Both the position numbers and the translations under genes were made by a program. Source: Candidatus Altimarinota bacterium (GTDB lineage: Bacteria > Patescibacteriota > Gracilibacteria > BD1-5 > UBA2023). Taken from it: DNA of 46,767 bases. Under the pieces are notes generated by a model. The model saw only the letters and a program-made list of their open reading frames with translations. It was not told the origin of the DNA and searched no databases. The DNA lies in the NCBI GenBank assembly GCA_028277205.1, contig JANQGT010000045.1, positions 1 through 46,767 on the forward strand. The letters are read 5' to 3'. Positions 1 to 46,767 of the stretch are shown piece by piece; within the stretch, counting starts at the first letter, position 1, and every line of letters begins with the position of its first letter.

Positions 1-172
1 TGAGTTTTCGCTCGATGGGATCGACCGGGGAAAAATCCGGATCATCATGCGGACTCACCGGCGTCGCCTGGGCGCCGAGCTCGCTCGAGAGCTGTCCGAA
101 TATATCGCCGGATTCCTGTGGATTTGTATTGTTTTGCGTTTGCATAGCAAAAAGATCATGAAGTCCCCTCAT
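1..172 (-). CDS. Hypothetical protein, N-terminal part (cut by window edge)
   Basis: An open frame starts with ATG at 172 and runs off the left edge without a stop (57 codons visible). It begins MRGLHDLFAMQTQ and continues with a polar, Asp/Pro/Gln-rich stretch. No family is recognised. It lies 46 bp downstream of the dinG stop on the same strand, so it is probably the next gene of that operon. An inner ATG ten codons later is an alternative start. No strong Shine-Dalgarno motif is seen. Confidence 0.45.
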   Translation of the reverse strand, partial: MRGLHDLFAMQTQNNTNPQESGDIFGQLSSELGAQATPVSPHDDPDFSPVDPIERKL

Positions 173-218
173 CGTATCATACTCTCGGGGGCGATGCAAA
201 TCTGCCCTGCATGCATTT

Positions 219-2954
219 CTAATGACGACGCAGCCTCAGGAGCTCCAGAAATTTTGCGGCGGAACCGGTTTTTACCGGCATATCCTCTGGAAAATCATCG
301 AGCGCGTGGCGTCACCAGTCCGAGAGAATTCGCGCATCGAGGATGACGATGATGCCGCAGTCGGCGCGCGAGCGGATGAGGCGCCCGATGCCCTGGCGCA
401 GTTTCAGGATCATTTGCGGCATCGCGTATTCGCGAAACGGATTTTCAAAAAGCCGGGATCGAGCCATAAAAACCGGGTCGGCGGGAACGGTAAACGGCAG
501 CTTGTGAATGACCAAAAGCTCGAGATCACGTCCCGGGATATCCACCCCCTGCCAAAACGTATCCGTCCCGTAGATGACGCTCGACTCACTGGTGCGCAGA
601 TAGTCGGCGAGCATACGCTGTTTTCCGCCGGAAAATCCCTGGGCGATGACGCGAATACCGGATGCTTTGAGCTCGGCATTGGTAGCCAGATACGCCTCGC
701 GAATACTCTGAAACGACGTAAAAAGCGCGAGCGTTCGTCCGCCCATGATGGCGATAATCCGGGCGAGAAATTCGTGGATACGCTTTTTATCCTCATGCCG
801 GCGCGTGTCGCCGAGATCGGTCGGGATATAGCAGAGCGCCTGTTTTGCATAGTCAAACTCGGTATCAAACGTCTCGAATCGAAATCCCTCCAGACCAAAT
901 AATTTCGAGATGCTATCATACGAGCCGGCGGTTCGCAGAGTCGCGCTCGTGAGGGTACACGAAAACGACTTGCTCCAGAGAGCGCGAGAGAGAAATGCGC
1001 CGATCCGCAGCGGCATCACACTGGCATAGATGCTGCCGGTACGCATCGAGGATCCGAGCGTATGAATACCGGCATCCGCATCCTCCGAGAGCATACGCGC
1101 GAGCACCGAGACCGATGTTTCCAGGATTTCGAGATGATTTTCCAAAAGACGCATGAGCGCCTCGGGAGCCGTGTAGCAGTACTCCGACAGCTCCAAAACC
1201 CGGGATGAGAGTGCCTCATGCGCGCGCACTGCCGTCGCATGACTGGCGTGCAAAAATATATCATCCTCCCGCAAAATCTCGCGATGCTCCTCTCCGGGGC
1301 GCGAGCCGGAGCGAGCGAAAAAATACTCCGACAAAAAATCAAATACCATCCCAGCATCGAGGATGATACTCTCGCGCAGAGCGGGAAATTCCGGCAGTGT
1401 AAAGGTTTCCTCCCGGCGTTCTTTCGCGCGGGAATTGTGTCGTCGGATGGCTTGCTCGATCCGGGAGAGCGCGCCCTCCATCACCTCAAATGTCGCGCTT
1501 TCCCGGCATGCATCGGTCACGCTCGCCTCGAGCGTGTGCGCCTCGTCGATGATGAGATGATCCGGCGGAGACAGCAGGCGTCTGTGGACATTTTCTTCAC
1601 TGTATTCGCCGACGAGCAGAGCATGATTGATGACGATGAGAGTGCTGGATTTTGCGCGTTTTCGTGCCAGCTGCAGAAACTCGTCGTCGCGATACGGATT
1701 TTCCCGCGCGAGCGTAAATACATTATTTGCCCTCAGGGTCGCCATCCATTCGTGCTCCTGATTGTAGAGGGTGAGCTCGTCGATCTCTCCTGTCCGGGTC
1801 TCTACCAGCCAGAGGCAGAGCCGAGTGAAAAAAATCCAGCGTCACGCGTCGTATGCCTCGGTCTCGATCGCCTCAAAAAACGCGGCAATCGAGAGATAGT
1901 TTGCGCGTCCCTTCAGCTTCGTAGCGCAAAAAGCGCTCTCGGGAATCCCACACTCCGCAAACGCCCGTCGCAAAAGCGGAATATCTCGCTCGAAAATCTG
2001 ATCCTGCAGGAGCTTTGTGTGAGTAGAGACGCATACACGCTCATCATTCGCGACAGCGAGAGCGAGTGACGGCACCAGATACGCAAAGGTCTTTCCGAGT
2101 CCGGTGGGTGCCTCCGCCATGAGATGTGAGCGCGCCTCACAGGTTTGCTCGACTGCGCGCATCATGCGTCGCTGTTCGCCCCGATCCTCTATGGTGCCTC
2201 CGTCGCGCTCGACGATCGTCCGGATCGCATGCAAAATCGCATCGAGTGAAGGAGATTCGACGGATGTGTTCGTATCGGTCTTTGCATGATCCAGGCGATG
2301 CGATCGTAGACACGAGAGCAGCATCGCTCGAAATACATCGTCATCCATAGGTGTCGACACGGTCTCTGGCAGGATCGTAGCGAGATGGGCGATGAGATCA
2401 TCCGACGGCGCTCTACTGGCAAAGTACCGTATGATCGACGCTGCGGGATCCCGCAGCGACCCCAGCATGTGAATGTAGTGCACGAGCAGCTTCGCGCTCG
2501 CCTCGGCATCCGCGAGCGCCCGGTGCGACTCCTGGGTCGCGATCTCGAATCGCTGGCAAAGCGTCGCCAGTGCAAGCGACGATTCGCGCCATGACAGCAG
2601 CTGCGCTATGTGAAACGTATCCACGCGCTGTCGCGTCGCAAACGATATACCGACCGCCTCCAGAAACGCGATATCAAACACGAGATTGTGCCCGACGATG
2701 ATCCCCTCCGAGAGCTCGTCCCGCACGCGGTCGCGCACCGCCTCGATCGTCGGTGCGTCAGCCAGCATCGTCTCGGTGATTCCCGTGATCTGGGCGGTCT
2801 CGTCCGGCAGTGGATTTTTCGGGCGTACCAGCGTCTCGTAGCGCGAGAGGATCGCGCCCGTCTCATCGCATCGGATGATACCGATCTCTATGATCTCATC
2901 ACGATCCGGACGCGTGCCGGTCGTCTCGATATCGACGGCGGTGTAGAGAGGCAT
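219..2954 (-). CDS. dinG: DnaQ-type 3'-5' exonuclease / DinG-type DNA helicase fusion
   Basis: This 911-residue protein joins a DEDD exonuclease (residues 1-165) to an XPD/DinG superfamily 2 helicase. The exonuclease shows DIETTG at 8-13, GHN at 88-90 and HRALADAE at 144-151. The helicase shows Walker A APTGLGKT near 282-289, DEAH near 470, and the C-terminal QGIGRLIRS motif. Length and order match the Firmicutes DinG, which is known as a nuclease rather than a proven helicase; a role in DNA repair is inferred. Two in-frame TGA codons (1842-1844 and 312-314) are read as Gly. The second gives a normal DinG ending (ILDARILSDW-G) before a TAG at 219. Read with a standard stop, the gene would look broken in two. 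Confidence 0.93.
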
Positions 2955-3374
2955 AGTAGACGATATTTTGAAAATGAAATCCCAGTATATCCAAAATCGA
3001 GCGCAAACCTACGAATCCACAAATCGAAGTACCGATGCCCTGAAAAGCAAGTCCTGTGATGCGAGAGCGGATAGGCGCATCATCATCGAAGTCCTGCGAA
3101 CATGCGATCGCGTATTTTTGTGCATTCATAGACAGAGTGTCGTGACTGTAGTCGGGGTCGAGAGTGGATATGCTATGCGACATATCCCGAGCGAATTTTA
3201 AAAACAATCACTCCTGATTTCTGTAAATCTGTCCAGAAAAAACCGGTAATTTCAAGCTCTGCTGACATGCAATACTGAGACACTCCGGTCGTAGGGTGAG
3301 CTTTCTCGAATAAACCGGTATTATGAATTTTTCCGACTCAATCGCACTGCCTTTATCATGTATGTCGATAGCTC
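2955..3374. other. Intergenic stretch of 420 bp without a convincing gene
   Basis: Short frames on both strands cross this stretch (77 codons plus strand, ending 3201; about 100 codons minus strand, ending inside dinG). Neither shows a recognisable motif. Two near-identical copies of AAACCGGTAAT / AAACCGGTATT lie near 3240 and 3313. AAGCTC and GAGCTT (about 3253 and 3298) could pair across a long loop. The dinG promoter should lie here, but no good -35/-10 pair was found. Confidence 0.4.
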
Positions 3375-4550
3375 CTATGCGCGACTGTCCTGAGTCTGCC
3401 CGCCACGCAGCAGAAAGAGAATCACCGCTCCAAATGCGAAAAACGCAAACAACAAATCTACAAACGGAAGAATGGCAAGAGCAATGGCAAGAACTATAAC
3501 GACGAGTAATTTCATCCAGACCGCCGCCTCCTCGCCTCCGAGATATCGACCCAAAATCCATCCGGAGATCGTGACCGCCGAGACGACCTTTGCAAAAACA
3601 AAGCTGAATATATAGACAAACAGCGCGAAGAGTCCCACGGGAATCCCTATCACCGTCGCAAACAACAGCAGGATGAGCACCGGCATCGCCGCAAAATACA
3701 AAAGCCCCGTTCAAAAGCTCCTCCACGCGGCACCACCGAGGACGGATCCGATCCGGTATACACCCCCCTGCCAGACGAAAAAGAGGATAAGCGAGAGTGC
3801 GATCGTGACGAGGATCTGATACGTGACAAGCCCTCTCGCCACTCACCATGCCGTATCTACGGCATGCTCGCGGATCGAGGCGCCGGAGGCGATATACCGG
3901 GACTCCCCTACCGTGATCGCCTCAAGCTCATCGAGATGCCGGGATCGATAGACGAGATCCCCGGTAATCTCGGCTCCATCCTCTACGAAGAGACTGCCGA
4001 CATCGATATCGAGAGAATCCAGCGTGGCACCGAGCGCGACGGTCGCAGCTCGCAGTTTCGTGGCTCCTCGTATCTCGCCATACAGCTCTACCGTCCCACC
4101 GGAGATGAGCGCGTCCCCCATGATCACCGCCTCAGGGAGCAGTCGTATCGTCCCTCCCGAGATGATCAGATCTCCCGCGATATCACCTCCGATCGTCACC
4201 GTCCCGCCGGCTATTCGCAGATCGTCTCCGATATCACCGGAGACTCGCACCGTCCCGCCCGCTACGAAGGCATCCCGCTTTACGTCTCTCTCGATGGAGA
4301 TATCGCCGCCCGCCACATAGAGCGACTCCTCTATCGCTGCATCGATCGTCACCGTCCCGCCCGCTGCGATCAGATCTCCTCAGACTCGAGCAAACACTCG
4401 AGTGAGTCCGGCGGAGATATAGGCGTCCCCCTCCAGTGCTTCTGATACGAAAACCGTCTCGCCACCCGCCACATGGAGCGCCGAGACCGACGGGACCACT
4501 CCGAGCGTACATGCCGCTCACAGCGCCAGAAATCTAAAAAGTATCCGCAT
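3375..4550 (-). CDS. Secreted bactofilin-like repeat protein with C-terminal membrane segments
   Basis: The 391-residue protein starts MRILFRFLALGAACTLG, a typical signal peptide. Residues about 25-230 are short repeats with Gly-Asp turns (VAGGDI, VSGDIGDD, IGGDIAGDLIISGG), the pattern of polymer-forming bactofilin/right-handed beta-helix proteins. The last 150 residues hold several strongly hydrophobic segments and probably anchor it in the membrane with the repeats outside. Four TGA codons (4518, 4380, 3843, 3711) are read as Gly; two fall in the repeat region and signal peptide. Stop is TAG. A role as an envelope scaffold or surface stalk is inference; the fold call rests on repeat pattern only. 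Confidence 0.72.
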
Positions 4551-4704
4551 ATTATCGTAGTATGAATGACGTTTGAGAGTATACGGATTTTTTCTCTAGA
4601 GGAAAATACATCGTCGAGACATCAGCGCATGATGGGACACATGGCAGAAAATCAGCGTGGGCACTCACAGGATGTGGATGCGAATACATAGATCTCCCGC
4701 CGAT

Positions 4705-5049
4705 TTACCCCTCATCCCGCTCGAAGCTCCGAATAGTCCCCCGTGCCTTCCTCTCGCTGAGTTTTTGCATATTCATACGTGCGACCTCAGTCAGCGAGCT
4801 GTCGAGCTCTCGTGCCGCACTATCTACATACCAGAGCACATCACCGAGCTCCAGCAGGAGTTTTCGTCGATCGTCATCCGTCATCGTCCCGTCACGATTT
4901 CTTGCGATTTTTTTGATGAAATCGGCGATCTCCCCCGCCTCTCCAGCGAGTCCGATGATGCAAAACAGAAGATTTGGATTGATATTTCGAATGCCTTCGG
5001 AATAATCGTAGATTCGCGGATTGGCGTCGGAGTACTCGTCGAGATGCAT
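4705..5049 (-). CDS. MazG-like nucleotide pyrophosphohydrolase
   Basis: A 114-residue all-alpha protein with the MazG metal-binding pattern: GLAGEAGEIADFIKK (ExxE-type) followed by LLLELGDVLWYVDSA (ExxD-type). The family hydrolyses (d)NTPs to monophosphates and is linked to nucleotide pool cleaning. A single domain of about 110 residues is normal for the short MazG class. It ends in TAA and uses no TGA codon. It lies 42 bp downstream of the asparaginase gene on the same strand. Substrate cannot be told from sequence. Confidence 0.85.
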   Translation of the reverse strand: MHLDEYSDANPRIYDYSEGIRNINPNLLFCIIGLAGEAGEIADFIKKIARNRDGTMTDDDRRKLLLELGDVLWYVDSAARELDSSLTEVARMNMQKLSERKARGTIRSFERDEG

Positions 5050-5091
5050 GGGAAAGTATCTGAAAAAACAGTGTCTGCAAACAAGCGAACA

Positions 5092-6579
5092 TTATTTCGA
5101 TCCCGATTTTGTATGAAGCTTTTCGAGGCTCTCCCGAGGCTGACCATAGGTCCGAACTCTCCAGCTTCAGAGTTTCATATTTTGCTGGATGACTTCGATG
5201 GGAGGTGTCCATTCGTTTGGCTGCTCACCGATAAAATTGGTCCCAGTAAGAAAAAATCTGATTTTTTCAAAATCGTCTCCGAAAACCGTCTGCGCCCACT
5301 TTACCTTTGCATAGACGGCATGCTCGAGCGAATGTATGGGAATAATGCCCTGCTGTTTCATATATAGCGCATCGGCATAGAGGTGATCCGTACGTCCCGA
5401 TGGAAACGGATTGACCGCCATGAGGATGGTATTTGTCTCCTTGGCTGCTCGAACGATTGCATCGATTTGCTGTCTGTCGAAAGTGAATCCCCCGTAGGTC
5501 ACGAGGACGATGGCGAGCTCGTGAATTTCTTTTACGTACGAATAGAGCTTGTTTGGATCGGCGCCGATGCGGGCATGCAGCGTCGTCAGAGGAACAAATC
5601 ATCGCAGCGGAATAGGCTGAAACACATCGTCCACTGTCATATTTTGTGTGTTTTTGTAGAAAAAATCGAGATCAATTCCTTTCAGCAGAAAGTCCGAGGA
5701 GTCCATGACTTTATGGCGTCCGGGAGAGTCAAATGCATTGACGTCCGTATCCGAAACTTTCAGGCTCGCAGCAGGAATGAATGCGCCCCCAGACGTCCCC
5801 CCGATAGAAAGAAACACGGCGTATTTTCTGGATCGGCGCAGCTCGCTGAGCATATTGATACCATAGGTAAAGTTTACGCCGACATCCGTAAATCGTGATT
5901 CCGTAGTCTTTTGCGCTGCGACGAATCCGACCGAAAACGGACAGTTGGCGCCGAGCATCGTGTTTGCATACGTCGCAGAGAGTGCGAGCGTATCAGTCCC
6001 GTGCGTGACAAAAAATCCGCAAAACTTGTTTCGCGCGATTTTCGAGAGATGATCGTAAAGCCAGCTCATCGCGATGACGACATCGGCAATGTAGTCAATT
6101 TTCATCTGTGACGAATCGATGAGCGTCGAGAGGGAAAACGAGACGAGTCCGAAATTTTTTTCGAGATTTCCTCCGGCAAACTGCAGCAGATAGTCCGGAG
6201 AAATACCGGGCACGAGCTCGCCCTTGTCGTTTTTTTTCATCGCGATCGTCCCGCCTGTCGCGATCATGCAGATGAGTTCTTTTTCACTGGTGGCGGAGAT
6301 TTTTTCGAGATTTTCGAGAGCCGTTCGGACGTCTGCGGGATCGATAAACCGGAGATTATCAAGATCGAATGGGTCCTCTATGGGAGTATCGGGATTCGAG
6401 ACGAGACGAAAGGTTTTTCCCTTTAGCACATACGGTGCACCGGGATCATAGTGTGCCGGGTGAAAATTTCCGTCTTCGTCGAATCCAGAGGGGAGATTTC
6501 CGGCGCCATCGAGATACCAAACACCTCCCGCCTTTGCAGCTTCGCAGACAGAAGAATCCTTGCTTCGGGATTTTGGCAT
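5092..6579 (-). CDS. L-asparaginase family protein with an unusual N-terminal extension
   Basis: The 495-residue product contains the asparaginase/glutaminase signatures ATGGTIAMKK (residues 107-116) and FVTHGTDTLALS (near 195), which carry the nucleophile Thr and the TDT triad. The family converts L-asparagine to aspartate and ammonia. The catalytic domain is preceded by about 100 residues with no clear match (MPKSRSKDSSVCEAAKAGG...), so the enzyme is longer than the usual 330 residues. TGA codons at 5599 and 5167 are read as Gly; the second adds a 20-residue tail ending at TAA 5092. If UGA were a stop, the C-terminal domain would be lost. No signal peptide is seen, so a cytoplasmic enzyme is likely. 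Confidence 0.82.
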
Positions 6580-6617
6580 GCGAGAGATTTTTAGAGAGTG
6601 TTTAGAGTGCTTTCGGT

Positions 6618-6645
6618 ATTGTAAAAATTTTTCATGCGATAGCAA
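6618..6645 (-). promoter_or_regulatory. Predicted promoter of the asparaginase gene
   Basis: On the minus strand TTGCTA and TACAAT are separated by 16 bp. The -10 box lies about 40 bp upstream of the ATG at 6579. It is back to back with a similar plus-strand promoter for YebC. Confidence 0.5.
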
Positions 6646-6659
6646 GAAACGGCGAGTAT

Positions 6660-6687
6660 TTGCCGCAAAATCGTTTTTGTATACAAT
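6660..6687 (+). promoter_or_regulatory. Predicted promoter of the yebC gene
   Basis: TTGCCG and TACAAT are separated by 16 bp, with the -10 box 25 bp before the ATG at 6713. The layout is the same as the divergent promoter and the one inside the CRISPR repeat. Confidence 0.5.
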
Positions 6688-6712
6688 CAATATTTTGCAG
6701 CATACCAGAGCT

Positions 6713-7498
6713 ATGGCACGACACTCGAAATGGCATAATATCCGCATCAGAAAAGGAGCGCAGGATAAAATCCGCGCAAAGAAATTTACGATTCACGCAA
6801 AGCTCGTGGCGCTCGCGGCATCGCGCGGCGGTGACCCCGATAAAAATCCGGCACTCGCCGAAGCCATAGAAAACGCAAAACAGGACAATGTCCCGGCAGA
6901 CAACATCGCGCGTGCGATACGGAAAGGCACTGGCGAAGACAAAGAGAGTACGCAAATATCCGAAATCCACTACGAGTGATACGCTCCCGGAGGCGTCGGC
7001 GTCATCGTGAAAGCACTCACGGACAATAAAAATCGCACTGCGCCAAATATGCGCCACATCTTTTCAAAATACGGCGGAAATCTCGCCGAGACGGGTGCGG
7101 TATCCACATACGCATTCGACTACGCGGGAGTAGTGCGAGTACGAAGTGGCGATATCGTGGATCGCGACGCATTCGAGGAGAGAGTCATCGAGTCGGGTGC
7201 TGACGATATCCGGGAGGACGAGACGGAGATACAGGTGCTCACCGCGCCCGATGCGCTCATGTCCGTCGTCGCCAATCTGCAGGATGCCGGATATGCATCG
7301 ATCGAGTACTCGCTCGAATATATATCGAAAATACCCGTCGACGTCACGGATTTTGACACTGTTTTGAAAATCCTTACAATCCTCGAAAAGCTCGAAGAAG
7401 ACGAAGACGTCGAGTCCGTCTGGTCAAACGCCGAGATTTCCGACAGTCTCCTGGAGCGAGCACATGCCGCTTTAGAGGCTCAGACGTTTCGCACCTAA
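6713..7498 (+). CDS. YebC/TACO1-family translation factor or regulator
   Basis: The 261-residue protein begins MARHSKWHNIRIRKGAQD and matches YebC/TACO1 throughout, with length normal for the family. These proteins are described as transcriptional regulators or, more recently, as ribosome-associated factors easing translation of proline stretches. The single in-frame TGA (6977-6979) falls in the signature HYE-G-YAPGGVGVIVKAL, where Gly is near invariant. This is one of the best proofs of UGA = Gly in the window. It ends in TAA and is followed 14 bp later by the next gene. Confidence 0.95.
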
Positions 7499-7512
7499 AT
7501 TTTTATCCTCCC

Positions 7513-8040
7513 ATGGTCGCAGAGCCACACACCGACGACGCAAATACGCCGACTCCGCCTCCTCCGGCGGATGATGGTGCTACGCCCCCAGCGGATGCCA
7601 ACACCGGACAATCCCAACAAGACCAGCAAATACCCGAGTCCCTCATCGACGGAAACGCGATCCCCGCCGAAGAGCGAAATGAATATCTGCTCGCCCGCAT
7701 CCTCATCCACCCCTTTGCGGAGATGGACGAGCGAGTGTTTCTGGAGCTTTTGCAAAATTCGCTGTCGCTCAATCTCTTTGAAAAAAAGCGGGTCATCGAC
7801 GCTGTACCGACGCTCTCGCAGTATCAGGTGGACGAGCTCATAAAGGTCTTTGAGGATGAGCGCGTCGAATTTCGAAAGCTCATGCCGACGGAGGGTGAGA
7901 CGATCAAACAGTACGTGACAAAGGCACGCAAGGAGTGGATCCAGCTCTACGAGCTGTATAAGACCGAGGAAATCCAGCGCGAGCAAGAAGTACGCGAGCA
8001 GCAAAAAATCGACGATATCAAGAAAGGGTTGGGGCTGTAA
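7513..8040 (+). CDS. Hypothetical protein with disordered N-terminus
   Basis: A 175-residue soluble protein not assigned to a family. Residues 1-45 are rich in Pro, Ala, Asp and Gln and look disordered. Residues 50-175 are charged and mostly helical, ending in a likely coiled coil (EEIQREQEVREQQKIDDIKK). It starts 14 bp after yebC, so it is probably co-transcribed. Stop is TAA; no TGA codon is used. Confidence 0.7.
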   Translation: MVAEPHTDDANTPTPPPPADDGATPPADANTGQSQQDQQIPESLIDGNAIPAEERNEYLLARILIHPFAEMDERVFLELLQNSLSLNLFEKKRVIDAVPTLSQYQVDELIKVFEDERVEFRKLMPTEGETIKQYVTKARKEWIQLYELYKTEEIQREQEVREQQKIDDIKKGLGL

Positions 8041-8182
8041 AGAACTCATCCGGTAGGAGTTTCCGGGTTTTCGAGTCTATGAAGTCCTGCGCAAATTTGT
8101 CGTCCGCCATGTCGCGATGGTACGCATGATGCAGGTGAAATTATGAAAATCCCGCAAAGACGCTTTTTGTCGCACTTCTCTC

Positions 8183-8210
8183 TTGACTTTTTATATAGAA
8201 ACAATATAAA
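8183..8210 (+). promoter_or_regulatory. Predicted promoter of the serine protease gene
   Basis: TTGACT and TATAAA separated by 16 bp, 30 bp upstream of the ATG at 8241. The A/T-rich surroundings contrast with flanking coding DNA. Confidence 0.55.
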
Positions 8211-8240
8211 AACTGTTGCTTCCACTTCTTTGCATTTTCT

Positions 8241-9176
8241 ATGACTGCATCCGCACCGGCTTCCAGTGCCGCAGGCACGAGTACCGCATCTCCCCCGAAA
8301 GCTTCCGGGGGAGTATTATCGACTCTATCGCGATTTCGATGACTCGTGTTCTCCGCCCTCATGATGGCAATGGTCAGTACGTGATGTGTGCCGAACCGAT
8401 CCCCCTCAATGCGCCCTCATCCCGTTATCAATTTTGGTTCTGCAGCTCCGACATTTCCATGAGAGATCGGAGCAGAGTCTGTGCTCCCATTGTTTATTTA
8501 CAAAGGAGAAGGAGGAGATGTTTCGTGATGATTCTGCAATGCTTCTCGCGTCATGGGTCCACATGGTCCCGTCATGCTCACGGCTAGACACTGTATGCAA
8601 GACATCAGTGGCGGTTGAGATATAGATGTCAGCAGTATTCCCTGGGGGTCGTTGCAATATATCACCACTACAAAGGAAGAAGCCAAACAAGAAGCACAAA
8701 GAAGTCCGCCTTTGGCACCGGGAGAGACGGATTTTTTGGGAGTAGAACCGCTCTTTCTCCAACTTTACAAAAATTCGCTTTTGCAGCTATCAAATATCAG
8801 TGATGAAGAACTCATAGGGCGAAGGGTATATCTGGTCGGGTGGATGAATACAGCTATACCTATCCGTATATGAGGATATGTTAAGACATTCATCTTAAAA
8901 GGGAAGAGAAAATTAGCTATTTTTATCGACAAAGATTCAGTAAGACAGCTTATGTTGCAGAGTCAAAGATACACCGTATCCGATTTGATGAAGGGTCTGT
9001 CCGGCGCTCCAGTTCTTCTAGCCGATACTAGCGAAATCGTAGGAGTAGTAGTATCGGTAACAACTTCACTCGTGGAATTATATTCGAACCATAAGAGAAT
9101 TGCCCCTTCTACAGGGATAGCTTTGCTTTTTGAACCACAGCAGAATCTCCACAGGCAAATACAAACTACATTTTAG
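8241..9176 (+). CDS. Predicted lipoprotein trypsin-like serine protease
   Basis: This 311-residue gene appears only if UGA is Gly; seven TGA codons interrupt it otherwise. Residues 30-49 (RFRGLVFSALMMAMVSTGC) form a lipoprotein signal with Cys49 as the lipidated residue. LTARHCM (His117) resembles the TAAHC box, and MKGLSGAPV (Ser254) resembles the GDSGGP box of trypsin-like proteases. Asp164 is one candidate for the third triad residue. The product is probably an outward-facing envelope protease. The start has a long 30-residue lead before the hydrophobic segment, and a later start cannot be excluded. Stop is TAG. Confidence 0.72.
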
Positions 9177-9185
9177 TCATTCCTC

Positions 9186-9518
9186 ATGCCCACCTTCGAC
9201 GATTTCCTCGCTCTCGATATCCGTGTCGGACAGATCATCGCCGTCGATGATTTTCCCGAGGCGAGAAAGCCCGCGTATCAGCTCACGATTGATTTTGGTC
9301 CGCAGATCGGCGTGAAGCGATCCAGTGCGCAGATCACCGTCCACTATTCGCACGAGGATCTGATAGGGAAACTCGTGCTCGCCGTCGTCAATTTTCCCCC
9401 GAAAAAAATCGGTCCATTCACCTCCGAAGTGCTGACGCTCGGATTGCCAGACGGGACAGGAGAATGCGTGCTCGCAGTACCGGATGCGCATATCCCTCTC
9501 GGCGGGCGACTGTACTAG
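9186..9518 (+). CDS. csaA: CsaA-like tRNA-binding-domain protein
   Basis: 110 residues forming one EMAP-II/CsaA OB fold: MPTFDDFLALDIRVGQIIAV, PAYQLTIDFG, LVLAVVNFPPKKIGPF, and a C-terminal VPDAHIPLGGRLY. CsaA has been described as an export chaperone and tRNA-binding protein. Size and motif order match the family exactly. It starts 9 bp after the protease gene. Stop is TAG. Confidence 0.88.
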   Translation: MPTFDDFLALDIRVGQIIAVDDFPEARKPAYQLTIDFGPQIGVKRSSAQITVHYSHEDLIGKLVLAVVNFPPKKIGPFTSEVLTLGLPDGTGECVLAVPDAHIPLGGRLY

Positions 9519-9548
9519 ACGCTAGCGGTACACCTATGAGAGAAAGAT

Positions 9549-9575
9549 TTGCATTTTCGCACGTATCACTATAAT
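9549..9575 (+). promoter_or_regulatory. Predicted promoter of the rpmF-nusB-rnc cluster
   Basis: TTGCAT, 15 bp, TATAAT, located 35 bp upstream of the ATG of bL32. The -10 box is perfect while the spacing is one short. Confidence 0.45.
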
Positions 9576-9610
9576 TAGGTGCGTCGATATATTTTCTCGT
9601 ATTTGCCGTT

Positions 9611-9847
9611 ATGACCTTTGCACCGACGAAAAAAACCTCGAAAACCCGCACCGGAAAGCGCTCGGGACAGTGGCGTCGCCTGACTGCCCGAAAGCTCCTC
9701 GAGCGCACGTCACTCCAGTACGACAGCGAGGGAAATGCACTTGGACTCTCGCACTTCGCGTCTGCGATCACAGGAGAGTATCGCGGTCGCCGCGTCTACG
9801 ATCCAGCGAAAAAGCGGCGCGGTCCCGATCGTACGATCCGCGCGTAG
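9611..9847 (+). CDS. rpmF: Ribosomal protein bL32
   Basis: A 78-residue basic protein with the bL32 start pattern (PTKKTSKTRTGKRS) and the HFASAITGEYRGRRV segment corresponding to the bL32 core. The usual Cys zinc ribbon is absent, as in zinc-independent versions. It is part of the 50S subunit. nusB follows within 45 bp. The assignment is good but rests on short motifs. Confidence 0.75.
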   Translation: MTFAPTKKTSKTRTGKRSGQWRRLTARKLLERTSLQYDSEGNALGLSHFASAITGEYRGRRVYDPAKKRRGPDRTIRA

Positions 9848-9889
9848 CGGTATGTATTTTTGGGGACGGGTTCTTTTTTGCTGATTTTT

Positions 9890-10453
9890 ATGGCGAGCGT
9901 TTCCCGACACCGATCACGAGTGATTGTATTTCAGATGCTGTACGCTCGCGCTCTCTCCGGACAGGAGCGAGACGATGCGCGATTTCTCTCGGCGTTTTTC
10001 GATGCAGAGCAGACATTCGAGCTCGACCGAGACTACATCGACGACATATACTCCGGGGTGCTCTCTCGCGAGTCGGCACTCCTCTGGGCAGTCGCGAAGC
10101 TCGCGCCAAGATTTGACGTACGATCCATGTCTCGGGTCAATCTCATCATCGCCTGCATCGCGCTGCATGAGATGCTCTATCGAGACGCAAATGATATCCC
10201 GGACTCCGTCAGCATCGATCAGGCGGTCGAGCTTGCAAAGCGATTTTCCGACGAGTCGAGTGCCGGATTTCTGAATGGACTTTTACACAGTGCGACCCTG
10301 CAAAAAGACACGCTGCGGGAAAGCGCAGCACATGATGTATCTCTAACGTTTTTATTTCATGACTCAGAAAGCGAAAGCAGCTCGATGGAGTCGCGAGGAA
10401 TTTGAGAGCACGATCACCTCGTATCTCGAATCCCTGGAGATTCCCTATCGTAA
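9890..10453 (+). CDS. nusB: Transcription antitermination factor NusB
   Basis: Starts MASVSRHRSRVIVFQMLYA, the typical NusB N-terminus, and contains the helical core with SRVNLIIACIALHEMLY and SIDQAVELAKRFSDESSAGFLNGLL. NusB acts with NusE (S10) in antitermination of rRNA operons. The first TGA (10403) would give 171 residues; with UGA = Gly it continues 16 codons to TAA at 10451, giving 187. That makes it overlap rnc by 95 bp. The overlap is unusual, and the extra tail may be unconserved. Confidence 0.88.
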
Positions 10454-11117
10454 TCTGTCGCTGTATACGCTCGCATTCGTCCATCGATCAGCGGTCAATG
10501 AGCATCCAGACTGGTTTCCCGAGCATAATGAGCGTCTCGAGTTTCTGGGTGACGCAGTACTGGAGCTCATCATCACCGAGGCGCTTTTTCTGGGCTATCC
10601 CGAGCGACCCGAGTGACAGCTCACGGACATTCGCAGCGCTCTCGTGCGTGGCGCGCACCTGGGACCGATCGCGCAGAGTCTCGACATGTCGGAGCATCTG
10701 CAAATGTCGCGCGGCGAGATCATAGGCGGCGGGAAGAATAATCTCGTCATTCTCGCCGACACCTTCGAGGCGTTTCTCTGAGCGATCTATCTGGATACAG
10801 GCTACGAATCCGCTCGCACATTCGTCATAACGCATGTCTATCCGACCGTCGAAAATGTCATAGAAAACAAGCTCCACATCGACCCGAAATCACACCTCCA
10901 GGAAATCACACAGCGCATATTTAGCGAGACGCCGCGCTATGATCTGCTATCAGAAGCCGGTCTCGATCATGATAAAACCTACACTATCGGCGTGCATGTC
11001 CGTGATTCGCTCATAGGCATCGGGACGGGCGCGAGCAAGAAAAAAGCCCAGCAATCCGCCGCTCAGGCAGCACTGGAGCGAAAACGCGAATGGACGGGAA
11101 AAAAGAAGCGAGCGTAG
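10359..11117 (+). CDS. rnc: Ribonuclease III
   Basis: 252 residues: RNase III domain with NERLEFLGDAVL (catalytic signature) and the second metal site in ADTFEAFLGAIYLD, then a double-stranded RNA-binding domain (PKSHLQEITQRIF ... GASKKKAQQSAAQAAL). It processes rRNA and could also cut crRNA:tracrRNA duplexes of the adjacent CRISPR locus (inference). TGA at 10614 (PE-G-QLTDIRSALV) and 10779 (EAFL-G-AIYL) both replace conserved glycines. Stop is TAG. Confidence 0.95.
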
Positions 11118-11472
11118 TATCGCGCTGTCATTTGATCGCCGGCACGATGGCGGCATTGCCTCTGTCAGGATTGAGACAGTTTGCTAAATCTATAGTCGAA
11201 AATGGAGCCAACGACGAGATTTGAAAACATAATCACATCCGAGAAATTACGATAGCTATCTAAAAAATCTTCGTGAAAATTCGCAAATACTTTTTGTACT
11301 TTTTTGTTTAGAAATTTTCGCATGAGAAATGATGGCAGAAAATATTGAGATATATTTTGCTAACCACTACCTCAAAACATGGCATCCTCAGATGTACATA
11401 ATGTTTCACGATATCGGAGACGCTTATAATCAGGCAATGCTGCAGTACGGCTTTTCAAATTTTCAAAAAAAT
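11118..11472. other. Intergenic region between rnc and tracrRNA
   Basis: No gene found. The left part holds a decayed copy of the tRNA-Thr 3' end (11201-11225). The rest is A/T-rich with runs of T and A, unlike the G/C-richer genes to its left, consistent with the edge of an inserted segment. Confidence 0.5.
11201..11225 (-). repeat. Decayed copy of tRNA-Thr 3' end
   Basis: AATGGAGCCA-A-CGACG-A-GA-T-TTGAA matches the 3' end of tRNA-Thr (29218 onwards) with three substitutions over 25 bp, then fades. It is the leftmost of three copies and would mark the left edge of the CRISPR-Cas segment. Confidence 0.5.
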
Positions 11473-11500
11473 TTTCTTTTTCGAAAAAAAACCATATAAT
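11473..11500 (+). promoter_or_regulatory. Predicted tracrRNA promoter
   Basis: A perfect TATAAT at 11495-11500 sits 9 bp before the anti-repeat. The -35 region (TTTCTT at 11473-11478) is weak, 16 bp upstream. Confidence 0.5.
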
Positions 11501-11509
11501 AATGGGCAC

Positions 11510-11624
11510 GTACTGTCATTGTATCTGCGATCTTCCGTAAATAAGGAGGCTACTCCGCAAGATATCGGCTTCGCCGTAATTTCTGCCTTTCATCTTCCTT
11601 ATGGGATAATGGGGGGCGTTTTTT
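11510..11624 (+). ncRNA. tracrRNA for the type II CRISPR locus
   Basis: Positions 11510-11529 are an exact reverse complement of 20 nt of the CRISPR repeat (repeat positions 14-33). A partly matching segment follows (8 of 13 positions), as expected for a bulged crRNA:tracrRNA duplex. Then comes AAATAAGG followed by a GGAG-GCTA-CTCC hairpin (11545-11556), resembling the nexus of known tracrRNAs, and CGGC-TTC-GCCG (11566-11576). The end is a stem pairing 11585-11591 with 11611-11617, followed by six T. It is on the same strand as the array, just upstream. Confidence 0.85.
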
Positions 11625-11646
11625 ATAGTCTTCTCGATGAGCACTT

Positions 11647-12737
11647 TGTCGCGATTGACCGCAGATACAATGACAGTACAATGATAGAAACGATCATCAT
11701 GATAAAGATAACGTTTTCGGTTGACCGCAGATACAATGACAGTACAATCCTCGAAACCTCCGAAGGTTTGCGAGCCTCGTTTTCGGTTGACCGCAGATAC
11801 AATGACAGTACAATGGATGAGATGATACAGCTATATGGTTTTAGTTTTCGGTTGACCGCAGATACAATGACAGTACAATCCCGAGAAAATCCTCCTCGCG
11901 ATAGTAGCCAGTTTTCGGTTGACCGCAGATACAATGACAGTACAATCTGCTCCGGTTCATCTTGCGCATCCATATGGTTTTCGGTTGACCGCAGATACAA
12001 TGACAGTACAATCTCCAAAGGCTTGCTCAAATCCCATGAAGTGTTTTCGGTTGACCGCAGATACAATGACAGTACAATTGTTTCGATATCGGAGGCACGA
12101 AAGGAATTGTTTTCGGTTGACCGCAGATACAATGACAGTACAATAAAACTATATGCAGTGCGTTCGATAGTACGGTTTTCGGTTGACCGCAGATACAATG
12201 ACAGTACAATGTTTCGTTGTGTCTCGTGAAAATCAAGCTTGTTTTCGGTTGACCGCAGATACAATGACAGTACAATAGATGAAAAAGTATAAAATACATT
12301 TGACATGTTTTCGGTTGACCGCAGATACAATGACAGTACAATACCAAAGCGAGGATTATTGAGCGGAAGCTTGTTTTCGGTTGACCGCAGATACAATGAC
12401 AGTACAATTCCCTACTAATCGGTAGGGAGTTAGTATCTGTTTTCGGTTGACCGCAGATACAATGACAGTACAATGCGTGAGGATTTGGATGATCTATCTG
12501 ATGAGTTTTCGGTTGACCGCAGATACAATGACAGTACAATAACAGGCTACTTTGTAATTTACATTTCTTTGTTTTCGGTTGACCGCAGATACAATGACAG
12601 TACAATGCTCGTCATTTTCGATGCGACCCGCTCGGTGTTTTCGGTTGACCGCAGATACAATGACAGTACAATCTATAGACGGAGGTACCGGAGTGGTCTA
12701 TGTTTTCGGTTGACCGCAGATACAATGACAGTACAAT
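11647..12737 (+). CRISPR. CRISPR array, 17 repeats and 16 spacers
   Basis: A 36-bp repeat starts GTTTTCGGTTGACC and ends GACAGTACAAT. Repeats begin at 11647, 11713, 11779, 11844, 11911, 11977, 12043, 12109, 12175, 12241, 12307, 12373, 12439, 12505, 12571, 12637 and 12702. Spacers are 29-31 nt, mostly 30. All repeats are identical except the first, whose 5' eight bases are degenerate. The tracrRNA anti-repeat fixes the crRNA strand as plus. Each repeat contains TTGACC-N16-TACAAT, a complete promoter-like pair. Frames open through the array are repeat artefacts. Confidence 0.98.
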
Positions 12738-12797
12738 CTCTGACGGTCAAAATCGCAAACAGAAAAGGGAAACGAAGGAACGTTTTTTCAAAAAAGA

Positions 12798-12821
12798 ACG
12801 ATCGTAGCGGTCGTTTTTTTC
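12798..12821 (+). terminator. Terminator between the array and cas2
   Basis: ACGATC (12798-12803) pairs with GGTCGT (12809-12814), followed by T7 and preceded by an A run. It lies between the convergent array and cas2 and may act on both strands. Confidence 0.65.
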
Positions 12822-12836
12822 TTTTAGAGAGTTTTT

Positions 12837-13184
12837 CTAAAAAAGCAAGAGTTGATCGGGTGGCTTTTCGGGGCACATCCTACTTCGTCCTACATACGTT
12901 TCTATCATGCCAAATTGCTTATCTGTAAATGTCAGGATTCGGACTTCCCCGTATTCTGGAACACTGTCCCGGACACGTCTTTTGTGTATGCGGCAAACTT
13001 CTTCGGTCGCACAAAATCTCGCATATACCGAGTACTGCATCATATGAAATCCATCCTCAAGAAGTGCTTTTCGAAAGAGTCGATAGCGCTCTTTGTCCTT
13101 TTTAGACTCAGTAGGAAGATCAAACATGGCGACGATCCACATAGCTCGGTAACCGCTGAAAGAAGCAGGAAGATTTATGGACAT
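12837..13184 (-). CDS. cas2: CRISPR-associated endonuclease Cas2
   Basis: 115 residues with the Cas2 ferredoxin-like core: YRAMWIVAMFDLPTESKKDKE (metal-binding Asp in FDLP) and a long FRKALLEDGFHMMQYSVYAR. The family forms the Cas1-Cas2 integration complex that inserts spacers. The ATG at 13184 overlaps the end of cas1 by 10 bp, indicating coupled translation. No TGA codon; stop TAG. It is last in the cas9-cas1-cas2 operon. Confidence 0.95.
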   Translation of the reverse strand: MSINLPASFSGYRAMWIVAMFDLPTESKKDKERYRLFRKALLEDGFHMMQYSVYARFCATEEVCRIHKRRVRDSVPEYGEVRILTFTDKQFGMIETYVGRSRMCPEKPPDQLLLF

Positions 13185-14119
13185 AGATATGCTGGATCGT
13201 ATTCGGGAATGAAGCTGCTACGTATATACCCCGATACGTCCGGGACCGAAAAATCCGCAACATGGGAATATCACGCGCGAAGCGATAAGACATACATGTC
13301 AGCGAGATGTGTCATGTTTTGTGTCATCCCTCGAAATCGGATCTCGTGCGTCAAGACACTCACGAGTTCTCGTTTCATCGGTACTGTCAGTACTTCGCTT
13401 CGAACTCCCGACACAAGCATGCCATAAGCGATTCGATCAACGAGCGGACGAAGAGGCTCTATGAGATCATCCGCAAGATTGAAATAGTTATACCCATTAT
13501 CATGCCAGATCCCGATAGACGGATGAAGTCCTGCAGATACTATGGAGCGAGCTATCAGAGCGCGAATGACGGCATATCCGTAGTTCATCCACGCATTGAT
13601 CCCGAGTGTTTTCGGACCGCGCTCGCGCACGAATTCATCGCCAAGAAGTGCGCGAAAATATTTCGCAGCGGCAATTCACTCGGCATTATCCGTATCACCG
13701 CTACGCACTGAATCGGCGATACCGACAAGTCCGTCATCATCACGCCCGTACAGAGCGAGAACACTCGATTGTGCGAGAATCTTTTCCCGTACGATCAGCG
13801 CCCACAGGCGTTTTTTATTTGGAATCGAGACCGCGAGTTGTTCGGAGAGGTGGTATCCCGAGCGTGCATTTGTGACGATGGGAACAGACAGAGCAGAGGG
13901 CATCCGATCAAAACCGCAGTGCACGACGCAGATGCCTATCTCTCCGCAATATCCCAGCACGGAAGCAGTCAGGGAAGTCTGAGGATGGTCAATGACGATT
14001 GTAGCGACATCTTCGAGCGGAACGACTGTTTCATCACTCTCCTCTCCGCGTATGACGAGCTGTCGACAGCGTACTGAGAGGCATGCCGGTGAGGCGATAT
14101 GGATGATCCGCCTAATCAT
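13175..14119 (-). CDS. cas1: CRISPR-associated integrase Cas1
   Basis: 314 residues beginning MIRRIIHIASPACLSVRCRQ, a typical type II Cas1 start. The C-terminal helical domain shows GINAWMNYGYAVIRALIAR, GLHPSIGIWHDNGYNYFNLA (catalytic His) and DLIEPLRPLVDR (catalytic Glu/Asp). TGA codons at 13676 and 13271 are Gly; the second extends the protein to TAA at 13175. The ATG at 14119 overlaps the cas9 stop by 8 bp, which decides the start over a longer frame further upstream. Cas1 catalyses spacer integration with Cas2. Confidence 0.95.
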
Positions 14120-17100
14120 GTCGTGAATTTTGAATTCTTCCGAGACGATCAACGATGAGGAGTCGAATATCAGCGCTATCGGGCGAGACGGAGCGTTGGT
14201 CTTTTTTGGGTTGGGCGGATAGAGCTTCCGATGAAGACTTGTCGTCATCATTCATAAAATCTTCAGATACTTCCACCTCATCCGGCACCTCACGATTTGC
14301 GCGTCATTTCTTATCGGATCACCGCACCTCTCGATGACCAGCGTACGAAAGCTGGACAGAGTTACCGTTGTTATTCCCCCTGATACTTGTAAGGACGTAT
14401 ACCTTCCCATCTACCTCCATCATATCGCCCGGATGCAGAGAAAATGCGTAGCGATATTCATCAGGAGAATAGTGATGTTTTCCCTGTTGCCATGGTCATA
14501 CACGATCAATGATCGGCGTTTTCTCTCGCTTTCGCGCATACGCTTCGTACATATTCACGATGACGCCGACTCGTTTCGGTCTGCCATTCTTGCGCTTCTT
14601 TGTCCTATGCTCCAGGATTTCGACATGATGATTTGACGCCGAATCGAAATACATCCATTTCCCCGACTGGTGCCGATGCACGGGGATGATATTAAAATGC
14701 TTTATCTTGCGTACGCGCACCGATCGGATAGGCGTCTTGCCATCTTTATGCAGAGGAAATGCATTGACGCCTCATGCAGTTTTTCCTGTCTCGGCAAACA
14801 CGAGGAGGCATTGTCTCACCCAGGGGTCTGCGCAATCTTTGGCGATTGCTTTGAGTTGCGCAGGTTTTTTATCAAGAAGTGATTGTCGTACTGTATAGAT
14901 CGTATCGTCGATCCGGGCATATCCGGTTTCTTCATGGAGAGCGCCGCTTACCTTGTGATTTACGCGGTGTGAAACAATGAGAGTATCAAGTCGCTCTCTC
15001 ATGGCATCGATAAAGGATTTCGAAGGTTTTGCATCGTCTATGGCGGCATCGACACGATTTTGGGATACATTGTATCGAGCGGAGTAATTTGACATGCGCT
15101 GGAGCAGCGATCGAGAAGTGAGAGCTATGATGACCGCATCAATCGCGTGATGTCTGTGATCCTTGCGATTTTTCTCATTGTGTCATTGTTCATTTAGAAA
15201 TGTGTTCCATCCCCAATGATAGCGCAGTTTGCCAGTGAGTCCGCCCTTGGTGATTTGTACTCTGTTTTTCCCGAGTAGCGCTTCTGCAAATTGTTTGATC
15301 TCTCTCGAGATATAGCGAGTATCATTCAGCTGACGCTCGACAAACACGTCTGATTCGAGGACGTCGCGAAAAAACCGCGTTTTCTTTGCGCGGGGCATGT
15401 GAGTCAGATTTCCGACCCGGTTTGCCATGTCCACAAACCAATCATCCCCGAGTGTCGCGCGCAATTCTGCCGGAGCGCGCTCTCGTTTTGTTTCACGATT
15501 AAAGCTTCCAATGCAAAGAGTCTTATTGAGAAACGAATCGTCAAGGCATCGCGAATAGGGAATAATATGCTCTACATCCACATCGCTCGATCTAAACACT
15601 CGTTCAAATGAAAGCTTTGTCCCCGTATATGGACACATCTGCTGACACTCCTGCCAGAGGATATATCGCAATACGGCATCGTCGGTCGAAGACACGCCGC
15701 TTTCTTCGAGAATTTTTTTCGCATCCTCACGCATCTTTTCGCGCTTTTTTTGGTATTCTTCTTTTTTCTTGCGTTCTTTTTCGGCATTCTTCATATCGCG
15801 AGAGAGTTCGATCCGCACGGTATCGGGCTGTCCGTATTTGTCTATGAGCATCCTCAAAACACCTCTCACCTCCGTCACAGCTCGCGTGACGGTAGGATTT
15901 CGAAAGTCTGGAATACATCGCCATAGCTTTTCATTTTCAGTGTGTTCATATCCTGTCTTCTCCGTAAGGCCCGCCATATCAGCACATTCGCGGACGGATT
16001 TTCCTGTCTTTCTCATGTGTATCAGCAGACGCCGGAGAGCCTTTTCCGATACATGGAGATACTTGCCTGGCACGGGAATTCTTGCGAGCTTTCGAGCGAT
16101 CTCTTCATCCATCGCATACTTTCGACTAAAAAGGCGTATCAGAGAATTTTCATGCTCTACTGTTGCCAGGCATTCGATGATTTCGTACGCTTCATGACCG
16201 CACGCTTTTGCATCATCATCGTACTGTCCATGTATCACGGTATCGGAGCCGAGCCATGCATGCAAGAGATCGCGAAAGCGCGGATAGGCATCAACAATCG
16301 CGCAAATAAACTCGCTTCCTTTGAAACTTTTTGTGGACGCTCAGTCTTCTTCGATACCAAAAACATACTCTGACGAGATCCCGAGCAATTTCCGAATTTG
16401 CGAAAATGTCATGGATTTTCGCGTGATGAGCTCATAGAAAAGCGCATTTTTATTTGCTGCATCGAGTGGCAGTAGTTGGCGATTTTCCCTGTGACGCAAT
16501 GTCAGTCCGTTTATACGCCCTCGCAATACGAACTCCTGAGAGAGAAGCGAGTATTTTCAAGCCCGCCTCCTGTCAGCAAAGTAGGTACACGATCCGACTA
16601 AAGCCGATTGTACCTTGAGGGGACGCTGAGAATACAACGCATTTTGAAATGCGCGTTTGAGTGTATCATGAAAAATGTTTGGTTTATATTCGCGCTGTTT
16701 TCCCCAGATTATTTCAAATTCTCGCTCGTGATGATCTATGCGAGATGTCCAGCAAAGCTCGTCACTCACTCGAGAACCAGACTGTATCTCTCTCCATCGG
16801 TATTCACCGAGTGTGCGGCTTCCCTCTTCATTCATGCGCTTCGTCAGAGCGTCGATACCCGCTTTCAGTCATCATGCTTCTTGCCTTTTGGCATTGGTGG
16901 TCTTTTTTTCCGGTGCTGCATCTTCTCGCGTATCAATTTTTCGATTCGACCGAAACCCACGTTTCTTTGCCATGTGGATCATAATCCTCCCAAACTCTTC
17001 GAGTGTGAGCTCACGATCAAGCGCCTCTGCTCGAAGCTGCCAAGGCGACACCATCCGCACCGATTCATTGCCATCCATGTTGTTTTCCCGAACAAGTCGA

Positions 17101-17327
17101 AGCACGGCGAGTTTGCGCATCTTTCTTCTGGATATGAGTCTGCGCATGGATCGTGCACGTCTTCTGTCTTGGCTAAGCGGTCTGCGGTTTTCTGGATCAC
17201 GCGGTTCAGAGAAAATCCGCACTCCCATATCAATAAATACCTCTCTTCCGTCCACGATATCTATGACCGACCATCCACATGAAGCAACCCCGACATCAAA
17301 ACCAAATGTGTATTTTCCTGTTTGCAT
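14112..17327 (-). CDS. cas9: Cas9 RNA-guided endonuclease (type II-C-like), UGA-recoded
   Basis: A 1071-residue Cas9, the compact size of subtype II-C. RuvC-I is YTFGFDVGVASCGWS (Asp11), followed by an arginine-rich bridge helix (RRLISRRKMRK). RuvC-II is VRIELSRD (Glu507). HNH is DVDVEHIIPYSR (His587) with CPYTG before it and Asn610 after. RuvC-III is HHAIDA (Asp730). The rest is the PAM-interacting region. Eight TGA codons are read as Gly (16872, 16557, 16341, 15183, 14772, 14496, 14319, 14304), and the frame closes at TAG. ATG 17336 is an alternative start, three codons upstream. All nuclease residues are present, so the enzyme looks active. Cas4 and Csn2 are absent. Confidence 0.95.
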
Positions 17328-17369
17328 AGTGACCATGGCTTTAGAAAAATAGCAGGGAATACCACAGAC

Positions 17370-17398
17370 ATTGTATAAAAGAAAGCACCATGAAGCAA
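17370..17398 (-). promoter_or_regulatory. Predicted promoter of the cas9-cas1-cas2 operon
   Basis: Minus strand TTGCTT, 17 bp, TACAAT; the -10 box is about 43 bp before the chosen cas9 ATG. The region 17400-17631 beyond it is A/T-rich and holds no convincing gene. Confidence 0.5.
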
Positions 17399-17625
17399 GC
17401 ACGAAAAAAGGTGAGCACACATAAGGTACTATGAGAGCCCGTTTAGTTTTTACTTCAAGTCTTTGTTCTTGTGATTATTACATGTTCATCCAATTTCCTC
17501 GATATATAAAAAAAGAGAAGGTATCTTTTCATGTGATATGTCGGCAGTATATATCCTCGCGACCGCACTCTATGAGTATGAAATAGATAGATACGGACGC
17601 GATAGCGGAGAATACGATTTTGTCT

Positions 17626-18120
17626 TTATACAGAGCAAATGGAGCCACCGACGGGACTTGAACCCGTGACCTCATCCTTACCATTGCCGAATGAGAGGAT
17701 TTTTCCGGCTCATATATCTATTCAGAAAGTCATTTTTTGGATGCAGAGAAGAAAAGGGTGATTCTTTTCTCGAGTCCTCATCCAGAGAAGCATGTATGCT
17801 ATATCATGGAAGTTCAGAATTACAAAACTTTTCACCAGGAAGTCTGATGAAATAGATACATTCCTTCTGGAAGAGGAAATAAAAGCGAATGTGATAAGAA
17901 GTGGCTTTTCTACTTGATAAGTATGTGAGATGAGAAAGAAGCGATTGTTCCCTTTATAAGCATCTCTCACAGGAAGAGTGATGAGTGAGAAATAGTTATA
18001 TTGCGAGTTATGAGTCATCTCGAGCACCAAATTACTATATCCTACGCGGACAGAGGGGGGCATCAAGATGTCCAGGAATACCAAGAACTTCTTCACAGCT
18101 ATATAATCAGTTTCTTGCAT
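17626..18120 (-). CDS. Hypothetical protein, frame running through the tRNA remnant
   Basis: With UGA = Gly this frame is open for 164 codons, from ATG 18120 to TAA 17626. Its last 35 codons translate the tRNA-Thr remnant. The middle (YSNLVLEMTHNSQYNYFSLI, RFFLISHTYQVEKPLL) looks protein-like, but no family is recognised. It overlaps the end of the next frame upstream by 86 bp. The two may be halves of one gene with a frameshift near 18110-18120. Low certainty that it is expressed. Confidence 0.3.
17632..17684 (-). repeat. 53-bp copy of the tRNA-Thr 3' end (putative attachment site)
   Basis: Identical at all 53 positions to 29211-29263, which covers the 3' part of tRNA-Thr from the anticodon loop to CCA plus 8 bp downstream. 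Beyond 17684 the sequence diverges and no tRNA can fold. This is the classical product of site-specific integration into a tRNA 3' end. Confidence 0.85.
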
Positions 18121-18280
18121 CTGGCAAAAGCTGAGTGAGAGGCAGAGGAAGAGTCGGGAGATGATTGTATTTCTCGGGAAATTTTATAGTATGTGGGAAA
18201 TCATATTGAGTCGGATCATGCGCAGCATTCCTCTCATCATCGAAAGTATCAGGGTTGACATAGGAAGAGATACGAGACAT
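18035..18280 (-). CDS. Hypothetical protein fragment
   Basis: An 81-codon frame starts MSRISSYVNPDTFDDERN and reads as a plausible soluble protein as far as PLTQLLPDARN (about 18110). After that the neighbouring frame looks better. This suggests a frameshifted or decayed gene at the left end of the island, divergent from the RhuM-Fic gene. No function can be given. Confidence 0.3.
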
Positions 18281-18364
18281 CAATGAATGATACAGTATAC
18301 GTGTAAAAAAACGTATGACGAAGTAGGATAGAATGAGGGTTTTGTAAGAATATATTTTCCTACT

Positions 18365-19342
18365 ATGATGCATCAACAATATGAACCTGTCATCTATCAG
18401 ACCGCGGATGGAGCTCTAGAGCTTCGGCGTGATATATCTGGGGAAAATATCTGGGCGACACAGGCAGAGATAGGTGAGCTATTCGATGTCGATCAGTCTG
18501 TGGTTTCTCGGCATATTCGAAATATCTTTAAGGACGGAGAGGTAGATGCAAAAAGCAATATGCAAAAAATGCATATTGCTCACTCGGATAAACCAATATC
18601 ACTCTATTCACTCGATGTCATCCTGGCTGTAGGATATCGTGTCAATTCGAGAGTCGCGATACGGTTTCGTCAGTGGGCGACAAACATACTTCGTGCCTAT
18701 ATTATCGACGGGTACACTATCCATCCACATATCCGTGAGCGAAATATCGAAAAATTTCTCTCGGTGATTTCAGAATTTCACGATCTGGTACCGACTCATA
18801 CGCAGATCATCGGTGCGCATGATGTTATCGAGCTCGTTCGTGAATTTTCAAATACCTGGCTTGCGCTCCATGCCTACGATCAAAATGAGTATCCACAATA
18901 CGAGACAAATCGGATATCGGCTCAATTCACAGCATCGGATCTCTCCGCGGCACTGACAACACTCAAACATGCACTTCTCTCACAATGAGAAGCCACAGAA
19001 CTCTTTGGGATAGAGCGTACCGATGGCGCACTCGAAAGCATTGTTGGGAATGTATTTCAATCTGTATTTGGGACAGACGCATATCCAAGCGCAGAAGAAA
19101 AAGCGGTGCACCTCCTCTATTTTATCGTCAAAGATCATCCATTCGTAGATGGAAACAAACGATCAGGCGCCTTCGCATTTGTTTGGTTTCTCGAAAAAGC
19201 TGGTATACTCGATATATTCCGTATCTCTCCAGAGGCACTGACAGCTCTTGCGCTTTTTATCGCCGAGAGTAAGCCATCGGACAAGAATCGTGTCGTGGGG
19301 CTCGTGGTTTCTTTGTTGCATGGAAATAATAATCTTAAGTAG
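18365..19342 (+). CDS. RhuM-like N-terminus fused to a Fic/DOC domain
   Basis: 325 residues. Residues 1-110 match the RhuM/virulence-protein family: a winged-helix-like segment (WATQAEIGELFDVDQSVVSR) and YRVNSRVAIRFRQWAT. The C-terminal half has the Fic core HPFVDGNKRSGAFAFVWFL (HxFxxGNKR), used by Fic enzymes to transfer AMP or other phosphate groups to proteins. One TGA (18986) is read as Gly and joins the two halves. It ends 18 bp before hsdR, so they probably share an operon; Fic and RhuM genes are common companions of type I R-M loci. The target is unknown. Confidence 0.85.
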
Positions 19343-19360
19343 TTAATTAAAAACAAGATT

Positions 19361-21874
19361 ATGTCACAAAAGGAATCCCAGGCTCGCATCAAAATCAATA
19401 AACTCCTTGAAGAGGCGGGCTGGCGTTTTTTCGATTCTGAAGCAGGTGCGGCAAATATCACACTGGAAAATAATGTCAAGATCAGCAAGCACGATGTCGA
19501 TTCACTCGGTGAAAACTATGAGAAGACTCTGAACGGCTTTATCGACTTTTTACTGCTGGATGATCGAGGTTTTCCGTTCGTTGTCCTTGAGGCAAAGAAG
19601 GAAGATAAAGACCCTCTCGATGGCAAGGAGCAAGCTCGTCGCTACGCCCAATCGCAAAATACACGCTTCGTCATTCTCTCAAACGGCAATCTACATTATT
19701 TTTGGGATTTAGAGCGTGGAAATCCAGAAGTGATTATTGAGCTTCCAACACAGGAGTCATTGAAGCATCACCAGACATTCAAGCCTGATAATAAGCGTCT
19801 TGCTGCTGAAGAAGTGAAAGACAACTACATTGTTCTCACGCAAAATCCTAAGTACAAGGAAGATCCGCGCTACCAAAACGAGGGAGAGCGAAAACAGTAC
19901 TTCTACGATGAGGGATTGCGCATACTCCGTCCTTACCAGCTTCGTGCTATTCATGCCCTCCAAAAGGCGGCTGAAGATGGCAAGGATCGTTTTCTCTTTG
20001 AAATGGCAACGGGAACCGGAAAAACACTTGTCTCCGCTGCCGTTATCAAGCTCTTTTTACGCACGGGAAATGCAAAGCGCATTCTGTTTCTTGTTGATCG
20101 CTTGGAACTTGAGGATCAGGCTCGGAAAAACTTCGTTCGTTATCTCAAAAATGACTATACCTGTGTCATCTACAAACAGAATCGAGATGATTGGAGAAGG
20201 GCAGAAATTATAGTGACAACAGTACAAAGTCTTGCCTCACAGGATAAGTACAAAAAACTCTTCTCTCCGACCGATTTTGATCTTATCATTGCGGACGAGT
20301 CCCATCGTGCCATTGGAGGAAATAGCCGTGCGGTATTTGAATTTTTCGTAGGCTACAAATTAGGACTTACGGCTACTCCGAAAAATTATCTCAAGAATCT
20401 CGATCCTCAAAGAGTTTCACAAAAAGACCCGCGGGCGTGGGAACGACGCCAGCTTCTCGATACCTATAAGACATTCGGATGCGAAGGTGGAGAGCCGACC
20501 TATCGATACAACCTGCTCGATGGCGTAAAAGACGGATTTCTGATCAATCCGATCGTTACCGACGCTCGTACGGATATCACGACTGATCTTCTTTCTGACA
20601 AAGGCTATGCGGTGATGGTGGAGGATGAAAATGGAAAAGAAGAGGAGCAAATGTTTTTCCATAAAGATTTTGAAAAGAAATTTTTCTCCGAAAAAACGAA
20701 CAAGGTCTTCTGTAAAACATTTCTCGAAACTGCTCTCAAAGACCCGATCAGTGGAGAAATCGGAAAGTCTGTCGTATTTTGTGTGAGTCAAGCACATGCC
20801 TCCAAAGCTACACAAATGCTCAACCAGATGGCGTCCCAACTCTGGCAAGATAAATACAACTCAGACTTTGCCGTTCAAGTTACTTCAAACATTGCGGACG
20901 CTCAGCAATTCACTATCAATTTTGCGAATAATAATCTCAACGGTCATACGCACTGGCTTCCCGGCTACAAGTCGAGCAAGACTCGCGTTTGTGTAACTGT
21001 AGGGATGATGACGACGGGATACGACTGCCAAGACATCCTCAATGTCGTTTTGATGCGTCCGATCTTCTCCCCGACTGACTTTATTCAGATCAAAGGACGT
21101 GGTACGCGCAAACATATTTTCGATTATGAAGATGAGTATGGAGAAGTCTATCGTCACGAGAAAGAAAAATTCAAACTCATTGATTTCTTCGCAAACTGCG
21201 AATACTTTGAGGAAAAGTTTGACTACGATGAGGTGCTCAAGCTCCCGCAGATCGCCAATAGTGGCACTGGAAAAGGAGGGGACATGAGTATTGATATTGA
21301 CTCGATCAGTATCCTCGATCCTGATCAAATCAAAACCATGCAGGAGAATGCCGTCGATCTCGATGGCATGAAGATTGACCGAAAGCTTTTTGAGAAAGCG
21401 AAGGAAGAAATCAGTCAGGATACTGAGATTCGGGAAGCGGTGGAAAATGAGCAGTGGGATCGCGCCATTGCCAAACTTCGTGAGAAATACGAGGACAAGC
21501 CGCAACTGTATATCAATCTCGATAAGCTCAGGAAGTCGGAAAACCTCGATCGTCGTCTCTCATGGCGCGAGTTTCTCGAGCGGATTTTCGGTCATATCAA
21601 GGCATTCAAAGCAAAGGACGAAAAACTCGAAGAAGAATGCGAAAAATTTCTTGCCATTCACAAGCCTGAGAGTAGATATGTACCGCACATTAAAAACTTT
21701 TTGAAAGCCTATGTCACAGATGAAAAATTTCGAGAAATCATTAATAATAAGCATTTTTCTGACCTCAACTTCTATCCTGCATTTAGTTTGGAAGAATACC
21801 GAGAACTTAATGGATGGAGAGAGACTATCCCCGAATACATAAAAGACTATGTCCCTGTAAATTCGTATATGTAA
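19361..21874 (+). CDS. hsdR: Type I restriction enzyme, endonuclease/translocase subunit HsdR
   Basis: 837 residues. The N-terminal PD-(D/E)xK nuclease appears as GFIDFLLLDDRG ... VVLEAKKED (residues about 56-80). The SF2 translocase motor has MATGTGKT near 212-219, ADESHRAIGG near 310, LTATP, TTGYDCQDIL and KGRGTRK. It moves DNA past the bound complex and cuts it at a distance. The gene has not one in-frame TGA in 837 codons, unlike cas9, the HsdS half and the helicase in the same region. hsdM follows after 13 bp. Confidence 0.95.
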   Translation: MSQKESQARIKINKLLEEAGWRFFDSEAGAANITLENNVKISKHDVDSLGENYEKTLNGFIDFLLLDDRGFPFVVLEAKKEDKDPLDGKEQARRYAQSQNTRFVILSNGNLHYFWDLERGNPEVIIELPTQESLKHHQTFKPDNKRLAAEEVKDNYIVLTQNPKYKEDPRYQNEGERKQYFYDEGLRILRPYQLRAIHALQKAAEDGKDRFLFEMATGTGKTLVSAAVIKLFLRTGNAKRILFLVDRLELEDQARKNFVRYLKNDYTCVIYKQNRDDWRRAEIIVTTVQSLASQDKYKKLFSPTDFDLIIADESHRAIGGNSRAVFEFFVGYKLGLTATPKNYLKNLDPQRVSQKDPRAWERRQLLDTYKTFGCEGGEPTYRYNLLDGVKDGFLINPIVTDARTDITTDLLSDKGYAVMVEDENGKEEEQMFFHKDFEKKFFSEKTNKVFCKTFLETALKDPISGEIGKSVVFCVSQAHASKATQMLNQMASQLWQDKYNSDFAVQVTSNIADAQQFTINFANNNLNGHTHWLPGYKSSKTRVCVTVGMMTTGYDCQDILNVVLMRPIFSPTDFIQIKGRGTRKHIFDYEDEYGEVYRHEKEKFKLIDFFANCEYFEEKFDYDEVLKLPQIANSGTGKGGDMSIDIDSISILDPDQIKTMQENAVDLDGMKIDRKLFEKAKEEISQDTEIREAVENEQWDRAIAKLREKYEDKPQLYINLDKLRKSENLDRRLSWREFLERIFGHIKAFKAKDEKLEEECEKFLAIHKPESRYVPHIKNFLKAYVTDEKFREIINNKHFSDLNFYPAFSLEEYRELNGWRETIPEYIKDYVPVNSYM

Positions 21875-21887
21875 TTTCCTATACCCT

Positions 21888-24470
21888 ATGCTCAACCAAG
21901 AAATCAAGCATCGTATCGATGCCGCTCGACAAATCCTCGTCGGGAAAATACCTGATCCCAAAGCACAGGTTGAGCAAATCACCACCGCGATGATTTATAA
22001 ATTCATGGACGATATGGATCGAGATGCTGAGGAGCTTGGCGGAGAGGCGCGGTATTTTGTGGATGACCTCAAGGAGTTTTCTTGGGGACGATTGCTCTCC
22101 AAGGAGCTCTCGGGACAGGAAAGGCTGGATACATACATAAGAGCTATAGTTGCGCTTTCTAAATCACAGCAAATTCCAGGGCTCTTCCGAACCATTTTTA
22201 AAGACGCATTCCTCCCGTATCGCGACCCGGAAACGCTCAATCTTTTCTTGAAGGAGATCAATGGGTTTACCTATGAAAATAGCGAAAACATAGGAAACGC
22301 TTTTGAATACCTGCTCTCTGTGCTCGGAAGCCAAGGAGATGCGGGACAGTTTCGCACACCACGCCATATCATCGATTTCATCGTCGAGGTCATCGCTCCG
22401 AAAAAAGGTGAAACTATTCTTGATCCCGCCTGCGGTACTGCTGGATTCTTGATTTCTGCGTACAAGCACATCAAGCGAATTTACTCCTCAAACTTTATTG
22501 AGGAAGAATATGTGCCCACGTTTGCAGAAACTGATAATCGTGACATCACAACGGTGGAGATTCAGAAAAACGGAAAATACAAAGCAGACAGGCTAACTCT
22601 CGATGACAAGAAGAAGCTTGCACAAAATATCGTTGGCTACGACATTTCGCCTGACATGGTGCGCTTGAGTCTTGTGAATCTCTATCTGCACGATTTCAAT
22701 AGCCCGCAGATCTTTGAATACGATACTCTCACCTACGAAGATCGATGGGATGATGATTTCGATGTTATCCTCGCCAATCCTCCCTTTATGACACCGACGG
22801 GTGGGATCCGTCCGCACGAACGATTTCAAGTACAGGCGAAACGTTCGGAAGTCCTCTTCGTCGACTACATTGCCGAGCACCTCTCGATCAATGGACGCGC
22901 GGGCATCATCGTACCGGAGGGGATCATATTTCAGTCTGCGAACGCCTATAAAAATCTCCGAAAGATGCTGGTAGAGAACGATCTCCTCTGGGCAGTCGTC
23001 AGCCTTCCCAGCGGCGTATTCAATCCCTACTCCGGCGTCAAGACCTCTATCCTGCTCCTCGACAAACAACTCGCCAAAGAAACGGACAAAGTGCTTTTCG
23101 TAAAAATTGAAAACGATGGATTTGATCTTGGAGCACAACGTCGTCGCATCCAAAAAAACGATCTGCCCGCCGCCTACACCTGCCTCCAGCACTATCAAGC
23201 ACACCAGTCGCTAGAAAGATTTGCAGAGAGGACTATCGGCGCGCACACTGTATCGCCCGATGACATCGCCCGTATCGCCCATACCGTGCCACGAGAGCGC
23301 ATCGCCGAGAGTGGTGAATACAATCTGAGCGGGGAGCGGTACCGCACCCGCGAGACGGTCGCGAATGGGAAGTGGGAGATGGTGGAGTTGGGAGAGGTGT
23401 GTGAGATATTAAATGGTTATGCATTTGATGCTGGTAAATTCAATCATGATTGAATTGGCATGCCTATCGTAAGAATACGCGATATAAATTCATGATTTTC
23501 CAACACTTATTATAATGGAAACTATGAAGAAAAGTATTTGATTCATGATGGAGACTTATTGATATGAATGGATTGAGACTTTAGGATAAAAATTTGGAAA
23601 CATGGTCCCGCCTTGTTGAATCAACGAGTCTGTAAGTTACATTCATTTGAGAATGTAATACAATCCTTTGTTTCGCTCTTTATTCAAAAAGAATTAGACA
23701 AGATTCATTCGGAAACTTTTGCAGTAACAGTAAAGCATTTATCATCTCGACAGATTTCGAAAATCAAAATCCCCCTCCCACCCCTCGCTGTCCAGGAGCA
23801 GATCGTCACCGAGATTGACGGATACCAGCGAGTCATTGATGGAGCTCGACAGGTAGTAGAGAGCTGGAAACCAAGCATTAAAATCGATCCTGAGTGGGAG
23901 ATGGTGGAGTTAGGGGATAGAGTTAACTTCCAAAACTGATTTGCTTTTGAGAGCCAAAAATATATAAAACAAGGTTATCAAATTATTCGTATAACAAATG
24001 TGCAGAAAGGATATATAGATAATAAAAATCAAAAATTTTATCCTGAGAATGAATTGAAATGATTAGAAAATTTTATACTCCAATCTGGAGATTTATTAAT
24101 GTCACTAACAGGCAATGTATGAAGAGTGGGGGTACTTCAAAAAGAGCAACTACCTGCGGTGTTGAACCAACGAGTCGCAAAATTAGAGATTAAAAATCAA
24201 CAGTTATTAGATAAGAAATACCTCTTTCATATTCTCAATACTGATTCTTTTGAGAAAGATGCAATTGATCTCGCAAGTGGTATTGCCCAGAAGAATCTAT
24301 GAACAACAGCTTTAAAGAAGTATAAAATCCCCCTCCCACCCCTCGCTGTCCAGGAGCAGATCGTCGCCGAGATCGAGGCGGAACGTCAGTCCGTGGAGGC
24401 GTGTCGTGATCTCATCGCTCGCTATGAGGCACGCATCCGCGACCGAATTGCGGAGGTGTGGGGAGGCTAA
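21888..24470 (+). CDS. hsdMS: Fused type I methyltransferase-specificity protein HsdM-HsdS
   Basis: With UGA = Gly one frame of 860 residues joins both subunits. Residues 1-490 are HsdM, with ILDPACGTAGFLISAYKH near 178 (SAM binding) and ILANPPF near 293 (adenine N6-methylation). From about 495 follow two target-recognition domains. Each starts at KWEMVELGEVCEIL or EWEMVELGDRV and ends at IKIPLPPLAVQEQI, the HsdS conserved region. Eight TGA codons lie in the HsdS part (first at 23451) and none in the HsdM part. TGNV-G-RVG and LLI-G-MD-G-DFR match common HsdS motifs. The first TGA lies inside TRD1, so a UGA-stop reading would cut HsdS, not separate the subunits. Stop is TAA. Confidence 0.9.
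23766..24365 (+). repeat. 42-bp exact direct repeats at the ends of the two HsdS target-recognition domains
   Basis: 23766-23807 and 24324-24365 are identical and encode the conserved KIPLPPLAVQEQIV segment. An 18-bp repeat (23372-23389 and 23894-23911) marks the start of each domain. The domains between them are A/T-rich. These repeats could support recombination that shuffles specificity. Confidence 0.85.
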
Positions 24471-24766
24471 ATACATCCTGTATTGTATAAGATAGGAATA
24501 TGGACTCCCACTTTCAGATCCATCAATTCTTCCCGAGTCGCATTGCCGACACTATCATGCGGGAGTACCCCTGGCATCATCAGTGTCATATGGAGCAGTG
24601 CGAAAATGCTCAGCGCTATGCGAGCGCGTACACACATATGCACTTGCTGTACATGACTTTCATCTACATTTATCCGATCACCTGTTATGCCTTTCGTCGA
24701 TGATATGCGACGTATCTCTTTCGCTCGAGGATACGACTCGAGTAGATCTCGAAGTATCTCGGGCAT
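24467..24766 (-). CDS. Possible small hypothetical membrane protein
   Basis: A 99-codon minus-strand frame starting MPEILRDLLESYPRAKEIRR, with a hydrophobic stretch IALSIFALLHMTLMMPGVLP. It ends in TAG overlapping the hsdMS stop. A longer start at 24895 is possible. No family is recognised. The 440-bp gap between hsdMS and the helicase otherwise holds no gene, and plus-strand frames here look no better. Confidence 0.3.
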   Translation of the reverse strand: MPEILRDLLESYPRAKEIRRISSTKGITGDRINVDESHVQQVHMCVRARIALSIFALLHMTLMMPGVLPHDSVGNATREELMDLKVGVHIPILYNTGCI

Positions 24767-24909
24767 ACACACACTGCCACGACGATGTGATATATCCAGG
24801 GTATATCGGAGGTGAATGGGGAGGCTATGAGGGTGATAGAGGAGAGGATGAGAGGCATCCAAAGAAATGATTATGTTGTCAGGACGCACAACCAACGAAC
24901 AATTGCCCG

Positions 24910-27900
24910 TTAGATCTCTGTTTTACAATCATCAATGTCACGACACAATTGGTCTAATATCGTATTTCTATTATCAAACCAATCCTCGCTCCAGACACGA
25001 ATAATCTTCCATCACTTACTTTCCAAAATCTCCTGTCTCCAGATATCATTATGTCGCGCCCTCCATCAGCTGTGATAGGTTTTGCCATCACACTCGATTC
25101 AGCATAAATAGACAAAATCCGATTGATTGCTCTTGATTCATAAATCGATACGAAATCCACTCTCGGCAATTTGGTACTCTACGATATATCATCGTTCTTT
25201 GAGCGAATTCGCAACATCTTCCTCGAATGGCGAATCGGGTCAATGTTCGCATTGTGATGGACCCTCTCTATTGTACAATCCTCTCAAAATATTTCGAGCT
25301 GTTTGCGTCTCTCATGCGGAAACACTGCGCGCGTATTTGAGAAACGCTGCCAGAAAATATCGCTCTTTATCATTATCACGCTCGTTTTCATTGGCAACAT
25401 GCTCTGGACTCAACGATGAAACTAAGATCAGTGCTTCGCGCGCCCGAGTAATGGCAACATTGAGAAATCTCCTTCATTTCTCGGAAATGTTGACCTCTCC
25501 ATACCTTCTTTGTCCACGATCATCATAAATGGTGCTCATGATAATAATATCTCGCTCATCACCTTGGATATTTCGAACATTGCGGATGATGAGCGGATCT
25601 TTTCCTCATGGATCGCGAATACGCTCGATAAAATTACAAAATTTTTCGTTCTCCTTCATACGCTCGTCGATTTGATCTTCAATCATATCTTTTTGCTTTT
25701 TATTCAATGTCAGGATGCCGATACTTGGACACTCGGATGGCGAGAGAGGCAAAAAATGTGTTTCGAGAATGGAGAGAATTTTTTCAATTTCACCAATGTT
25801 CGTGCTGTCAGCACATGGACTGTCAACCCGACAAACCGTTATCGGAGCCGTCAAAAGTTTTTGGAGATGGGGATTGATAGGAGTGTTCGTAGGAGGAACA
25901 AATAATTTTCCATCGTAAAAAGCATGATTTGAGAAATCAATCAATTCTCGATGGTGCGATCGATAGTGCACCTGAAGCATTTGTGAATTTTGTGATCCAG
26001 TCATGACCGCTTTATCTCCAGCCTCCACCAGCGATTCCCCTCCTTCTATTGCCCTGTATTCTTTATCTTCTTCCTGTCCACCATATTCTTCGGATTCTTG
26101 CTGCATAAATCCTGTATATGGAGGCATTTGCATACGATCTCCCACGATGACTGTTCGTTTCGCCCGGTAGAGGAGCGGCGCCGCCTCGTCAGCAAAAAGC
26201 TGGGATGCCTCGTCAAAAATAATAATGTCTACACACTCGCTCTCCAAAGGCAATAATGCTGCTGCGCCGGTTGTCGTCGTGATCAAGATCGGATAGAGGC
26301 TAAACATTTCCTCTCGTCATTTACGGTAAAGCTCTCGCAATTCCGTGCGCTTTCGTCTTTTACTTTCCCGTATTGCCAGACATTTTTTTCGCTTCAAATC
26401 GTCTTGTGGTCAAAGGCGTTGAGTATAATGCGAACCAATCGCTTTCTTCACGAGTTCAAGTTTTTGCCCCATTTGCTTTTTCAATTGTTCCCTCTCTTTC
26501 TGAAATTCCTTTGGATTGCGAAACACACAGCGTTCATGCTGACGCTCTAGGGCATCGCGCCATTTTTCATATACGGCAAATTGGATCATGACACTCCAGA
26601 GTTTCGGGCAATCGCTCCACTCTTCGCACAATATACGACATACTTCGTTTTTCTGTATCCTCCTTTGTATTTCGGCAATATCCTTAATATTTTCCAATTG
26701 CTCTTTGAGAGCTGGGAGGCGATCAAAAAATACAATAAACTCGTCTGCATACGAAACAGTACTAGTCTCTTTTGAGAGAATTTCAAACAATTGACTCATT
26801 TCATCAAACACGGCATGAAAATTGCCATGGACAAGTCACACAAGACGAATATCCCGAAAGGCGAAAAGGGGGTGCTGCTGGTATTGCCGAATACATTCGG
26901 TCGTGTTTTGACTTTGCTGCCAAAGATTTTCGAGCGCATCTGTGATTTTGCGTCTGTCAGATCGTTGAAGATCTGCCGAAATGGCATAATACCTCCAGGG
27001 ATTTTCGTGATAACGACAATCAATATATTGCTTTTGAAATTCCTCTATCAACTCGAATAACGAATGGGCATCTGATCGATTTTTACAGTCGGATATTACG
27101 TCGAGATTCGCGATCTTTTGCTGTTGCGGATCGAGTTCTCGCTTGAGTATTTCCGCCTTCGCATAGATATTCCGGTATACGAGGGGGATATGGCGGTATC
27201 GCGGATCCGTGCCATCGTCATCCGGATCAATAGCCGCATACAGAAAAGAAATATGCGCATCCAGTTTGCTTTCTCGTGTTTCAATCTCGCTACTGATTTC
27301 TTCGAAAGATTTTTGAGAAAAGGGGATCGTAGGATCACGATCTATATCCTGTATGCTCTTCAAAACGCTTTTGCGAGATTTGTAAATATCCGGAATATAG
27401 GCAATGTAGTCTCCCAATCCGTCCTGTCAAAGACGATCAACGAGGATTTTCAAAGCAGCCGGCTGTTCTGAAACGATCAATACTTTCTGTCGGTTTTTGA
27501 TTGCATCTGCAGCGATATTGATAATGGTTTGCGTTTTTCCCGTGCCGGGAGGTCACTGAATGCAAAGCACTTCACTAGTACGACTCTGCCATATGGATTG
27601 CATTTGTGTTGGATCGGCATCTCTCACGATATATCTTTCCTTTTCTCCCGGAGCGGGAACGGCAGCATCCTCAGGTTTATTGTCTCATAAAAAGTAGCGC
27701 AGCACGCTTTCATTTATTGTATCGCTTCTGCTTGCGAGGCGTTTGAGATCATGAAAGATCTCGCGTTTGTGAAATGTATTTTTTCACAAAAAAACACCCG
27801 AAAACATGGTTGCATCTTGAGGGTTTTGATCAAATCTCTCATCGCTTTGACGTTCATCGTTCGCGAAAGTAATTCAGGGAATGTCGGCGAGCTTTTTCTC

Positions 27901-28599
27901 TGCGAGTGCAACAATCTCATCGTATGAATTTCAAATATCTTTCTCGTCATCCGCATCCTCATCGCCAATGGAGAGAGTGTATTCCTGGGAGAGATATGCT
28001 TCTAATATGGGATTCAAAAATCACACGGATACCGTATCCGGATTGGCGTCATCCCTGAATGTTGGAAACATTTCTCAAAAGTCGGCACCGACTCTCTGGA
28101 GATGAATAATATTATGATTGTTGTCCACTTTCACCACGACTTCCCACAAAAATACGGGAGACATCGCATACTTTTGATCTCATTTTTTTGGAAGCATGAC
28201 CATTGGAAAACCGATCGTCAAAGACAAAAATCCCCGGGAATAGAAAATCTCACGCCCATCTTTTTGAAGGTTTGTTATCTTTTTTCTTACGGATTCAAAT
28301 GTGTTTTTTGGAGAAGATTCCAAAAGTCCGACCGATTCTCAGACGAGAAATTTTTTGAAGAACGATGGTTTTGAAAAAACGAGATTTGCCTCATTGTATA
28401 CGCTCTCCTGTACTCGATTTTGATCGAGAGAGGTATTCGAGGCAAGTGCCTCACCGACCATATATGCCCCGATATCCACCGTGGAAGCTCTTGCACCCCG
28501 GGGATTCCAGCTCAAAAGCGGATTTCTCGAAAGAGAACGCAAAAGAAATGATTTATACAGCTCTTGAAGGACTGATTGATGCCCATTTTGACTATCCAT
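24910..28599 (-). CDS. Large SF1 helicase with C-terminal Vsr/DUF559-like nuclease domain
   Basis: This 1229-residue gene is hidden by at least 22 in-frame TGA codons. Residues 1-340 form an N-terminal region resembling those of DUF4011-type helicases. Walker A is GPPGTGKTQT at 349-358, its first Gly encoded by TGA. FDEASQ (near 795), VGDRMQMPP, VHYRSHHRELIDF, IQGDERDIIIMS (near 1010) and FLNVAITRARE are SF1 helicase motifs of the COG1112 group. Residues about 1165-1225 carry GIECDGKTYHSG ... DIWRQEILES ... IIRVWSEDWF, a Vsr/DUF559-type nuclease fold. Helicase-Vsr proteins occur in defence islands (known); the antiviral role here is inferred. The start overlaps the stop of the upstream gene by 8 bp. 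Confidence 0.88.
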
Positions 28600-28957
28600 A
28601 ATTTCCGAAGATAGCGAAAATCATCAACATAGCGATAATTGTTGTCGCTACCACAAGTCCAATAAGCATTGAGAAGATCATTTTATTTTGTTTTCGTATT
28701 TCACCGATCACCGTCTCGTGGGCATTGCTAAAACTTTGCATTCCTGTTTTGAGTTGCGATATATTCGTTTCTGCGTCTTTTGATACTTGTACGAGATGGT
28801 TTCTTATCTCTTCAAAGGATTGCGTAAAAGTTGTTTTTATTTCGCGTATTTCACCGGTCGTCGCTTCGTGGACGTGACTCATCTGATCAATCTGCGTCAA
28901 AAGCACGTATAAAACTGCAGGAAATGCGTCAAACTCATTTCCATCATTATGAGTCAT
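28592..28957 (-). CDS. Small coiled-coil protein with C-terminal membrane anchor
   Basis: 121 residues. Residues 15-90 are helical heptad-like segments with repeated EIR motifs (TTGEIREIKTTF, VIGEIRKQNK), as in signalling coiled coils. Residues 94-117 are a membrane span (MIFSMLIGLVVATTIIAMLMIF). The stop overlaps the helicase start (ATGGATAG), so the two are translationally coupled and probably work together. No TGA codon; stop TAG. The coiled coil would face the cytoplasm if the C-terminus crosses outward. Not assigned to a family. Confidence 0.75.
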   Translation of the reverse strand: MTHNDGNEFDAFPAVLYVLLTQIDQMSHVHEATTGEIREIKTTFTQSFEEIRNHLVQVSKDAETNISQLKTGMQSFSNAHETVIGEIRKQNKMIFSMLIGLVVATTIIAMLMIFAIFGNYG

Positions 28958-29057
28958 TTTCTCGTAGGATTCTTTAAATTGTCAAAGAATTCACTGAATC
29001 CATTCCGAAGCTGAGGCATTTGAAGGCATATATGCGGAAAGTGCTATGCTCACATTA

Positions 29058-29085
29058 AGTATACGAGAAAGCGTGTGAAATTCAA
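29058..29085 (-). promoter_or_regulatory. Predicted promoter of the coiled-coil/helicase operon
   Basis: Minus strand TTGAAT, 16 bp, TATACT, about 100 bp upstream of the first ATG at 28957. This leaves a 5' leader in which no clear structure was seen. Confidence 0.45.
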
Positions 29086-29218
29086 AATACAAAATCACCA
29101 TGTTTCTCTCTAATTCAACGGATGCCTCTCAATCGAATCCATCATCATTTTCGTACTGCACGAGAGGGAGGTCGTTATGGTCGTGAGAAAGTGTGGTTTT
29201 CGGGTATTAGAGAGCAAA

Positions 29219-29294
29219 TGGAGCCACCGACGGGACTTGAACCCGTGACCTCATCCTTACCATGGATGCGCTCTACCGGCTGAGCTACGGTGGC
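29219..29294 (-). tRNA. tRNA-Thr (anticodon GGU)
   Basis: A full cloverleaf on the minus strand: acceptor GCCACCG/CGGTGGC, D arm GCTC/GAGC, anticodon stem CATCC/GGATG with loop ATGGTAA (anticodon GGT in DNA), T arm ACGGG-TTCAAGT-CCCGT, and an encoded CCA. Its 3' 45 bp plus 8 bp downstream are repeated exactly at 17632-17684, and in decayed form at 11201. It therefore appears to be an integration target. Confidence 0.97.
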
Positions 29295-29302
29295 GGATAC
29301 AA

Positions 29303-29379
29303 TGGTCGGGGACGCGGGACTCGAACCCACAGCCTCACGCACCCGAAGCGTGCGCGCTAGCCAATTGCGCCAGTCCCCG
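29303..29379 (-). tRNA. tRNA-Pro (anticodon CGG)
   Basis: Minus strand cloverleaf: acceptor CGGGGAC/GTCCCCG, anticodon stem CACGC/GCGTG with loop TTCGGGT (anticodon CGG), T arm GTGGG-TTCGAGT-CCCGC, encoded CCA. It lies 8 bp upstream of tRNA-Thr and is probably co-transcribed. Confidence 0.96.
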
Positions 29380-29468
29380 AAACAAGTGCGGGCAAGTATA
29401 GACAAAAATCGCGCCAAAGCAAGAAAAACGCCCCGGAGGGGACGTCTGTGATGAGACAGCGATAAAGG

Positions 29469-29484
29469 GAGTCTCTAGAGACTC
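29469..29484. repeat. 16-bp perfect palindrome
   Basis: GAGTCTCTAGAGACTC reads the same on both strands. It lies 110 bp past the stop of the secreted-protein gene and 90 bp upstream of the tRNA pair. No T run follows on the minus strand, so a protein-binding site is as likely as a terminator. Confidence 0.5.
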
Positions 29485-29593
29485 GGGAGACAGAGTGACC
29501 TCATCGTGTCACAAATCCATACACTCTACAAAATGACTTTCGGTATCTCCTATTATTTTTCTAGTAAGCTATGATCATCCATCGCTAAAAGAC

Positions 29594-30193
29594 TTACAAA
29601 TTTCCTAAGCAAAGTCTCTGAAGATTCGAAATATATATATCAGCTCGAACATCTGGTGCAGTATCCATAATCACCTTATTCGTATCATGAACATATCCCG
29701 TCCAGCCATCATCATCCGGATATAGCAATTGCTCCGGATGGGCTAATGCTATAAAAATATATCCACCAGGCAAAAAATCATGACCATCGGTATCTCCACT
29801 GGAGGTAAATCGGTATAAACAACTCACATCAAAATCCTCCGTCCCATACAGATTCACATCCTCCCATCCGATATTCGCTATATCACTCGCATTTTGTGTG
29901 ATGCTGCTCTCGTTTGTCTGGACATCCGCATAGATGGTGTAGACTGCACAGACGAGTTCGTTCCATTTGCTCGTGGTGACGACGTCGCCGTCCTCGGCGT
30001 AGATGCCGTCCGTGATACCGCACGCAGACTCGAAATCGGCAGTACCGGAAAAGATCGACCCCGGAATAGAAGTCCAGGCGAATGCGACCTGCAAAAATAC
30101 GAACGCCGCGAGTAAGAGAGCAGCAGCGGCTACGAGCACAGAGCGGACAAATGATCCGAACATCAATACGAGAGTCCGTATGCGAAAACGCAT
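29594..30193 (-). CDS. Hypothetical secreted or membrane-anchored protein
   Basis: 199 residues. The N-terminus has Arg residues followed by a long hydrophobic run (SVLVAAAALLLAAFVFLQVA), a signal peptide or signal anchor ending near AFA. The mature part is Asp/Thr-rich with four Cys residues that could form disulfides. No family is recognised, although such short envelope proteins are frequent in CPR genomes. No TGA; stop TAA. Confidence 0.65.
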   Translation of the reverse strand: MRFRIRTLVLMFGSFVRSVLVAAAALLLAAFVFLQVAFAWTSIPGSIFSGTADFESACGITDGIYAEDGDVVTTSKWNELVCAVYTIYADVQTNESSITQNASDIANIGWEDVNLYGTEDFDVSCLYRFTSSGDTDGHDFLPGGYIFIALAHPEQLLYPDDDGWTGYVHDTNKVIMDTAPDVRADIYISNLQRLCLGNL

Positions 30194-30305
30194 AATCGAA
30201 AAATTTAGAAGCTATGAATATAGCCTATCCCATTTTTTCGGAAAATGCAAGGAAATTTTTACATGCAAATCTCTCGGCATCATCGAGTATTTCTCGGGCA
30301 AATTT

Positions 30306-31013
30306 TTACGCAAGGTATGGGAATCTCGTCTCGTCTTCAAACATTTCCGCAACCCAGGGAATAAGCCCTGAATATTTATCAGAAATATCCGAAGGAATTT
30401 CACCGGTATCGGCAAAATGTCTTATTTGCTCTGTCGAGAGAAAAAGCAGCATGACCGCGCGCGAGCTACTCAGATCAGGAATATGCTCGGAAACAACTAA
30501 CAAAAAGCCAACAAGTGTTTCTCGTAAGTCGTGTTCTTCATTTCACGTATGTCTTATGACATAGTTATCTCTCCATAAATTGTTTGAGGCTGCACTGTGA
30601 AAAGTTTTTTGCGAAATCGCAGATTTGCAAAAAACTTCGACAAACTCTCGCATTTCCCAATCAATTCGAAAATCTCGAGTATCGCTCTGTATCAAAAAGT
30701 ACTGATATAGCATTTCCTGTGCCCATGCCCAGTACGTAAAAAATGCTTGGCGTACTACTTCCGACTCCGACAAAGACGATACGTCCACCATCGCCGCATC
30801 TACGGGAGAAATACTGGAAACTCACCGAGAAGAGGGAAACAAAACTACTACACCGTCTCCTCATGCTCTTAGTCAATCAAGCGAAAGAGTATCAGCCACC
30901 GCTTGTTGAAATCCTCATGATGTATCTGCAGCCCCTCATACTGCACCTGCATGATCAGGGCCCGAATCTACAAAATCGAATGCGTCTCCTGATTGCACAG
31001 CCGACAAAGCCAT
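30306..31013 (-). CDS. Hypothetical protein visible only with UGA = Gly
   Basis: 235 residues with six TGA codons (30936, 30915, 30873, 30861, 30822, 30543). The first 75 residues are Gly/Ala/Asp-rich and probably disordered (AGAVGAAADTSGG). The rest is helical and aromatic (RQAFFTYWAWAQEMLYQYF). No family is recognised and no signal peptide is seen. A TATAAT lies only 8 bp before the ATG at 31013, so a leaderless mRNA is possible. A shorter start at 30791 cannot be excluded. Stop TAA. Confidence 0.6.
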
Positions 31014-31118
31014 TTTGTATTATTATAAAACGAAATACATGGGAGTATAGGAGTTTTTTCGAAAAAAACAAGACTTTTTCTCTGGTTTTTATTTTTCCTT
31101 AATTTTCGGCACTTCCCC

Positions 31119-31146
31119 TTGATTTTCAGAGTGATATCCGGATACT
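31119..31146 (+). promoter_or_regulatory. Predicted promoter of the MscS gene
   Basis: TTGATT, 16 bp, GATACT, 39 bp upstream of the ATG at 31186. Confidence 0.45.
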
Positions 31147-31185
31147 CGACTGCCATGCAGATATCCAATTCATAACATACATTCC

Positions 31186-32280
31186 ATGCTCCGATACTGG
31201 TACGAATCTCTTCTTGTACATACAGGCATCGAGCCGGTTTTTCGCTACGAATTTTTTGGCAATACGCTCGCAGACGCCATATTCGCTTTGCTGATATTTT
31301 TGGTGGTATTTTTCGCGCTGCGAATGTTTCGCGCGCTCGTGCTTCGGCGGCTTTATGCGCGATTTCAGGATCGCGAGACCCGGGATTTTACCGGTATCAT
31401 CGTCGAGTTTATCCAGACAATACCGGGATATTTTTACTGGGCACTGTCGCTCTATCTGCCGCTGCAGTATCTGGTCGTAAACGGGTGGTGGGGACGCGGG
31501 ATCGATGCGGTGCTATTTTTCGTCTTTCTCGTAGAGGTGCTGCGCTTTATCCTGAAAATCGTGGAGTTTTTCGCGTATCGCCACATGGTAGAAAATGAGA
31601 CGATATCAAACGGACGCACGACCTACAATCTCGTGATGGTGACGGCGCGTATCGCGCTCATAGGCGTCGGTATGCTCCTGCTATTGTCAAATCTCGGCGT
31701 CGAGATCACTCCCCTGCTCGCCTCGCTCGGGGTCGGAGGTATCGCCGTTGCCTTTGCACTGCAAAACATTCTCTCGGATGTTTTCTCATCATTTTCGATC
31801 TATTTCGATCGACCGTTTCAGGTCGGAGACTTCGTCGTGGTGTGAGGTGACTCGGGCACGATCAAAAAAATCGGTGTCAAATCGACGCATATCAAAACAC
31901 TGGAGGGACAGCTCCTCGTGGTGTCAAATCAGGATATGACCAGCAGCCGCATAAACAACTACGCGCAGCTTGAGCGGCGGAGGGTCGTACAGACATTTGG
32001 CATCGAGTACGAGACTCCGGTCGAGACACTCCGAGCGATCCCCGATATGATCCGCGATATCATCGCGGATATCGAGCATATGACATTCGACCGCGCGCAT
32101 TTTCACGGACTCGGAGCGTACTCGCTCGATTTCGAGGTGGTGTATCATATCGAGTCGAGTAACTACGAAATGTACATGAATGCACGTCAGGCATTCAATC
32201 TGGCACTCATGGAGACATTTGGGCAGCAGGGTATCAATTTCGCGTATCCGACGCAGATCGAGTATCGACGGGGTGTGTAG
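31186..32280 (+). CDS. mscS: Small-conductance mechanosensitive channel MscS family
   Basis: 364 residues with four to five membrane spans in the first 190 residues. The pore helix and MscS signature follow (LLASLGVGGIAVAFALQNILSDVFSSF), then the beta domain (FDRPFQVGDFVVVGGDSGTIKKIG) and the cytoplasmic C-domain. One TGA (31843) is read as Gly in FVVV-G-GDSGTI, where Gly is common in the family. The channel releases solutes on osmotic downshock. Stop TAG. An ATACCGG/CCGGTAT hairpin (32289-32331) follows and may help termination, though no T run is seen. Confidence 0.92.
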
Positions 32281-32440
32281 ACGAAAAAAATACCGGCAAA
32301 CCGTATTCGTCAATCGGACGAAAACCGGTATTCATGATCCGATCAGGTCGTCATGATACTCTCTGGGGGCAGTACCAAATGGCGCAATCTCATACGAAAA
32401 AAAACAGCTTGCGCCATCTTTTTGCTCTCGACACGCAAGG

Positions 32441-33496
32441 CTATCGTGCAGCCCCTCCCCGCAGCTGATAGAGATTTCGTCCCACACGCTCGATGTACTT
32501 TTTATTTTGCAGATTCATATAGATCGTGCTCGACTTGACGTGCCGGGTTTTGAGGACTTTTTGGATGATCGCCTCAGTGTGCATCGGCTCTTTCGCGCGT
32601 GCGAGGACGTCCATGATGACATCGAGGACCGTCCCACTCTTGTACCCCCATTCCTTGAGGACGTAGATCCCGCGACCGATGAGGACAAACTCATCATTTC
32701 GAATGAGCTCGTTGTGAATGGTCGGGACTTTTACAGACTCACCGAAGTGATCGGCAATGGCATTCGTGAGCTCTACGAAATGAAACGGTCGCTTCTCGCG
32801 CTTCATGATGTAGACCGCTTTGTCTTTGAGTGTGGAGGGATTGAGGATCTTCCACTTTTCGAGTCCGATGTACTTTCCCTCGCCGCGCACGATATCATGA
32901 AAAACGTCGAGAATCGCCTCGACGAGCACGGTATCGAGCTTTCCGTATGTAGGAAAGAGATTTGCTTTCACCGCTTCGTAGAGCGCCGTCTCTTCCATAA
33001 TGTCCCCACGCTTCGAGAGGATTTTCACCGCCTCTTTGTGGACTTCTTGGATGAGCTTTTTCCCGATCTCCGGCAGGTAAAAATGCACGTCGACGCCGAG
33101 CTGAGGCTTGCTCTTTTGCAGATTGAAATTTGCCTGCAGGATGATCTCGATGATACCGCGATTGACCGAGTCGACGATATCACTTTCGCGAATGAGCGCC
33201 GAGACGAGCTTATCACGAGAAAGAAGTCCTCCGTGCATGCGCAGGATTTCTTCGCTCATAGCCTGGATTCGCTCAAACTTGGTTCCCTTGATGACGCGTC
33301 CGATCTTCTTGATACCTACATCCTCTATCTGTCTGACTCGCTCTCTCGTGATCCTGTACGAGTTTCCGATGCTCTGGAGCGTCTCTCGATGGCGATCGAG
33401 TCCGATACGGCGGATGATGACGTCTTGTTCTTTTTCGGTGAGATGCTGGAGAATAGCGACAAAGTCTTCCTGGAGCTCGCGACTGGTAATAGCCAT
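32441..33496 (-). CDS. Sigma-70 region 4 / HARE-HTH domain transcription protein
   Basis: 351 residues. Residues 10-65 (LTEKEQDVIIRRIGL ... ITRERVRQIEDVGIKKI) match sigma-70 region 4, which binds -35 elements. The rest contains repeated winged-helix segments of the HARE-HTH/RpoE-delta type (PFHFVELTNAIADHFG, MHTEAIIQKVLK). No sigma region 2 is present, so it is not a full sigma factor. It probably modulates RNA polymerase, and proteins of this build recur in CPR genomes (general knowledge). The start at 33496 (MAITSRELQEDF) is chosen over a longer hydrophobic frame. No TGA; stop TAG. Confidence 0.8.
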   Translation of the reverse strand: MAITSRELQEDFVAILQHLTEKEQDVIIRRIGLDRHRETLQSIGNSYRITRERVRQIEDVGIKKIGRVIKGTKFERIQAMSEEILRMHGGLLSRDKLVSALIRESDIVDSVNRGIIEIILQANFNLQKSKPQLGVDVHFYLPEIGKKLIQEVHKEAVKILSKRGDIMEETALYEAVKANLFPTYGKLDTVLVEAILDVFHDIVRGEGKYIGLEKWKILNPSTLKDKAVYIMKREKRPFHFVELTNAIADHFGESVKVPTIHNELIRNDEFVLIGRGIYVLKEWGYKSGTVLDVIMDVLARAKEPMHTEAIIQKVLKTRHVKSSTIYMNLQNKKYIERVGRNLYQLRGGAAR

Positions 33497-33862
33497 GATA
33501 CGTATTTTTATGAGAAAAAATAGTGCTTCGCTCTCCATATATATCCGCGAGACTGTAAAAGTCAAATATTTCGAAAGAATCCGTCAATAAAATCTGAACT
33601 TTTTGGACTTTCCCATCGGATGAAGCAATCTGGAATCATCGAACAAAACAAGAAGACAACGTCAACTCACGCCGAGAGCAAAAAATGGGTGCTGTCGAGT
33701 CCGTGTTTGTGCTTTGGAGCATTGTATAGCGAGAGAATGAGAATAGTATCTGACAAGACGTTTCTCGAGCGGTTTTCTTGATTTTCAAAAAAACTGCCTA
33801 TAGTTTGCGTCGTGCCCTCTGCCCTATGGGAAAGCACTCTTATTTTTTAGCGATGATCTTTT
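33497..33862. other. Intergenic region between two divergent genes
   Basis: No gene found in 366 bp. A weak plus-strand promoter (TTGATT at 33778, 15 bp, TATAGT at 33799) precedes the lipoprotein gene by about 60 bp. No riboswitch or known RNA was recognised. Confidence 0.4.
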
Positions 33863-34342
33863 ATGAATAAAATTGCGCTGCTCGCGCTCGCAAGCGTCGT
33901 GCTCCTCTCGGCATGCGATCTCGATTCCTACACGCAGACACCCGAGGAAGAGAAAACCGAAAGCCATATGGATGACGATACGATGCACGATCGCGAGGAC
34001 GGTGAGACGCATTCGGACGACGAGGACGACATGTCCGATACGGACGATACCGATGCGAGTGACGAGGCTGCAGATGCCAGCTCCGATAGCGAAGCCGATG
34101 AGACGGCAGACGAAAACGACGTCAGCGAAAACAACGCTATGGAAGGTGCGGACGAGTCGAGCGAAGACGCTGTCACAGACTCGGAAAATGGCAACGCCAA
34201 TGAAACAAGCGAAGACTCTGAAGATGCCATGACAAACGAAGAGGAGAATACGGATGAGACAATGTCTGAAAACGAGTGAGAAACCGAGGCGTCAGTCGAG
34301 CCCGAGGGAGGTGTCGACGGACGCACAGACAGCGAGCAATAG
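33863..34342 (+). CDS. Highly acidic lipoprotein
   Basis: 159 residues: signal peptide MNKIALLALASVVLLSAC with a good lipobox (LSAC, Cys18). An almost uninterrupted Asp/Glu/Ser/Thr-rich chain follows, with no predicted fold. One TGA (34277) is Gly in ENE-G-ETEAS; the frame ends at TAG 34340. The product would be a flexible polyanion tethered to the outer face of the membrane, perhaps binding cations. Function unknown. Confidence 0.75.
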
Positions 34343-34359
34343 TCGATCCATCCGCAAAA

Positions 34360-34387
34360 AATCCCCTCATGACGAGGGGATTTTTTT
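34360..34387. terminator. Bidirectional intrinsic terminator
   Basis: AATCCCCTC pairs perfectly with GAGGGGATT around a 5-nt loop. A T7 run follows on the plus strand and an A run precedes it. It sits between the lipoprotein gene and the convergent peptidase operon. Confidence 0.85.
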
Positions 34388-34491
34388 GTGCTTTGGTGAT
34401 GAGAGGTGAGGATGGGGAGGTGAAAAACCCGCGGATCAACTGCGCGATCGGATCAGATCGGGACGCATCGGATATATCCGCGATGACGCCT

Positions 34492-35265
34492 CTATATGAA
34501 ATCACGCTGTCGAAAAACCGCCTCTCGATATCGCGAAAACGCCGCCTCATCGCGAGAATCGGACACCGCGTATTTCGTATAAAAGTGTGCAAGAAACGTC
34601 TCCCAGTCGATAAAGAAAATGCCGTTTTTCGGTCAGTAGCTATTGATCGCAAGCACACCGTCCGCCGTGAAACTGCCGACCGCGATGATATGCCCGACAA
34701 ATTTTCCGTCGCGCCGCACCCGATAGCGCTTCGTGTCGCGGACGCTGCGCCAGTCGCCATTGGCGGAGCCGGTATAGATATAGCGTTGATGAGCGAGCGC
34801 GTGCATGATCTGCTCTTTTGTCGTCACGACGCTGTAGCCGGTGATATGATTGCTTGTTTGGGCGTGTTTCAGATTTTGCTGGAGTGTGGAGCCGGCATAC
34901 TGCGCGTCCGGATATTTTTGCAGCAGTCTTTCCCATTCGTCCTTCGCCGAGATCTCGACGGGCTCTGCTCCGTCGGACATGGCGCGGATTTTATTTTGCG
35001 CGGTCACGATATGACAGAGCGCAAACTGTCCGCATGCCATACGCGTGATCTCGTGCGCACTTTGATTTTGGAGCTCGATGAGCGGAAACGGCATATGATC
35101 TGCCGGCTCGCAGATACCGCCGAATGTCGGCTCGTATGGGTAGTCGCGCGGATCGGGATCGTCGATCATGACGTATCCCTCGCTCGGGAGTGTGCGGAGA
35201 TCCTCATCGGGATCGGGGACGCGGTGATGCGGAATCATCGGAATCATCGGAATCATAGAGGACAT
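34492..35265 (-). CDS. Predicted papain/C39-like cysteine peptidase
   Basis: 257 residues. MACGQFALCHIV (Cys78 or Cys84), GHIIAVGSFTADGVLAINSYG (His192, Asn208) fit the Cys-His-Asn order of papain-like/C39-like peptidases. The start has three tandem MIP units from a 9-bp DNA repeat (ATGATTCCG x3). One TGA (34633) supplies the Gly after INSY. No signal peptide is seen. It follows three small membrane-protein genes with 1-bp spacing, so it is probably made with them. Possible roles are cleavage of envelope peptides or processing of an exported peptide; neither is shown. Confidence 0.6.
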
Positions 35266-35266
35266 A

Positions 35267-35536
35267 TTAGCGATACGGAGTGGTACGAACGAGCTGTTCG
35301 GTATGGCGGGCGAGCGTATTGATTTCGTTTGCGAGGTCTTTGATGGCGTCGTTTTGGACGGCATTGACATCGATCAGGCGAAAAATTTTTTCATCCTGTC
35401 GCATGCGAAACGCCTCATATCGACGCTCCTGCTGGACGATAATGGCAAACTCGAAGAGAATGACGAGCACCAGTACGCCATGACTCGAGATACCGGACAG
35501 CGCATCAAACAACTCCGGGAGCAGGGCAATATCCAT
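35267..35536 (-). CDS. Small membrane protein with coiled-coil tail (third of three)
   Basis: 89 residues: one membrane span (GVLVLVILFEFAIIV) and a charged helical tail (DAIKDLANEINTLARHTEQL). Not assigned to a family. Its ATG lies 2 bp after the stop of the preceding gene, and its stop lies 1 bp before the peptidase start, so it sits in the middle of a tight operon. Confidence 0.6.
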   Translation of the reverse strand: MDIALLPELFDALSGISSHGVLVLVILFEFAIIVQQERRYEAFRMRQDEKIFRLIDVNAVQNDAIKDLANEINTLARHTEQLVRTTPYR

Positions 35537-35538
35537 AG

Positions 35539-35790
35539 CTACAAAGCGATGACGATACCGGTAAACGAAACCACGATGACCCACCCGACGAGCAAAGCGA
35601 TCACGATGCTCTGGATGCGCGCCTCGCGAGCATGCTGGGTCAGATCGCGGCGGATGCGTCCGAGCGCGCCATTCATCTCGTCGAGGCGACGGATCACCAG
35701 CATGATGCGATCACGCTCCGAGACGTCGGGATTTTTATCGGGCATAGTTTCGAAATTTACTTTTGAAAGGGGGATTTTCGTATCGGTCAT
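35539..35790 (-). CDS. Small C-terminally anchored membrane protein (second of three)
   Basis: 83 residues: a charged helical N-terminal part (SERDRIMLVIRRLDEMN, LGRIRRDLTQHAREAR) followed by a membrane span at the extreme C-terminus (IVIALLVGWVIVVSFTGIVIAL). The order is opposite to that of the downstream partner. No family recognised. It overlaps the upstream gene by 34 bp. Stop TAG. Confidence 0.6.
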   Translation of the reverse strand: MTDTKIPLSKVNFETMPDKNPDVSERDRIMLVIRRLDEMNGALGRIRRDLTQHAREARIQSIVIALLVGWVIVVSFTGIVIAL

Positions 35791-36011
35791 GGAGCGGGCT
35801 GTCAGGAGTAGTCGGTCATATAGCGCCGCAAAAAATCCAAGAGACTCGCGGCGAACGCACTCTGCAGGAGTGCGAGATCGGGGATTTCCCCCGCCTGAAA
35901 TTTCTGCAAAGCAAGGACGATCACAGGCAGGAGTACGATAGCGGTAAATCGGGTCCATCGAGCGATGAGGGTGCGATCGATCTGAAATCGCGCAGAGCCA
36001 AAGGCTTTCAT
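35757..36011 (-). CDS. Small membrane protein (first of three)
   Basis: 84 residues: a basic N-terminus, one span (FTAIVLLPVIVLALQKF), then LLQSAFAASLLDFLRRYM and a short tail. Two TGA codons (35802, 35787) are read as Gly and extend it to TAA at 35757, overlapping the next gene. Size and layout recall holin-like or export accessory proteins, but no family match can be claimed. Confidence 0.5.
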
Positions 36012-36293
36012 AGAAAAACAGTAAAGAACCAAAGTCTCGCATGCGAACGTTTGAAAACTCGGGGATCTGAGAAAGGGGAAATGAAAAAATCGTCTATGAT
36101 AGACACGTTATAGGCGTCATTCGTCCCGATCACTCACGCACTCGATCACCTCGCAGCCCGACCGCCTACGAAGGACGATGGTATAGAGCAACCGTCGGTG
36201 TCTCATCTCACGAGACATGTCGCCTCCAAACGCTCTTGATTTTTATGCTCTTCTCGTTATTATGTATGACATGTATTTTTTCCTGTTGTCATT

Positions 36294-36563
36294 ATGAACG
36301 ATTTTCCTCACTTATCTCCCGAGCAACGCAAAGAAATACATGACGAGCTAGCTTCGAATATTGATAAAGCCGTTGCAGACATGATGTTGATCAACAAAAA
36401 GGCATTAGAATGTGTCGTCGAACACTTTAGATGAACCCCTTCTGAATCTGAGATGAAACAACAATGAGAGAGAATGAAAGAAGAAGACAAACGAGCACGT
36501 GCTCTTGGCGAATCTGAGAAGGCTCGCATCCGATCTATCCTTTTCAAGGATGAATCGCGCTAA
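36294..36563 (+). CDS. Small charged hypothetical protein with two UGA codons
   Basis: 89 residues, MNDFPHLSPEQRKEIHDELA to SILFKDESR, with TGA at 36432 and 36468 read as Gly. It is soluble, rich in Glu/Lys/Arg and mostly helical. With UGA as stop only about 46 codons would remain and the gene would be missed. Stop TAA. No family recognised and no close neighbour on the same strand. Confidence 0.55.
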
Positions 36564-36762
36564 TCATACCCCGGTTTCGTCCTGTATACTTCCCGTTTTT
36601 TGGCTTTATTCTACTTCACTCCCTGTTCTGTTATCGTATCGCACACCGGTTTCCAGCTATGTATTCCTGTATTTTTAGCGACACTCGAAGTCGCAGATTT
36701 TAGATCGTAGCGGACAAAGGGGGGATGGATTTATCAGTGATGAGCAAGCGACGAGACAAATG

Positions 36763-36788
36763 AAAAATCCCGCGACATGAGCGCGGGA
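36763..36788 (-). terminator. Terminator of the ribosomal/secY operon
   Basis: CCCGCG (36769-36774) pairs with CGCGGG (36782-36787). On the minus strand the stem is followed by a T5 run, about 47 bp past the secY stop. Confidence 0.75.
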
Positions 36789-36834
36789 AGCGAAAAAATC
36801 GAACTGTCAAACACACTGCCAAACGGATTTGAGT

Positions 36835-38148
36835 CTATGAAAACTTCTCATAATCATAGCTTTTCAGCTCCGCATCCACGCGCCGTACCAGCTCTAGGAT
36901 GACGCCGACCGTGATGATGAGTCCCGCACCGCTGATGAGAAAATCGATATTTCCCCCACCCGACGTATCGATGCCCGCGGCGACCGCAGCCTTTGTAGCG
37001 ATGTAGGGAAACACGGCGATGAGCGCCAGAAATCCTCCACCGTAGAGATTGAGATGATCCGACACCGATCCCAGAAATTCGCTGGTCTCTCGACCGGGTC
37101 GCACACCCGGCACGTATCCGCCGCGCTTTTGGATGTTTTCGGCGACCTCGTCAGTATTGAATGTGATAGACACGTAGAAAAACGAAAACCCGAGTACGAG
37201 CAAAAAGTAGAGGATGATGTAGATCCAGCTCGGATTATTCATACTGAAATAATCGAGCAAAAACGTCCCGATATCCGCGCCGAGTCCGGAGCCGCGATTT
37301 GCGAGGACCTGACCGATGAGCGATGGAAACGTGATGATGGAGATCGCGAAAATGATCGGCACCATACCCGCCTGATTGACCCGGATGGGAAAAAACGATT
37401 TTTCGTCTCGTCCGGTGCGCGTATAGACGATGGGGATTTTTCTATAGCCCTCCGTGAATTTTATGATGATGTAGATGACCGCCAGCGTGAGCGCGGTGAG
37501 CGCTGCGAGGAGTCCGAAATTCCCAAGCGAAACATAGCCGAAAATATGCCCCGGCACTCCCGAGAGCACGCCCGCGAAGATGATCATGGACGTCCCGTTT
37601 CCGAGACCGTTTTCATTGATCATGTCGCCGAGCCACATGAGAAATATCGTCCCGGCAGTGATGAATATCATGGCGGGAAGCACCGTCCCCAGAAAGTCAC
37701 CCGTGTCGATGAGCTGGTACTGGCTGCCGATGAGCGTGTTCATGATGATGATCATCCCGTAGCTCTGGGCAAATGCGAGCGGTACGGTGAGCCATCGCGT
37801 GTAGTTGTTGATCTTTCGTTGTCACTGCTCTCCTTCTTTTTTTATCGCCTCCAGCTGCGGAATAACGACCGTCAAAAGCTGGATGATGATCACCGCATTG
37901 ATGTACGGCGCGAGTCCCATGAGCACGATGGAAAAATTTTCGAGTCCGCCGCCGAGCAGCGCACTGAAAAACGCCACCCCCTGATTGGAGTCGAGAAAAG
38001 CGCGAATCCCCTCCAGTGCGGCGACATTGACTCCGGGGACGGGGACGAGCGTCAGGAGTTTGTAGAGGATGAAAATCACGAGCGTGAAGAGAAGTTTCTT
38101 CTTGATCTCGGGATTGTTTATGACTCGGGAAAAGTTTTTGAGGATCAT
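36835..38148 (-). CDS. secY: Preprotein translocase subunit SecY
   Basis: 437 residues with about ten membrane spans, the core channel of the Sec system. It contains GLAPYINAVIIIQLL, the loop AIKKEGEQ-G-QRKINNYTRWL and PGVRPGRETSEFL. The single TGA (37822) lies in EGEQ-G-QRK, where Gly is conserved in SecY. It is last in the ribosomal operon, 12 bp after rplO, the classical position. Stop TAG. Confidence 0.97.
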
Positions 38149-38160
38149 GACGCGCGAGTG

Positions 38161-38628
38161 TTATGTGGCGTCGGTCGCATCCGTCGCGAGGATCGTGATG
38201 CTGCCGCCCGCTTTTTCGATGGCTGCCTTCGCGCCCGCGGAGCATTTATGCGCCGAGACAGTGATTGTAGCGCCGAGCTCACCATTTGCAAGAATTTTTA
38301 CACCATCATGGCGCGCATCGGCGAGTCCGGCAGACAAAAGCACCTCCGGAGTGATCTCGGTCGTCCCGGCATCCGCGAGCTTTTGCAGAGAGGAGAGCGA
38401 GATGAGCGAGTATCGCTTTGGATCGACGGCGGTAAATCCTCGGCGCTTCGGCATTTGCTTTAGCAGTGTCGTCTGCTCTCCGAGCTGAAATTTTGATCCG
38501 GCACGGGAGTTTTGTCCCTTGTTTCCGCGACCGCTCGTGTGTCCGCGTCCGGACGACGTGCCGCGTCCGAGGCGTTGGACTTTTTGGCGGGCGCCGGGCG
38601 TCGGGTGGATATCGGTGTGCGTACTCAT
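38161..38628 (-). CDS. rplO: Ribosomal protein uL15
   Basis: 155 residues with the Gly/Arg-rich N-terminal extension typical of uL15 (RLGRGTSSGRGHTSGRGNKG) and the conserved C-terminal Rossmann-like part ending in an Ala/Gly-rich segment. It follows uS5 directly: the gene for uL30, normally placed between them, is missing, as in other CPR bacteria. A GTG two codons upstream (38634) is an alternative start. Confidence 0.95.
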   Translation of the reverse strand: MSTHTDIHPTPGARQKVQRLGRGTSSGRGHTSGRGNKGQNSRAGSKFQLGEQTTLLKQMPKRRGFTAVDPKRYSLISLSSLQKLADAGTTEITPEVLLSAGLADARHDGVKILANGELGATITVSAHKCSAGAKAAIEKAGGSITILATDATDAT

Positions 38629-38651
38629 AGTCACAAATGAGAATTAAGAAT

Positions 38652-39611
38652 TTACGAGGCGGATTTCACAGGCTCGTCCGTCGAATCGGGAGTGCTCTCG
38701 GCAGTATCGGCAGATTCGCCGGATGTGGTTTTCGCAGGCTCGTCGACAGTGCTCGAGTCGGATGTTTCAGGAGCCTTTGAGTCGGATACGGGAGGAGTGT
38801 CTGCGTCAGATGCAGCGGGAGTTTCATTTGTCTCAGTAGTCTCGGCGGACGCTTCGGGAGCGCTCTGTGTCAAAATTTTCGAATTCTCCGCAGTACCCGA
38901 ATCAGTGGAGATTTCAGGATTTTCCTGCGTATTTTCCGCTGACTCCCGAGCCTCAGTCGAGGTATCGGGCATCTCGGGGGTTTCTTCTTTTTGTACGAAT
39001 TTTTTCGTGCGCGACATGCGAGCGGGAGCGTCTTTTACGACACTCTTTTTCTCAGTCTGGTCGGAGGTCTTTTGCTCTTCGCGTTCCTGTCGGACGCGTG
39101 CGCGATCAGCCTCGGCGAGCTCCTGGGCTTTCGGCTTTGCCGCGAGATCGGTGAGCGCATCGAGGACGACGCGGACATTCGTGATGTTATTTGGTGCGCC
39201 GTGCTGTTTCGTGAGGATATCGCGGATTCCCGACACCATGAAAAGTTTTCGTACTGCTCCTCCCGCGATGATCCCGGTACCGGGCGACGCCGGATGCAGG
39301 AAAATGCGTGATGCCTTGTACTTTCGCTCGACGTCAAATGGGATCGTCCCTCCCACGATCGGAAATTCGACCATATGCTTTTTTGCATCGCGGGTGGCTT
39401 TTTCGATGGCGACGACGACCTCTCCGGCTTTTCCGATGCCGAGTCCCACCTTGCCCTTACCATTTCCGATGACGACCGACGCCCGAAATCGCAGCTGTCG
39501 TCCACCCGCCGTCACACGCGTGACGCGATCGACCGACAAAAGCTCTTCCTGAAATTCTTTCGGCGCTTCTTTGAGACCGCCTTTACCCTTTCGCTGTTCC
39601 TTTTGTGCCAT
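38652..39611 (-). CDS. rpsE: Ribosomal protein uS5 with a long acidic C-terminal tail
   Basis: 319 residues, almost twice the usual 160-170. Residues 1-165 are standard uS5: ELLSVDRVTRVTAGGRQLRF, NGKGKVGLGIGKAGEVV, GTGIIAGGAVRKLF. Residues 175-319 are a low-complexity tail rich in Glu, Ser, Thr, Ala, Pro and Asp, likely disordered, with no TGA and a clean TAA. uS5 takes part in decoding fidelity. A tail this long would project from the 30S surface. The frame has no sign of error, since the tail ends just before the uL15 leader. Confidence 0.93.
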   Translation of the reverse strand: MAQKEQRKGKGGLKEAPKEFQEELLSVDRVTRVTAGGRQLRFRASVVIGNGKGKVGLGIGKAGEVVVAIEKATRDAKKHMVEFPIVGGTIPFDVERKYKASRIFLHPASPGTGIIAGGAVRKLFMVSGIRDILTKQHGAPNNITNVRVVLDALTDLAAKPKAQELAEADRARVRQEREEQKTSDQTEKKSVVKDAPARMSRTKKFVQKEETPEMPDTSTEARESAENTQENPEISTDSGTAENSKILTQSAPEASAETTETNETPAASDADTPPVSDSKAPETSDSSTVDEPAKTTSGESADTAESTPDSTDEPVKSAS

Positions 39612-39637
39612 AAAACGTGAGAAAAATACGATGAAAG

Positions 39638-39985
39638 CTAAAACTGAAGTCCGGACTCCCGAGCGCCCTCCGCGAGCTCGCGCACGCGTCCGGTATACAA
39701 AAATCCACCCCGGTCAAAGACAACGGTCGAGATCTTTTTTTCGACAGCCGCTTTGGCAATCGCCGCTCCAACGGCGCGGGCACGTTCGGATTTCGTCCCG
39801 GAAAAGCGCATATCGTGCGCACTCGCAAGCGTCGTCCCGGTCTCATCATCGATGAGCTGGGCGTAGATGTGCGCATTACTGCGAAAAACCGCAAGGCGCG
39901 GGCGCGACGCGCTGCCGGAAATACGAGCACGTACGCGGTGCTGACGGCGCTTTCGGGCGAGAGTTTTGGAGAGTGTAGCAGCCAT
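39638..39985 (-). CDS. rplR: Ribosomal protein uL18
   Basis: 115 residues from [22 protein letters not shown], with the conserved [20 protein letters not shown] and [21 protein letters not shown]. It binds 5S rRNA in the 50S central protuberance. The ATG at 39985 is preferred over a frame start four codons earlier, on homology. Stop TAG. Confidence 0.95.
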
Positions 39986-40000
39986 AGGAGAAAACAAAAA

Positions 40001-40555
40001 TTATTTTTTTCCGGCGGTTTTTCCGGCTTTTCGGCGGATTTGCTCGTCGAGGTAGTGGATTCCCTTCCCTTTGTACGGCTCGGGTGGGCGCGTTCCCCGG
40101 ACGATCGATGCAAAGTGTCCGACCATTTGTTTGTCGGCACCCGTGATGTGGATGATGTTTTTTTCCTTTTCATCGACGGCGATCTTCACGCCCTCGGGCG
40201 CTTCCATTGTCACCTTGTGCGAATAGCCGACCGAGAGCACGAGCCTGGTAGGAGACTGCACGTCAAATTTGTATCCGACACCGACGATCTCGAGCGACTT
40301 TTGAAATCCCTCCGTGACACCCCTGACGGCATTTGCCAGGAGGGCGCGAGCGAGTCCCCACTGCGCACGCTGATCCGGATCCTCGGTATTTTCCACCGAT
40401 ACCGTGAGCGTACGGTCATCGAGGGCGACGCTCGCAAGAGAGGGGATCGGCACTGTGAGCGCGCCATTTGGTCCCGCGACCGTCGCGACCGAGCTTTCGA
40501 TCGTGCACTCTACTTTTTCGGGGAGCGTGATTGGGAGTTTTCCGATTCGTGACAT
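40001..40555 (-). CDS. rplF: Ribosomal protein uL6
   Basis: 184 residues beginning MSRIGKLPITLPEKVE, with two repeated uL6 folds and the C-terminal signature IRGTRPPEPYKGKGI-like motif (VRGTRPPEPYKGKGIHYLDE). Part of the 50S GTPase-associated region. Fifteen bp upstream of rplR, no TGA, stop TAA. Confidence 0.97.
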   Translation of the reverse strand: MSRIGKLPITLPEKVECTIESSVATVAGPNGALTVPIPSLASVALDDRTLTVSVENTEDPDQRAQWGLARALLANAVRGVTEGFQKSLEIVGVGYKFDVQSPTRLVLSVGYSHKVTMEAPEGVKIAVDEKEKNIIHITGADKQMVGHFASIVRGTRPPEPYKGKGIHYLDEQIRRKAGKTAGKK

Positions 40556-40580
40556 GATCCTGAATTTTAGAACATTTGAA

Positions 40581-40982
40581 TTAGTACACCTCGCAGAGGA
40601 TCTCGCCTCCGACCCGGAGCGTATGCGCCTCGTATCCGGTGATCACTCCTTTCGGCGTGGAGAGAATGTAGATCCCGAGTCCGTTTCGCGATTTTTTGAT
40701 ATCGCTCGAGGCGACGTAGATACGCTGTCCCGGACGACTGACCCGGCGAAATGTCGGGACATACCGGGTTTTTCGCACGTCGGGAAGAGAGATCGCGATC
40801 TCTTTTTTCACGCTCGATCCCTCCACCGGACGGATGCGATAGTCGTCGATATAGTGATTTTTCTTCAGGATGCGCAGGATGTTTTCCTTCATCCGCGAGT
40901 GCGGTACCGACAGGGCGCGAAGCCGGGCACGGTATGCATTTCGGATGCGGGTGAGCAGGTCTGCTATCGGATCGGTGAGCAT
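40581..40982 (-). CDS. rpsH: Ribosomal protein uS8
   Basis: 133 residues from MLTDPIADLLTRIRNAYRAR, with the conserved C-terminal core SSDIKKSRNGLGIYILSTPK and GGEILCEVY. It binds helix 21 of 16S rRNA. The longer open frame upstream overlaps uS14 and is rejected on homology. Stop TAA. Confidence 0.97.
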   Translation of the reverse strand: MLTDPIADLLTRIRNAYRARLRALSVPHSRMKENILRILKKNHYIDDYRIRPVEGSSVKKEIAISLPDVRKTRYVPTFRRVSRPGQRIYVASSDIKKSRNGLGIYILSTPKGVITGYEAHTLRVGGEILCEVY

Positions 40983-41005
40983 AGTTTTGAAAAATACGAT
41001 GGAAA

Positions 41006-41230
41006 TTACCAGCTGGACTTTTTGACGCCCATGAGTTCTCCGGCGTTCGCCTTTTCCCGGATGCAGATGCGGCACATGTCAAATTTGCCGATGTATCCGC
41101 GAGAGCGTCCGCAGACGCTGCACCGATGGTAGAGGCGTGTCGGAAATTTTACTTTTTTTCCGAGGGCTTTTCGGTGTTCGGCGCGCACCCAGGCGCGAGC
41201 GGTTTTGTCGATGAGAGCTTTTCGTGCCAT
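41006..41230 (-). CDS. rpsN: Ribosomal protein uS14 (zinc-binding form)
   Basis: 74 residues. [20 protein letters not shown] gives the CxxC...CxxC zinc ribbon, so this is the short zinc-containing type. A basic N-terminal stretch precedes it. It assembles in the 30S head. Position between uL5 and uS8 is standard. Stop TAA. Confidence 0.95.
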
Positions 41231-41245
41231 AGAGAGAAAAACAGT

Positions 41246-41785
41246 TTATGAACGAGTGAATGGAAATCCGAGTGCCGTAAGCAGCGCTCGGCTGTCGTCG
41301 GTACCGCGTGAGCGAAATTTCACGGTTACCTGGAGTCCGTGCGTTTTGACGACGTCGTCCTGCGGAACCTCCGGAAAAATCGTGTGCTCTCGGATACCGA
41401 AATTGAAATTGCCATCGGTATCAAACGAGCGGGACGATACTCCGCGAAAGTCGCGCACGCGCGGGAGGACGATAGCGATGAGCTTTTCGAGAAAATAGTA
41501 CATCCGCTCTCCGCGCAGCGTCGTCATGAGTCCCACCACATTTCCCTTTCGCAGTTTGAAATTGGAGATCGCCTTTCGCGATTTGAGCACTTTGGGCTTT
41601 TGTCCCGTGATGAGAGCGAGATCGTTTTGCAGGGACGAGTAGTCCTTGTGCACGGCGACATGCGAGCCGATCCCCATGTTGACCACGATCTTTTCGATAC
41701 GAGGCAGCTCCATGACGTTTTCGATGCCGAGTTCGTCTTTCAGGCGCGGCAGGATGGTCGTGAGGTAGTGTTCTTTGAAGCTCAT
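41246..41785 (-). CDS. rplE: Ribosomal protein uL5
   Basis: 179 residues, with PRIEKIVVNMGIGSHVAVHK, TGQKPKVLKSRKAISNFKLR and the C-terminal FRGVSSRSFDTDGNFNFGIRE. It binds 5S rRNA and contacts tRNA in the P site. No TGA codon. It lies 3 bp after the uL24 stop. Confidence 0.97.
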   Translation of the reverse strand: MSFKEHYLTTILPRLKDELGIENVMELPRIEKIVVNMGIGSHVAVHKDYSSLQNDLALITGQKPKVLKSRKAISNFKLRKGNVVGLMTTLRGERMYYFLEKLIAIVLPRVRDFRGVSSRSFDTDGNFNFGIREHTIFPEVPQDDVVKTHGLQVTVKFRSRGTDDSRALLTALGFPFTRS

Positions 41786-41788
41786 AGT

Positions 41789-42124
41789 TTAGACAGGTTT
41801 ACCGGATTTTTTGGCGATGCGGGTTTTTTTACCACCATCGAATGAGAAGCCGACCCGGGTCGGAGTCTTGGTCTCGGGATCGAGGAGAGCCACATTCGAG
41901 ACATGAACGGACTTTTCCATCTCGATGATCTGACCGGGCTGGGAGCCCTGGCGCTTTACGTGGCGCTTGACGACATTCACACCATCGACCACCACGCGAC
42001 CCTCGTCGCCAAAGACACGAAGGATCTTTCCATCCTTGCCCCGGTCTTTTCCGGCGATGACCCGGACGGTGTCGCCCGTACGGACTTTCAGGTGTTTGCG
42101 AGTGCGGGATTTCGTAGCTGGCAT
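41789..42124 (-). CDS. rplX: Ribosomal protein uL24
   Basis: 111 residues with the KOW motif (GDTVRVIAGKDRGKDGKILR) and VNVVKRHVKRQGSQPGQIIE. An early assembly protein of the 50S subunit. Spacing to neighbours is short, no TGA, stop TAG/TAA class only. Confidence 0.96.
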   Translation of the reverse strand: MPATKSRTRKHLKVRTGDTVRVIAGKDRGKDGKILRVFGDEGRVVVDGVNVVKRHVKRQGSQPGQIIEMEKSVHVSNVALLDPETKTPTRVGFSFDGGKKTRIAKKSGKPV

Positions 42125-42139
42125 GAGAGACTAATAATA

Positions 42140-42508
42140 TTATATGACGTCAGGAGCGAGGCTTGCGATTTTTTGGTATCCGAGGGATTTCACCTCACGA
42201 AATACCGGCCCGAATACGCGCGATCCCCGGGGATTTCCGTCGGCGTCGATGATGACGCAGGCGTTTTCGTCGGCTCGGACATAGGTCCCGTCCGGTCGTC
42301 GGACTTCCTTTGCTGCGCGGACGAGCACGCATCGCACGATTTTCTTTTTCCCGATGTTTCCATGTGGGAGCGCATCTTTTACCGATGCGATGAAAACCTC
42401 GCCGACGCGGGCGTATCGCTTCTTTGAACCTCCGAGAATTTTGATGCAGAGGACTTGCTTTGCGCCGGTATTGTCGGCGACGACGACTCTGGTTTCTGTC
42501 TGGATCAT
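42140..42508 (-). CDS. rplN: Ribosomal protein uL14
   Basis: 122 residues: [20 protein letters not shown] and [20 protein letters not shown] are diagnostic. It sits at the subunit interface of the 50S. Six-stranded barrel length is exactly normal. Stop TAA. Confidence 0.98.
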
Positions 42509-42528
42509 AGGACTATATCATAGTGCGA

Positions 42529-42762
42529 TTAGGAGAGAATTTCGCTGACTTCCCAGCGCTTCGTGCGTGAGGCGGGACGCGTCTCGGCGATGACGACGCG
42601 CTGTCCCTCTACGCAGGTATTTGCCTCGTCATGCGCATAAAACTTTGTCGAGAGCTTGTAGCGCTTCTTGTATTTCGGATGCATCTTGTAGGTGTCGACC
42701 GTGACGACGATGGTTTTGTCCATCTTTGCGCTCGTCACGATACCGGTTTTTGTGCGTTTCAT
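42529..42762 (-). CDS. rpsQ: Ribosomal protein uS17
   Basis: 77 residues: MKRTKTGIVTSAKMDKTIVV, YKKRYKLSTKFYAHDEAN and VVIAETRPASRTKRWEV are typical uS17. It binds 16S rRNA near helix 11. A CCTCCT precedes the ATG on the coding strand, which is not a Shine-Dalgarno sequence. Confidence 0.97.
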   Translation of the reverse strand: MKRTKTGIVTSAKMDKTIVVTVDTYKMHPKYKKRYKLSTKFYAHDEANTCVEGQRVVIAETRPASRTKRWEVSEILS

Positions 42763-42774
42763 AGGAGGGAAAAA

Positions 42775-42972
42775 TTATGCGATTTCGTTTTGGACAGTGC
42801 GAATCCGAGCGATGTACCGGCGGTGTACGCGGATGAGGTGCGGCTGTTTGAGCTCGTTCGCCGCCTTTTTTTGCCGCAGTGCGAAGCAATCGAATTCGGC
42901 TTTGCGACGCTCTTTTTCGAGGGCTTCGGCATCGAGCTCGCGCAGGGCTTTGATATCTTTGAATGTTTTCAT
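42775..42972 (-). CDS. rpmC: Ribosomal protein uL29
   Basis: 65 residues forming the expected two-helix hairpin: MKTFKDIKALRELDAEALEK ... HLIRVHRRYIARIRTVQNE. It sits at the peptide exit tunnel. Standard place between uL16 and uS17. Confidence 0.93.
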   Translation of the reverse strand: MKTFKDIKALRELDAEALEKERRKAEFDCFALRQKKAANELKQPHLIRVHRRYIARIRTVQNEIA

Positions 42973-42997
42973 ACCGGTTTTTTACAGACAAACGAAA

Positions 42998-43402
42998 CTA
43001 AGAAACGAGGACTTTGGTTTTGACAGGCAGCTTTGCGGATGCCAGACGAAACGCCTCGCGCGCAAGCTCCGATGACACTCCCGATATTTCGAAGAGAACG
43101 CGACCCGGTCGTACCGGTGCGCGGTACATCTCGACCGCGCCCTTTCCTCCTCCCATCGGGACTTCGAGCGGCTTTTTCGTGTAGGGCTTTGCCGGGAAAA
43201 TCCGGATCCAGATCTTGCCACCCTTTTGCATTTTTCGCATCATGGCGCGACGTGCCGACTCGATCTGACGGGACGTGATAAATCCGGGTTCGACCGTCTT
43301 GAGCGCATAGTCACCGAAAGCGATACTCGCTCCGCGGGTCGCGATACCTTTCAGGACGCCGCGATGGGATTTTCGATACTTGGTCTTTTTTGGCTGGAGC
43401 AT
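42998..43402 (-). CDS. rplP: Ribosomal protein uL16
   Basis: 134 residues: [59 protein letters not shown]. It organises the A site of the 50S subunit. No TGA in spite of many glycines. Length normal. Confidence 0.98.
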
Positions 43403-43426
43403 GATACGAATCGTGAAAAACGAGTA

Positions 43427-44059
43427 CTATTTTTTATAAATCTCTCCCTTGTACACCCACACCTTGACACCGATGATACCGTAGGTCGTCTGCGCCTCGT
43501 CGAGAGCGTAGTCGATGTCCGACCGGAGCGTTTGCGTGGGGATCGTCCCCTCCTTGTAGGTCTCGCGGCGAGCGATCGCAGCACCATTTAGGCAGCCGGC
43601 GACGATGATCTTTGCGCCCTTGCCGCCCTTTTCGATGGTCTTTTGGAGCATGTTTTTGACGACGCGGCGATACGGGAGCTTTTTTTCTATCTGTCGTGCG
43701 ACGGAGTCGGCGACCAGTGCGGCGGAGAGCTCGGGCTTTTTGACTTCTTTGACCTCGATGGCAAATGTAGCGGAAAATTTATCCGAAAGAAGCCTTTGCA
43801 GTTTCGTGATATTTTCGTCGTCCTTTCCGAGGACGAGACCCGTTTTACTGGTGTAGATGACGATATTCGTATGTCCGTCCTGGTGCGAGAGCAGGACATT
43901 CGCCACCGGGATTCAGCGCAGAAATTTTCGGATGAATGTGCGCAGGCGAGCGTCGGTGGCGACGGTCTGGGTGTATTGTTTTCCATCGGCATAGCCGTTC
44001 GATCGCCATCCTTTCGTATAGCCGAGACGAAATGCGAGGGGACTGACTTTGTGCGACAT
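43427..44059 (-). CDS. rpsC: Ribosomal protein uS3
   Basis: 210 residues from MSHKVSPLAFRLGYTKGWRS. A KH domain (IVIYTSKTGLVLGKDDENI) is followed by GAKIIVAGCLNGAAIARRE and DYALDEAQTTYGIIGVKVWV. One TGA (43913) is read as Gly in RKFLR-G-IPVANV; a UGA-stop reading would lose the first 48 residues. It forms part of the mRNA entry channel. Confidence 0.96.
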
Positions 44060-44063
44060 AGAC

Positions 44064-44390
44064 TTATTTTACGAAAAGTTCGAGACGAATGTTTGACGTA
44101 CGCTTGAGAATGGCGTGCGAACGTCCGCGCGAGATGGGCTGACCGCGGCGGTAGACGACGCCTTTGTGCACGACGAGCTCGCCGATCTGCAGATCTTCGA
44201 GGCGCTGCATGTCGTTGTGTTCGGCATTTGCGACCGCGCTTTGCAGGACTTTGTAGAGCACTCGCGCTCCCTTTTTCGGCATAAATCGCAGTAGGTCGAG
44301 CGCTTTCTTTGCGTCCATGCTGCGGACGATCGAGGCGACGACACCGAGTTTTTTCGGGGAGATGCGGATGTTTTTCGCGTAGGCTTTCAT
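44064..44390 (-). CDS. rplV: Ribosomal protein uL22
   Basis: 108 residues from MKAYAKNIRISPKKLGVVAS, with the tunnel hairpin region (VYRRGQPISRGRSHAILKR). It lines the exit tunnel. The open frame extends upstream across uS19, but the ATG at 44390 matches homologues. Gap to uS3 is 4 bp. Confidence 0.96.
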   Translation of the reverse strand: MKAYAKNIRISPKKLGVVASIVRSMDAKKALDLLRFMPKKGARVLYKVLQSAVANAEHNDMQRLEDLQIGELVVHKGVVYRRGQPISRGRSHAILKRTSNIRLELFVK

Positions 44391-44400
44391 GAGCAAAAAA

Positions 44401-44670
44401 TTAGCGGTTTCCGGCGTGTTTGAGAAATCGGCGGGTAAGCGAAAATTCGCCGAGCTTGTGTCCCACCATATCCTCCGTGACGAGGACGGGCTGGTGCGTC
44501 TTGCCATTATGCACACCAAACGTGTGTCCCACAAACTCCGGGATGATCGTGGCTCGTCGCGCCCATGTTTTGATGATGCTGCGACGTCCCGACGCATTCA
44601 GCGCCATCACTTTCTTCAGGAGTTTTTGGTCGACGTAGGCGCCTTTTTTGAGGCTTCGTGACATGGTCAT
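44401..44670 (-). CDS. rpsS: Ribosomal protein uS19
   Basis: 89 residues: [38 protein letters not shown] and [15 protein letters not shown] are diagnostic. ATG 44670 directly follows the uL2 stop; ATG 44664, two codons in, is equally possible. 30S head protein. Confidence 0.97.
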
Positions 44671-45519
44671 TTACTGCTTATTGATAAGTTTTCCGCGTCG
44701 ATCGCGCACCACCCACTTGGTGGTATCCTTGCGGCGGCGAGTTTTTGCGCCGAGCGCGGGAGCGCCCCACGGTGTTTTCGGCGAGATCATACCGATCGGC
44801 GAGTGCCCCTCTCCACCTCCGTGCGGATGATCGACGGCGTTCATGGATTTTCCGAGGACGGTGGGACGTTTTCCTTTCCAGCGGGCGCGTCCGGCTTTTC
44901 CTATCGTCACCTGGGCATGATCGACATTTGACACTGTCCCGACCGTCGCAAAGCACTGTTTGTGCACTTTGCGTACTTCGCCCGACGGCATTTTCAGCTG
45001 GGTGTATTCCCCCTCCTGGGAAATCACCTGCGCATGCGATCCGGCGGAGCGTACGGCGGTCGATCCCTGTCCCACGATGAGCTCCACACTATAGACAAAA
45101 AGCCCGGTCGGAATATTTCCGATTCGCAGACGATTGCCATCCACGGGCTTTGCAGAGTCGCTCGTGATGATAGTGTCGCCGACCCGCATCGAGGCGTGCG
45201 CCAAAACATAGCGCCGTTCTCCGTCGCGATACACGACGAGCGCGATGAATGCCGAGCGATTCGGATCATATTCGATGGTCTCGACGCGCGCCTCGATATC
45301 GAGCTTGTCGCTCTGAGAAAAGTCGATGATTCGGTATTTTCGCTTGTGTCCGCCACCGCGGTGTCGCACCGTGATGCGTCCCGAGCTGCCGCGACCCGCA
45401 TCGCTTTTCAGCGGAGCCGTCAGCGGCTTGTACGGCGCGTCGCCCGACAGCTCCTCGTAGGTGAGGACAGTCATGTCGCGACGAGCGTTGGTCGTGGGAT
45501 GGTACTTCTTTATCGGCAT
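44671..45519 (-). CDS. rplB: Ribosomal protein uL2
   Basis: 282 residues, length normal. SGRITVRHRGGGHKRKYRII and the C-terminal MNAVDHPHGGGEGHSPIG, which approaches the peptidyl transferase centre, are present. The gene has over 30 glycine codons and not one TGA, showing avoidance of UGA in a highly expressed gene. Stop TAA. Confidence 0.98.
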   Translation of the reverse strand: MPIKKYHPTTNARRDMTVLTYEELSGDAPYKPLTAPLKSDAGRGSSGRITVRHRGGGHKRKYRIIDFSQSDKLDIEARVETIEYDPNRSAFIALVVYRDGERRYVLAHASMRVGDTIITSDSAKPVDGNRLRIGNIPTGLFVYSVELIVGQGSTAVRSAGSHAQVISQEGEYTQLKMPSGEVRKVHKQCFATVGTVSNVDHAQVTIGKAGRARWKGKRPTVLGKSMNAVDHPHGGGEGHSPIGMISPKTPWGAPALGAKTRRRKDTTKWVVRDRRGKLINKQ

Positions 45520-45545
45520 TGTATCGGGTGCGGTGAAAAAAGAGA

Positions 45546-45848
45546 CTATTGAGCTTTATAGCGAAATTTTTGCATATCGGGAATGCGCTGGGCATCCGCG
45601 AGAGTCACGATCGCTTTCTTTTGGGACTTGCGCTTTTGCTGTACGCCCGTACGGGTACGGTGGTATTTTTCGCGGATTTTGATGATATTGACGTTTGCGA
45701 CTTTCACGCCGTACAGCGTCTCAAAGAGCGTGCGGATATCCACCTTCGTCGCACGATCGTCGACGAGTACCGTATAGACACCGCGAAGCTCGAGCGCTTG
45801 GGTCTTTTCGGTGACGACGGGTTTTTTGAAAAGCGAAAAGGACGGCAT
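45546..45848 (-). CDS. rplW: Ribosomal protein uL23
   Basis: 100 residues from MPSFSLFKKPVVTEKTQAL, with YTVLVDDRATKVDIRTLFE and YGVKVANVNIIKIREKYHR. It lies at the tunnel exit and docks trigger factor and SRP. The ATG at 45848 fits homologues better than the longer frame. Stop TAG. Confidence 0.95.
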   Translation of the reverse strand: MPSFSLFKKPVVTEKTQALELRGVYTVLVDDRATKVDIRTLFETLYGVKVANVNIIKIREKYHRTRTGVQQKRKSQKKAIVTLADAQRIPDMQKFRYKAQ

Positions 45849-45861
45849 GTGAGAAAGAATT

Positions 45862-46500
45862 TTATGACGATGACGAGTCGGTATGCGTCTCACCCAGACG
45901 CGCGAGCGCCTCCCGCGTGAAGACGAGCTCCCGATATTTCAGCAGATCCGCCGGATTGAGGTAGCGGACATTCAGCGCTTTGACGGTCGGGAGATTTCGG
46001 ATCGCGCGAAATTCGGATTCGGCTCCGGGAGCGACGGCGACGACGGCATTTTCGACACCCATGGCGGCAAAAAGCGTCTTGGCGTCTTTTGTCTTCGCGG
46101 CGTCTCAGAGAGACTCGAGGACTTTGATCTGCGCGTTCGAGGCTTTGTCGGAGAGTAGCATCGCGAGTGCGAGGCGACGCTCCTTTTTATTCATGCGGAT
46201 GGTGAAATTTCGATTGCTTCTGGGTCCAAAGACGATTCCTCCTCCCTTTCGCACCGGCGAGCGCAGCGCTCCGGCACGGGCGTTTCCCGTTCCTTTCTGG
46301 CGATAGAGTTTTCGAGTGGAGCCGCGGCGTTCTCCGCGCGTCTTCGTATGCGCGAGAGGAATGCGAGCATTCGCACGCTGCAGCAGCAGGAGCCGATGCA
46401 CGAGTCCCATATCGACCGCTCGCTCGAAAAAACGAGAGTCGAGGGCGATGGTGCCCGATTGCTTTCCGTCGGCGGTATAGAGTTTCGCTTCGATTGACAT
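45862..46500 (-). CDS. rplD: Ribosomal protein uL4
   Basis: 212 residues from MSIEAKLYTADGKQSGTIAL. The tunnel loop shows KTRGERRGSTRKLYRQKGTG and FGPRSNRNFTIRMNKKERRL. One TGA (46105) is read as Gly in VLESL-G-DAAKTKDAK, joining the C-terminal third. Stop TAA. Confidence 0.95.
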
Positions 46501-46514
46501 GAGAAAAGATCGTT

Positions 46515-46767
46515 TTAGAATTCGAGCAGGAGATACGAATTTCGTCCGCCCGGCACCGGTCATTTCAGTGCGACGACCGAGTGTTCTTTATTGACGAGGA
46601 CGACGGGAATGCGCGCGAGCGTCGTGCGCCGGTTTCCCATGTGTCCGTGCATCTTTTTCCCCGGTTTTGTACGGCGAGGTTTTCGGCATCCTATGGACCC
46701 GAGCGCCCGGTGAAATTTTGATCCGACCCGGCTCGGTCCTCCGCTGAAATTCCAGCGTTTCATAGCT
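46515..46767 (-). CDS. rplC: Ribosomal protein uL3, C-terminal part (cut by window edge)
   Basis: The visible 83 codons show the uL3 signature region (KRWNFSGGPSRVGSKFHRAL, KPGKKMHGHMGNRR). One TGA (46560) is read as Gly in VVALK-G-PVPGGRNSYLL, where Gly is conserved before PVPG. Stop TAA at 46515, 14 bp before the uL4 start. The N-terminal half lies beyond the window. Confidence 0.95.

Follow-up and report, generated by a model that had tools for sequence, protein, structure and literature searches.

Genes and features of the locus

The window analysed here is a stretch of 46,767 nucleotides (contig JANQGT010000045.1) from a Candidatus Altimarinota bacterium, a CPR organism that uses genetic code 25, in which TGA is read as glycine. 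Near its middle, a long helicase-nuclease gene and a small gene directly upstream of it lie on the reverse strand, with the following features:

24910..28599, reverse strand: 1229-aa SF1 helicase (read with code 25) ending in an MTES_1575 (Vsr-type) nuclease
27529..27555, reverse strand: Walker A motif GPPGTGKTQ, residues 349-357 (GPPGTGK invariant in 7 aligned sequences)
25414..26550, reverse strand: AAA_11/AAA_12 helicase lobes (Pfam and alignment)
24937..25227, reverse strand: MTES_1575 REase domain, residues 1125-1221 (Pfam; model pLDDT 87.6; Vsr-type fold in the model)
28592..28957, reverse strand: 121-aa amphipathic helical protein, tail-anchored by a C-terminal TM helix; the open frame continues upstream as far as 29161
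29058..29085, reverse strand: TTGAAT-16-TATACT, resembling a promoter and lying upstream of the small gene (such sites no more numerous than in shuffles)

The 1229-residue SF1 helicase proposed in the sequence-only reading is a real and correctly placed frame. It contains 22 in-frame TGA codons read as Gly, a search of the organism's own genome recovers the identical frame, and the protein matches Pfam AAA_11, AAA_12 and MTES_1575, each well above its cut-off. Beyond the Walker A motif, the helicase lobes carry DEASQ (residues 796-800), GDRMQMP (820-826), QGDERD (1012-1017) and NVAITRAR (1047-1054), and SF1 motifs I, II, III, V and VI are intact, the GPPGTGK, DEASQ, GD..Q, QGDE and NV...RA columns being invariant in the 7-sequence alignment. 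The N-terminal 385 residues were modelled with a pLDDT of 69 and have no convincing PDB match outside the helicase core. Pfam searches of the full protein found no match to DUF4011 or DUF3320, and likewise no HEPN, transglutaminase or DUF3320 wHTH domain.

The C-terminal nuclease domain

The C-terminal domain had been described as Vsr/DUF559-like, and MTES_1575 is a more fitting name for it than DUF559: the domain scores 101.5 bits against MTES_1575 (PF18741; curated cut-off 38.2), covering profile positions 1-95 of 96 with an E-value of 2.7e-29, whereas DUF559 reaches only 1e-4. The possibility that the domain might lack PD-(D/E)xK or Vsr catalytic residues, raised beforehand as an outcome that would count against the proposed system, did not materialise, as E1126, D1152, E1169 and D1171 are all present. 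The two aspartates are also widely kept among homologues, with D1152 found in 98 of 99 sequences and D1171 in 95 of 99. The C-terminal 140 residues were modelled with AlphaFold (pLDDT 87.6) and the model was compared with known structures. A second-look structural alignment gave Z 12.6 with the catalytic domain of I-Bth0305I and Z 11.2 with Vsr (1cw0; rmsd 2.6 over 101 aligned residues); Foldseek alone returned I-Bth0305I at an E-value of about 2e-3 and Vsr at 0.09. As judged from this predicted structure, the domain is a Vsr-type PD-(D/E)xK fold with a complete set of catalytic residues. Fusions of this domain family to SF1 helicases are already on record: Anantharaman et al. (2013, PMC3710099) classed the domain as a Vsr-family REase.

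Relationship to known helicase-nuclease families

In PADLOC, the best match of the 1229-aa protein is PDC-S37, a single-gene candidate whose profile is listed without a curated cut-off (E 1e-139, 465.7 bits). The match falls in 2 stretches, the better of which aligns residues 618-1227 to positions 761-1343 of the 1550-position profile. The next PADLOC match is Hhe, at 3e-78. Among NCBIfam models, ProA (NF058533) is matched at 2.5e-129 and 433 bits, against a curated cut-off of 1500, and Hhe (NF042953) at 381.7 bits, against a curated full-length cut-off of 2000. As both curated cut-offs are far from reached, the protein is kin to these families and not a member of either equivalog. With PDC-S37, of which the papers searched make no mention, it shares the helicase plus MTES_1575 architecture; however, it is 1229 aa long against the 1550 positions of the profile, sits on an isolated branch, and has an extra small upstream gene. 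With Hhe (HheA; PDLC02194, NF042953) and ProA, it shares C-terminal helicase lobes and a nuclease that align over about 480-600 residues, although those profiles are 1797-1911 positions long and the DUF4011 and DUF3320 matches are missing here. Similarly, the giant MTES_1575 proteins (PMC3710099) combine an SF1 helicase with a Vsr REase of the same family, but the window protein is without their HEPN, transglutaminase and wHTH domains.

The distribution of the helicase family is patchy. Homologues were found in 12 of 352 other genomes of the class and in 17 of 379 genomes of a phylum sample, and a species-level scan (one genome each for about 85,000 species) yielded 80 loci spread over numerous phyla of bacteria and archaea, with identities of about 25-35% for the best. 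A tree of 114 sequences places the window protein on a long branch of its own, close to the base of the main group and lacking any near sister. This branch measures 1.52 changes per site, making the exact position of the protein unsure and suggesting that its function may have shifted. The helicase is thus a divergent member of a known, widespread anti-virus helicase-nuclease family.

Other branches of the family have upstream genes of their own that are conserved. For example, one six-member clade (L079, L095, L101, L103, L110 and L124) always has a gene for an M48/SprT-like metallopeptidase of about 400 aa directly upstream, overlapping the helicase start or lying within a few bases of it. 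In four Bacteroidota loci (L112, L118, L119 and L125), the upstream protein is about 300 aa long, with a TM helix at its N terminus and three HHH_3 motifs.

A defence island at tRNA-Thr(GGT)

The helicase gene lies within a segment that is bounded by copies of a tRNA 3' end and that carries further genes on the opposite strand:

17629..17684: displaced duplicate of the tRNA-Thr 3' end, matching at 55 of 56 nt (distal island border)
18365..19342, forward strand: RhuM-Fic protein (PADLOC PDC-S23), island cargo (Pfam, PADLOC)
19361..21874, forward strand: HsdR, type I restriction subunit, island cargo (Pfam, PADLOC)
21888..24470, forward strand: HsdM-HsdS fusion with two target-recognition domains, island cargo (Pfam, PADLOC)
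24671..24911, forward strand: remnant of the C-terminal part of a tyrosine recombinase, containing an in-frame TAG (24671-24799 matches PF00589)
29208..29263: repeat copy lying within the 3' half of the intact tRNA-Thr and extending just beyond it (island end)
29219..29294, reverse strand: tRNA-Thr(GGT), the integration target

The two copies form a 56-nt direct repeat with one mismatch (17629-17684 against 29208-29263), and the latter copy consists of the last 45 nt of tRNA-Thr(GGT) and a further 11 nt. A tRNA 3'-end direct repeat at both borders is a signature of site-specific integration at a tRNA; here the segment adjoins the intact tRNA on its 3' side and has the displaced 3' end at its far border. 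The stretch from 17629 to 29263 is an 11.6-kb integrative defence island at tRNA-Thr(GGT), whose cargo, besides the RhuM-Fic and type I restriction-modification genes, comprises the helicase and the small gene. The earlier placing of the helicase-Vsr protein among defence-island proteins is borne out on both counts, as it belongs to a defence family (PDC-S37, with ProA and Hhe as kin) and lies inside a genuine defence island.

No intact integrase was found in the island, only the C-terminal PF00589 relic, which sits between the HsdM-HsdS gene and the helicase and was also detected in a genome-wide PF00589 search. Further integrase parts were looked for at the left end of the island, and none were found. 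The relic contains TGA-glycine codons. A 196-aa integrase from the island of a related genome (G010) was compared with the relic and gave no significant match.

Within the HsdS half of the HsdM-HsdS fusion, a direct repeat (23766-23818 and 24324-24376) coincides with the ends of both target-recognition domains, and it is possibly a site of domain shuffling. Just outside the island lies a type II CRISPR locus (11639-17420), comprising 17 repeats spaced 66 nt apart (11639-12738), a Cas1 frame at 13175-14410, and Cas9 at 14112-17420; a gene for RNase III is present at 10359-11117.

The island and the distribution of the family also bear on a different reading, in which the helicase would be a DNA-repair or recombination enzyme that has come to lie in the island incidentally. 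Vsr itself is a mismatch-repair nuclease, and the core of the helicase has relatives among IGHMBP2/UPF1-like SF1 helicases. However, homologues of the protein are patchily distributed, family members are catalogued as anti-phage proteins, and the gene is placed within a tRNA-bounded island alongside type I restriction-modification, all of which render a repair role very improbable.

The same tRNA site in related genomes

A pattern search for two copies of the tRNA-Thr 3' end identified 3 of 27 genomes of the family, namely those of the window, G010, and G020, and a control with the reversed pattern gave zero matches. The G010 copies, identical over at least 115 nt, are separated by about 6.6 kb that includes an intact tyrosine recombinase. 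In G020, the spacing is 23 kb, and the copies enclose two tyrosine recombinases, a full type I restriction-modification system, a PemK/MazF-like toxin, and an AAA_13 protein. The islands of these three genomes differ from one another, with type I restriction-modification cargo in 2 of 3. A fourth genome (G017) has a homologue of the RhuM-Fic protein, 53% identical (L220, 2754-3878), 78 bp from tRNA-Thr(GGT), at the site that the island occupies in the window. Finally, SecY lies 5-7 kb from tRNA-Thr in G010, G017, and G007, as it does in the window, indicating that the right flank is one of conserved synteny.

The window island resembles tRNA-integrated defence islands in general through its 3'-tRNA direct repeats, its tyrosine recombinase (here a relic), and its restriction-modification cargo. 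It departs from them in residing in a code-25 CPR bacterium and in that the repeats of the window, G010, and G020 islands, from three genera, start at the same base of the tRNA-Thr(GGT) anticodon loop.

The small upstream gene and its relation to the helicase

The small gene and the helicase are on the same strand, and the 8-bp overlap reported between them is indeed present (ATGGATAG). The small frame (28592-28957) encodes 121 aa with no in-frame TGA. Its codon score is 0.104 bits per codon, compared with 0.135 +/- 0.096 for real frames of equal length and -0.24 +/- 0.09 for wrong frames, placing it about 3.9 sd above the latter. The last 30 residues of the protein contain one predicted TM helix (Kyte-Doolittle 2.76), residues 16-92 display significant helical amphipathic periodicity, and the frame contains an internal repeat whose copies are 150 nt apart, a spacing that preserves the frame. 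The earlier description of a 121-residue membrane coiled coil thus stands with respect to a coding-like frame, an amphipathic helical body, and a C-terminal TM helix, but its length requires revision: the frame is open upstream to a GTG at 29161 (189 aa), possible starts lie at 29161, 29101, and 28957, and the codon score of the extension is intermediate and ambiguous, so the start is uncertain and 121 residues are a minimum. Promoter-like sites near the gene are no commoner than in shuffled sequences.

An alternative is that the small ORF is not a gene, or that it is a short leader acting only in translational coupling. Homologues of its product were not found, the start codon is uncertain, and a random frame would stay open this long here with a chance of about 1% per frame, which makes length alone weak evidence for a gene. 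On the other hand, the codon score, the combination of a TM helix with an amphipathic pattern, and the frame-keeping repeat all argue for coding, and this alternative appears improbable. The small ORF is probably a genuine gene, which would be translated and co-expressed with the helicase. The C-terminal tail would probably anchor its product to the inner membrane, leaving the helical part on the cytoplasmic side.

Whether the small protein is a dedicated partner of the helicase, as was proposed, is a separate question. The small gene proved not to be conserved beside helicase homologues, as far as this is testable, an outcome set beforehand as counting against the pair: a comparable small tail-anchored gene lies upstream in 0 of 87 homologues with readable upstream DNA, and a match to the small protein occurs beside the helicase gene in 0 of 12 helicase-bearing classmates. 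No convincing homologue of the small protein was found in 353 genomes of the class (288 for the 121-aa form), nor in plasmids, phages, and viral contigs, and searches of PDB, Pfam, NCBIfam, PHROGs, and PADLOC gave only weak matches of a coiled-coil kind. Small upstream ORFs with hydrophobic stretches were inspected at nine loci (L057, L068, L087, L101, L114, L156, L157, L162 and L183); none resembles the window protein, and most are apparent chance frames or have the wrong topology. The candidate at L183 (G170), an 83-aa frame that has a hydrophobic stretch and overlaps a helicase start, was rejected: the helicase there belongs to a different lineage and is truncated at the contig end, and the small frame also overlaps a RhuM-like gene.

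A two-gene membrane system is accordingly not supported, and the suggested activation of the nuclease-helicase by a membrane sensor has as its basis just the 8-bp overlap and the TM helix of one genome. As no helicase more than about 40% identical was found, a partner may nevertheless be confined to the immediate lineage. In a true two-component system, the tail-anchored coiled-coil protein would recruit the helicase-nuclease to the membrane, or restrain it until a phage perturbs the membrane. The overlap on a shared strand suggests translational coupling and so favours some functional link, and the coding-like frame and the pairing of TM and amphipathic helices are in keeping with such a role. 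Furthermore, the HHH_3 protein retained by another subclade in the 4 Bacteroidota loci indicates that membrane partners can occur in this helicase family. Against this stand the failure to find a convincing homologue anywhere searched, the result for the 87 loci, and the differing share of TGA among Gly codons, 0 of 7 in the small gene against 22 of 62 in the helicase, a difference that is not significant alone. Overall, such a system is unlikely, and it would be rather speculative to extend it to a lineage-specific two-gene module, in which the tail-anchored protein would tether or gate the helicase-Vsr nuclease at the membrane, on a mobile island restricted to TGA-glycine bacteria. The small gene is most reasonably regarded as an accessory or passenger specific to this lineage, and not as a proven component.

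In-frame TGA codons

TGA accounts for 22 of 62 Gly codons in the helicase (35%), compared with 36 of 465 (8%) in the other main genes of the window (Fisher p 2e-8). This excess hints at an origin in, or a long passage through, a lineage or element with heavier use of TGA-glycine. With 22 TGA codons, the helicase is unreadable in standard-code hosts, and in its present form it must have spread via code-25 organisms or elements. Prophages of TGA-glycine bacteria have been reported to carry dense in-frame TGA (PMC10746230), and, by analogy, a link between these prophages and the helicase gene may be envisaged. A helicase homologue from a genome of the same order (L023, G051:C48, 232-3873) has zero TGA in 1214 codons and lies on a 3.9-kb contig; it is either a recent import or contamination.

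Proposed function and significance

Taken together, the helicase is likely to be cargo of an 11.6-kb tRNA-Thr(GGT) defence island that has no functional integrase, most probably acting alone against invading DNA. The island would have entered at tRNA-Thr(GGT) and later lost its integrase. The SF1 motor may load onto invading DNA and travel along it, and the fused Vsr-type nuclease would cut that DNA, while the small protein may tether or regulate the helicase, or be a passenger. The domains, the catalytic residues, the island borders, and the missing conservation of the small gene are computed results, whereas we infer the protein's DNA target, trigger, nuclease activity, and anti-phage function. 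The concept of a translocating nuclease working as a single protein draws on the domains it contains, its intact catalytic residues, the patchy occurrence of its homologues, and its place in the island.

Helicase-nuclease defence families were already known, and what is new here is a delimited tRNA island and a divergent member of the family within it. The initial guess of a defence function is now anchored in a defined mobile island, and the membrane partner is downgraded to a lineage-specific possibility. More broadly, tRNA-Thr(GGT) emerges as a shared insertion site within a code-25 CPR family, and how defence genes cross a genetic-code boundary becomes a testable question.
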